Shown here: positions 1 to 44,475 of the stretch, piece after piece | How positions within the stretch are numbered: the stretch's first letter is position 1 | Layout of the letters: every line of letters starts with the position of its first letter | Source: an uncultured Verrucomicrobiota bacterium | GTDB taxonomy: Bacteria; Verrucomicrobiota; Verrucomicrobiia; Limisphaerales; UBA8199 | Direction of reading: 5' to 3' | Assembly: GCA_903873945.1 (NCBI GenBank) | Contig: CAIQQM010000059.1 | Span: forward strand, 1-44,475 | DNA: 44,475 bases | Program-made: the position numbers and the translations under genes | The notes under the pieces: model-generated | Database searches by the model: none | What the model was told of the DNA's origin: nothing | What the model saw: the letters and a program-made list of their open reading frames with translations, nothing else

Positions 1-2
1 CC

Positions 3-725
3 CAGTCGCTCTACGGCATTCTCCACGAAGCCGGCCACGGGCTTTACGAACAAGGCCTCCCGACCGAACATTACGGCACCCCCCTAGGAACAGCCGCGTC
101 CCTCGGCGTTCATGAATCCCAATCACGCCTCTGGGAGAATCATGTCGGGCGCGGCCCAACATTCTGGGAGCACTGGCATCCGATCGCTTGCCGGCATTTT
201 CCCGGGCTCGCAAAGTTCACCCCGGCACAAATGACCGCAGCGGTGAACCGGGTTTCGCCATCATTTATCCGGGTCGAAGCGGATCAAGTCACTTACGACC
301 TGCACATCCTTCTCCGGTTTGAGATCGAGGTGAAGCTGATTGAAGGGCAACTGGCCGTTGCCGACGTGCCGGCTTACTGGAACGAGGAGTTCAAGAAGAT
401 GGTCGGACTGGAAGTTACCAAAGATGCCGACGGTTGTTTGCAGGACATTCATTGGAGCCTGGGCTCATTTGGATATTTTCCCACTTACACTTTGGGGAAC
501 CTCAATGCCGCACAACTCATGCGCCGGGCCACGCTCGACCAACCAAGCCTCGAAGCGGAGCTTGCCCGCGGCGAATATAAGACACTGCTGACGTGGTTGC
601 GCGGGAAGATCCACCACCATGGCCTTCGCCACATGCCACAGGAGCTGATGCGGCAGGCCACGGGCGAGCCGACTCGCAGCGCGTACCATCTCGAATACCT
701 GAGAAGGAAATTTGCCGGGAGCTGA
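3..725 (+). CDS. M32-family metallocarboxypeptidase (carboxypeptidase Taq type), 3' part
   Basis: Zn-dependent carboxypeptidase that removes C-terminal residues from peptides in the cytoplasm. The reading frame is open from the window edge, and the first visible residues contain the M32 zinc motif HEAGH (His-Glu-x-Gly-His, around nucleotides 24-38), followed by the family's conserved GVHESQSRLWEN segment, in which the Glu is expected to be the third zinc ligand. The rest matches the helical C-terminal half of the family (DLHILLRFEIE, LGSFGYFPTYTLGN). About 240 residues of a protein that is usually near 500 are present, so the N-terminal half lies upstream of the window. It ends before a clear promoter and leader region for ilvB and is probably a separate transcription unit. 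Confidence 0.93.
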   Translation, partial: QSLYGILHEAGHGLYEQGLPTEHYGTPLGTAASLGVHESQSRLWENHVGRGPTFWEHWHPIACRHFPGLAKFTPAQMTAAVNRVSPSFIRVEADQVTYDLHILLRFEIEVKLIEGQLAVADVPAYWNEEFKKMVGLEVTKDADGCLQDIHWSLGSFGYFPTYTLGNLNAAQLMRRATLDQPSLEAELARGEYKTLLTWLRGKIHHHGLRHMPQELMRQATGEPTRSAYHLEYLRRKFAGS

Positions 726-749
726 AGGTTTTTTGGCTTTTGAAGGTGC

Positions 750-778
750 TTGACGCAGCTTGAGCCATTCACTAGATT
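750..778 (+). promoter_or_regulatory. Candidate sigma70-type promoter of the ilvB leader
   Basis: TTGACG (750-755, five of six matches to the -35 consensus) is followed after exactly 17 bases by TAGATT (773-778, four of six matches to the -10 consensus). A start site about 7 bases further on would fall near 785, only a few bases before the leader-peptide ATG at 788, so the transcript would be nearly leaderless. That would explain why no Shine-Dalgarno sequence precedes the leader ORF. Assigned by inspection only. Confidence 0.5.
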
Positions 779-787
779 TTCCGCCGA

Positions 788-859
788 ATGTTAGGAAATA
801 ACCGACAAGTCGTTCTGGCCGTCGTCCTGGTTGACGCCGCCGTCGGCGCTTGTCGATAG
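788..859 (+). CDS. ilv-type attenuation leader peptide (23 aa)
   Basis: A 23-codon ORF (ATG 788, TAG 857-859) too short for routine gene calling. It encodes six Val and three Leu, with the core VVLAVVLV at residues 8-15. This is the hallmark of branched-chain amino acid leader peptides such as E. coli IvbL, where ribosome stalling on Val/Leu codons senses charged-tRNA supply. It sits between a candidate promoter and a terminator hairpin, directly upstream of acetolactate synthase, the first common enzyme of Val/Leu/Ile synthesis. Its last codons and stop overlap the segment that would otherwise form the antiterminator, as attenuation requires. Composition, position and RNA folding agree; translation is not demonstrated. 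Confidence 0.75.
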   Translation: MLGNNRQVVLAVVLVDAAVGACR

Positions 860-887
860 TGATTGAGTTTCGACAAGAACCCACGGC
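803..887 (+). promoter_or_regulatory. Attenuator: alternative 1:2 and antiterminator 2:3 helices upstream of ilvB
   Basis: Segment 1 (CGACAAG, 803-809) is complementary to segment 2 (CTTGTCG, 849-855). The same segment 2, extended to CTTGTCGA (849-856), is also perfectly complementary to segment 3 (TCGACAAG, 870-877). The second pairing continues outward: after a short internal loop G845-G846 pair with C880-C881, and GCCGT (839-843) pairs with ACGGC (883-887). The 2:3 helix therefore consumes the whole 5' arm of the terminator at 880-888, making the two structures mutually exclusive. A ribosome stalled on the Val codons at 809-832 would cover segment 1 and favour 2:3; one that reaches the stop at 857-859 would cover segment 2 and release the terminator. 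Confidence 0.7.
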
Positions 888-911
888 TGGAAAACGGTCG
901 TGGGGTTTTTT
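878..911 (+). terminator. Intrinsic terminator (attenuator) before ilvB
   Basis: The stem pairs 880-888 (CCCACGGCT) with 896-904 (GGTCGTGGG), with G-U pairs at the loop end and a loop of GGAAAAC. An uninterrupted run of six T follows at 906-911. It lies about 40 bases before the likely ilvB start at 951 and downstream of the leader stop codon, which is where an attenuator terminator belongs. Confidence 0.72.
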
Positions 912-950
912 ATGCACCCGCGGCGGCCAGTCGCAAGCGAAAGAGCATAT

Positions 951-2813
951 ATGATCAAGACAAGCAAGAAAACCACGGCGAAAAGGGCCGGAGAACGCGG
1001 TCCCGCAATGTCCGGCAGTGAAATCCTGGTGGCCTGCCTCGAGCGGGAGGGTGTGGATACAATCTTCGCTTATCCCGGCGGCGCGAGCATGGAAATCCAC
1101 CAGGCGCTAACGCGGTCGAAGAAGATACGCACCGTCCTGCCGCGGCACGAGCAAGGGGGAGCCTTCGCGGCGGGCGGATATGGACGAGCCACCGGACGAG
1201 CCGGCGTGTGCATGGCGACCAGCGGCCCGGGGGCGACCAACCTCGTCTCGGGCATTGCCGACGCTTACATGGATTCCGTGCCCCTCATTGCCATCACCGG
1301 CCAAGTGCCGCAGGCGATGATCGGCAAAGGCGCATTTCAAGAGACCGACATTTACGGCATGACTTTGCCGATCGTGAAGCACAGTTACCTGATCACTGAT
1401 GTCAACGAAATCCCCCGCATCGTCAAGGAAGCCTTCCATCTCGCCCAGACCGGGCGGCCCGGCCCCGTACTGATTGACCTCCCAAAAAACGTTCAACAGG
1501 CACGTACCCAGCCGATTTTTCCAAAGGAAGTCCATCTGCGCGGTTATAATCCCAACAAACGGGCGAGCGACCTGGAGCTGAACGAGATTATCGGTCTAAT
1601 CGAGAAATCCGAACGGCCCCTCCTCTACGTGGGTGGCGGCATCATCACGGGCAACGCGAGCGAGGAATTGCGCCAGTTCGCATTGGCAACGCAAATCCCG
1701 GTTACGACCTCCATCATGGGTTGCGGGGCATTTCCAGAGACTCATTCGCTTTCGCTGCGCTGGCTGGGCATGCATGGGGCCGCTTTTGCAAACTGGGCGG
1801 TGAGCGGTGAATTTGCGCCTCGAAAAAACCCAGCCGATCCGCCGAAGAAAATCGCGCCAGGCGCGGATCTATTGCTGGCATTCGGCGTGCGGTTCGACGA
1901 CCGGGTCACCGGCAAAGTGGACAAATTCTGTGAAGGCGGAACAATCGTTCATATCGACATTGACGCATCCGAAATCAATAAAAACCGGAAAGTCAATCTG
2001 CCGATTGTGAGCGACGTGAAATATGCGCTGGGCCGGCTGGTAAAGATGCTCGACGAACGGCCGATAGAGAAGAAGTTCACCGCCTGGCACCGGCAAGTGG
2101 CAGCCTGGAAAGCAAAAGCGCCGTTCGGTTATGTTGTGAGCGAGGAGGTCATGAAGTCGCATCACATGCGCGATCATCTCAAGGGCCGGGAGAAGGAGGT
2201 TATCCTGCCGCAGATGGCGATCGAGGCTTTGTACGAGCTGAGCAAAGGCGAGGCCATTATCACGACCGGGGTGGGGCAGCACCAAATGTGGAGCGCGCAG
2301 TTTTACAAGTTCAAGCACCCGCGCCAACTGCTGACGAGCGCCGGTCTAGGGGCAATGGGTTACGGTTACCCGGCCGCGCTCGGCGCGAAAGTTGCCTTCC
2401 CTGACAAACAAGTTGTCGACATCGACGGCGACGGCTCGTTTCTGATGAACGTGCAGGAACTGGCAACGGCGCATATCGAGAAGATTGCGGCCAAGGCCAT
2501 CATCCTCAACAACCAGCACCTGGGAATGGTGATGCAGTGGGAAGACCGCTTTTACGCCGGCAACCGCGGCAACACGTACCTCGGCGATCCGAAGAATCGA
2601 AAGCAGATCTATCCGGATTACGTCGCCGTCTGCAAGAGCTTCAACGTGCCGTGCGAACGGGTCATGTACCAGAAAGACCTGCGGCCCGCAATTCAGCGAA
2701 TGCTTGACGCTAATGGGCCTTATGTGCTTGATATCATCGTGCCTTACACTGAACACGTGTTGCCGTTCATTCCCGCGAACCGTCCGGTTGCGGACATGAT
2801 CTGGCACGTGTAA
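951..2813 (+). CDS. ilvB: Acetolactate synthase large (catalytic) subunit
   Basis: ThDP- and FAD-dependent enzyme that condenses pyruvate with pyruvate or 2-oxobutyrate, the first common step of Val, Leu and Ile synthesis. The start at 951 is preferred over an in-frame ATG at 900: an AAGAG stretch lies just upstream, and position 900 falls inside the attenuator hairpin. From this start the protein has 620 residues. Visible family motifs are [13 protein letters not shown] with the ThDP-activating Glu (about residue 48), [33 protein letters not shown] (ThDP/Mg site) and [16 protein letters not shown]. Wording of the motifs is strikingly close to plant and cyanobacterial enzymes. An extra stretch of about 18 residues (encoded near 1806-1862, GEFAPRK...KKIAPG) interrupts the conserved [19 protein letters not shown] junction. 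No small subunit (ilvN) or ilvC follows, so the regulatory subunit must be elsewhere. Expression is likely controlled by the upstream attenuator. Confidence 0.95.
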
Positions 2814-2836
2814 CCGGCATCGAAACGGCTCGTTAC

Positions 2837-3667
2837 GTGCGCATCTCGGTTATTACGCCCAGCTTCCGCAGCAGCAACTGGCTTAAGTTGTGCATCGCCT
2901 CAGTGGCCGACCAAGGCGTCGAGGTCGAGCACATTGTTCAGGACGCGGAATCTGATGATGGAACGCTAGACTGGCTTCCAAACGACCCGCGGGTAAGGGC
3001 CTTCGTCGAGAAAGACCGCGGCATGTACGACGCGGTCAACCGTGGCCTGAAGCGCTCCAGCGGCGAAATTCTTGCCTATTTGAATTGCGACGAGCAGTAC
3101 CTGCCCGGCGCGCTACGGGCGGTTGAGCAATTCTTCCACGAAAATTCAGAAGTCGATATTCTCTTCGGCAACGTGGTGATGGTCGATGCCGAAGGTGACT
3201 ACCTCAGTCACCGGAAAATGCAAACGCCCTTAAAGTATCACACCTGGGTATGCCATCTATCGACACTGACGTGCGCGACGTTTTTTCGCCGACGCGTGAT
3301 CTTCGATCATGGATTCCTTTTTGACCCTGGCCTGCGGGATGTGGGTGACGGCGAATGGATGGTGCGGATGCTGCGGAAAGGGATAAAGATGGCCGCCCTC
3401 GGTCAATTCACGTCGGCTTTCACTCGCACGGGCGTAAACATGAGCATCGGCCCAAATGCCCAGCGCGAAAACCGCAAGTTATTCGAGACGGCACCCCTAC
3501 TGGCGCGGAAATTACGGCCCTTGATCATCCTGCACCACAGATTTCGCCGGTTGTTGGGAGGCATGTATTTGCAGAAACCGTTCAGCTACTCCATTTATAT
3601 TCGAAGAAGGCCCGAATCCCGCCAGATGATCGAGGTGCCAAAACCCACTTTTCGGCTGCGGGAGTAA
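2837..3667 (+). CDS. GT2-family glycosyltransferase
   Basis: Family-2 (GT-A fold) glycosyltransferase of 276 residues starting with GTG. The N-terminus MRISVITPSF and HIVQDAESDDGTLDW form the nucleotide-sugar binding beta-strand pattern, and LNCDE near residue 84 is in the position of the metal-binding DxD-like motif. DVGDGEWMVRML corresponds to the acceptor/catalytic ED region. It resembles the WcaA/'glycosyltransferase 2' proteins that add sugars during exopolysaccharide or O-antigen assembly, and a related enzyme is encoded at 18191-19051. The start lies 23 bases after the ilvB stop, so it may be read from the same transcript, although a functional link to ilvB is not expected. Donor and acceptor cannot be read from the sequence. 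Confidence 0.88.
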   Translation: MRISVITPSFRSSNWLKLCIASVADQGVEVEHIVQDAESDDGTLDWLPNDPRVRAFVEKDRGMYDAVNRGLKRSSGEILAYLNCDEQYLPGALRAVEQFFHENSEVDILFGNVVMVDAEGDYLSHRKMQTPLKYHTWVCHLSTLTCATFFRRRVIFDHGFLFDPGLRDVGDGEWMVRMLRKGIKMAALGQFTSAFTRTGVNMSIGPNAQRENRKLFETAPLLARKLRPLIILHHRFRRLLGGMYLQKPFSYSIYIRRRPESRQMIEVPKPTFRLRE

Positions 3668-3837
3668 AACTCGGCATGATAAGCGCGCATGCCAGAGCTT
3701 GTCTCGAAACTGGCTGACATCTGCTATTGCCCGGAAAGCGACTTTCGCTTCCTCGACAGAGCGTGATTGAATTTCCTGTAAGGCCGCCTTATCGGAAAAA
3801 CAGCCAATCTCCTCCGTGTCAATTTCAGTTGCGACAA

Positions 3838-4890
3838 TTACTCCAGACTGCCCTTTTCTGCAGAAGCGCCTGGTTCCTCGACCAATCCAAGCTTCCTCTC
3901 AACCTCTTTGAACCGGCGCAGCAAATCCGGGAGCTGCTGCATAACGATCAACTGGCGTTTGGTCTGCCGATCCGGTTGCGCCGGGCAGCCCAGCCATTTT
4001 TCGCCGTCGGGAATATTGTGCATAACGCCGGACTGGGCGGCGACGGAAACACGGCTGCCGATCCTGAGATGGCCAGCCAGACCGACTTGGCCGGCGAGTG
4101 TCACATAATCCCCGAGCTTGGTGCTCCCAGCGATACCTACCTGCGACACGATCAGGCAATGCTCACCCAGCGTCACATTGTGCGCGATCTGGACGAGATT
4201 GTCGATTTTGGTCCCTTTGCCAACCACCGTCGGACCAAGCGCTCCGCGGTCAATCGTCACGTTCGCGCCAATTTCCACATCGTCCCGAATAATCACATTG
4301 CCTATTTGCGGCACTTTGCGATGGATACCCCCGTCGAACACATAACCGAACCCATCAGCGCCTATAACCGAACCGGAGTGAATCCGCACGCGTTGGCCAA
4401 TCTCGGTGCCCGGATACAGGGTGACCTGAGGAAAAAGATTGACGTCCGCACCAATTTGACAATTCGCGCCAACAAAGTTGCTGCCCTGCAGAACAGAGCG
4501 GGAGCCGATCCGAACATTTTCACCAAGAACGCAGTACGGCCCGATGTGAGCCGCTAGATCCACCTGAGCTGACGCCGGCACGATGGCGGTCGGATGGATG
4601 CCGGATGAGAAGGTGGGTTCGGGGAAGAACAACCCGAGAATCCTGGCAAAAGCAATCCGCGCCTTGGGCACACGAATCAAGACTTTGCGGCTAGACGTGA
4701 ACGATCCGTCAATAATAATTGCCGAAGCGGCACTTTGCTCGGCCCGAACGAAGTGGATTTCGTTCTCCGCGAAAGTAAGGTCACCCGACTGGGCGCGGTC
4801 AGCGGGAGCGAGCCCTGCGAGCACCACCGAGGCGTCCCCCACCACTTCTCCCCCAACATGTTTTGCAATTTCAGCAGCAGTAAAAGGCAT
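3838..4890 (-). CDS. lpxD: UDP-3-O-(3-hydroxyacyl)glucosamine N-acyltransferase
   Basis: Third enzyme of lipid A synthesis: it transfers a 3-hydroxyacyl chain from acyl carrier protein to the 2-amino group of UDP-3-O-acyl-GlcN in the cytoplasm. The 350-residue length is typical. An N-terminal uridine-binding domain (residues about 1-100, with SGDLTFAEN) is followed by a left-handed beta-helix of hexapeptide repeats (about 100-300). The catalytic His is in NLVQIAHNV (His237, equivalent to His239 of E. coli). The FGYVF and KVPQIGNVII segments are also characteristic, and the C-terminal helix carries QLPDLLRRFKEVERKLG. Its presence shows that the organism has an LPS-type outer membrane. It is transcribed away from the Gfo/Idh/MocA gene, with a shared 180-base upstream region. 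Confidence 0.95.
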   Translation of the reverse strand: MPFTAAEIAKHVGGEVVGDASVVLAGLAPADRAQSGDLTFAENEIHFVRAEQSAASAIIIDGSFTSSRKVLIRVPKARIAFARILGLFFPEPTFSSGIHPTAIVPASAQVDLAAHIGPYCVLGENVRIGSRSVLQGSNFVGANCQIGADVNLFPQVTLYPGTEIGQRVRIHSGSVIGADGFGYVFDGGIHRKVPQIGNVIIRDDVEIGANVTIDRGALGPTVVGKGTKIDNLVQIAHNVTLGEHCLIVSQVGIAGSTKLGDYVTLAGQVGLAGHLRIGSRVSVAAQSGVMHNIPDGEKWLGCPAQPDRQTKRQLIVMQQLPDLLRRFKEVERKLGLVEEPGASAEKGSLE

Positions 4891-5072
4891 AGTTCAATTT
4901 CTCTTCGGATGGTTTCTGATCTGGAGCGGGGCATCATCCCAGCACAAGAGATAGCATACCAACGCAAAACACCGCTGTGCCACGCTTCAACCCAGCCTAG
5001 CTGCACCTTCCGGCAACAGTCTGGCTTATAAGTCAACCATTGACTTGACCAGCAGGGGTCACTATAAAGGCC

Positions 5073-6266
5073 ATGGAAGCTAATTCAACCCCAACTTTGC
5101 GTATGGCCAAAACACTTCGCGTTGGCATGGTCGGTTACGGTTTCATGGGAAAAGCCCACTCTAATGCCTGGCGGCAGGCGCCGCACTTTTTCCCACTCAA
5201 AGCGAAAATTGAACTACACACCATTTGCGGACGAAATCAGGCCGCCGTCCAAGCCGCCCGCGCTCAGATGGGCTGGCAGTTCGCGGCCACGGATTGGCAC
5301 GAGGTCGTCGAGTCACCATTGATTGATATCATCGACATCAACACCCCGAACGTTTCCCATGCCGAAATTGCTATCGCGGCGGCCAAAGCCGGCAAGCATG
5401 TCTTATGCGAAAAGCCGTTGGCTCTTAATGTCAAACAGGCCGAAGCCATGTTCACGACTGTGCAGAAAGCCAAAGTCGTGCACATGGTTTGCCACAATTA
5501 CCGCCGCGTGCCGGCAATCGTGCAAGCCAAAAAAATGATCGCCGAAGGCGCCCTCGGCGCTATCTATCATTACCACGCGCGTTATGCCCAGGACTGGCTC
5601 GTTGACCCGGAGGCTCCTCTGAAATGGAAGCTGCAAAAGGACATCAGCGGCAGCGGCGTCCACGGTGATATAAATGTTCACATCATCGATCTTGCACGCT
5701 ATCTCGTCGGTGAATTCAAGGAAGTTTGCGGTCTGATGCACACCTTCGTAACTGAACGCCCCATCCCTGATGCCTCGGGCAACGGCCCCGCTTCGCCGAC
5801 CAAAGCCGTTCAAAAGCTCGGCAAGGTGAATGTGGATGACGCGGTTCTCGCAATCGGCCGGCTCGATTGCGGCGCCCTAGCAAACCTCGAAGCGACCCGT
5901 TATGCCCCCGGCCGCAAGAACCAAATGACGCTGGAAATTAACGGAGCCAAAGGTTCGATCTGTTTCAACCTCGAGGACATGAATCGGCTCAGGTTCTACG
6001 ACACCGCCAGTCCGCCGGACCGCCAAGGGTTCCGAGACATCCTTGTCCTGCAACCCGGCGGGGTCCATCCATATGCGAACCAATGGTGGCGAGCCGGCCA
6101 TCTTCTTGGCTATGAACACACCTTCGTGCATGCTATCGCTGATTTCGTGAATGCCTGCATCGAAGGCAAACCCATCCAACCCACTTTTGAAGACGGCCTT
6201 AAAAATCAGCGTGTATTACAGGCCGTGGAAGACTCCATCAAAGCGCGCAAGTGGATAAAAATGTGA
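5073..6266 (+). CDS. Gfo/Idh/MocA-family NAD(P)-dependent oxidoreductase
   Basis: Cytoplasmic sugar or cyclitol dehydrogenase of the glucose-fructose oxidoreductase/inositol dehydrogenase family. The Rossmann nucleotide-binding motif GMVGYGFMGKAHSNAW lies near residues 18-33, and the family's EKPLALN motif, with the catalytic Lys, is near residue 111. The second domain contains SGVHGDINVHIIDLARYL, matching the conserved GG...DxGxHxxDLARYL region that carries the catalytic Asp and His. At 397 residues it is close to the usual size. An internal ATG at 5103 is an alternative start that would place the Rossmann motif closer to the N-terminus, as in most relatives; an AAAGG lies only two bases before the 5073 ATG. 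The substrate is unknown. Families like this are strongly expanded in Verrucomicrobiota and Planctomycetota. Confidence 0.9.
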   Translation: MEANSTPTLRMAKTLRVGMVGYGFMGKAHSNAWRQAPHFFPLKAKIELHTICGRNQAAVQAARAQMGWQFAATDWHEVVESPLIDIIDINTPNVSHAEIAIAAAKAGKHVLCEKPLALNVKQAEAMFTTVQKAKVVHMVCHNYRRVPAIVQAKKMIAEGALGAIYHYHARYAQDWLVDPEAPLKWKLQKDISGSGVHGDINVHIIDLARYLVGEFKEVCGLMHTFVTERPIPDASGNGPASPTKAVQKLGKVNVDDAVLAIGRLDCGALANLEATRYAPGRKNQMTLEINGAKGSICFNLEDMNRLRFYDTASPPDRQGFRDILVLQPGGVHPYANQWWRAGHLLGYEHTFVHAIADFVNACIEGKPIQPTFEDGLKNQRVLQAVEDSIKARKWIKM

Positions 6267-6431
6267 ATTGGGAGTGGGCGCGGCGTTATGTCGCCACGCC
6301 TCGCACCACAAGCGAGACCCAATAGAATCGCTGGAGCAAACCAAGCCTAGTGTTGCCCCCCCCCCACGACACCGGATTTTCCTTTGATGTACGCCAGAGC
6401 TTTAGCAAGCTCCTTTGCTTTTTTCGCGCGC

Positions 6432-8333
6432 ATGAATGTTACCGGCCCGGCTTTATTAACCGCCAACGACCTCGCCCTAGCTTATGGCTACCAGCGATTA
6501 CTCGAAGCGGTTACTCTATCAGTTGTCCCCGGAGAAAAGGTTGGGCTGCTGGGCAGAAATGGCTGCGGCAAGACCAGCCTGCTGCGCATTCTGGCCGGCC
6601 ATCAAAGTGCGGACGCCGGCGAGGTGGCGCAGCGTCGCGGATTACGCATCGGTTATCTGCCGCAGGAATTTGAACTGGCGGACAATCTCACCGTGCGACA
6701 AAACATCGAGGCGGGCGCGGCGGACCTGATGGAGTGGTTGCAGCGCTACGGATCCGGGCACGGCACGGACGCCGAAATGGCAACATTGCTGAACCAAATC
6801 GACAGCGCGGACGGCTGGAAGCTGCAGGCCCGCATCAATGCGACCGCCTCCGCCCTTGCAACACCGCCACTGGACGCCCGAGTGGGACCGCTTTCCGGAG
6901 GCGAAAAGCGACGCGTGGCTCTTTGCCGCGCTTTGGCGGCCCAGCCTGATTTGCTCCTCTTGGACGAGCCCACGAACCATCTGGATACCGAATCCATTCT
7001 GTGGCTGGAAGATTTTCTGCACGAGTTCCCCGGCGCCGTCATTTTTGTCACGCACGACCGCTATTTCCTCGATGTAATCGCAACGCGAATCATTGAGCTG
7101 GCCGAGGGCCGATGTTTTTCGCATCCGGGTAATTACACCGCCTACTTGGAATCCAAGGCCATCCGGCAGCAGATAACCGAGCAGACCGAGCGGCGGCGGC
7201 AGAGGTTTTTGCGCGAGGAACTGGACTGGGTGCGCGCGGGCGTCCGCGCACAACGGTCCAAACCCCGGCATCGCCTCGAATCCTTTTACCAGGTCAAGGG
7301 TCTCGAAGCGCCGCCCGAAGAACGGGAAATGGACCTGCTTATTCCACCCCCGCCGGCCCTAGGAAACCACGCCATCCAATTGGCCAACGCGGGAGCGAGG
7401 GTCGGTGAAGGCACCCACCAACGATGGCTCTTTCGCGGACTGACTCTTTCACTCAACCCAGCCCAATGCACGGGTATCGTTAGCCGCAACGGTGTCGGCA
7501 AAACCACGCTTCTTCGCCTCTGCCTTGGCGAACGTCCACCTGATGAAGGCACGGTGAAAATCGGGAAACGGGTACTTTTCAATTACATCGACCAGGCCCG
7601 GATGCAGCTCAATGGCGCCGGCACGGTGCTGGAAGAAATTTCGGACGGGAACGAAACGGTCCTTTTTGGCGAACAACGGTTGAGCGCGCGCTCTTATCTG
7701 CGCCGATTTCTGTTCTCGGATGAACGCGTGAATGAGCCGGTCGCCCGGCTCTCCGGCGGCGAGCGCGCGCGGCTGATGCTGGCGAAGGTGCTGCGGCGCG
7801 GCGGCAACGTACTGGTCCTAGATGAACCAACCAACGATTTGGATTTGCCCAGCCTGCGGATGCTGGAAGAAGCACTAGCGGACTTCGATGGCACCGTGCT
7901 GATCGTCAGTCATGATCGCTATTTCCTGGACCGCATCTGCGACCAAGTGGTTGCTTTCGAGGAGGGCGGCCTGTTCGTCCAACCGGGCAACTATTCGTAC
8001 TACCTCGAGAAGAAGAAAAAGCGGGATGCGAGCAACCAGGCGACCTGGGCGAACCTCTCAAAAAGCGCCGCCCGAAAGCCGGAGACCGTCACCGCACCCA
8101 AACCGGTCCGTCCCCGAAAACTGACCTTCAAAGAACGGCACGAGCTGGAAGGGATGGAAGCGGCCATTTTGGCCGCCGAAACCCGTGTCCAAGAGTTGGA
8201 GGCTGCATTAAACGATCCTGCATTCCATGCCACCCGCTCGCGAGAGGCCAAGGGGCTCATCGCGGACTTGGAAGCAACCCGGACCGAGGTGACACGATTA
8301 TACGAGCGCTGGCAGGAATTAGCTGCACGCTAA
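6432..8333 (+). CDS. ABC-F family ATPase, Uup-like
   Basis: Soluble protein with two ATP-binding cassettes and no membrane segments, as in the ABC-F group (Uup, EttA, YbiT), which act on ribosomes or nucleic acids rather than in transport. First Walker A GRNGCGKTS near residue 41, signature LSGGEKRR, Walker B LLLDEPTNHLD; second Walker A SRNGVGKTTL near residue 350, signature LSGGERAR, Walker B LVLDEPTNDLD. The C-terminal 70 residues (from KLTFKERHELEGME) form the charged coiled-coil domain typical of Uup. An in-frame ATG at 6384 would add 16 residues, but MNVTGPALLTANDLAL at 6432 fits the family N-terminus better. A run of ten C (6356-6365) lies in the upstream region. Confidence 0.92.
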   Translation: MNVTGPALLTANDLALAYGYQRLLEAVTLSVVPGEKVGLLGRNGCGKTSLLRILAGHQSADAGEVAQRRGLRIGYLPQEFELADNLTVRQNIEAGAADLMEWLQRYGSGHGTDAEMATLLNQIDSADGWKLQARINATASALATPPLDARVGPLSGGEKRRVALCRALAAQPDLLLLDEPTNHLDTESILWLEDFLHEFPGAVIFVTHDRYFLDVIATRIIELAEGRCFSHPGNYTAYLESKAIRQQITEQTERRRQRFLREELDWVRAGVRAQRSKPRHRLESFYQVKGLEAPPEEREMDLLIPPPPALGNHAIQLANAGARVGEGTHQRWLFRGLTLSLNPAQCTGIVSRNGVGKTTLLRLCLGERPPDEGTVKIGKRVLFNYIDQARMQLNGAGTVLEEISDGNETVLFGEQRLSARSYLRRFLFSDERVNEPVARLSGGERARLMLAKVLRRGGNVLVLDEPTNDLDLPSLRMLEEALADFDGTVLIVSHDRYFLDRICDQVVAFEEGGLFVQPGNYSYYLEKKKKRDASNQATWANLSKSAARKPETVTAPKPVRPRKLTFKERHELEGMEAAILAAETRVQELEAALNDPAFHATRSREAKGLIADLEATRTEVTRLYERWQELAAR

Positions 8334-8404
8334 GCCAAAAGCTGGGCACGCAGTGGGGTTGATCGCTTGGTACAAGCGGCGGCTAGTGGTTGCGCCGTGC
8401 CGCC

Positions 8405-9298
8405 TCAGTGGGAATGTGCGGCGAGGCGTTTTACGATCTCAACGTACTGTTGCAAGGCTCGCGAATCGTTGTTCCGGTTCCAGGCAATGCAATAGTCGCT
8501 CTTGACCGCAGGCGCCAGGGGCCGGAAGGCCACCCCGGGGTGGGGCAATTTTTTGATGTGCTCACGCGCCAAGGTGACGCCCAAGCCTTCAGCGACAAAG
8601 GTCATCAAGGCGGGTTCCAACTCGGCGTCTTGCAGCACCCGCGGCGTAAAGCCCGCCTGCTGGCAGGTTCCGTTGAGCCAGTTGCGAAAGCCAGGATGCG
8701 TCTTTTCGGACATGCCAACAAAAAACACCGTTTCCAGCTCGCCAAGTTTTACGCGGCGTTTGCGGGCCAACGGATGTCTTGCGGGCAAGACGACGACGGT
8801 TCTGTGCCGGGCGATGCTTTCCCATTGCAGTCCACCGGCAGCTGCCGGAGGGGGAAGCCCCACAAAACCCAGGTCAATCTTGCGCGTCTCCAGCGCACGG
8901 AACTGCTCCGCCGGAGTCATATCGAAGAGATTAAGTGCGATGTGGGGGAAAGTCTGGCGGAAGGCCGCCAGTGTTTCAGGGAGCAACTCGAAATCGAAAT
9001 TGGACAAATACGCGATGTTTAACTGGCCGGTTTCACCGCGGCTGAGACGCTGCACCGCCAGGATGCTTTCCGTGGCCAGGGCGAGTATTCGCCGGGCATC
9101 AACCAGGAAAGAGCGGCCTTCCTCGGTCAAGGCGACCTGGCTTTTGGACCGGTTCAGGAGGCGCACACCGATCTCCTCTTCTAAATTATGGATCTGCCGC
9201 GTGAGCGAGGGTTGGGCCAAATGCAGCTTCGCGGCGGCCTTGGTGAAATTCAAGTCATCCGCCACCGCCACGAAATAACGCAGGTGACGCAGTTCCAT
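8405..9298 (-). CDS. LysR-family transcriptional regulator
   Basis: 297-residue LysR-type regulator. The N-terminal winged helix-turn-helix is textbook (MELRHLRYFVAVADDLNFTKAAAKLHLAQPSLTRQIHNLE in consecutive pieces, residues about 1-40), followed by GVRLLNRSKSQVALTEEG and the linker helix. Residues about 90-295 form the periplasmic-binding-like effector domain. It is encoded divergently from the OsmC-family gene with a short shared intergenic region (9299-9420), the usual layout when a LysR protein controls its neighbour. The two Cys residues of the effector domain are not in an OxyR-like arrangement, so a peroxide sensor of the OxyR type is not supported. Effector unknown. Confidence 0.94.
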   Translation of the reverse strand: MELRHLRYFVAVADDLNFTKAAAKLHLAQPSLTRQIHNLEEEIGVRLLNRSKSQVALTEEGRSFLVDARRILALATESILAVQRLSRGETGQLNIAYLSNFDFELLPETLAAFRQTFPHIALNLFDMTPAEQFRALETRKIDLGFVGLPPPAAAGGLQWESIARHRTVVVLPARHPLARKRRVKLGELETVFFVGMSEKTHPGFRNWLNGTCQQAGFTPRVLQDAELEPALMTFVAEGLGVTLAREHIKKLPHPGVAFRPLAPAVKSDYCIAWNRNNDSRALQQYVEIVKRLAAHSH

Positions 9299-9420
9299 AA
9301 GGTATACAGCAGCTTAACATGTTCATCCGCGTTAGCAACCGGTCAATAGCCTAAAGGTATCACCAGGGCACTTTCTAAGTATTGGCGCGGGCCGAGCAAC
9401 GGATCGAAGTTGTGGGCGTA

Positions 9421-9951
9421 ATGAAACCATACGCCCGGAAAGCTTCAGTCCTTTGGTTGGGGACGCGTCAGCGCGGCAACGGCACCATCAGCACTCCGAG
9501 CGCGGTCCTAAAAATGACACCTTACGCCTCCGGCAGTGATGTGAGGCGAAGTGGGACGAATCCGTCCGAATTAATGGCGGCCGCTCACGCCGGAAGCTTT
9601 GCGATAACCCTAGCCAATGAACTGGGAGCGGCGGGCTATCGTCCGCGCCAGATTGACACCACCGCGACGGTCACGATGGAGAATATCGCGACCGGATGGA
9701 CGATGACACAGATTCATCTGGATGTGATTGCCGCAGTGCCCCGGGTGGCGCAGTGCGACTTTGTTGATGCGGCGCTGCGGGCCAAAGCGAATTGCCCCAT
9801 CTCGCGCTCACTGAATGCGAACATTTCAATGCGTGCGGAGTTGAGCCCTCGAGACACGGTGGCACGGCAACGACTCCACAGGAGTGCGGACACACCCGCG
9901 CGCAGGACTGTTCAAAAAAACCGGACAAAACGAAATAGCGTCACAAATTAA
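9421..9951 (+). CDS. OsmC/Ohr-family protein with Ser in place of the peroxidatic Cys
   Basis: Related to OsmC, a thiol peroxidase that reduces organic hydroperoxides. The match runs from KASVLWLGTRQRGNGTISTPS through TNPSELMAAAHAGSF to KANCPISRSL. In OsmC the catalytic pair is Cys59 and Cys125. Counting from the ATG at 9421, Cys125 is present but residue 59 is Ser (codon AGC, 9595-9597), so the normal peroxidatic thiol is missing. An in-frame start at 9382 would add 13 residues not found in the family, so 9421 is preferred. The C-terminal 35 residues after the usual end are basic and low in complexity (RTVQKNRTKRNSVTN) and may be a non-homologous tail. Likely co-regulated with the divergent LysR gene. 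Function may be ligand binding or a changed chemistry. Confidence 0.82.
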   Translation: MKPYARKASVLWLGTRQRGNGTISTPSAVLKMTPYASGSDVRRSGTNPSELMAAAHAGSFAITLANELGAAGYRPRQIDTTATVTMENIATGWTMTQIHLDVIAAVPRVAQCDFVDAALRAKANCPISRSLNANISMRAELSPRDTVARQRLHRSADTPARRTVQKNRTKRNSVTN

Positions 9952-10000
9952 GTGTGGTTTGTCCGCGGGAAGAGTTTCCCTCCAACTGATTTAAAAAACT

Positions 10001-10273
10001 ATGAATGCAATTCTTGTTAAACAGGCCCTCGAACAAGTCCCCAATGCCAATGTCCTGGTCAACCTGGTATCACAACGCGTCCGCCAATTAAACTCCGGCG
10101 GCGGAGGCGCAAACAGGCCGCTCGTGGCGGACGTTGGAGCCCTCAGCGTCACGGACATTGCGTTGCGCGAGATCATCGAGGGGAAAATGGGCTTCGAGAT
10201 GCCTGAGATTATCAAACTAACTCGTCCGACAGGAAGGAACCGAAAGCGGCCTCAGCACTGGACAAAAACTTAA
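10001..10273 (+). CDS. rpoZ: RNA polymerase omega subunit (RpoZ-like), 90 aa
   Basis: Small protein whose sequence fits the omega subunit, which wraps around the beta-prime C-terminus and helps RNA polymerase assemble. The recognisable parts are the first helix with QALEQVPNANVLVNLVSQRVRQL, where omega proteins have a helix ending in A-x-RARQ, then RPLV, and VTDIALREIIEGKM, which matches the conserved TxIALREIxEGxI element. The C-terminal tail (LTRPTGRNRKRPQHW) is basic and differs from proteobacterial omega. The length of 90 residues is usual. It follows the OsmC gene by 49 bases and precedes a tiny membrane-protein ORF. Recognition rests on a short motif, so moderate certainty. Confidence 0.78.
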   Translation: MNAILVKQALEQVPNANVLVNLVSQRVRQLNSGGGGANRPLVADVGALSVTDIALREIIEGKMGFEMPEIIKLTRPTGRNRKRPQHWTKT

Positions 10274-10286
10274 CCGCTCACCGAAC

Positions 10287-10418
10287 ATGACTGGCGCCAC
10301 CTTTGAAAAACGCAAACGAATAAAACTCGTATTCGCTGTGCTGGCGGTCGGCATTATTATGAGCGCCATCGTCGGGGCTGCGCTCTTTTACATGGGACAG
10401 TCGCACCCTCACTTTTGA
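10287..10418 (+). CDS. Small single-pass membrane protein (43 aa)
   Basis: ORF of 43 codons starting 13 bases after the rpoZ stop. A basic start (TFEKRKRIK) is followed by one hydrophobic segment (LVFAVLAVGIIMSAIVGAAL, about residues 14-33), then FYMGQSHPHF. The positive-inside pattern predicts a cytoplasmic N-terminus and a short outer tail. No known family recognised. The close spacing to rpoZ suggests co-transcription; the strong membrane-segment composition argues against chance, but conservation has not been tested. Confidence 0.5.
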   Translation: MTGATFEKRKRIKLVFAVLAVGIIMSAIVGAALFYMGQSHPHF

Positions 10419-10494
10419 TTGCAGTGTGACTGCGACGATAAGCTTCGTTGCCGAAGACGCAGATTAATTGGAGCCCCCTGAGGACGACTGGGGA

Positions 10495-11793
10495 TTAGCG
10501 CCGCCAGCGATGTTCGCGACCAGCCGGGGCAGAGCGGAAACCGTGGCTCCTTCCAGAACCACCGCCGTTGGAGCGTCCCACTGCCGGCTGTCGATGGGCC
10601 TGGCTGGAAATGGCGGGCCGATCTCTTTGCCCACTTGGGACACCTGCGGGCGCGCTCGCGGCATAGTTGAAGCCTTCAGAGCGTTTGCGCACGATGCCCC
10701 GACCGATAAATCGTTCGAGCGAGCGCAAGGCGCTGTGATCTTCGGGCGTTACGAAGCTGATGGCGTCGCCCACCGCGTGGGCGCGGCCCGTGCGACCAAT
10801 GCGGTGGACGTAATCCTCGGGGTGCATCGGGAAGTCGTAATTTACCACGTGTGAAATGCCGTCCACATCGATCCCACGGGCGGCGATGTCGGTCGCAACC
10901 AACACCCGCACGGCGCCGGACTTGAAATCCTTCAAGGCGCGCAGACGCTGGTTTTGCGAACGGTTCGAGTGGAGGGTAGCGGTCCGTATCCCGCTGGCTT
11001 CCAAGCTGCGCGCGATCCGATCGGCGCCATGCTTCATGCGCGAGAAGACCAACACCATATTGAGGCTCGGCTCGCGCAACAGGTGCACGAGCAGGGCGGA
11101 CTTGAGATGCTTCGGAACCTCATAGACAAATTGGGTAACAGACTCCGCGGGGTTGGCGCGGCGCCCAATCTGGATAGTCTTCGGCGCGCGGAGAAACTCG
11201 TGGGTAATCGCCTCAATTTCTCGCGACAAGGTGGCGGAGAAGAGGAGAGTCTGCCGCTTCATCGGCAGCGCCTTAACAATGCGCCGAATGTCCGGCAGGA
11301 AGCCCATGTCAAGCATTCGCTCGGCTTCGTCGAGAACGAGGAAGTTGAGCCCGGAGAAGTCACAAAGGCGCCGGCCCATCAGGTCGAGCAACCGGCCCGG
11401 CGTCGCTACCAACAGGTCGACCCCCGAGCGAAGCGCGTCAATCTGCGGCCGTTCGCTCACGCCGCCGTAGACAGTGGCGGCGCGCAGAGAAAGGTGCTTG
11501 CCGTAAGCGCGGACGTTTTCCTCGATCTGGGCCACCAATTCACGCGTCGGGGCAACGATGAGAGCGCGAATGCTCCGCGACCCACCGCCGCGGTTTGTCC
11601 CTGCGAGCTTCGCGAGGATCGGCAGCACAAACGCGGCGGTCTTGCCCGTGCCGGTCTGGGCGATGCCGATAAGGTCGTGTCCGGCGAGGATCTGCGGGAT
11701 GGCGGCCGATTGAATGGGCGTAGGCTCGGTGTAACCAGCCTCCTGGATGGCTTTGAGGATACTGGCTTCGAGGCCAAAGGCACGAAAAGGCAT
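10495..11793 (-). CDS. DEAD-box-family ATP-dependent RNA helicase (RhlE-like)
   Basis: RNA-dependent ATPase that remodels RNA duplexes in ribosome assembly or mRNA decay. Motifs in order from the preferred start at 11793 (MPFRAFGLEA): Q motif YTEPTPIQSAAIP, Walker A AQTGTGKT (about residues 45-52), PTRELVAQI, TPGRLLDLM, motif II LDEAERMLDMGF, SAT in LLFSATLSREI, then the second RecA domain with ATDIAARGIDVD and YVHRIGRTGR. Motif II reads Asp-Glu-Ala-Glu, not Asp-Glu-Ala-Asp. The C-terminal tail is rich in Gly, Arg and Ser, as in RhlE proteins, where it binds RNA. An ATG at 11853 would add 20 residues. The infA gene lies immediately upstream on the same strand, so the two may be expressed together under cold or translation stress; that link is inferred. 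Confidence 0.92.
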   Translation of the reverse strand: MPFRAFGLEASILKAIQEAGYTEPTPIQSAAIPQILAGHDLIGIAQTGTGKTAAFVLPILAKLAGTNRGGGSRSIRALIVAPTRELVAQIEENVRAYGKHLSLRAATVYGGVSERPQIDALRSGVDLLVATPGRLLDLMGRRLCDFSGLNFLVLDEAERMLDMGFLPDIRRIVKALPMKRQTLLFSATLSREIEAITHEFLRAPKTIQIGRRANPAESVTQFVYEVPKHLKSALLVHLLREPSLNMVLVFSRMKHGADRIARSLEASGIRTATLHSNRSQNQRLRALKDFKSGAVRVLVATDIAARGIDVDGISHVVNYDFPMHPEDYVHRIGRTGRAHAVGDAISFVTPEDHSALRSLERFIGRGIVRKRSEGFNYAASAPAGVPSGQRDRPAISSQAHRQPAVGRSNGGGSGRSHGFRSAPAGREHRWRR

Positions 11794-11873
11794 ATAATTG
11801 GACGGGTTAAAGCTGAAGGGTCTTGGGAACGGGATGGCACGCTTTTGAAGCATGCCTGGAAAAGAAGAGCATA

Positions 11874-12089
11874 TCAGCGCAGGCGCCAGGTGATGCGGCC
11901 TTTATCCAAATCGTAAGGGGACATTTCCATTTTGACACGGTCGCCGGCGGTGAGGCGCACCCAGCGTTTTCGCATCTTGCCGCAAATCGTCGCCAGCACC
12001 ACGTGTTTATTCGCCAGTTCCACGCGAAACATCGTTCCCGCGAGCACCGAGGCGATCACGCCTTCGACTTCAATATGTTCTTCTTTCAT
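11874..12089 (-). CDS. infA: Translation initiation factor IF-1
   Basis: 71-residue S1/OB-fold protein that binds the ribosomal A site during initiation. The start at 12089 (MKEEHIEVEGVIASVL) is chosen over an open frame reaching 12197 because it gives the standard IF-1 length. Characteristic segments are GTMFRVELANKHVVLATICGKMR, corresponding to the family F-x-VxLxNGHxVLAhISGKMR core, then VRLTAGDRVKMEMSPYDLDKGRITWR. The usual -NGH- is -NKH- here, a mild change. The gene is followed on the same strand by the RNA helicase. A hairpin with an 8-bp stem lies in its upstream region. Confidence 0.95.
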   Translation of the reverse strand: MKEEHIEVEGVIASVLAGTMFRVELANKHVVLATICGKMRKRWVRLTAGDRVKMEMSPYDLDKGRITWRLR

Positions 12090-12546
12090 TGTTTGTCTTT
12101 GCTGAACCCGGTCTGTTGAAAGCCGCGACATCCGACAGACCGCCAGAGGACGTAGCGAAAGCAAAAGAGAGGTTTGGACCGACCGAACCTCGAGCACGAC
12201 TGCTTTTCCCAGGGTGTACCCGACGAACGGGTCTCAAATCATCACTGAAGAAAATTCATTGAGGATTTTCCTGCCTCGAAATCGGCAAGTTGGCTAAATG
12301 CGAGATGATCATATGGGAATCGAAGGGGGAAAGCAACTGCTGTTCGCATCTATTTCACAGACGCGGAAGCTGGCCCATTTGCGCCGCCACTCATCCCAAG
12401 GGCGGAACGTCAATAACTTGAAGCTGGAGAACAACGTCACCGGTTTCATCGTCTGAAACACCGCCTTCGCCTGTGTCGCCGTCATTTCTCCGACAGGTGG
12501 CTGGCCCCCACACCCAGCAAGTCATCGAGCCCACCGCCGCAAGAGG
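12090..12546. other. Gap between infA and the DinG-like gene; possible 44-aa ORF
   Basis: About 450 bases without a convincing gene. Besides the hairpin near infA it holds a short perfect hairpin, ACCCG-acgaa-CGGGT, near 12217-12231. A 44-codon minus-strand ORF at 12391-12525 ends in DVVLQLQVIDVPPLG, which reads like plausible protein, but it has no ribosome-binding site, no known relatives that I can name, and competing frames are of similar quality. Treated as uncertain. Confidence 0.3.
12109..12142 (-). promoter_or_regulatory. Possible hairpin in the infA 5' untranslated region
   Basis: CGGTCTGT (12109-12116) and ACAGACCG (12135-12142) are perfect inverted complements, giving an 8-bp stem with an 18-base loop about 20 bases upstream of the infA ATG on the minus strand. 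No T-run follows, so it is not an intrinsic terminator. It could influence translation of IF-1, or be chance. Confidence 0.3.
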
Positions 12547-14709
12547 CTAAAGCACTTCGACCGGGCACCCCGGCAGAGCATCAATAAATGCCTGGCCGTA
12601 TTGTTTGGTGAGGATTCGGTTGTCGAGAACGACAATAATGCCCGTGTCGCTCTTCGTGCGGATTAGCCGGCCTGCCCCCTGGCGAAATTTAAGGATCGCC
12701 TCCGGCAACGAAAACTCGCGAAACGCATCCCCGCCGCTCGCTTCAATAGCCTCGATCCGCGCTTCAATCAACGGGTGGTCGGGGACGGCAAACGGGAGGC
12801 GTGTGATGATCACGCTCGACAACGCCTCGCCGGGCACATCAACGCCCTGCCAGAAACTCTCGGTTCCGAAAAGCACCGAATCGACGTCTTCCTTGAATTT
12901 TTCCAACATCAGTGACCGCGGCGTGCCGGTACCTTGCACGAAGCAGGCCAACCCCATTTTATCGAAGAAGGGCTCCATCAATTCCCCAACCTCCTGCATC
13001 AGTTTAAAATTCGTGAAGAGCACGAAGGCCTTGCCGTGGGTCAGCTGCACGAAATGCTCGATCCAATGCACGAGCGCATCGCGGTAGCCGTCCTCACGCG
13101 GGTCGGGCATCTTACGCACCACGAACAACTTCATTTGCCGATCGTAATCGAAAGGGGTCCCAACCTGGAGCAAGGCAGCCGCTTCCGCGCCAATGCGATG
13201 AGCGAAATAGCTCATTGCTGATTGTGAGTTGTGTTTTGGCGGGGCTGATTCCGTTTCTCTTCCCGAACTCCGGGCCGCCGCTCCTGTCCCTCGTTTCTTC
13301 TGTTCCGGATTCTTTGTGGCCAGCGTGGCGCTGGTCATAATGACCGATGTGTCGCTCGTGAACAAACGGCGCCGCAGGAATTCGGCTACATCGATCGGCG
13401 CCGCTTTGAGGGAAAGGTTCCTCTGCGATTTACCGCTCCGTTCGACCCAGTAAACATGATCGTCTGCGCTTTGGCTGAGAAACAGTGAAACCTCCTCTCG
13501 CAACTCAGCCAGCCGGCGGTTGCACTCCATCAACTCCAGGCCGATATCCTTATCCTCGCTAAGCTTAATCAGCTCGCTCACGGCTTCACGAAGTCGCTGG
13601 ATGGGCAGAGTAATGTTGTCTCTTGCCAGTTCCGCCCGGCGAATCCGCAGTTCAGTCCAATCGCGTCGCCGGATCGCAGCGGCTTCGCCGCCACCAAAGC
13701 TGCGTTTTTTGGCGGCCTTTTGGATTTCATCGCAAGCGGCTTCGACGTTGACAAAAAATTCGTCGCCTTCTCTCAAGAGTTCCGCGACCAGTTTGACCGC
13801 TCCGCCCCGGCGCAAAGTGGCCAGCAGGCCTTTTTCAGTGCGTGGATTCCAAAGCCGCTGCAAGGCGTAGCGGACCTGTCCGCTGGAGACGCTCAGGCCA
13901 ATATGTTTGGAAGCGACATTCTCCATTTGGTGCGCCTCATCGAAAATCACGAAATCATTGCGGAAGAGAATGCCGCCCTCGTTTTCCTCATCCACGCCGC
14001 CGAGCAGAGTGAAGAAAAGCGTGTGGTTCAACACAAGCACGTCCGAGGAAAGAACGCGGCTCCGCGCCCGCTGGAAGAAACAGACCGGCTGCTCTTTGGC
14101 GAAATCCGACTGGAACCCGCAAATTTTTGGAGAGCACAACCCGCGCTCGGAGCAGACCTGGGCCCAGACCTTCGCGTCCGGCTCGACTTCGAAATCGGAG
14201 AGGCTGCCATCCGTGGTTGTTTTGGACCATTCGCAAATGCGTTGAAGTTCTTCAGCCTCGGAAGAAGTGAACAGATTGCCGGACTGCTGTAAGGCCCTTT
14301 GAAGGCGGCGCGTGCAAAGATAATTGGCCCGGCCCTTGAGCATCGTGAAGTCGAACTTAACGGGCAGGATTTTTTCGAGCATCGGCAAGTCCTTCTGCGC
14401 GAGTTGTTCCTGCAAATTAATGGTGTGCGTCGATACGACCGCCTTTTTCTTCTTCGCCACCCCAAACAGAATGGCGGGCACCAGGTAAGCCAAGCTCTTG
14501 CCGACACCCGTGCCAGCCTCAACCGCGAGGTGTTCGCGATTCTCGAGCGCCCGCGCCACTGCAACGGCCATTTGCTGCTGCTGCGGCCGGAATTCGAAGT
14601 TCCTGGAACGCGACAGGATGCCCGAAGGCGAAAAGATCTCCTCAACCTGTTTCACAAGGTCAAGGCTGGCCCCCGCGGGTTGGGATTCCATCACGCTAAT
14701 CATGTCCAT
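12547..14709 (-). CDS. DinG/XPD-like ATP-dependent DNA helicase
   Basis: Superfamily 2 helicase of 720 residues that unwinds DNA 5'-3', acting on damage, D-loops or RNA:DNA hybrids. From the N-terminus: FRPQQQQMAVAVARAL, Walker A EAGTGVGKSLAYL, STHTINLQEQL (motif Ia), and the iron-sulfur domain, with Cys in YLCTRRL, in VCSERGLC, in ICGF and in VCFFQRAR, enough to hold a 4Fe-4S cluster. Motif II is FDEAHQMEN. The second motor domain has VIMTSATL, LFTNFKLMQ, GTESFWQGVDVPG and the final motif FRQGAGRLIRTKSDTG. Several Met codons near the start (14709, 14703, 14691) are possible. It ends about 450 bases before infA. DinG proteins are commonly in the SOS regulon, but no operator is evident here. 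Confidence 0.92.
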   Translation of the reverse strand: MDMISVMESQPAGASLDLVKQVEEIFSPSGILSRSRNFEFRPQQQQMAVAVARALENREHLAVEAGTGVGKSLAYLVPAILFGVAKKKKAVVSTHTINLQEQLAQKDLPMLEKILPVKFDFTMLKGRANYLCTRRLQRALQQSGNLFTSSEAEELQRICEWSKTTTDGSLSDFEVEPDAKVWAQVCSERGLCSPKICGFQSDFAKEQPVCFFQRARSRVLSSDVLVLNHTLFFTLLGGVDEENEGGILFRNDFVIFDEAHQMENVASKHIGLSVSSGQVRYALQRLWNPRTEKGLLATLRRGGAVKLVAELLREGDEFFVNVEAACDEIQKAAKKRSFGGGEAAAIRRRDWTELRIRRAELARDNITLPIQRLREAVSELIKLSEDKDIGLELMECNRRLAELREEVSLFLSQSADDHVYWVERSGKSQRNLSLKAAPIDVAEFLRRRLFTSDTSVIMTSATLATKNPEQKKRGTGAAARSSGRETESAPPKHNSQSAMSYFAHRIGAEAAALLQVGTPFDYDRQMKLFVVRKMPDPREDGYRDALVHWIEHFVQLTHGKAFVLFTNFKLMQEVGELMEPFFDKMGLACFVQGTGTPRSLMLEKFKEDVDSVLFGTESFWQGVDVPGEALSSVIITRLPFAVPDHPLIEARIEAIEASGGDAFREFSLPEAILKFRQGAGRLIRTKSDTGIIVVLDNRILTKQYGQAFIDALPGCPVEVL

Positions 14710-14778
14710 GCCGGCAAACCAACAAAATGCGGGCTGAGCCGTTTGACCTGACCGATTGCCAAAGGCAGGAGGCCTAGT

Positions 14779-15459
14779 CTAGTCAGGTTTGCGCGCAACC
14801 ATCTCCTGCGCCGCTTTGTTTTTCACGATCATATTCGCCGGCAGAACGCCGCGCCAGGATACGCCCGGATAAACCACCGCGCCGCGCCCCACGATGCTGC
14901 CCGGATTCAGAACCGAGTTGCATCCCACCTCCGCACCATCGCCAAGCAGCGCGCCAAACTTTCGCAAGCCGGTGTCGTACCGCACCCCGTTGATCTCCAC
15001 GAACACGTTCCCGGGCAGTGATTTCACGTTGGATAATATCACCCCCGCGCCCAAATGCGCCCGGCATCCCAGAATCGAGTCGCCGACGTAGTTAAAATGC
15101 GGTGCGGCCGCATGGTTGAACAAAATCGAGTTCTTCACTTCGCAGGAATTACCCACGACGCAGTTGTCACCGATGATCACCTGCTCGCGAATGTAGGCGT
15201 TATGACGGATTTGACAGTTGCGCCCAATGATTGCCGGACCTTTAATCATTGCGCCAACCTCAACCAGGGTACCTTCGCCGATAAAAACTTGTTTGCCAAC
15301 GAACGCCACCCCTTCATAGCGGTTGTGGAGCGAAAGCCGGAGATTCGCCAGCAAGTACGCCTCAATCCGTTTTAGCGCATCCCAGGCATGCTCGCAGCCG
15401 TCGAAAATCGCGGCGTGGCTGGTCTGGTTGAGATCAAACAGCTCGGCTGGCTTAAACAT
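14779..15459 (-). CDS. Left-handed beta-helix (hexapeptide) protein, GlmU C-terminal-like
   Basis: 226-residue protein with an N-terminal helical part (MFKPAELFDLNQTSHAAIFDG) and a hexapeptide-repeat beta-helix from about residue 55 (VFIGEGTLVEVGAMI, IIGRNCQIRHNAYI, IIGDNCVVGNSCEV). The ALLGDGAEVGCNSVLNPGSIVGRGAVVYPG segment (given here in a recognisable part) matches the acyltransferase domain of GlmU and the sugar-nucleotide pyrophosphorylase-like 'UDP-GlcNAc diphosphorylase' family. No nucleotidyltransferase GxG motif is present, so only the acyltransferase-type half exists. Possible roles are acetylation of a sugar phosphate or a structural regulator. It is divergent from the cysteine desulfurase gene. 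Confidence 0.8.
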   Translation of the reverse strand: MFKPAELFDLNQTSHAAIFDGCEHAWDALKRIEAYLLANLRLSLHNRYEGVAFVGKQVFIGEGTLVEVGAMIKGPAIIGRNCQIRHNAYIREQVIIGDNCVVGNSCEVKNSILFNHAAAPHFNYVGDSILGCRAHLGAGVILSNVKSLPGNVFVEINGVRYDTGLRKFGALLGDGAEVGCNSVLNPGSIVGRGAVVYPGVSWRGVLPANMIVKNKAAQEMVARKPD

Positions 15460-15581
15460 AGCGAAACACTAGGGGAAAGGAGGTCGTCGGCAAAACACTT
15501 TTTTCAACACTACTCGCATGCTGGCAAGACGCGCCAACCTGCTGTAACCTTCATCGTTCTCATGTAAAGCGTCGGCATAAG

Positions 15582-16730
15582 ATGCGCACGGTATATTTTG
15601 ATTATAACGCCACGACGCCCCTGGATCCGCAGGTGCGCGCGGCGATGCTGCCGTTCCTGAACGAAGTTTGGGGAAATCCATCGAGTGTGCATCACGTCGG
15701 AAGGCGGGCGCGGGCGATTCTTGATGACGCACGTGACCGGACAGCGAAAGTACTGGGCTGCCGACCAAGCGAGGTGGTTTTCACCAGCGGAGGCACAGAA
15801 AGCGCAAATCTCGCGATCCTTGGCACCGCGCGCCTCCTGAAAGCCAAGGGCCGGCACATCATCACTTCGCAGGTCGAACATCATGCGGTGCTGCACTGTT
15901 GCAAGTACCTTGCAAAAAAGGAGGGTTTCGACCTCACCTGTCTGCCGGTGGATCGCGATGGACTGGTGGCGGTTGAATCGCTGGAAAAGGCGATTCGGCC
16001 CGACACAATTCTGGTCTCCGTCATGGCCGCCAATAACGAAATCGGAACCATCCAACCGGTAGCTGAGTTGGGCGCGGTTTGCCGGGCACGCGGAGTGTTG
16101 TTCCATACGGACGCCGTGCAGTGGTTTGGCAAGGAACCGTTTCAGGACATCCGCCAATTCAATGCGGACCTTGTCTCCATCTGCGCGCACAAGGTTTACG
16201 GGCCAAAAGGCGCCGGAGCGCTCTTTATGGCCTCCCCGCTGTTGCCGGACCCAATTCTATTCGGCGGCGGGCATGAGAATGAACGCCGTGCCGGGACTGA
16301 GAATTTGGCTGGAATCATCGGATTCGTGGAGACATTGGAGCTGTTTGTGCGCAAACCTGTTTTCGCCAGAGACAAGCTCCAACCGTTAACAGACCGCCTC
16401 ATCCACTTGCTTAACGGGCTTGACGGTGTTTATTTCACCGGATCACGCAAACACCGCTTGATTAACACAGTTTCATTTCTGGTAGCCGGCTCAGACAGCA
16501 TCGCATTGTTAGCCAGCCTGGATATGGAAGGCATTTGTGCTTCAAGCGGCTCAGCCTGTTCGGTCGGCTCCCTGGAGCCCTCGCATGTGATCCGCGCATT
16601 GGGAACACAACCAGACCTAGCTAATTCACTTATACGCTTTTCGCTCGGTCGGGATTCTACACTTGCAGAAGTCGAATATGTGGAGAGTGTGTTGCCGAGG
16701 GTTGTGAGTCGTGTACAACGCTCCCAATAA
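15582..16730 (+). CDS. Cysteine desulfurase (NifS/IscS type)
   Basis: PLP enzyme that removes sulfur from L-cysteine and hands it as a persulfide to Fe-S cluster or thio-modification pathways. 382 residues. YFDYNATTPLD opens the family fold, FTSGGTESANLAI binds PLP phosphate, HHAVL holds the stacking His, and the Schiff-base Lys is in ICAHKVYGPKGAGAL (Lys204). The mobile catalytic Cys is in SSGSACSVGSLEPSHV (Cys326), and the loop is of the longer group I type (NifS/IscS) rather than SufS. No scaffold gene (iscU, nifU) is adjacent. NifS and IscS cannot be separated from sequence alone, so no symbol is given. Confidence 0.94.
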   Translation: MRTVYFDYNATTPLDPQVRAAMLPFLNEVWGNPSSVHHVGRRARAILDDARDRTAKVLGCRPSEVVFTSGGTESANLAILGTARLLKAKGRHIITSQVEHHAVLHCCKYLAKKEGFDLTCLPVDRDGLVAVESLEKAIRPDTILVSVMAANNEIGTIQPVAELGAVCRARGVLFHTDAVQWFGKEPFQDIRQFNADLVSICAHKVYGPKGAGALFMASPLLPDPILFGGGHENERRAGTENLAGIIGFVETLELFVRKPVFARDKLQPLTDRLIHLLNGLDGVYFTGSRKHRLINTVSFLVAGSDSIALLASLDMEGICASSGSACSVGSLEPSHVIRALGTQPDLANSLIRFSLGRDSTLAEVEYVESVLPRVVSRVQRSQ

Positions 16731-16829
16731 GTGCTGAATTTAGTGTGAATGGATTGTTGGCAGAGTGGACAACTTGAACTTTTTTAGTTTTTCAGCTGGC
16801 TTTTTTTTTCTATTCTTACTTTTGTTCTA

Positions 16830-16858
16830 TTGTAAGTCTCTGGTGGGGCCGTTACACT
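16830..16858 (+). promoter_or_regulatory. Candidate promoter of dnaN
   Basis: TTGTAA (16830-16835) and TACACT (16853-16858) are separated by 17 bases, each matching four of six positions of the sigma70 consensus. The predicted start near 16865 would leave an AT-rich leader of about 70 bases before dnaN. The upstream stretch (16778-16830) is unusually T-rich, which could serve as the end of the desulfurase transcript or an UP-like element. Confidence 0.3.
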
Positions 16859-16933
16859 GTGGGTTGTTCACGTTATTCGCAGTTACTAATACGGATAAGA
16901 TTTAAGATTAAAACCAGTACATATTAAGGGCGC

Positions 16934-18043
16934 ATGAATCTGACCATCTCAAAGGAGCAAATCATAAATGGACTGCAAGCAGTGCAGAACGTGGTTGGCA
17001 CGCGGACAACACTTCCCATCCTCTCAAATGTTTTACTGCGAGCGGAAGGCGACCGTTTGGAACTGACGGCCACGGATCTGGATGTCACAGTTGCATGTGC
17101 TGTGGAAGCGAAGGTGAAAAAGCCTGGTTCCGCGACAGTGCCGGTGAAGAAGCTTTTTGGGATCGTACGTGAACTGGCGAGCATGGACATTGACCTTGAT
17201 GTTGACGAGAAAAACGTCTGCAGCATCCGTTCCGGCGCTTCATTTTATAAAATTAATGGTCTTAGCGCCGACGAATTTCCACCTCTCCCCAAGTTCAAGG
17301 ATGAAAAGAAGGTTGCGTTGCCTCAGGCAACCCTAAAAGGCATGATGAAAAAGACCTCCTTTGCCATTTCGACGGATGAGTCGCGCTATGTGCTAAACGG
17401 GATTTTTATCAGCCTTAAAGACCACAAAATGACCATGGTAGCGACCGATGGACGGCGCCTGGCTCTGGTGGACGAGGAAATGGATGTTTCCGAAAAGAGC
17501 CAAGGCGAGTTCATTGTCCCCGCCAAAACCGTAAACGAGCTGAACCGGCTGCTCCAGGACAAAGGCGAGGTCGAGCTTCGCTATACCGACAACCAGGCTT
17601 CTTTTACTCTCAAGGATGAAAAAGGGTCCGGGATCCTGATTGTGACGAAGCTGATCGAGGGCAATTACCCGAATTATCGACAGGTTATCCCCGCGGAGAC
17701 GAAAGAGCGCGTCGCCCTGATCCGAGAGGAATTCCTGCATGCTTTGCGTCGCGCCGAGATAATGACCAGCGAGAAATCGAATTCGGTCAAACTGAGCTTC
17801 GGAAAAAACAAGCTGGAAATCACAGCGAACTCGCCTGAAGTCGGGGAAGCAAAGGAAAGCCTGGCTATCAATTACAAAGGCGCCGAGATGGCCATCGCCT
17901 TCAATCCTAAATACGTTATCGACCCGCTCAACGCGCTTTCCAACGACGAAGTGTTCATCGAACTGATCGACGAACTCAGCCCCGGGGTGCTCAAAATCAA
18001 CGGGCCCTTTTTGTACGTCGTGATGCCGATGCGACTCAGTTAG
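16934..18043 (+). CDS. dnaN: DNA polymerase III beta subunit (sliding clamp)
   Basis: Ring-shaped processivity clamp that holds the replicative polymerase on DNA. 369 residues, the normal size, made of three similar domains. Recognisable are MNLTISKEQIINGLQAVQNVVGTRTTLPILSNVLL in successive parts at the N-terminus, ATDLDVTV, ISTDESRYVLNGIF in the middle domain and the C-terminal LSPGVLKI and YVVMPMRLS, the last being the conserved clamp C-terminus. An AAGGG sequence lies five bases before the ATG. dnaA, recF and gyrB, its usual neighbours, are not adjacent, so dnaN stands alone here. Confidence 0.96.
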   Translation: MNLTISKEQIINGLQAVQNVVGTRTTLPILSNVLLRAEGDRLELTATDLDVTVACAVEAKVKKPGSATVPVKKLFGIVRELASMDIDLDVDEKNVCSIRSGASFYKINGLSADEFPPLPKFKDEKKVALPQATLKGMMKKTSFAISTDESRYVLNGIFISLKDHKMTMVATDGRRLALVDEEMDVSEKSQGEFIVPAKTVNELNRLLQDKGEVELRYTDNQASFTLKDEKGSGILIVTKLIEGNYPNYRQVIPAETKERVALIREEFLHALRRAEIMTSEKSNSVKLSFGKNKLEITANSPEVGEAKESLAINYKGAEMAIAFNPKYVIDPLNALSNDEVFIELIDELSPGVLKINGPFLYVVMPMRLS

Positions 18044-18190
18044 TTGGGAGTAGAAGAACGGCTGGCGCGTTCCGACAGCGCAACGTTGCAGCTTCTGAAC
18101 AACATTAATGAAGGAGTGGCGCAGCAAGAACGAATTTCCTGTCAGTTTTTGGATTGTGCATTGTGAAGTACGCGCACGGAGGAAGTTATT

Positions 18191-19051
18191 ATGGCAGCAT
18201 TGAAGATTTCGGTAATTACGCCGACCTATAACAGTATTCACACTCTCCGGGAAACCCTCGACAGCGTTGCCCGGCAGGACTATCCCAACGTCGAACACAT
18301 CGTTGCCGATGGCGGCTCAACCGACGGCACAATCGATCTTCTGAAGAAACAATCCCGTCTCACCTGGATCTCAGAAAAGGACGAAGGCCATTATCACGCG
18401 ATGGACAAGGGCATCCGGATGGCCAGTGGAGATGTGTTCGCTGTTTTGAACGCGGACGACTGTTACCGGGACGGAGTTCTGACGAAAGTCGCCGCCGCGT
18501 TTGAGAGCCATCCCGAATGGGACGGCCTTTTTGGCGATTTGGTCTTTGTGGACGACCAAGGCAAGGAGATTTTCCGGAGGGAGGAGGCGCTCTTCGACCG
18601 GCAGGTAATCCGTTTTGGTCACGGCGGCTCCGTGAACCACCAGACGCTTTTTCTGCGAAGAGAGCTTTATTTGCGTCTGGGGAGCTTTCGCTACAAAGAG
18701 TTCAAGAATTGCTGCGACTACGAGTACCTCATGCGCCTCATCCGCGCCGGGTGTCGCATTGGCCACATCCCGGTGCTGATTGTCAATTATCGCTACCATC
18801 AGTACGGTCAATCCGCCGACGTGCGTATCCGGGCCAACATGGGCAAGGAATCGGCGCGGATCAAAAAGGAATACGGCATTCCGGGGGGAAGAGTTGGCAA
18901 GCTCTTGTACATCTACGCCCGGTTGAAGCGGCAGGTGGACAAGCTTTTGATTCGCGGCAAGTGCGATTTGATACCAGGCAACTTCCTGCTGAAACGCCAC
19001 CTTCGACAACGGGCCTCGTTCTCCTCAAACATCGGGTTGGATAAGCTCTGA
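18191..19051 (+). CDS. GT2-family glycosyltransferase
   Basis: 286-residue GT-A fold glycosyltransferase. [26 protein letters not shown] and [18 protein letters not shown] (in pieces) are the donor-binding motifs, LNADDCY near residue 80 is the DxD-like metal site, and [18 protein letters not shown] is in the acceptor region. This pattern resembles WcaA-type enzymes of colanic acid and other exopolysaccharide clusters. A strong ribosome-binding site (GGAGG, eight bases before the ATG) is visible. It opens the large polysaccharide locus that extends to about 42.6 kb; a related GT2 is encoded at 2837-3667. Confidence 0.9.
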
Positions 19052-19123
19052 GCCAGCTTTCTGCCAATTTCTGCTGAACAGGGGAAACTACGGCCAGCGG
19101 ACCTGAAGCACAGGTGAGCCTCG

Positions 19124-20377
19124 CTAAAGTTTCCAGGAGGCGACCACCTTGGTGCCAGGCGCAAATTTGACCGTGCGGTACTGAGGCCAGGGACAGCAAA
19201 TCACGGCGACCGGGATATCGCCGCGTTTCTCCAAACTGGCCGGATCAGCAATATGCTCAAATTCGTGCAGGTTGGGAGAATTCGCCGGGGTCGCTCCGTA
19301 ATCGTGCACCAGGACCCGGTAACCGTGGCGTTTGAGTTGCTGAGCCAGAAAAAGGCCGGCCGATTCTTCGGTTATGTAAGTGTCGGGCTTGTAAGCCAAA
19401 CCCAAAACGGCCACGGTTCCATTCTTAGTGGCAAGTTTCCGGACTTTTTCAAAAAGATCGAGGTTGGCTTGCTGGTTGGTCCTGTCCGACGCTTCGGCGA
19501 GCGGCGCTTCCAGTCCGACTTGCCGGGCGACATAAGCCAGCAAGCGATTGTCGCGGGGGAAACAGGGGCCGCCGTAACTCAATCCCGCCCGCAGATACTT
19601 CTGACCGATCCGGCTGTCGCTGCCGATGGCCTCCAGGATGGTATGGATGTTTGCTTTGGGAAACTGTTCGGCGACCATGCGCAACTGATTGGTGAAGCTG
19701 ATCTTCATGGTGATGTAGCTATTCACCGAGATCTTGGTCAGCTCAGCGCTGATAATTGACATACGGGCAATCCGCGGGGTGTTGCGGTTGTATTTCCGAT
19801 AGAGCTGCTCCAGGGCCGCGCCGCTGCCCGGGTCCGATTCTCCGATGAGCACCATGTCCGGCTCCAGCAACCCATTGACGACGTTGCCCAAAGCGATGAA
19901 TTCCGGGTTGTAACAAACGCTGAAGTCCTGCCCGCAAATACCGCCGATCTCACGCTCCAGCATGGGAATCAACACCTGGTCGATGGCCCCGGGCGTAGTC
20001 GTGGAGCTGCATACGAACAGATGACCCTTCTTGCCCTGGGCGCGCACGGCGGCCGCAACCGGCTGCATGGCGCGCAGCAAAAACTCGTTCGAGAAACTGC
20101 CATCGGGCAAACTGGGCGAGGGAGGGATGAAAAACGACACATCGGTCCCCACGGCCTCCTTGTGATCCTGGGTGGCACGCAACCGCGACCGGCCGGCGCT
20201 TATCGTTTCAGCGAGAAGCGGTTCTTCGACGGGGGGAAGGCCCGCATTGATCTTCCGGACTTTTTCGCCATCGATGTCGATGCCGACCACGTCAAAACCG
20301 CGTTGAGCCAGCGTCGCGGCGATGCACGCGCCAAGTTTTCCCAACCCGAATACGGAAACTTTCTCAATCGCCTTCAT
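19124..20377 (-). CDS. Nucleotide-sugar (UDP-glucose/GDP-mannose) dehydrogenase
   Basis: NAD-dependent enzyme that oxidises the C6 hydroxyl of a nucleotide sugar to a uronate in two steps. The start at 20377 (MKAIEKVSVFGLGKLG) is preferred over an open frame reaching 20527, as it puts the Rossmann GxGxxG directly at the N-terminus. The family signature is complete: CYNPEFIALGNVV, ELTKISVNSYITMKISFTNQL with the active Lys and Asn, and LSYGGPCFPRDN with the catalytic Cys. The third domain has VLGLAYKPDT. The motif reads GLGKLG where GxGYVG is common, and PE(F)IALG differs from the EFLREG of the other dehydrogenase at 33344-34711, so the two probably act on different sugars. About 417 residues. 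Confidence 0.88.
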   Translation of the reverse strand: MKAIEKVSVFGLGKLGACIAATLAQRGFDVVGIDIDGEKVRKINAGLPPVEEPLLAETISAGRSRLRATQDHKEAVGTDVSFFIPPSPSLPDGSFSNEFLLRAMQPVAAAVRAQGKKGHLFVCSSTTTPGAIDQVLIPMLEREIGGICGQDFSVCYNPEFIALGNVVNGLLEPDMVLIGESDPGSGAALEQLYRKYNRNTPRIARMSIISAELTKISVNSYITMKISFTNQLRMVAEQFPKANIHTILEAIGSDSRIGQKYLRAGLSYGGPCFPRDNRLLAYVARQVGLEAPLAEASDRTNQQANLDLFEKVRKLATKNGTVAVLGLAYKPDTYITEESAGLFLAQQLKRHGYRVLVHDYGATPANSPNLHEFEHIADPASLEKRGDIPVAVICCPWPQYRTVKFAPGTKVVASWKL

Positions 20378-20566
20378 CGTTAATTTCCAGATGAAGGTAA
20401 GAAATAACCTCGAAAGGTCAAATGTTATTCCCCGGGTTTCATCTAAACTTCCCATCTTCCGGCGCTCCGGGTAAGTGGTGCCAACCCGCAGTCGATGGAA
20501 TTCAGGCCTCACCCATGGTGCCATCAAGCGGTTTAACCTATTTTGTCTCCAGAAACGAAATTGAAA

Positions 20567-22012
20567 TCAAGCGGTGGGGGCCTGGTCTGCTTTGGAATCG
20601 CGAGGACCCCCAAAAAGGAAGCGAAACAGGCTAGTGCCCAGGCTGCGCACAGCGAATGGGGGCCAGTACCAATAGTTGAAAAGGCTCCCAGCCAGTAAAG
20701 GCCCCAGAACCAAGGCCCCCAGACCCAGGGAGGTGAAGTGGATCAACGTCAACGAAAGGACCAGGCTTAGGGCGTTCGAGCCTACGGCGTACCAGAGATA
20801 AGGAAGCCGGTTCTGCAGGGACAGGAGAGTTGTCCACAGGTTGAACTGCATGAATAGGAACGCGTCGAGCGCCAACAAAGCCAGCCAGCCTCGTGGCAGC
20901 ATTTGCTTGCCATGGCCAAACCATTGAACCAGCACCGGGCCGAACAGAATCACCCCCGAAGCCAGGACAATGACGGTCAGGGCTTGCAGCCACACTCGCG
21001 GCCGAAGAATCTGCCTCAACCCCGGGTTATCATGGCGAGCAAGGTATTGTCCCACCAACGGCCATTTAACACTGGTCCACACGGCTGACATTCCCACTGC
21101 CACGTTCATAAGCTGGACCGAAAGACCATATTGTGCGGTGAACCCCAGGCCCATCGTATAGTTGCAAATCTGCACGTTGGCGTTTGAGGTCATGTAGCCG
21201 CTGATGAACTGCACACCCAGCCGCCAACTGTTCGGCCAGAGGATCGCAAAAAGCTTTTTGTGATCAATTTTTTGGGGCGGGGGATGGCCAGCCAGAAGGC
21301 GAAGGCACTTATTTCGCGCCCAGGTTCTTTGGATCAGGCTCCCACAGAAGGCTCCTATTGGCATGCTTAACAAGCCGACACCGCTTGCCAGCAAGACACA
21401 GGTTAACGTCAAGCGCACGAAGTACGCTATGACACCAATCCGCACCGCGGGCAGCACCTGGTTCATGTTCGTGATGAAGGTGCCCCACCAGTTCGCGTAG
21501 ATGTCGAACAAAGTGGAGAGCAAGGTGGCCGCCCAGGCCAGGCGGATCAGATTCGGGGCGGCGGTTTCATGAATGCGCAACTCGACCATGTAGGTCCCCC
21601 ACGTGCCGAGCACGACCAGCAGCACGAGGGTCAGATACCGGTAGAGCTTTCGGGTGGTGAAGAGGAGTTGCCAAAGCAAATCATAGTTTGGGCTCCCGGA
21701 TTTGCCTGGTTTGGCTACGCCCTGGGCCTGAATGCTTTCCGCGCCGCCCATCGCGTAGCTGATAAAGCGCCCGATGGTTGGACCGAACCCGAAATCCACC
21801 AACGGCACGATGGCGATCAATGTCCCAAAGACATAGTACATTCCAAACTCCGCTTCCGGCAGCTTATGCAACACCAGAGGCAGAAGGAGGACGCCGGAGG
21901 CCAGCCGCAAGCCGTTGAAAAACCACGACCACCCAACCGCTGAGTTATGCAGCCGCCTAAAAATGGCGCTCGGCTGGGTGAGTTGGTTCGGAAATGGCCA
22001 ACGGATAATCAT
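20567..22012 (-). CDS. Polysaccharide flippase (Wzx/MATE-MOP type)
   Basis: 481-residue integral membrane protein with about 12 predicted hydrophobic segments (for example GLRLASGVLLLPLVLH, LTLVLLVVLGTWG, GLGALVLGPLLAGSLF). The arrangement and the start (NSAVGWSWFFNGLRL...KLPEAEFGMYYVFGTL) fit the polysaccharide-specific branch of the MOP superfamily, which moves undecaprenyl-linked oligosaccharide repeat units from the inner to the outer face of the plasma membrane. Its position inside a cluster of glycosyltransferases supports this. The family is very divergent, so substrate and exact subfamily remain open. It is divergent from the GT4 gene at 22169. Confidence 0.82.
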   Translation of the reverse strand: MIIRWPFPNQLTQPSAIFRRLHNSAVGWSWFFNGLRLASGVLLLPLVLHKLPEAEFGMYYVFGTLIAIVPLVDFGFGPTIGRFISYAMGGAESIQAQGVAKPGKSGSPNYDLLWQLLFTTRKLYRYLTLVLLVVLGTWGTYMVELRIHETAAPNLIRLAWAATLLSTLFDIYANWWGTFITNMNQVLPAVRIGVIAYFVRLTLTCVLLASGVGLLSMPIGAFCGSLIQRTWARNKCLRLLAGHPPPQKIDHKKLFAILWPNSWRLGVQFISGYMTSNANVQICNYTMGLGFTAQYGLSVQLMNVAVGMSAVWTSVKWPLVGQYLARHDNPGLRQILRPRVWLQALTVIVLASGVILFGPVLVQWFGHGKQMLPRGWLALLALDAFLFMQFNLWTTLLSLQNRLPYLWYAVGSNALSLVLSLTLIHFTSLGLGALVLGPLLAGSLFNYWYWPPFAVRSLGTSLFRFLFGGPRDSKADQAPTA

Positions 22013-22168
22013 TCAAGGCCTCATAGCTTGGCGGGAAGGCGAGTTGGAGGTCAAGGCCCCATTCTTGACTGTAATAGTGCTGGCAATTCATTGCTACTGC
22101 GCTGCTGCGTGGACAAGGCAGAATTGGTTGGCAGTCGCGCGCATTTTTCAGCATATTGCGAAAAACGC

Positions 22169-23332
22169 ATGAGGCGGTTGCGAATAGCTGTAGATGCTCA
22201 TCGGTTGGTATGTCAGCCGCTCACTAGCGGGGCGACATATTTGGATGCCCTGGTCCGGGAGTGGCAAGCCTCCGAAAACGCGCCGGAATTGGATTTGCTG
22301 GTTCCTTACAGGCCTCCAGACGCCTTTGCGCAGCAGGCTCCTTATACAAACTCCGGTGTAAGATTGGTTTACCCGACCCAGCCGGGGAACCCGATCCTCC
22401 GCTATCGGGAACAGGCCCTTTGGCAGCAACGGTCGATTCCAGCCTTGCTTCGCCAGCACCGGCCCGACGTCTATTTTTCTCCCTTCCATTTTACTCCTCA
22501 ACTGCCGTTGGGTTTAAGAATGGTGACAGCGATTCATGATCTCTGTTTTCTTGGGGAACCGTTCTTCTCTTTAGGACACATCATAAACCGCGTGGAAATG
22601 TATTCGGCGTGCATTCGATCCCGCCGGCTCATCTGTGTGTCGGAGTTTACCGCCGAGATGCTCGCGCGGTGGGCGCCGCGCGCGGCCCGGAGAAGCACGG
22701 TGGTCCACAACGGCTTGTCCGGCAAAACGCTGCCGATGGAGGAAGCGAAGGAACTCCTGCGCAGCCTGAGCCCCGACCTGGTTCCCCAGGAGTATCTCCT
22801 GTGGATTGGGCATCTGACCTTCCGCAAGAACCCCGAGCTGCTCTTTGATATTTTTGCAGCGTATCATCAGCGATTTCCAACGCACAAATTCGTTGTGGTT
22901 GCACTTCGAGCCGCGCACGACGAGCTTCAAAATCTGGCACGAGCGCGCGGCCTTGAGTCCGCGTTGCGCGTGTTCTCCGCGGTGGAGAACAAAACCCGCG
23001 ACGCCATTTATCGGTGTGCGCTGGCGTTGGTATTCCCCAGCCGTTGTGAGGGATTTGGATTTCCCGTGCTGGAGGCCATGTACCAGGGCTGCCCCGCCTT
23101 TGCATCCCGCAAGGGGCCGGCGCGCGAGATGGTCGGAGGCCTATTGCCGATGGCCGCCGGGTTGACAGTGGAGGCTTTCATGACGGCCTTGGGCCGCTAT
23201 CTGGCCATGTCCGGGTCTGAGCGCCAGGACCTCAGCGCGGCACTCATTGCCCGCGCCAGCAACTTTTCCTCAAAGGCAATGGCAGCAGGAACGCTGAAGG
23301 TTTTGCAAGCTGCTGCCGGACGAATAGCTTAG
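22169..23332 (+). CDS. GT4-family glycosyltransferase
   Basis: 387-residue GT-B fold enzyme. The start at 22169 (MRRLRIAVDAHRLV) replaces an open frame that begins at 21947 and would overlap the flippase gene. The N-terminal domain has SGATYLDALVREW and VYFSPFHFTPQLPLGLRMVTAIHDLCFL, the linker has ICVSEFTAEML and TVVHNG, and the C-terminal donor domain has LLWIGHLTFRKNPELL and LVFPSRCEGFGFPVLEAMYQGCP, the conserved E-x7-E motif that binds the nucleotide sugar. Probably adds a hexose during glycan assembly. Donor and linkage cannot be predicted. Confidence 0.9.
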   Translation: MRRLRIAVDAHRLVCQPLTSGATYLDALVREWQASENAPELDLLVPYRPPDAFAQQAPYTNSGVRLVYPTQPGNPILRYREQALWQQRSIPALLRQHRPDVYFSPFHFTPQLPLGLRMVTAIHDLCFLGEPFFSLGHIINRVEMYSACIRSRRLICVSEFTAEMLARWAPRAARRSTVVHNGLSGKTLPMEEAKELLRSLSPDLVPQEYLLWIGHLTFRKNPELLFDIFAAYHQRFPTHKFVVVALRAAHDELQNLARARGLESALRVFSAVENKTRDAIYRCALALVFPSRCEGFGFPVLEAMYQGCPAFASRKGPAREMVGGLLPMAAGLTVEAFMTALGRYLAMSGSERQDLSAALIARASNFSSKAMAAGTLKVLQAAAGRIA

Positions 23333-23431
23333 CGAAGGCAGATCTCAAATCCCGGGATCATTGATGTACTCTCCCGCGCCAGTCGCCAGAACCGCAACTT
23401 GCGTCGGGAAAGTCTTGAGCCGCGCCAGCGG

Positions 23432-24184
23432 CTACGTCTTTCGCCCCGCGAAGAGCAGCGTTCCGGAGTGATGCTCAGGCGCCCGGCCTTCCTCCCGTTT
23501 CAACACCTTTTGAATGATTGGGGTGAACTTTGGTTCCAAGTATGGAGCAAACCAATAGTTGTCCAGTCTGATAGGATGGCCAACTTCTCCGGGTTCATCT
23601 TTGACCGCGGTCACATCTTCTTCATTGGTCAGGTCCTGCCCGATGATCAAGATTCCACCAGGCTTAGTCACGCGCACGAGGTTTTCCATGCACCGGTTTG
23701 CGTCCTGCACGTGGTCGAGCACATTGATCATTACGACCAAGTCAAAGTAGTCCGAGGCGAACGGTAATTCCTCCAGCGAATGGTCGTCGAGTATGCAAGC
23801 GGCCTCGCGGTACATCTCTGCAACAAACGTCAGCTTAAACCGGACATAGGTGCGGATTAGGGGATCGGACAAATATAAGTGTTCAAATCGGCAACGGTCC
23901 AGCATCAACCGCACATTCGTATACGGGCCGCACCCGGCCTCTAACGCGTTTGACACGTTGGCAGGCACGAACTTGTAATCGTCAAATCGCTGCTTCCACC
24001 AGGCATTCCAATCGTCTCCCCGGTATTTCGAAACGGCGCCGAATGCAGTTAACAGCCTCCAAATCTGATTCTTGAAATACCTGGCGCGGAGGCGCTGGAC
24101 GTTGACCCAATGATTCCGCTCCCAGGCTTGAGCCGCCTGCCAACGCTCGCGTGTCACCCGATCTGAAACCGAAGGACTTGCCAT
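23432..24184 (-). CDS. Class I SAM-dependent methyltransferase
   Basis: Rossmann-type methyltransferase. The SAM-binding motif I is ALEAGCGPYTNVRLML; LYLSDPLI (motif II), LEELPFASDYFDLVVMINVLDHVQDAN (motifs near IV-V, in parts) and TKPGGILIIGQDL (motif VI) follow. The start at 24184 gives about 250 residues; the frame is open to an ATG at 24262, which would add 26 residues without obvious homology. Its place among glycosyltransferases suggests that it methylates a sugar or a sugar nucleotide of the polysaccharide. There is no ribosome-binding site to fix the start. Confidence 0.85.
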   Translation of the reverse strand: MASPSVSDRVTRERWQAAQAWERNHWVNVQRLRARYFKNQIWRLLTAFGAVSKYRGDDWNAWWKQRFDDYKFVPANVSNALEAGCGPYTNVRLMLDRCRFEHLYLSDPLIRTYVRFKLTFVAEMYREAACILDDHSLEELPFASDYFDLVVMINVLDHVQDANRCMENLVRVTKPGGILIIGQDLTNEEDVTAVKDEPGEVGHPIRLDNYWFAPYLEPKFTPIIQKVLKREEGRAPEHHSGTLLFAGRKT

Positions 24185-24341
24185 TCTGATTAGGATGGTG
24201 GCTAATACCCACTGGTCACGCAACTCTTTTTGACCTGGCGGAACCGCTTCGAAGCGCCTCATTTATTTCGATGCACGATGACTGTCCGGGGGCCAGCCTT
24301 CTCACACGAAAACGTCCGGGCGTTGTTCCGCAGCCGTGGCA

Positions 24342-25355
24342 CTATCGCCCGCCGCGGGTCAGAACGTCCTGATAAATCCCGCAAAGCAATTCCGCCACCC
24401 GGTTCCACGAAACAGGTCGCGGGGCAGGCGGAAGTTCCGGGGCATCCTCAAAAAATCGCCGCAGAATACGCGCGTTTTCCTGTGGGCGGCGCGCATCGAA
24501 ATAGCGTGCCGACGCTCCAAACCTTTCGCGTGCCCAGGGAAGATCAGTCAGCAGGAGAGGAAGGCCACAAGCCGTGGCTTCATCGGCTGCGATAGACCAA
24601 TTCTCGAAGGTGCTGAACAGAACGCTGCCCCGGGCCTGTTGCAGCGATGCGACCAGTTCTTGCCGATCCCGAAGGTATCCTTTGTGACGGATGAGGTCGC
24701 TGGACGCTGCGAGTCGTTGGAAACGCAACCAGGCCGGATCGTCGTCGCTGTAGGGCTTGCCGATAAAAAGCATGGGCACGTTTGCGGCGATTGCCATTTC
24801 CGCGAGTTCCACCGTCCGTTTTTGCGCGCAGAGGGTGCCCACGCAGACCAGAAACCCGCCGGTCCGCGGGCTGGGCCTGGCATTGAGGAAATCCGATTCG
24901 CAGCCGATCGGAAGCAACCGTATTCGATCCTCGGGAATGCCATAAACCATCTGGAGCACGCGTTTTTCAGCCTGTAATCCAACAATGATGCAGTCGCTCC
25001 GGCGGTAGGACACCCAGGGCAATTGATTCTTGATCGTATGGCCGAAAGGCAGCGCCAGAAGGAAGCGGGTTACAGCTGCCTGCGCCAGCAGCCGTTTTCT
25101 GGAACGATTGCACGTTTCACTGAAGAACACGGTGGTTACCAGCGGGATGTTTTTCCGGCGGGCAACGCTTTGGTAAGCGGCTGGAGGGGCCTCGAAATAA
25201 TGAACAAGATCGCCGCGTTGCTGATCATCCCACCATCGGAGGTAGTCGACCTCCACGCCCCGTTGCTCAAGCGCCACTTTGGTTTGTTCGATCTGAACTT
25301 GCATGCCGCCGTGTGCCAGCGAGAACGGCATCCCGTGATCGAAAAGGATTCTCAC
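24342..25355 (-). CDS. GT4-family glycosyltransferase, tandem paralogue A
   Basis: About 337 residues when the GTG at 25355 is used, giving VRILFDHGMPFSLAHGG at the N-terminus, which aligns with the neighbouring paralogue's MKVIFDCSVPFLFAHGG. The open frame reaches an ATG at 25481, but the extra 42 residues have no counterpart. The two proteins share HGGMQVQIEQT, LRWWD, HYF, and a C-terminal region with WARERFGASA / WARKFFKDKA, so they arose by duplication. The donor domain shows LVCVGTLCAQKRTVEL and ATACGLPLLLTDLPWARE. This GT-B fold lacks the most typical E-x7-E wording, so donor use is uncertain. Adjacent on the same strand to paralogue B with a 180-base gap. Confidence 0.85.
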   Translation of the reverse strand: MRILFDHGMPFSLAHGGMQVQIEQTKVALEQRGVEVDYLRWWDDQQRGDLVHYFEAPPAAYQSVARRKNIPLVTTVFFSETCNRSRKRLLAQAAVTRFLLALPFGHTIKNQLPWVSYRRSDCIIVGLQAEKRVLQMVYGIPEDRIRLLPIGCESDFLNARPSPRTGGFLVCVGTLCAQKRTVELAEMAIAANVPMLFIGKPYSDDDPAWLRFQRLAASSDLIRHKGYLRDRQELVASLQQARGSVLFSTFENWSIAADEATACGLPLLLTDLPWARERFGASARYFDARRPQENARILRRFFEDAPELPPAPRPVSWNRVAELLCGIYQDVLTRGGR

Positions 25356-25535
25356 ATGGCCCAATTGGGACCGAACGACCGGCTTGCGCAAGTCCAAAGT
25401 GAAGCACGTGTCTGGCGCCGATCTCTGGGATCCAGCTCTTCTTGCCGGGTCTTCCCCAAGTGGGCTGCCATTTATAAACACGCTCCCATCAAATCACGCC
25501 CGGCAGCAACTCCACCCGGAACAGGATCCCGAACG

Positions 25536-26552
25536 CTAACCGCCGGCCGTGGATTTCATTACCGACAGGTATACGTCTTTAAGCTGCCGCGCCACGTCAA
25601 CCCACGAAAGCGGCTTTGGCGGCAGGGGCAGGAGGGGGGCCTTGTCATAGAAATCCCTTAGCACCGGTGCGGTGGCCTCAATGGACTTATTGGCCGGGCA
25701 ATACGTTGCCTTGTCCTTGAAAAATTTCCTCGCCCAGGGAAGATCGCTTAACAAAAGAGGGCACTCGCAGGCGGAGGCTTCCAGGGCGGACAGGCTCAGG
25801 CTTTCCCATTTGCTCAACAGGATAAAGCCCCGCGCTTGGCGGTAGATGTCGGCCAGTTGTTGCCGGCCAGCCACCGGACCTTCGTAACGGATCAACGAGG
25901 CGTGTTGCCGGGCAAAATCGCGGAAACGCCCGGCATATTCGTCTGTCTCTAAATGCGGACGGCCGATGATCCAGAGCGGTGTTTTAGCTTGAACGGCTAC
26001 CTGAGCGAGTTTGAGGACCTGCTTCAGTTCGATGATCGTTGCCGTGCACACCAGCCACTCCCCGCGTTTGGCCGGAGAGCTTTCCAGGAATACTTCTTCG
26101 ACTCCATTGGGCACGACATGGATTCTGTCCAGAGGGACGCGAAACAGATAGTTGAGCAGGTGCGCTTCTCTGGCCGTCAGCGCGATGCAGGCATCCGCTT
26201 GGCGATGGGACGTCCAGTTGAGAGCCGTTGTAATGTAGGGGGGCAGTAATGGCTCTGCGGCTCGTTTGAACAGTCTCTGCAATTTGAGCCGCCAGGCCGG
26301 CCGCGCGCCTGCGCCTCCCAACAAATCGTTGTTAACAACCTTCAACCCTTTTCGATGCGCCAGCTCAATGATGCCAAGGGAGATTCTTCCAAAATAGTGC
26401 AGAATGTTTCCCTCCTGCTTTCCGTCCCACCAGCGAAGTGGTTCAACCGCCACACCGACCTTTTCCAGCGCCAGTTGAGTTTGTTCTATCTGAACCTGCA
26501 TCCCCCCATGAGCAAACAAAAACGGCACGCTGCAATCAAATATCACTTTCAT
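25536..26552 (-). CDS. GT4-family glycosyltransferase, tandem paralogue B
   Basis: 338-residue GT-B glycosyltransferase, start at 26552 (MKVIFDCSVPFLFAHGG); an open frame to 26642 would add 30 residues without homology. The gene precedes its paralogue (24342-25355) on the same strand. Shared landmarks are HGGMQVQIEQTQLALEKVGV, PLRWWDGKQ, VPNGVEEVFL, WLVCTATIIELKQVLKLAQ and ACECPLLLSDLPWARKFF. The paralogues differ throughout, so the duplication is old and the two enzymes probably transfer different sugars or make different linkages in the same glycan. Confidence 0.87.
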   Translation of the reverse strand: MKVIFDCSVPFLFAHGGMQVQIEQTQLALEKVGVAVEPLRWWDGKQEGNILHYFGRISLGIIELAHRKGLKVVNNDLLGGAGARPAWRLKLQRLFKRAAEPLLPPYITTALNWTSHRQADACIALTAREAHLLNYLFRVPLDRIHVVPNGVEEVFLESSPAKRGEWLVCTATIIELKQVLKLAQVAVQAKTPLWIIGRPHLETDEYAGRFRDFARQHASLIRYEGPVAGRQQLADIYRQARGFILLSKWESLSLSALEASACECPLLLSDLPWARKFFKDKATYCPANKSIEATAPVLRDFYDKAPLLPLPPKPLSWVDVARQLKDVYLSVMKSTAGG

Positions 26553-26767
26553 TCTGTCGGCGTGTAACGAACGCAAGGAATTATTAGCCTTTGCCGCATA
26601 CCCCACCATCATAGAAAGCGACTTCGGTCCATAAAAGCGCAAAATAACTCGCTTGGCTGGCGAGCGTCCGAAAATCGGATTGCAACCCTTTCATCTATCA
26701 ATCATCTTGAAGACCATAAGCTCCAGCATGAGGAAGACGGTCTGGCGGTAATGCGGGGCATCCACTT

Positions 26768-27913
26768 ATGAAACTTGCGCACTTCCTTCCTTACTACCCG
26801 GCACCCTGCGGCACCACCAAATCCGTTGGGGGAATGGCCAACGGCGTAGCGCGAGCCGGCCACGACGTGGAGATTTGGACCTACCGCACCGAGAAACCCT
26901 CTGGTCCGAGGCATCTGGCCAAGGTGCGCTCATTCTCTCCACCCCGGCAGTTTCGCTGGCTGCCAAGCGCTGAGTTGCGGGCATTTATTGCGAGCCATGC
27001 CCGCGATTACGATTTGATCGGCATACACGGCATCTTCAATCCACTCCTGCCGCTGACAGCATGGCTGTTGAAACGGGCGGGAGCGCGGTTCATCGCTTGC
27101 CAGCACGGGTCATATCATCCGGCGTTAATGCGGAAGGACCACGGTCGGAAGCGGCTGTACATGCCGATTGAAAAGTACGCGCTGCGACGCTGCGCGGCGG
27201 TGCAGGTGCCCGCCACCAATGACGTAAATTTTCTGCGGGAGCGCAACATCCGGTGCCCGATTATCATTGTCCCCAATGGTTTCGATGCGGAGGACGCGCC
27301 GGCTCAGCCGCGGCGGGCACCTTCCAGTGGCGTCCCGCGCCTGCTCTTTCTCGGCCGGCTTGAGATGTATGTGAAAGGACTCGATCTGTTGCTGGAGGCG
27401 CTGGTGAAGTTGCGCGCGAACGGGGGGCGGCAAGTGACTCTTGATTGCGTCGGGCCTGACTGGCGGGGAGATTTGGCAAAGCTGCAGCGGCTGGCTGCGA
27501 AACTTGGGTTAAATTCGCAGGTGCGATTTCCCGGACCGGATTACCAGCATCCGCCTCACGAGATTATGAGCGCCTACGACCTGCTAGTGCTGCCTTCGCG
27601 GTCGGAGGGGTTTGGATTCGTGGTGCTCGAAGCCATGGTCAATGCGCTGCCGGTAATCGTTACCAGCGAAACGGGAGCGGCAGAGCATGTTCGGGCTTGC
27701 AATAGCGGCTGGGTGGTGCCGGCGAAGTCGGATGGCCTGGCTTCGGGTTTGGCAGCGGCGCTCAAGGCGGAGGATACCTGGCCGGAGATGGGACAACGAG
27801 GCCGGGATTACGCGTTTGCACATTTGCAATGGGATGAAATCGGCCGGCGCGCCGCGGCGAATTATGAGCGGCTGCTGAATAGGACAGCGCAGCCCGCGAT
27901 GGTTTATGTATAA
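26768..27913 (+). CDS. GT4-family glycosyltransferase
   Basis: 381-residue GT-B enzyme of the glycosyltransferase family 4 group (WaaG/PimA-like). MKLAHFLPYYPAPCGTTKSVGGMANGVARAGHDVEIW (in pieces) is the typical N-terminal start with the Gly-rich loop; LIGIHGIFNPLLPL and HGSYHPALMRKDH lie in the acceptor domain; VPNGFDAED, LLFLGRLEMYVKGLDLLLEAL and LPSRSEGFGFVVLEAMVNALPVIVT, containing the E-x7-E donor motif, are in the donor domain. Points away from the tandem GT4 pair and towards the beta-propeller gene; the shared 215-base region (26553-26767) is a likely divergent promoter area. Confidence 0.92.
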   Translation: MKLAHFLPYYPAPCGTTKSVGGMANGVARAGHDVEIWTYRTEKPSGPRHLAKVRSFSPPRQFRWLPSAELRAFIASHARDYDLIGIHGIFNPLLPLTAWLLKRAGARFIACQHGSYHPALMRKDHGRKRLYMPIEKYALRRCAAVQVPATNDVNFLRERNIRCPIIIVPNGFDAEDAPAQPRRAPSSGVPRLLFLGRLEMYVKGLDLLLEALVKLRANGGRQVTLDCVGPDWRGDLAKLQRLAAKLGLNSQVRFPGPDYQHPPHEIMSAYDLLVLPSRSEGFGFVVLEAMVNALPVIVTSETGAAEHVRACNSGWVVPAKSDGLASGLAAALKAEDTWPEMGQRGRDYAFAHLQWDEIGRRAAANYERLLNRTAQPAMVYV

Positions 27914-27949
27914 TGAGTACTGTGCCCCCAATGTGATCAGCAATTCCCC

Positions 27950-29026
27950 GTGCGCCAAATTCGTTTTGCCTTGACCGCTGTTTTGCGGGCTGTTTCGCTT
28001 ATCCTCGTCTTGGGCATCTCAACCATCATAAATTTCGTCTCGAGGACAAGATTCGCCCTCCAACGCAATCTTTGCGTGGCTCCAAGTGCCAGCCGCGCCA
28101 GTTTGCGCCTTGCGAGCGTTCCAACCTTCGACGGGCTTGGGTGTGTGACTCACCCGGCAGTGGTGGCCTTCGAGAAGAAATTCAGTGGCTATGAGTACTG
28201 GATGGCGTTTACGCCCTGGCCGGATTTGTCAAGAGAGCTCGTTTCCATTGTTGCTTCACATGACGGCGTTTCGTGGGAAGTGCCGCCGGGCCTTACGAAC
28301 CCAGTCATTCCCGCTTCCGAGCACGTTTTCGGTTGCCGCTTCTGGTCTGATCCCGAACTCATCTTCCTGAGAAACGGAACGATGATCCTCTACGCGCGCA
28401 CGTTCGACGGAGTGGGGTACGGTGGCCCAGGCAATGTCGAATCCATCGTCTATAAAACCTCAACGGACGGTGTGCGCTGGGGTCCGACCTCTTTACTGTT
28501 CACCATCCGCGACGGTTGCCTTGGAGCGGCTTTGTGCCCGCAGGTTGTTGTCGAGCCGGATGGGTCAACCCGGCTGTGGTACATTCGCAACAGCAACGGG
28601 AAAGACACCGCCATGCAGTTATTCCTTCGCCTCGGTGACTCCAGCGGAACCAGCTTCGGGCCTGAAATCCTTTGCGAGCTTCCGTCGTCCCGTTACTGGC
28701 ACATGGACGTGCAGAAAGTCGGCTCAACTTATTATATGCTGGCCACCGTCATCAGAGCATGGACACGAGGAGACTCGCCCTTGCATTTCCTGACCAGCCC
28801 CGACGGCATCAACTGGACGGCAGTTTCCTCCGATGCCATCCCCCGAAGCGGGCTTAAATGGGATAAAATAGGTTATTACAAACCTTCCATGACTCCTGTT
28901 CCGGGTGACCTGCTCCGGTGGAATGTATGGGCCGGTTCGACTGCTGCCCGCCAGAATAAATGCGTTGCGGAGCAGTTTAGGATCGGATTCTTCAAGGATA
29001 TCCAGCTTCCAACCAGCCCCGCATAG
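27950..29026 (+). CDS. Membrane-anchored beta-propeller protein, glycoside hydrolase 43/32-like
   Basis: 358 residues, GTG start. Residues about 8-30 (LTAVLRAVSLILVLGISTIINFV) are a signal peptide or signal anchor, so the rest is outside the cytoplasm. The body has repeated blade-like elements with Asp-Gly turns (SHDGVSWEVP, KTSTDGVRWGP, TSPDGINWTA) and SDPELIFLRNG, a pattern seen in five-bladed propellers of GH43/GH32/GH68 and related families that bind or cut oligosaccharides. Obvious catalytic triads cannot be confirmed by eye, so enzyme activity is uncertain. It begins 36 bases after a glycosyltransferase gene and may trim or bind the exported polysaccharide. Confidence 0.65.
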   Translation: MRQIRFALTAVLRAVSLILVLGISTIINFVSRTRFALQRNLCVAPSASRASLRLASVPTFDGLGCVTHPAVVAFEKKFSGYEYWMAFTPWPDLSRELVSIVASHDGVSWEVPPGLTNPVIPASEHVFGCRFWSDPELIFLRNGTMILYARTFDGVGYGGPGNVESIVYKTSTDGVRWGPTSLLFTIRDGCLGAALCPQVVVEPDGSTRLWYIRNSNGKDTAMQLFLRLGDSSGTSFGPEILCELPSSRYWHMDVQKVGSTYYMLATVIRAWTRGDSPLHFLTSPDGINWTAVSSDAIPRSGLKWDKIGYYKPSMTPVPGDLLRWNVWAGSTAARQNKCVAEQFRIGFFKDIQLPTSPA

Positions 29027-29063
29027 TGGCGCTTGGCCGCCAGGTGGTGTCACCGGAACGCCA

Positions 29064-29566
29064 TCATACCCCAAGTTCGCGGCCACGCAACAGGCGGACC
29101 TGTCGGCGCAACTGAAACAGTACTCGGAAACCAAAGCGCATCAGTGCCGATCGGAAAAGAACCAGGTTGTTCTGGTGACAACGGAACCACCGAAGGACAA
29201 CTTGAACTCGGCATTGCCAAGGACCAGCCCCACCTTCGCGATCCCGCCAAAGTCATAGTGGACATATCCAAGCCGTTTGTAGTGGAGGATTTCCTGCCAG
29301 TGAAGCCGGCGGTTTAGCGCTCCAAAGATGTTATAGCTCCGAGCTCCCCACGGTCCACAGTTGCGCTCAACAGCAAGCGGACACGTTTTGGCGGATCTCG
29401 CATGACCACAAGGGTCACGATGGTTCGACTATTGTGGCGAACGCTGAAGGCATTGTTAATCTCTCGGCACCCATTCCATTCCCCGGAGGTCAGGGGTCCC
29501 CGATAACCTTTTCGGCGGAAGGCCCCATCGAGGACAGCTTGTGCTTCCTCCAGATGTTCGTTCGTT
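29064..29566 (-). pseudogene. Frameshifted partial copy of the FemAB/GNAT-like gene
   Basis: The minus strand encodes, in shifted frames, a close copy of the C-terminal two thirds of the neighbour at 29758-30549. Matching pieces are NEHLEEAQAVLDGAFRRKGYRGPLT, AFSVRHNSRT, RDPPKRVR, ALNRRLHWQEI, YDFGGIAKVG, NAEFKLSFGG and, up to the stop at 29064-29066, LMRFGFRVLFQLRRQVRLLRG. Reading it needs at least two frame changes, one after the RGELGA segment (near 29330) and one (a one-base deletion) between the FGGSVV segment and the final block. The N-terminal third is missing. A tandem duplication followed by decay is the simplest explanation. Confidence 0.82.
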
Positions 29567-29666
29567 GACGGGACTGCGGGCGCAGGATGTTGAAAAGCGG
29601 AGAAGCGGAGAAGCGGTCCGGTGTTGACATCCGGTGTGGTTTCCAAGGAAAGTAAACCGCTTTTAC

Positions 29667-29741
29667 GCCGGTGTAGCTTAATAGCAAAGCGGCCGAACTG
29701 TAATCGGCAGATGGAGCGTTCAAATCCTCCCGCCGGCTCCA
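29667..29741 (+). tRNA. Degenerate tRNA-Thr(UGU)-like sequence
   Basis: 75 bases that fold as a tRNA: acceptor GCCGGTG pairs with CGCCGGC (one G-U), followed by T73 and an encoded CCA; D stem GCTT/AAGC; anticodon stem GCCGA/TCGGC with a seven-base loop ACTGTAA, giving anticodon TGT at 29699-29701 (Thr). TTCAAAT is the T loop. Three things are wrong: the universal U33 is C, the D loop has AG instead of the conserved GG, and the T stem (GAGCG against CCTCC) pairs well only if a C is bulged out. It is therefore probably a decayed tRNA gene or a fragment left by an integration event, not a working tRNA. It lies between the pseudogene copy and the intact FemAB-like gene. Confidence 0.6.
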
Positions 29742-29757
29742 AGCCTGGGTCCGAGCG

Positions 29758-30549
29758 TCAGACCCCCGTCTCGCGGCCACGCAAGATCCGAACCTGCCGG
29801 CGCAACTGGAACACAACCTGAAAACCGAGGCGCAGCAACGCTGATTGGAAGAGAAACAGGCTGTTGTAGTTCACAACGTTGCCGCCAAACGACGACTTGA
29901 ACTGGGCATTGCCCAACAACGGTCCTACCCTGGCGATGCCCCCAAAATCATAATACCGATATCCCAAGGCCTTGTAGTAAGTGATTTCATGCCAGGTAAG
30001 CCGGCGGTTTAACGCGCCAACGATCTTTTTGGATTCCGCGTCCGTTCGGTTTATGGTCGCAGCCACAACCTGGCGAGCGTGCTTTGGAGGGTCTCGTAAA
30101 ACCACGCGTGTCGCCACGGTCCGTCCGTCATAACGAATGCTGAAGACATCATTGGTTCCGAGATAGCCTTTCCATTCCCGGAGTGTCAGGGGCCCTCGGA
30201 AATCTTTTCTCCGGAAAAAATCCGCGAGCAAAGCCTGGGCTTCATCCAGATGCTCATTGACGACGATTTCGTGTGGAATTTTCTCCGCCTTGCGAAGCAC
30301 GTAGGCCCGCGTCGTCTGGTCCATGTCTGCGAGCAATTCGGATTCCGGTTGGCTGAGATCAATCAGAATCGTTTGCATCCGCTTACGCCGAGCGGCATAG
30401 CGAACCAGTTGTTCGGCCACACTATCTTCGCAGTACATAACCCAGACGAACGGTGCCTTCTCTAACAACCGGATTATCTCTTCTGCCGAGTCGGGCCAGA
30501 AAATCATCAGTTGTTTCAAAAAGAGATACTTGCCCTCAGAAACGACCAT
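29758..30549 (-). CDS. FemAB/GNAT-fold acyltransferase-like protein
   Basis: 263-residue protein with the C-terminal layout of the FemAB/GNAT superfamily (aminoacyl- or acyl-transfer to peptidoglycan or to sugar amines). Landmarks are TTRAYVLRKAEKIPHEIVVNE, FFRRKDFRGPLTLREWK, VFSIRYDGRTVATRVVLRDPP, and YKALGYRYYDFGGIARVGPLLGNAQFKSSFGG (in parts), where the DFGGI ... FKxxFGG motif is typical of FemX-like and capsule-acyltransferase proteins. The neighbour upstream on the same strand, a methyltransferase, ends three bases before this start, so the two are almost certainly co-transcribed and act on the same glycan. Acyl donor and acceptor are unknown. Confidence 0.78.
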   Translation of the reverse strand: MVVSEGKYLFLKQLMIFWPDSAEEIIRLLEKAPFVWVMYCEDSVAEQLVRYAARRKRMQTILIDLSQPESELLADMDQTTRAYVLRKAEKIPHEIVVNEHLDEAQALLADFFRRKDFRGPLTLREWKGYLGTNDVFSIRYDGRTVATRVVLRDPPKHARQVVAATINRTDAESKKIVGALNRRLTWHEITYYKALGYRYYDFGGIARVGPLLGNAQFKSSFGGNVVNYNSLFLFQSALLRLGFQVVFQLRRQVRILRGRETGV

Positions 30550-30552
30550 AGT

Positions 30553-31260
30553 TCATTTTTTTTGGAATAGGTAATATGGAAACAGCGAAAACAAGGTCAC
30601 TAATGGCAGGCTTCTTATGCTTCCAGTGCGATTGGCGCATGATATGAACCGCATGTCGCCAAGGCCGGTCACCTGCTTGATAACCTGCCTTGGCCTTGCC
30701 TGGTGAATGAGCAGGCCGTTTGTGTCTTCAGCATAACAGCAACCGAAAACACCGTTCCGCAGCCGCACGAGCCGGAATCTCCACATCCTCAGGCTTCGCA
30801 AACCTCGGGGGGACAGAATCATTCCGATCGGGTTCTGTGATGAAAACAGAAAATAGCCGCCAGCTTTCAGAACTCGTTTGATTTCCGCCAGTGCTTTCAA
30901 TCGCCCGGACTCGGGATGGATATAATCTACCCCGTTAAAAGCAAAGATCACCGCATCAAAAAAGCCTTTGGGGAAGGCAAGCGACCGGGCGTCGCCTTCC
31001 GAGATCACCAGGTTCGGCGAGGGTTTTACAGAAGCCCGAAATTTCTCCAACGCCCCGGCATTGGGATCAACCGCCCAAACTTGAACTTGGAGGTTGAGCA
31101 ATGCTTTCGCCACCCGCCCCTCGCCGCAACCCAGATCCAGCACCCGCATTCCGGGCCTCACCAGCGCCTTGATGAATCTGGCCTCCGCACCGTACAGCTC
31201 GGAGTTTCCCGGATAGCTGTAGGAACGAACATTTGAGGCTGAAACATCATTTTCGTGCAT
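30553..31260 (-). CDS. Class I SAM-dependent methyltransferase
   Basis: 235-residue Rossmann methyltransferase. Motif I is VLDLGCGEGRVAKALL; VWAVDPNAGAL, SEGDARSLAFPKGFFDAVIF and LKAGGYFLFSSQNP are the following motifs. It belongs to the Methyltransf_11 type common in polysaccharide clusters. The stop codon is three bases before the start of the FemAB-like gene, an operon-type spacing. About 210 bases upstream (31261-31472) hold no gene and no evident regulatory sequence. Substrate probably a sugar of the polysaccharide or its lipid carrier; not established. Confidence 0.88.
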   Translation of the reverse strand: MHENDVSASNVRSYSYPGNSELYGAEARFIKALVRPGMRVLDLGCGEGRVAKALLNLQVQVWAVDPNAGALEKFRASVKPSPNLVISEGDARSLAFPKGFFDAVIFAFNGVDYIHPESGRLKALAEIKRVLKAGGYFLFSSQNPIGMILSPRGLRSLRMWRFRLVRLRNGVFGCCYAEDTNGLLIHQARPRQVIKQVTGLGDMRFISCANRTGSIRSLPLVTLFSLFPYYLFQKK

Positions 31261-31472
31261 ATTTTTGCTCCAACTCTATTCTTTCAAAACTTCCTGTTCG
31301 CTTCCTTCGATATCCATAATCAGGGAGGCAAAGAGGGCGCAATCTGGCCCCATGGGACAACGGTCTGGGTTGGCAGCCGAACTGGCCGTTGGATTTTGCT
31401 CACAGAAGCAATTCTATCAGCCTGCGGCGCGAGGGCAACCCTGATCCAGGCGCCGCCTTGTGCCCGTGTCTG

Positions 31473-32405
31473 TCAGACGTAACGGTTTCGGTTGAGACGG
31501 AACCACTCCACTGTGCGGCGCAATCCATTCTGGATTTCCACAGCGGGCTCCCAATTCATTGCTTTGCGTAGCCGGCTGATATCGGCTTGCAGATGCATGA
31601 TTTGATCCGGCCGATACGGCAGCTCCCCGAAACCGAGCGGCAAAGAGGGATCAATAAAGTCCCGGATCCGCTCCACAACCTCGCGCAGCGGGTTTGCCGC
31701 GCCGGAACCGAGGTTATATACCCCCTGGACGCCTGGGTGCGCAGCAGCCCGCCACAACGCCTCCACCACGTCATCAATGAATAAGTAGTCCCACTTTTGT
31801 TCTCCGGGTGTCAAAGCGGGGCGCTCGCCTTTCAACAAGGCGCCAATCAAGTACGGAATCATCCGCGCCGTGTCGTCGCCCGGGCCATAAGCCCAGAACA
31901 AACGAAACCATGCGGAACGAATGCCATATCCGGCGCAGAGCTTCTGCGCCAAAAGGCCAACTGCAAACTTCGCAGCCCCATAAAGCGTCACGGGCCGGGG
32001 CGCCTGTTCTTCTGTCACCGGCACCGGGTAGTTGCCATACTCAAGCACGGATCCCATCCCGATCCAGGCACGGCACCCGCACTCAGCCGCCAGCTGGACC
32101 AGCTCAAGGCTGCCTGGCAGATTCGCAAAAACTTGCGCCGGGTCGTTTTGAAACTGGTGACTGCTCGCGCCCTGCCAGCCCAGGTGATAAATCACCTCGG
32201 GTTTGGCCCGCTTGATCTCTCCAGCCAGGCTGGTCAGGGAAGACAGATCGCCCTGCAAGCAGTTCAAACGAGGCATTATATCGCGGAGCCTCCAGGGGTC
32301 CGCCGAGCTTCGCATCAGAACGCTGACCTGCGCCCCTTCGCGCACCAACCGGCGGACAAGATGCGAGCCGATAAATCCCGTTGCCCCTGTAACCAGTGCG
32401 TTCAT
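31473..32405 (-). CDS. Extended SDR: NAD-dependent epimerase/dehydratase
   Basis: 310-residue nucleotide-sugar epimerase/dehydratase/reductase. The NAD-binding motif is VTGATGFIGSHLVRRL, and the catalytic Tyr and Lys are in LYGAAKFAVGLL (YxxxK). GRTWG-type dehydratase loops are not visible; LEYGNYPVPVTEEQ and YGPGDDTARMIP are conserved around the substrate site. It is the last gene of a tight minus-strand series after ugd and a GT2 gene. Because RfbF at 36023 makes CDP-glucose, a CDP-hexulose reductase or epimerase (RfbJ-like) is a reasonable guess, but nothing in the sequence fixes the substrate. Confidence 0.85.
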   Translation of the reverse strand: MNALVTGATGFIGSHLVRRLVREGAQVSVLMRSSADPWRLRDIMPRLNCLQGDLSSLTSLAGEIKRAKPEVIYHLGWQGASSHQFQNDPAQVFANLPGSLELVQLAAECGCRAWIGMGSVLEYGNYPVPVTEEQAPRPVTLYGAAKFAVGLLAQKLCAGYGIRSAWFRLFWAYGPGDDTARMIPYLIGALLKGERPALTPGEQKWDYLFIDDVVEALWRAAAHPGVQGVYNLGSGAANPLREVVERIRDFIDPSLPLGFGELPYRPDQIMHLQADISRLRKAMNWEPAVEIQNGLRRTVEWFRLNRNRYV

Positions 32406-32414
32406 TGCCGCGGG

Positions 32415-33347
32415 TCAGAAATTAATTCGTTCCTTCTCCACCACCAGCGGCCGCTTGCGCACCTGCGTGTGGATGGCCCCGATATATTCCCCAAGAATTC
32501 CTATGAAGAACAACTGGACCGACGCGAAAAAGAACAGCCCGATAACCATTGGCGCGATGCCGATGCTGAACTTGTACCAGAAGACGAGTTTATAGGCCAG
32601 GTAGAACGCGCTCGCCAACAGGCACAGCACAGAGCCGGCAAAGCCCAGCATCGCCGCCAGCCGCAGCGGAATCTTGGAAAACCCCGTGAAACCCAGCATC
32701 GCAAAATCATAGAGGCTGTACAGATTGTGCTTGCTCAAACCCCGCTTGCGGGCCGCTTGCACGTAGGGAATTTGCGCGATCGGGAAGCCCAGCTCGCAGA
32801 TGATTCCCCTCAAATAAGGATCGGGATCGCCCAGTTTGCGAAGCAACTCCAGCACCTGCCGGTCGTAAAGCCCAAACCCAGTGGCATTCTTAATCAGCTC
32901 GATTTGGCTGAGGCGGGACACCAGTTCGTAATACGTCTTTCGCACCGTGAACATTAAACGCGACTCTTCGCTCTTGTCCTTTACCCCAAGCGCGATCTTG
33001 AACCCTTCTTCCCACTTGGCGATGAACTGAGGGATGAGTTCGGGCAACTCCTGCAAATCCGCGCCTATGAGGATGGCGGCATTACCCGAGGCCTGCAGCA
33101 GACCGTAATAGGGTGAGTGACTGTGCCCAAAATTGCGCATGTTAAAAATCAACTTTATTCTCTTATCAGCAGCCGCAAGTGTTCGAAGCAGTTGCTGAGT
33201 TCCGTCGGTTGAGTCGTTGTCGATCAGCAGGTATTCAAATCGATACTTGTCCTTTAGCGGCTCGACGGCCGCCCACACTCGATCCAGCAGGTCCCGTATG
33301 TTCTCCACCTCGTTGAATGTGGGCGTCAGGATCGTAATTGTTTTCAT
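32415..33347 (-). CDS. GtrB/DPM1-like polyprenyl-phosphate glycosyltransferase
   Basis: 310-residue GT2 enzyme of the type that attaches a sugar to polyprenyl phosphate on the cytoplasmic membrane face. The catalytic domain has ITILTPTFNEVENIRDLL, YLLIDNDSTDGTQQLL and GADLQELPELIPQF (DxQxxPE-like). It ends with two membrane segments (AAMLGFAGSVLCLLASAFYLAY and APMVIGLFFFASVQLFFIGIL), the hallmark of GtrB/ArnC, followed by a basic tail. Starts with an ATGA overlap with the stop of ugd, so the two are translationally coupled. The product could feed the GT-C-like membrane protein at 38759-40327, which would take the sugar from the lipid carrier; that link is inferred. Confidence 0.88.
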   Translation of the reverse strand: MKTITILTPTFNEVENIRDLLDRVWAAVEPLKDKYRFEYLLIDNDSTDGTQQLLRTLAAADKRIKLIFNMRNFGHSHSPYYGLLQASGNAAILIGADLQELPELIPQFIAKWEEGFKIALGVKDKSEESRLMFTVRKTYYELVSRLSQIELIKNATGFGLYDRQVLELLRKLGDPDPYLRGIICELGFPIAQIPYVQAARKRGLSKHNLYSLYDFAMLGFTGFSKIPLRLAAMLGFAGSVLCLLASAFYLAYKLVFWYKFSIGIAPMVIGLFFFASVQLFFIGILGEYIGAIHTQVRKRPLVVEKERINF

Positions 33348-34711
33348 GGCGTTTGCCTTTCAAGCGGACGGTTGCCAATGGTGAGATACACAGCCCCCGG
33401 GAAATCCTGTTTGCTGAACAATCGGCGCGCGTCGAATAGGACCCGGCCGCGAAGTTCCTCTCTCAAAGGAGAGGTCCTGAGCTTCAAGTACTCACGCCAA
33501 GCAGTGACGACAACCACCGCGGCTGCCTGGGCCACGCACGGTTCCCATTCCGACACGTACTGCACCCCCAGCTCGGGCCATGACCGGCGGGCATTATCCG
33601 CCGCCATCGGGTCATGCGCCATGACCAGCGCGCCTTCGCCGGCCAGGTCCGCAAGCACTGTCCTGGAGGCTGATTCCCGCACATCATCCGTTTCGGGTTT
33701 AAAGGCCAGGCCGAGCACCAGCACGCGCCGGCCGCGCAATGGTCCGGTTGCCCGTTTCAAAATCGCCAGGATCTGGTGTGGCTGCTCGCGGTTGACCCGC
33801 AATACCGATGAAAGGATCGCCGCTTCCGCGCCCGCGTCCCGCGCTTTGGCAAGCAACGCCTGAACATCTTTGGGAAAACAGCTTCCACCAAAACCGCAGC
33901 CCGGCCAAAGATACGTGAGAATCCCGGGCCGGATCCGTTCACCGTCCGGAAGCAGGGGGCTCCAGCGCTTGTCCGCATGCACGCCCGCCATGACTTCATA
34001 GATGTCAATTCCCCCGATTGCCGCGGCTGCATTGGCCAGTTCGTTCGACGCCGAAATCACCGTTGCAAGGATCGCGTTGTTGGCGTACTTGATCATCTCC
34101 GCCGTGCGCGAGTTCACCCGCAGCTTCTCGCATGACCAGGCTTCATAGAGCTTCTCCAGCGCATCCCATGTCCCCGGGGTTTCGCCTCCCAGCACGATGC
34201 GGTCTGGTGTCATGAAGTCTTCCACTGCCTCGCCCTCGCGCAGAAATTCGGGATTCATTCCCAAACCAAAATCGCCCATTTTCCTGCCCGACTCCGCTTC
34301 CAGCCAACCGCGCACCGCCGCGTCCGTTGTCCCCGGCACCACGGTGCTCTTGACGATTACCGAACAGGGGGAGGTCTGGTTGCGCAAGTAACTCCCCGCA
34401 AGGCGGCTCGCCGCCTCCACCTGGCTCAAATCAATCCGGCCTTCGGTCGAGGGAGTCCCAACCGCAATCAAGATCACCTCGCAGCCTTTTAAAGCTTCCA
34501 CCGATGCGATCTCCGCGCGGAAACGACCCGCCGCGAGCACGGAAGACAACAGTGATTCCAACCCCTTCTCGTAGATGTGCGGAATGCCCCGGTTAAGGCG
34601 TTCCACCACTTCACGGCGCACATCCAGACATTTGATTTCATGGCCCTTGGCGGCCAGGCACACGCCGCTGACCAAGCCGACATATCCTGTCCCGATGACG
34701 CCGACCTTCAT
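33344..34711 (-). CDS. UDP-glucose 6-dehydrogenase
   Basis: 455-residue NAD-dependent dehydrogenase that makes UDP-glucuronate from UDP-glucose. The start at 34711 (MKVGVIGTGYVGLVSGVCLAAKG) has the Rossmann motif at the very N-terminus; an upstream in-frame ATG at 34747 would only add 12 residues. Key elements are GMNPEFLREGEAVEDFM, EMIKYANNAILATVISASNE with the active-site Lys and Asn, and GCGFGGSCFPKDVQAL with the catalytic Cys. Its ATG overlaps the stop of the 53-residue ORF upstream, and its stop overlaps the start of the GtrB-like gene. The adjacent UXS-like SDR can use its product, so UDP-glucuronate is probably made for further conversion. Confidence 0.93.
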   Translation of the reverse strand: MKVGVIGTGYVGLVSGVCLAAKGHEIKCLDVRREVVERLNRGIPHIYEKGLESLLSSVLAAGRFRAEIASVEALKGCEVILIAVGTPSTEGRIDLSQVEAASRLAGSYLRNQTSPCSVIVKSTVVPGTTDAAVRGWLEAESGRKMGDFGLGMNPEFLREGEAVEDFMTPDRIVLGGETPGTWDALEKLYEAWSCEKLRVNSRTAEMIKYANNAILATVISASNELANAAAAIGGIDIYEVMAGVHADKRWSPLLPDGERIRPGILTYLWPGCGFGGSCFPKDVQALLAKARDAGAEAAILSSVLRVNREQPHQILAILKRATGPLRGRRVLVLGLAFKPETDDVRESASRTVLADLAGEGALVMAHDPMAADNARRSWPELGVQYVSEWEPCVAQAAAVVVVTAWREYLKLRTSPLREELRGRVLFDARRLFSKQDFPGAVYLTIGNRPLERQTP

Positions 34712-34869
34712 CGCTGCCGCCCTTTCCCTTCGCGGCGGACATAGCACCCATTGTGATGGAACGGATAGCGCGGCGGCCGTTGCGGGCGTGCTGTGAAATC
34801 AACCCGCTCCAGCTCTCCGGCGGAAAGCCGCCAGCGCTCAAACCTGGAAATTTTCATAGGTTCCGGCAT
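34708..34869 (-). CDS. Small unrecognised ORF (53 aa) between the UXS-like gene and ugd
   Basis: 53 codons that fill exactly the space between two operon genes. Its ATG lies three bases after the upstream stop codon (34873-34875), and its TGA overlaps the ATG of ugd (ATGA). Such spacing on both sides is strong evidence for a translated gene. The protein starts MPEPMKISRFERWRLSAGEL and is very basic, with Arg, Pro and aromatic residues and a YPFHHNGCYVRREGKGR end. No known family recognised. Could be a small regulator or accessory subunit of the sugar-nucleotide enzymes, or a remnant domain. Confidence 0.55.
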   Translation of the reverse strand: MPEPMKISRFERWRLSAGELERVDFTARPQRPPRYPFHHNGCYVRREGKGRQR

Positions 34870-34872
34870 TGG

Positions 34873-35937
34873 TCACTCGTCGTGAAGATGGTCAAGGTAA
34901 TAGTCCCTCATCCGTCCAAGGCCCTCTTTTAACGACACCCTGGGTTCGTAGCCAAGCCGTCGTTGCGCCTTGGCGATGCTGGGACAGCGCCGCTGAGGAT
35001 TGTCAGAGAGGTAATGCTTGTCTTCACTCGGTTTCTCGACAACCCCGACCTCTTTGCCGCAAACGCGGATGACCTCCCGCGCCAGGTCGCCCATCGAGAT
35101 TTCGGGTGACGCCGTGCCGATGTTGAACGGTTCGCCGTTTTCGTTGCTCAGCAACAGCCGCAGGTAGCCTTCCAGCGCGTCGCTCACGTAACAAAACGTC
35201 CGCGTGGCCCGCCCGTCGGACAGCAGCACAATGTCCCGGTTGTTCAGCGCGTCCCGGAAAAAATCCGGCAGCACGCGCCGGTCGCTGATGCGCAGGCCGG
35301 GGCCGTAGTTGTTAAAGGGGCGGGCGATCTTTACCGGCACGCGGTGAACATTCCAGAATGCAAGACAGAGCGTCTCGCCGAACCGTTTCGATTCGTCATA
35401 ACACGCGCGCGGGCCCGTGCAACTCACGTACCCGCGATAATCTTCATCGGTGGGAATGTGGTCTATGTCCGGGTCTCCGTAGATTTCGCTTGAGGAAAAG
35501 AACAGCAGGCTTTGCGGGGCCGTCTCCCGGGCATGTTCCAGCAAGCGTCGCAGTCCCCACACATTCGCGTCCATGGTTTCAATCGGGTAGCGCCGGTAGA
35601 AGATGGGCGACGCCACCGACGCCCCATGGATGATAAAATCCGCCCTGGCGTACGCCTCGCATCGCACCACGTCCACGGACTGGATTTCCAGTTCCTTGCG
35701 CGTCTTCAATTCATCAAGCCATCCGGGAACACCGCGCAGAAAGCTGTCCAGCCCGATGACACGGCAGGGACGCGAGAGCGCTCGCGCGTCATTCAGAGCT
35801 AGAAAATAATGGGCAAACTGCGTGCCGAGAAACCCCGCGACCCCCGTAATCAAAACCGTCTTTCCAGCGAACCGCTCGTTCAGTTCGCCCAAGCCACCCA
35901 TGATGCTGTTCGCATCCTTCAGATAATGTTTATCCAT
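34873..35937 (-). CDS. UDP-glucuronate decarboxylase-like (UXS-type) SDR
   Basis: 354-residue extended short-chain dehydrogenase. NAD-binding motif ITGVAGFLGTQFAHYF; HGASVASPIFYRRYPIETM is the conserved region after the Rossmann core in UXS proteins; SSSEIYGDPDIDHIPTDE and CYDESKRFGETLCLAFW contain the Ser/Thr and the YxxxK catalytic pair; FNNYGPGLRISDRRVLPDFF and TRTFCYVSDALEGYLRL are the substrate-binding loops. Closest in style to UDP-glucuronate decarboxylase (UDP-xylose synthase). With ugd downstream, UDP-glucose to UDP-glucuronate to UDP-xylose is the simplest route. A related activity (for example UDP-apiose or dTDP-sugar chemistry) is not excluded. Confidence 0.8.
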   Translation of the reverse strand: MDKHYLKDANSIMGGLGELNERFAGKTVLITGVAGFLGTQFAHYFLALNDARALSRPCRVIGLDSFLRGVPGWLDELKTRKELEIQSVDVVRCEAYARADFIIHGASVASPIFYRRYPIETMDANVWGLRRLLEHARETAPQSLLFFSSSEIYGDPDIDHIPTDEDYRGYVSCTGPRACYDESKRFGETLCLAFWNVHRVPVKIARPFNNYGPGLRISDRRVLPDFFRDALNNRDIVLLSDGRATRTFCYVSDALEGYLRLLLSNENGEPFNIGTASPEISMGDLAREVIRVCGKEVGVVEKPSEDKHYLSDNPQRRCPSIAKAQRRLGYEPRVSLKEGLGRMRDYYLDHLHDE

Positions 35938-36022
35938 GACACAAGATGGTGTTGTTCAGAAACGGCCCGGCATTTGGCGGCAATGATGACGGAGGTGTTT
36001 CGGCTTTAGCCGAAGCCCCCGC

Positions 36023-36808
36023 TCAACCGCTCACTTTCCAGGGCGCTTTCCCCTGGTTCCATAGCTGGTTCAGATACTGCGTTTCAGGATACGTATCCAT
36101 CGGTTGCCAGAACCCTTCGTGGCGGTAGGCGTGGAGCTGCCCTTCTCGCAGGAGCTGGTCAATCGGTTCCCGCTCGAACATCAAACCGGAGTCGTCGGGC
36201 AGATACTTGAATATCCGGTAGTCGCAGACCATGTACCCGCCATTTACGTACACTTCCTCAACTTGCGGCTTCTCCACGAAGGAGCGAATGGCGCCGTCCG
36301 CCTCGATTTTCAACGCCCCGAACCGGCCGGAGGGGTGGACCGCCGATATCGTGCAGATCCTGCCCGAACGCTCGTGCTCCCGGATTGCCGCGTTGATATC
36401 GATGTTGGACAAGCCGTCGCCGTATGTGAAAAGAAACGTCTCCCCTTCCGGAATATAACGCTGGACCAGTTTCAGGCGATAGCCCGTCATCGAGTCCTCC
36501 CCGGTATCCGCCAGTGTTACCTTCCAGTCCTCCTCCTGGTGCCGATCATGAAATTTTTCCTCCGGCCGGCGGCCGAGCGAGAGGGAAATATTACACGTGT
36601 TCCAAAGGTAATTCCGGAAATAATCCTTGATCATCTCACCTTTGTAGCCCAGGCACAAAACGAACTCCTTGTGGCCGAACCCCGCATAATACTTCATGAT
36701 GTGCCAGAGGATCGGCTGTCTCCCGATCGGCACCATTGGTTTGGGCCGGAACTCCGTCTCCTCCCGGAGACGGGTGCCTTTGCCGCCGCACAATATTACA
36801 ACTTTCAT
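36023..36808 (-). CDS. rfbF: Glucose-1-phosphate cytidylyltransferase
   Basis: Makes CDP-glucose from CTP and glucose-1-phosphate, the entry to CDP-linked deoxysugars. 261 residues, the normal length. MKVVILCGGKGTRLREETEFRPKPMVPIG (in parts) is the pyrophosphorylase signature with the phosphate-binding Gly loop and catalytic Arg/Lys. The family-specific LGYKGEMIKDYF, FTYGDGLSNIDI (metal-binding GDG), VEEVYVNGGYMV and EGFWQPMDTYPE follow. CDP-glucose 4,6-dehydratase (rfbG), the usual partner, is not next to it; an SDR of UXS type lies in that place. The transketolase pair lies upstream with a gap of 136 bases. Confidence 0.94.
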   Translation of the reverse strand: MKVVILCGGKGTRLREETEFRPKPMVPIGRQPILWHIMKYYAGFGHKEFVLCLGYKGEMIKDYFRNYLWNTCNISLSLGRRPEEKFHDRHQEEDWKVTLADTGEDSMTGYRLKLVQRYIPEGETFLFTYGDGLSNIDINAAIREHERSGRICTISAVHPSGRFGALKIEADGAIRSFVEKPQVEEVYVNGGYMVCDYRIFKYLPDDSGLMFEREPIDQLLREGQLHAYRHEGFWQPMDTYPETQYLNQLWNQGKAPWKVSG

Positions 36809-36944
36809 GGGACCGGAACTGCCTGGTTGCCGCTAATTCAGATTCAGTCTATAGCCCCCCTTCGCGCCTAATCAATCCCAAACCGCCTTTTCGTCCGGTC
36901 GCGGCGTTCATTTCCAAAAACCACGCCGATAAACGCGGCCCGGT

Positions 36945-37850
36945 TCAAACCAGCAGCTCGCGGGCGGATTCCACAACAGCCTCCACGCTCAGCCCGGAAG
37001 ACGCGCGAAGAAATTCCTGCGAACCTACCAGCCCCGCGTTCTCTTCCCGCACGCTCAGTGACATGATGCGGCACGACCCCGGTTGCAGCGCTCGCAACAG
37101 CTCCCCAAAACCGCCTGCCCCGACGTGTTCCTCCAACGTGAGCAGGCAGGCATGCTCCCATAGCGGTTTGAAGAACTCTTGCGTCACGGGTTTCAACCAC
37201 GGACAGGAGTACACCGCAATCTCCATCCCGAACCGGTTCTTGATCTCCCTGGCCGCGTCGAGGGCGACTGCTGCGATGGACCCGGTCGCCGCCAGCGCCA
37301 GCCGGCTGCGCGCCGGCTTTATCGCCAGCGGTCCACGCTCCACCCCGGTTGTGTCATGCAGGGGCCGCTCTCCCGCCTTTCCCAGCCGCAAATAGGATGG
37401 GCGCGGGCTTTCGCACAGGTTCCGCATGCAACCGATAGTTTCCCCGGGGTCGGCCGGCGAAAGAACGGTGATGTTGGGCAGGGTGCGCATCACGGCCAGG
37501 TCCTGGACCCCGTGGTGCGTGTAGCCGGCGTTGCCATAGGCCAATCCCGCCCCCACTGCGACAACCGTAACCGGAAGGTTGTGGTAGCAAACATCATTTC
37601 GAATTTGTTCCAGGCAGCGAAGCGTCGGGAAATTCGCGATTGAATACGTAAACACATGATAACCCTCGGAAGCCAGGCCGGCGGCAACGCTCGTCATGTT
37701 CTGTTCCGCCACCCCCGCATTGAGATATCTTCCCGGAAACTCCTTCGCAAATGGCTCGACGACCGAAAACCCGAGGTCGCCCACGACGAGAAACAACCGC
37801 GGGTTCAGGCGCGCTTGCCGGATCAGTTCATTAATGAATGCCGTTCTCAT
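36945..37850 (-). CDS. Transketolase, C-terminal (pyrimidine-binding) subunit
   Basis: 301-residue half of a split transketolase. AGVAEQNMTSVAAGLASEG contains the Glu that activates ThDP, and NAGYTHHGVQDLAVMRTLPN is the conserved PYR-domain loop with substrate-binding His residues. The last 110 residues form the transketolase C-terminal domain. Its ATG overlaps the TGA of the N-terminal subunit gene (ATGA), so both halves are made together and should form one active heterodimer. Location in a polysaccharide locus suggests a role in sugar-nucleotide modification rather than in the pentose phosphate pathway. Confidence 0.93.
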   Translation of the reverse strand: MRTAFINELIRQARLNPRLFLVVGDLGFSVVEPFAKEFPGRYLNAGVAEQNMTSVAAGLASEGYHVFTYSIANFPTLRCLEQIRNDVCYHNLPVTVVAVGAGLAYGNAGYTHHGVQDLAVMRTLPNITVLSPADPGETIGCMRNLCESPRPSYLRLGKAGERPLHDTTGVERGPLAIKPARSRLALAATGSIAAVALDAAREIKNRFGMEIAVYSCPWLKPVTQEFFKPLWEHACLLTLEEHVGAGGFGELLRALQPGSCRIMSLSVREENAGLVGSQEFLRASSGLSVEAVVESARELLV

Positions 37851-38659
37851 CGATCACAACCCAATTGCGCCAGCGCGTTCCCAAGCTGCTCCGCATCCGG
37901 CGGCCGGTAATGCCACAACAATTGGTTCTCCATAAACCCGACTCCCTTGCCTTTGATCGTGTGCGCAATCAAACAGCTCGGTTTCCCGGGCTCCCACGGG
38001 GTTGCGCCCAGCGCCTGCTTGAGGGCGCCATGATCGTGCCCATCCACCTCCCGGACGGACCATCGAAACGCACGAAACTTCTCTGCCAGCGGCTGCAGTT
38101 CCAGCACTTCGCTCACCACTCCAAAACTTTGGATCTTATTGAAGTCAACTATCGCCACCAGGTTGTCCAGGCGATGTTGCGGCGCGAACAGAATCGCCTC
38201 CCAGTTTGAGCCTTCGTCCAGTTCCCCATCGCTCAGGATCACATAAACCCGCCAGCGCCCGTTCTGCCGTTTCGCCGCCAAAGCCTTTCCGCAGCCGATG
38301 CCCAGACCGTGTCCCAGCGACCCCGTGGAGACTTCCACGCCGGGCACTTTGTGGCTGGTATGGCTCATCAGCCTTGCCGCATCCCGTCCAAACTGTTCGA
38401 GCTCCTCCATCGGGAAAAAGCCCTTAATCGCCAAAGCCGAATAAAATGCCGCGCAAGCATGTCCTTTGCTCAGAATGACCCGGTCGCGCTCAGGGTGAAG
38501 AGGCGTCCCGGGAAAAACGCGCAGGATTTCCCCATACAACACCGCCAGCAGGTCCGCCATACTGAGTCCCCCACCCACGTGCGATGTCCTGGCGCGATTC
38601 ACCATCCGCAGCGTGTTCGCCCGGATGCTTGTCGCAAGCGCCTGTGTGCCCGAAGTCAT
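37847..38659 (-). CDS. Transketolase, N-terminal (ThDP/PP-binding) subunit
   Basis: 270-residue half of a split transketolase. LSKGHACAAFYSALAIKG holds the His of the substrate channel, STGSLGHGLGIGCGKALA is conserved, and ILSDGELDEGSNWEAILFA followed by VDFNKIQ is the ThDP/Mg motif (GDGE...N). The first gene of the minus-strand block 38659-31473; the divergent GT-C gene begins 100 bases away. Split transketolases recur in polysaccharide and antibiotic-sugar clusters, where they can add a two-carbon unit to a keto-sugar; this role is inferred here. Confidence 0.93.
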   Translation of the reverse strand: MTSGTQALATSIRANTLRMVNRARTSHVGGGLSMADLLAVLYGEILRVFPGTPLHPERDRVILSKGHACAAFYSALAIKGFFPMEELEQFGRDAARLMSHTSHKVPGVEVSTGSLGHGLGIGCGKALAAKRQNGRWRVYVILSDGELDEGSNWEAILFAPQHRLDNLVAIVDFNKIQSFGVVSEVLELQPLAEKFRAFRWSVREVDGHDHGALKQALGATPWEPGKPSCLIAHTIKGKGVGFMENQLLWHYRPPDAEQLGNALAQLGCDR

Positions 38660-38758
38660 CTAAAAACTATGACTGCCGGGCGCCAAACCCGTCAAGCATT
38701 GTCGTCTGACAGAAACTTGACCGGCAGGGAGAATTCTTTAATCTGGGCGCGGCCACTT

Positions 38759-40327
38759 ATGAACCTCGCTAAACCTGTCCTTCTCTTTGTTCTGATGACG
38801 CTTGTCGTCCTAGCTGCCAGCACCGCCATCCGCTATTCCGTCGATAGAAATATCGCGGCTGGAACCTGGAACACTGTCATCAGAAACTGGGAGCAGTTCG
38901 GGCTGCTGACCTTGCACGGAAGGCTTGTGGACAATCCGGGCGGCTTCGAGGCGCTCGACAAACCAGAGGTTTATCCGGGTCATCGGGCCACTTGCGTCTA
39001 TCTTGCCTTCTTTGTTAAGCGGCTCTTCGCTTGGACGGGGGCGGGCATCCTTGCGTTTAGCGTCGCCATGAGCCTCATAGTGTTTCTCTCAACCTGGTTC
39101 CTCCTTGGAAAAAGCCACGCGGCATGGCTCGTGGCCGCCGCCACGCTGTTGAGCCCCGGCTACGTGCTTTGGGATGCGCATCTCGACCCCAACGCCATCT
39201 CCGTTCTTCTCGGGTTGCCATTCGCTCTCTGGCTCATCTCGCGCCTTAGCCAACCCCGGCTGTCGGCCACGGCAGTAACGCTGCTCTTCGCCATCATTCT
39301 TGCTTTCACTTCACTCAACTGGACAACCGTTTTCGTGCATGGGGCTCTTTTCGGCTGCCTGTTGGCCCAACGAACCCTGCCACGGCGCCGATTACTGCTC
39401 TTTGTCGCTCTCGCCGGCCTTAGCACGTTAGTGGTAGCCGGCGTGTCTGTGCTGGGCAAACTCTCCTATGCGTCTGCTTCCGGGCAGAGCAGCAACCTTA
39501 AAGACTTTCTTGCAGCATACACTTTGGGCGGAACCGGTTATGGGATCGGCATGACAATGGCCAAAGCGATGGTGCGCCTTGGCTTTGTCAACGCCATGGG
39601 ACTCTTGCCCTTGCTGCTTGTCCTTGGATATGTCCTGGCAAAACATCCCAGGCGCGACGGCGCAAACCTCTGGTGGGCTTCACTCCCCTTTTGCATGAGT
39701 CTCCTGGGACTCGCCGCGATGCGGAACTATTACGCCCATCATCCTTGGATGGCCGCCCCTGTGCTCATAGTGGGTTTGATTCTCTCACTCCGGTTAGTTC
39801 TACCTCGGCCTGCGCCCCCGCGGCAAACGCAGTCGGAGCCCGCCCGCGGCAACAAGCTTCTTGGACCAGCGGGGTTCCTTGCCGCATCGGCCGCTTACGC
39901 CACGGCGGTTATCATGATGTCCCGCCTCCATAATGCGGACTCCCTGGCCATGTTTGCCCTGGTGCATGACCACACACTGCGCTCGGACACGCTCGTCCTG
40001 GTGAAAACCCTCGATCCGGTGCTGGCCGGCGAGGCGGTTGGATTTGCCGAAGGCGCCGACCGGCGAGTCGTCGTGCTTAATGATCTCGCTGACCACAGTG
40101 ATTTGGGACGGCAAGCCTTCGTGATTTCAAGCACACACCTGGATGGACTGCCACTGGTGGCGAGGTCGTCCGAAGACACGATTGCTTCCTGGCCGATAGT
40201 CCAGGAGTCGCTCGCCTGGTATTCGCGAAGAATCGCGCGTCGTAACATGCAGGACAAGCCGATAGGGTCGGCGGGGCCTTGTTATCTCTACCTCTTGAAA
40301 AGCAGCCAGCCGCCAAAGGCGGACTGA
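38759..40327 (+). CDS. GT-C-like multi-pass membrane protein (putative lipid-sugar glycosyltransferase)
   Basis: 522-residue membrane protein. The open frame reaches back to 38309, but that part is antisense to the transketolase gene, so the ATG at 38759 is used. The first segment is VLLFVLMTLVVLAAS, then a loop of about 60 residues (NWEQFGLLTLHGRLV...PEVYPGHRATCVYL) before nine or more further hydrophobic segments. A loop after TM1 with an acidic/YPGH element and the overall layout fit the GT-C enzymes (ArnT/PMT-like) that take sugars from polyprenyl phosphate. The about 140 C-terminal residues form a soluble domain. A GtrB-like donor enzyme at 32415-33347 supports this. No known subfamily was recognised. 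Confidence 0.65.
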   Translation: MNLAKPVLLFVLMTLVVLAASTAIRYSVDRNIAAGTWNTVIRNWEQFGLLTLHGRLVDNPGGFEALDKPEVYPGHRATCVYLAFFVKRLFAWTGAGILAFSVAMSLIVFLSTWFLLGKSHAAWLVAAATLLSPGYVLWDAHLDPNAISVLLGLPFALWLISRLSQPRLSATAVTLLFAIILAFTSLNWTTVFVHGALFGCLLAQRTLPRRRLLLFVALAGLSTLVVAGVSVLGKLSYASASGQSSNLKDFLAAYTLGGTGYGIGMTMAKAMVRLGFVNAMGLLPLLLVLGYVLAKHPRRDGANLWWASLPFCMSLLGLAAMRNYYAHHPWMAAPVLIVGLILSLRLVLPRPAPPRQTQSEPARGNKLLGPAGFLAASAAYATAVIMMSRLHNADSLAMFALVHDHTLRSDTLVLVKTLDPVLAGEAVGFAEGADRRVVVLNDLADHSDLGRQAFVISSTHLDGLPLVARSSEDTIASWPIVQESLAWYSRRIARRNMQDKPIGSAGPCYLYLLKSSQPPKAD

Positions 40328-40469
40328 CGCCGGCCCCGACCGTAAATTTTATCCGGGTTTTTCTGCTGAACAGCCTGACAACTCTGGTCTTGCCGCTTGC
40401 CTTGGGAAGGCGGTTGGCGGAGCATCCTCTGACATTGATTGGACCGCCTGAGAATGGCGCGCGCTGAGA

Positions 40470-41891
40470 ATGAGTGACCAGATTAGATCGACTATTGCGG
40501 CAAATCCCGGCGAGGCTTGCGAGCGGATGTGTGAGCAACGTTCTCCACTCACGCGCGGGGAGATTCTGCTTCGGCTAACCGCTGCTTTTGAGAAGGAACA
40601 GATCCCTTACTGCCTGGTGGGCGACACGCGCGGCTTGCCGGACACAATTCCCGGAGATATCGATATCGTAGTGGCACAGAGTTCTCTCGGAGAAGTGCCG
40701 GGTCTGTTGCTGCGCTTTTGTGAGGAACATCAAGCGCGCCTCGTGCAGGTAATGCAGCATGAGTTGACCGCGTTCTATTTTACTTTGGCCTGGACCGGGC
40801 CGGGGGGCCGGCCCCAATTCCTGAACCCGGACATTTGCGGCGATTACTATCGCACCGGCAGGCTGTATTTGAATTCGAGCGAGTTGCTGGCAAACCGGGC
40901 ATTGGGACCGGATGGGGCAAAGAGCGCCAGGGGCTTCCATGTGGCGGGAGCGGCAGCCAATTTCATCTATTATCTCATCAAGAAAATCGACAAGCAGGAC
41001 CTGTCAAATCGAAGCGGCGCTTACCTTAGCGAGCAATGGCGCAGCGCCCCTCATAAGAATTCAGAAAGCATCCGGCGCTTTTGGTCCGAGCCGGAAGCGA
41101 CTTTGCTGGCGCAGGCGGCGCAGAGTAACGCCTGGGATTCAATTATCGCGCGGCTGCCGGAGTTTCGGCGCGCTTTGCGGAAGCAGCGGTCATTTTCCAC
41201 AAGAGTTGCTTTCCCTGATCTGGCGCGCAAGCTGCGGCGCGCCCTGCAGCCAACCGGATTGATGGTGGCGGTAATGGGGCCCGATGGCGCGGGAAAGAGC
41301 AGCGTTATTGATGCGGTCCAGGCTTCGCTGGCGCCCGCTTTTCGCCGAACTATACGAGCTCACCTGCGGCCGCACCTGGGAAGAAGAACAGACCTTTCCA
41401 TGACGATTGAGGCCAATCCGCACGGAAAGAAGGCTTATGGCGAGCTAATCTCAATGTTGAAGCTGGTGTACCTGTGGGTTGACTACACTATTGGCTATTG
41501 GCTGAAGATTTACCCCCGGGTGGCCCGTTCGACGCTGGTCATGTTTGATCGATATTACCACGATCTATTGGTGGACCCCAGGCGCTACCGTTTCGGAGGC
41601 TCGCGGTTATTGGCCGGGTTTTTCGGAAAGATATTGCCGCAGCCACAATTGTGGATTTTTCTGGATGCGCCCGCCAAAGTGCTGCAAGAACGAAAGCGCG
41701 AAGTCTCTCCGCAGGAGACCGCCCGCCAGTGCGAAGCCTACCGGAGGCTCGCTGCCACGTTGCCGGGCGCCCTCACCGTCGATGCCTCGCAAGACCTGGA
41801 GCGGGTGGTGGCACAAGTGGACGAGGCAATCCTGGGTTTGCTGGCGGCCCGCGCCCGGCAAAGACTGTCCTCATCTCGGTGCCCGGGCTGA
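40470..41891 (+). CDS. Nucleotidyltransferase-like domain fused to thymidylate-kinase-like P-loop domain
   Basis: 473 residues in two parts. Residues about 28-250 contain CLVGDTRGLPDTIPGDIDIVVA, with a GDxDxVV motif like minimal nucleotidyltransferases (metal-binding Asp pair). From residue about 262, MVAVMGPDGAGKSSVIDAV is a Walker A motif, and VMFDRYYHDLLVDPRRYRFGG matches the thymidylate-kinase DR(Y/F)YDL element, followed by LWIFLDAPAKVLQERKREVSP, the usual LID-region start. Proteins of this plan occur in polysaccharide clusters; a kinase acting on a sugar, polyprenol or a nucleoside is possible. It is unlikely to be housekeeping dTMP kinase. Co-directional with the GT-C gene and the methyltransferase. 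Confidence 0.7.
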   Translation: MSDQIRSTIAANPGEACERMCEQRSPLTRGEILLRLTAAFEKEQIPYCLVGDTRGLPDTIPGDIDIVVAQSSLGEVPGLLLRFCEEHQARLVQVMQHELTAFYFTLAWTGPGGRPQFLNPDICGDYYRTGRLYLNSSELLANRALGPDGAKSARGFHVAGAAANFIYYLIKKIDKQDLSNRSGAYLSEQWRSAPHKNSESIRRFWSEPEATLLAQAAQSNAWDSIIARLPEFRRALRKQRSFSTRVAFPDLARKLRRALQPTGLMVAVMGPDGAGKSSVIDAVQASLAPAFRRTIRAHLRPHLGRRTDLSMTIEANPHGKKAYGELISMLKLVYLWVDYTIGYWLKIYPRVARSTLVMFDRYYHDLLVDPRRYRFGGSRLLAGFFGKILPQPQLWIFLDAPAKVLQERKREVSPQETARQCEAYRRLAATLPGALTVDASQDLERVVAQVDEAILGLLAARARQRLSSSRCPG

Positions 41892-41957
41892 TTGCCCGGG
41901 TGGAGTAAATGATTTGTTTCGAACGATGGCTTTCGTCAGCATTTCAAGCATTGGATT

Positions 41958-42641
41958 ATGATGAATGAACTGAAAGTGTCTTTGAGCCGCTACGTGGATC
42001 GCCGCGCCGAAATCCTTGACCGTTGTCGTGGCCGACGGGTCTTGCACCTGGGATGCGTGGGCTTCACGGACTCGGCGGTTGCTGAAAAAATAGCGAGTGC
42101 CAAGAAGAGTCTCCACCAGCAGGTGACGGCGATTGCCGATTGTGTCGGGGTTGACATCGACGCGCGGACGGTTGGGGAGCTAAACCAGGCCGGGGTGTTC
42201 AAAAATGTAATCGTGGGTGACGTCGAAAAACTGGAGGCCCTGCCTGGTGTGCTGCCGCCGTTTGATGTGGTCCTCGCCGGGGATATTATCGAGCATTTGT
42301 CGAACCCGGGCAGAATGTTGGAGGGAGTGAAGCGTCATCTGAAGCCGGATGGCAGGTTGATTGTTTCCACGCCGAACGCGATGGGTTTGCCGGCATATTT
42401 GCGCTACACGGCTGGCAGTTTTCGTGAAGGGCTTCAGCACGTGCTGTGCTTCAACGCGATTACGTTGGCACAAATGTTGGCACGCCACGGCTTTGTGGTT
42501 GAGGAGGGTTTCAGTTGCTACCAGACATTCACACAGGAATCCTCCGGGCGGGCATTTGCCATCGGGCGGGCTTTTTTCAGGCGGTTCCCGAAATTTGGCG
42601 GCACGCTGCTTTTCGTCGTCAGGCTAAGTTGCCAGGGATGA
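41958..42641 (+). CDS. Class I SAM-dependent methyltransferase
   Basis: 227-residue methyltransferase. VLHLGCVGFTDSAVAEKI is motif I, GVDIDARTVGEL motif II, and FDVVLAGDIIEHLSNPGRMLEGVKRHLKPDGRLIVSTPNAMG (in parts) the later motifs. This type is close to the UbiG/Methyltransf_23 group. ATG at 41958 or 41961. Last gene of the polysaccharide locus on the plus strand, 66 bases after the nucleotidyltransferase-kinase fusion. It probably methylates a sugar or glycan terminus; the real substrate is unknown. Confidence 0.86.
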   Translation: MMNELKVSLSRYVDRRAEILDRCRGRRVLHLGCVGFTDSAVAEKIASAKKSLHQQVTAIADCVGVDIDARTVGELNQAGVFKNVIVGDVEKLEALPGVLPPFDVVLAGDIIEHLSNPGRMLEGVKRHLKPDGRLIVSTPNAMGLPAYLRYTAGSFREGLQHVLCFNAITLAQMLARHGFVVEEGFSCYQTFTQESSGRAFAIGRAFFRRFPKFGGTLLFVVRLSCQG

Positions 42642-43049
42642 CCCGGTCAGGATTCCAATCCGGCCAAGCAGTATCGAGTACAACTTCATGCCGCGGTGCA
42701 CGTTGCGCGGGTCAATGTGACAGCGTGGACATTCCCATCGCCACACGCGAACTGTGTGAACGCATTAGCCACAGATGGGGGAAAGGGGATTTAGCCACGG
42801 GCCGAACGTCGGCCTCGCATAAAAACAGTTCAAGACCTAGCCACGGATTGAACACGGATGGGAAAAGACGAACTTCGAACTTCCAACGTCCAACTTTCAA
42901 CGCTGAAAGGATCTTGGGGGGAAGAAGAGGAAAAGCCACGGATTGCCCTCACCCCTGACCCCTCTCCCATCTGATGGGCGAGGGGAACCTCCGGCGGAGG
43001 GATGGCTGTTGTAGGAACATGATGGTGCAATTTCGAACTGGGAAGGGTA
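42642..43049. repeat. Repeat-rich intergenic spacer
   Basis: No gene is seen. The motif AGCCAC(A/G)G occurs four times in the same orientation (42766, 42791, 42838, 42935, each near these positions), twice with the extension GAT(T)G. A CCAAC-rich stretch lies at about 42880-42900. CCCCTCTCCCA (42959-42969) and TGGGCGAGGGG (42975-42985) form an 11-bp hairpin with one mismatch and a TCTGA loop. These are the kinds of short, repeated intergenic words that occur in many copies in Verrucomicrobiota genomes; function unknown. Confidence 0.55.
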
Positions 43050-43907
43050 CTACCCCGTCAGGCGGCGCACGTGGCGCGCCCAACTGCTCCAAGCATCACG
43101 GCGATAATGTCCAAGCGGGGGTGGAGCAACGAGGCACGCAACTAAATCAGCCGGAGACGGGCGAGGGGTATCGTTTGCAGGAGGGATATCGCCAGAGGGT
43201 GCCGCAGGCACAGCTTGGACCGGTCTGAAGCCGGGAGCGGGGCTCGATTCCCGGGCCGCAGGCGCGGGCGGCGAGGCGGGGCGAGGTGGGGCCGAATCGC
43301 ACCGGTGACCGTAAGCCCGTTTCAGATCAGCCCAAGCGGTGTCTGTATTGGCGGGTTCGGAATTCGGGAGAGCGGGATCAAAGCCAGTCGCCATCCGCTT
43401 GAAATCGATTGCGATTTCGAGCAAGCGAGCCAGCCGGCCGAAAGCGACCAACTCATGGGGGCGCCGTTGCTGATAACGCCGGAGCGCCTCCCGTCCGAGG
43501 TTAAACCACAAATCCCAGCAGGCCAGTTGGCGCTCCACCGTCTGTTGCGTGCTGAGCGGAGGCAGCGGGGGCAGGTCATCCTCCGGTTTGTACGGAGGGG
43601 GCGAACAGCCATAGGCCCGGGCCAAGGCGGGTTCCCAGAGAGCCATCCAGCGGCGGCGTTCCTCGCGCTGTCGGCGTTCGCGCTCGATGACGACGGAATC
43701 GAAGAAGCGGGGCGCCAGCCGGGCGAGGCGGCGCTGGGCGTGGAGGGCGCGGCCGTAGGCCGTGAGGGCCGCGCCCAAGTCGTCCGGGGAGCGCCAGCGC
43801 ACGCGGAAAGCGGCGCGGGACGCGCAACGGACGGTTGAGCGCGCGGTGAAGCGGCAGGTATGGCGAATTCGGAACACAGCGTGGCCGCAGGTCAGGAACT
43901 TTACCAT
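43050..43907 (-). CDS. Arg/Pro-rich protein of unknown function
   Basis: 285 residues, strongly biased to Arg, Ala and Pro. The N-terminus has a cluster of possible metal ligands (Cys7, His9, His16, Cys18, Cys28, in CGHAVFRIRHTCRF and RCAS). A central part (RRRWMALWEPALARAYGC to KRMATGFDPALP, residues about 84-180) looks folded and helical. A long Pro/Ala/Ser-rich linker follows, and the last residues are PPPLGHYRRDAWSSWARHVRRLTG in parts. The start ATG lies inside an 11-bp tandem repeat. It follows a helix-turn-helix gene by 53 bases on the same strand, so the two are probably one unit. No family recognised. The opposite strand holds a long open frame too, so the call is not certain. Confidence 0.5.
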   Translation of the reverse strand: MVKFLTCGHAVFRIRHTCRFTARSTVRCASRAAFRVRWRSPDDLGAALTAYGRALHAQRRLARLAPRFFDSVVIERERRQREERRRWMALWEPALARAYGCSPPPYKPEDDLPPLPPLSTQQTVERQLACWDLWFNLGREALRRYQQRRPHELVAFGRLARLLEIAIDFKRMATGFDPALPNSEPANTDTAWADLKRAYGHRCDSAPPRPASPPAPAARESSPAPGFRPVQAVPAAPSGDIPPANDTPRPSPADLVACLVAPPPLGHYRRDAWSSWARHVRRLTG

Positions 43908-43928
43908 TTCTTTACCATTTCTTTACCA
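43899..43928. repeat. 11-bp tandem repeat overlapping a start codon
   Basis: The unit CTTTACCATTT occurs 2.7 times in a row (43899-43909, 43910-43920, 43921-43928). On the minus strand each unit supplies ATGGTAAAG. The ATG at 43907 opens the long frame of the Arg/Pro-rich protein, while the copy at 43918 leads to a stop codon after five codons (MVKKW). Confidence 0.9.
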
Positions 43929-43960
43929 AGATCGCGTTTGGGGTTAGTAAACCCACCGGG

Positions 43961-44440
43961 TCACCCCTGCCAGTCCTGAACCTGATCGTGGTATTCGTCG
44001 CCGGGAATCCCGGCGACCGGACTGGTGAACTGCACCGGGCCGGCGGCTTGCTCGATCTGGCGGCGCAAACCGCGAGCCAGGCAATAGAGCTGAGCGGTGG
44101 AGAGGTCTTTCACATCGCGTCCGGCGATTTCGGCCTCGACCTTGCGGAGCTGCGCGCCGAGCGCGTTGACGCGGTCGGCAACGGAGGCCAGCCACTGGTC
44201 GGCCAAGGCCTCCAGCTCGATGGCCCGGAGGTTGCGGATATCGAACTGGTGTTTGCGGCTCCAGCCAATGAGGGTGGGTTTGGAAACATTCAACTCCGTC
44301 ATGAGGCGGGCATAGGTCCACCCATGGGAGCGGAGCTCGATGAAACGCTGAACGGTCTTCTCCAGACCGGTCACCTGAACCCGGGGACCGCCTGAAAGCG
44401 GAACTCCACAGCCCAGCACCGGCCAATGTTTGTGGTCCAC
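43961..44440 (-). CDS. Helix-turn-helix DNA-binding protein of unknown family
   Basis: 159 residues. FIELRSHGWTYARLMTELNVSKPTLIGWSRKH (in parts, residues about 33-65) is a clear helix-turn-helix of the resolvase, transposase or terminase-small-subunit type, where an Arg/Lys-rich recognition helix follows a Gly turn. Residues about 70-135 are predicted helical with coiled-coil character (VNALGAQLRKVEAEIAG, RGLRRQIEQAAG). Translation could also begin at an internal GTG near residue 23 (VTGLEKTVQRF). The following gene on the same strand encodes the Arg/Pro-rich protein. Resembles small DNA-recognition subunits of mobile or phage-derived elements, but no transposase or terminase is visible in the window. 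Confidence 0.55.
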   Translation of the reverse strand: MDHKHWPVLGCGVPLSGGPRVQVTGLEKTVQRFIELRSHGWTYARLMTELNVSKPTLIGWSRKHQFDIRNLRAIELEALADQWLASVADRVNALGAQLRKVEAEIAGRDVKDLSTAQLYCLARGLRRQIEQAAGPVQFTSPVAGIPGDEYHDQVQDWQG

Positions 44441-44475
44441 CGAATCCCTCGGCGGACCTGATGGTTACAGGTCAC

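Follow-up and report, generated by a model that had tools for sequence, protein, structure and literature searches.

A probable valine-dominated leader-peptide attenuator upstream of ilvB in the Limisphaerales (Verrucomicrobiota)

The region upstream of ilvB in an uncultured verrucomicrobial genome very probably acts as a ribosome-mediated transcription attenuator by which ilvB is expressed according to the supply of valyl-tRNA, with help from leucine codons. Leader-peptide attenuation is classically known from E. coli, and the lineage studied here is one of soil-and-water bacteria. A sequence-only reading of the same DNA had proposed a Val/Leu leader-peptide attenuator in front of ilvB, and the comparative evidence supports this proposal in a form dominated by valine: the parts lie in the window in the order required, they are conserved among relatives, the helix between segments 2 and 3 covaries, and three folding states are recovered when the ribosome is placed at different positions.

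Leader region of ilvB in the window

The window (the whole stretch of 44,475 nucleotides that was analysed) is contig C59 of a draft genome of 3.48 Mb in 312 contigs. Its ilvB, the sole copy found in that genome, has its nearest named relatives in the Limisphaerales (Verrucomicrobia subdivision 3), an order within the Verrucomicrobiota. The gene stands alone, with a glycosyltransferase gene next downstream; the ilvN of this genome lies on another contig (G000:C36), and a branched-chain amino acid (BCAA) leader was not detected before it.

Leader ORF, segments 1, 2 and 3, and terminator follow each other in the order that a ribosome-mediated attenuator requires (Table 1). Read directly from the window, the -10 box TAGATT is separated from the leader ATG by 9 nt, no Shine-Dalgarno-like sequence precedes this ATG, and the valine codons of the complete leader start at 809, 812, 821, 824, 830 and 842, its leucine codons at 791, 815 and 827. 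The inner antiterminator helix (849-856 with 870-877) is paired at 8/8 positions and the outer helix (839-846 with 880-887) at 7/8, with one C-C mismatch; the terminator stem pairs at 10/10 positions before the T6 run, and the outer helix and the terminator both use 880-887. The leader stop codon abuts 849-856, and a ribosome there would mask strand 2. The fold z-score is -2.5. The coordinates given in the sequence-only reading hold, with one correction: the protector strand 803-809 pairs with 849-855 and not, as had been given, with 849-856.

Table 1. Coordinates of the features of the ilvB leader region (window positions) and of the related element upstream of leuA
Feature	Position	Strand	Details
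Predicted sigma-70-type promoter	750-778	+	-35 TTGACG 750-755, 17-nt spacer, -10 TAGATT 773-778
Leader peptide MLGNNRQVVLAVVLVDAAVGACR, 23-codon ORF	788-859	+	ATG 788, stop TAG 857-859 (direct reading)
Regulatory codons	809-832	+	Val 809, 812, 821, 824, 830; Leu 815, 827 (direct reading; Val run kept in the order)
Segment 1, protector strand, CGACAAG (codons Arg-Gln)	803-809	+	7/7 pairing with 849-855
Segment 2	839-856	+	839-846 GCCGTCGG and 849-856 CTTGTCGA; encodes the conserved peptide end AVGACR
Segment 3, TCGACAAG	870-877	+	same sequence as segment 1 repeated
Intrinsic terminator	880-910	+	stem 880-889/895-904, loop 890-894, T6 905-910
ilvB, biosynthetic acetolactate synthase large subunit, 620 aa	951-2813	+	TIGR00118, 670.7 bits (cut-off 538.35)
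Sister attenuator before leuA, same genome	L083 201-319 = G000:C224:2352-2470		leader VNWNPDLLPSNALLLCCAAVGF with Leu codons, then terminator; covariance-model match

Conservation, covariation and related leaders

We fetched ilvB with its upstream region from relatives, all of the same order, and located the gene in 53 loci; the window is counted among them, and one locus is truncated at a contig end. A promoter box TTGAC, a Val-rich leader and a terminator were present in register in 49 of the 52 scorable loci, the three exceptions (L026, L027 and L047) being partial or diverged. Among these 49 loci the upstream genes differ and the spacings from promoter to leader to terminator are nearly fixed. 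A set of named genomes, which overlaps with the first set, gave 24 positive loci out of 25 at the order level, the 25th being cut by a contig end. Limisphaerales-type ilvB with the leader was also found in metagenome-assembled genomes titled Proteobacteria, Klebsiella pneumoniae, Akkermansia muciniphila and Omnitrophota (L109, L114, L115, L123), titles that appear to be wrong.

In nearly all of the 48 relatives TTGAC and a -10-like hexamer, spaced by 15-18, lie about 6-13 nt before the leader start, and T3, T4, A6 and C7 of the promoter are invariant in the alignment. The leaders of the 49 loci comprise 22-30 codons with a consensus of roughly M-x-x-N-I-R-Q-V-x-L-x-VVVV-x-D-A-V-G-A-C-R; they start with ATG (40), GTG (7) or TTG (2), and their residues are 27% Val, 9% Leu and 3.5% Ile. 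Valine is encoded by GTC (131), GTA (98), GTT (53) and GTG (45), all four codons occur in the run, and the start, the open frame and the stop are maintained in 49/49. The terminator, followed by T5-T9, is conserved throughout the aligned loci.

Because the structures compete, RNAalifold returns the terminator only, and the switch was therefore scored by named structures, on the alignment of 49 sequences against 500 shuffles and with five measures. For the antiterminator (839-846/880-887 plus 849-856/870-877) 82.5% of cells are paired, seven pairs have changed on both sides (18 such cells versus 5.2 in shuffles), and none of the 500 shuffles scored as high on any of the five measures; when the partner strand is shifted by 1-3 columns, pairing falls to 28-55%. 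The sequence-only reading had named a lack of conservation in relatives of the Val/Leu-rich ORF or of the paired segments among the outcomes that would refute it; both are conserved. Compensatory changes, visible in the alignment for example as CCTGTCGA/TCGACAGG in L025, TTGTTG/CAACAA in L050 and TTGCC/GGCAA in L049, are found mostly in the inner helix, the outer helix being largely invariant. The outer helix almost invariably uses GCC for Ala, while the third bases of the following Val and Gly codons, for which pairing is not needed, vary, a sign of RNA constraint beyond coding. The terminator stem is paired in 98.4% of cells. The protector (803-809/849-855) is paired in 82% of cells in the relatives, with weak covariation hardly above that of the shuffles.

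The gene that follows the sister element on C224 is 2-isopropylmalate synthase (leuA). From 30 order-level leuA loci, of which 29 were readable and 20 were aligned, nearly all of the readable ones show a Leu-rich leader, mostly starting with GTG and ending in AAVGF/L or similar, followed by a terminator. The consensus has the codons GGCAGTCGGGTTC paired with GAACCCCACTGCC, an antiterminator matched to this element, and its strand 2, too, sits directly ahead of the stop, in the final codons. Codon identity thus follows the pathway product, valine before ilvB and leucine before leuA, and this is the strongest comparative argument for sensing by the ribosome. By its share of the leader residues, valine would be the main signal at ilvB, with leucine presumably sensed by the separate leuA attenuator. 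A Val leader MKPFASVLVVARVVVVG with a terminator precedes a stand-alone ilvN in one relative (L218, G017:C215, upstream of 1501), and was not seen in the other 13 ilvN loci examined. At hisG and trpE of the order, no His or Trp leader with a terminator was found in the stretches scanned.

Outside the order the detector fired on two of 51 ilvB loci (Opitutales, Chthoniobacter, planctomycetes, Nitrospinae, Victivallales). The match in Chthoniobacter was rejected, its ORF being unlike a leader, and the one plausible equivalent among these distant loci is a Victivallales leader. In other classes of the phylum four loci (L086, L090, L094 and L099, from G167, G310, G418 and G181) carry BCAA-rich leaders of different sequence with terminators before ilvB, which are probably separate attenuators. 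A phylum-wide scan with a covariance model gave weak matches of mixed value, some preceding ilvB with other leader peptides, among them those in these four genomes, and others due to chance. One 45-bit match to the attenuator model (L085 405-541, G370:C11), with the leader MSILVAVSAVVAKRDHAAGQLRLE, is followed by a SAM-methyltransferase-like ORF and no obvious ilvB.

Folding states, proposed mechanism and alternatives

Folding with ribosome masks, computed for the window by itself and for the 49 loci, reproduces the three classical states. With no ribosome, the protector exceeds a probability of 0.5 in 34/49 loci and the terminator in 48/49, several relatives having no protector. With the ribosome at the stop codon, which the sequence-only reading had rightly placed over the segment to be masked, the terminator exceeds 0.5 in 49/49 and no other named structure forms. 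With the ribosome on the Val run and a transcript that ends in the terminator loop, the outer helix exceeds 0.5 in 41/49 and the inner helix in 43/49. When the full-length transcript is folded to equilibrium with a stalled ribosome, the terminator is still favoured in 46/49 loci, by 8-11 kcal/mol in the window, and antitermination must therefore be kinetic. The same calculation on E. coli gave 4.7 kcal/mol for trp, 11.8 for leu and about 23 for his, a range that includes the values of the window; since these attenuators share the equilibrium advantage of the terminator and must likewise work kinetically, it is no argument against attenuation here.

The mechanism that we infer, from the start of transcription through leader translation and stalling to the regulation itself, would operate as follows. 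RNA polymerase would start a few nucleotides before the ATG, and a ribosome would begin the leader almost at the 5' end. With ample charged tRNA-Val it would reach the UAG at 857 and cover segment 2, so that the terminator (880-904) could form and transcription would stop at the T-run before ilvB. If Val-tRNA is short, the ribosome would stall on the Val run and cover segment 1. Segment 2, left free, would pair with segment 3 and with the terminator's 5' arm (839-856/870-887) ahead of synthesis of the 3' arm, and the polymerase would read through into ilvB. Without translation, pairing of segments 1 and 2 would yield the terminator by default.

Three other explanations of the region were weighed. 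The hairpin might simply end transcripts of the upstream metallopeptidase-like gene, or terminate constitutively, the ORF being incidental; the upstream ORF does end at 725 on the same strand, about 155 nt ahead of the terminator. However, that gene was not found at any of the other ilvB loci fetched from the order, where leader, promoter and terminator persist, which ties the terminator to ilvB and not to the upstream gene. A promoter, moreover, lies between the upstream gene and the terminator, and covariation links the terminator arm to a second helix; we regard this explanation as highly improbable. If the leader acted mainly on translation, through loading or reinitiation of ribosomes at ilvB, instead of through termination, this would suit its near-leaderless start and the lack, by direct reading, of a strong Shine-Dalgarno sequence before ilvB. 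Against this, 91 nt separate the leader stop from the start of ilvB, and the terminator lies in this gap; it is a perfect intrinsic terminator that keeps its T5-T9 in all aligned loci and competes with a covarying helix. We regard this explanation, too, as highly improbable.

Segments 2 and 3 and the terminator are highly conserved as RNA, which would also be expected of a riboswitch or protein-binding element with direct sensing of a metabolite, the ORF being a by-product of the conserved RNA, and in other phyla ilvB is controlled by ppGpp or other RNA elements (PMC8632094, PMC11109978). Yet the conserved RNA is confined to the competing strands, the leader keeps its frame, start and stop while using all four Val codons in the run, and the codons switch to leucine before leuA, which makes such an element very unlikely. 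Rfam contains no leader or riboswitch family that matches at the gathering score, either; the only match, to His_leader at 23.7 bits (cut-off 49), probably reflects a likeness of layout only.

Known systems and meaning

The attenuator proposed here resembles those of E. coli and other enterics (trpL, hisL, leuL, ivbL/ilvL) in a peptide rich in the amino acid of the pathway, in the order of protector, antiterminator and terminator strands, in a stop codon beside strand 2 and in similar energetics. Unlike in the enteric attenuators, to which no sequence relation was detected, the leader is near-leaderless and has no Shine-Dalgarno sequence, valine codons precede a stand-alone ilvB and leucine codons a separate leuA, the final peptide codons double as strand 2, and the terminator leaves room for the inner 2:3 hairpin to form alongside it. 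Outside Proteobacteria and Actinobacteria, leader-peptide attenuators have been noted in Firmicutes (PMC2965389), and for ilvB, leaders have been described or predicted in Actinobacteria (PMC1262725, PMC10272879) and in Leptospira and the ilvB-OMG set (PMC10272879). The leader of Corynebacterium ilvBNC (ilvB-II motif; PMC10272879, PMC11857589) likewise combines a BCAA leader before ilvB, a terminator/antiterminator switch and transcription that begins one nucleotide from the leader start codon, but has a peptide of 15-17 codons, another RNA sequence and other strands, and belongs to an ilvBNC operon of Actinobacteria. The ilvB-OMG and Leptospira ilvB motifs (PMC10272879, PMC8632094) are similar in being predicted attenuators with BCAA-rich uORFs before ilvB in other phyla; they appear to differ from the leaders described here in that Thr codons belong to them. 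For Verrucomicrobiota we found no report of such an attenuator in the open-access papers searched. The sequence-only reading had expected a known mechanism to be extended to a poorly studied group; what is new is the phylum and not the mechanism, leader-peptide control outside enterics being already known or predicted.

The distance from the -10 box to the leader start, mostly 7-11 nt for ilvB and 6-7 nt for leuA, places the predicted start of transcription within a few bases of the start codon or on it, suggesting that both leaders are near-leaderless. This trait, which had been put forward as an unusual variation, is predicted and conserved in the order. In C. glutamicum transcription of ilvBNC reportedly starts one nucleotide ahead of the leader (PMC11857589), and the trait is therefore already known in another phylum. 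We tentatively consider, with more doubt than conviction, that the Limisphaerales possess a two-element leaderless BCAA attenuation regulon, in which translation of both leaders sets in at the extreme 5' end of the mRNA and the mechanism makes use of the leaderless start. If so, leader translation could, e.g., require a ribosome to initiate at a bare 5' AUG/GUG while the protector hairpin is still unfolded.

The finding would place classical attenuation of BCAA synthesis in the Verrucomicrobiota. It yields small leader genes of a kind often overlooked by annotation pipelines, and simple predictions for codon swaps (valine before ilvB, leucine before leuA). The 49 ilvB leaders, together with the leuA leaders from nearly 30 genomes, form a natural, order-wide alignment for the study of attenuator evolution, including that of near-leaderless starts.
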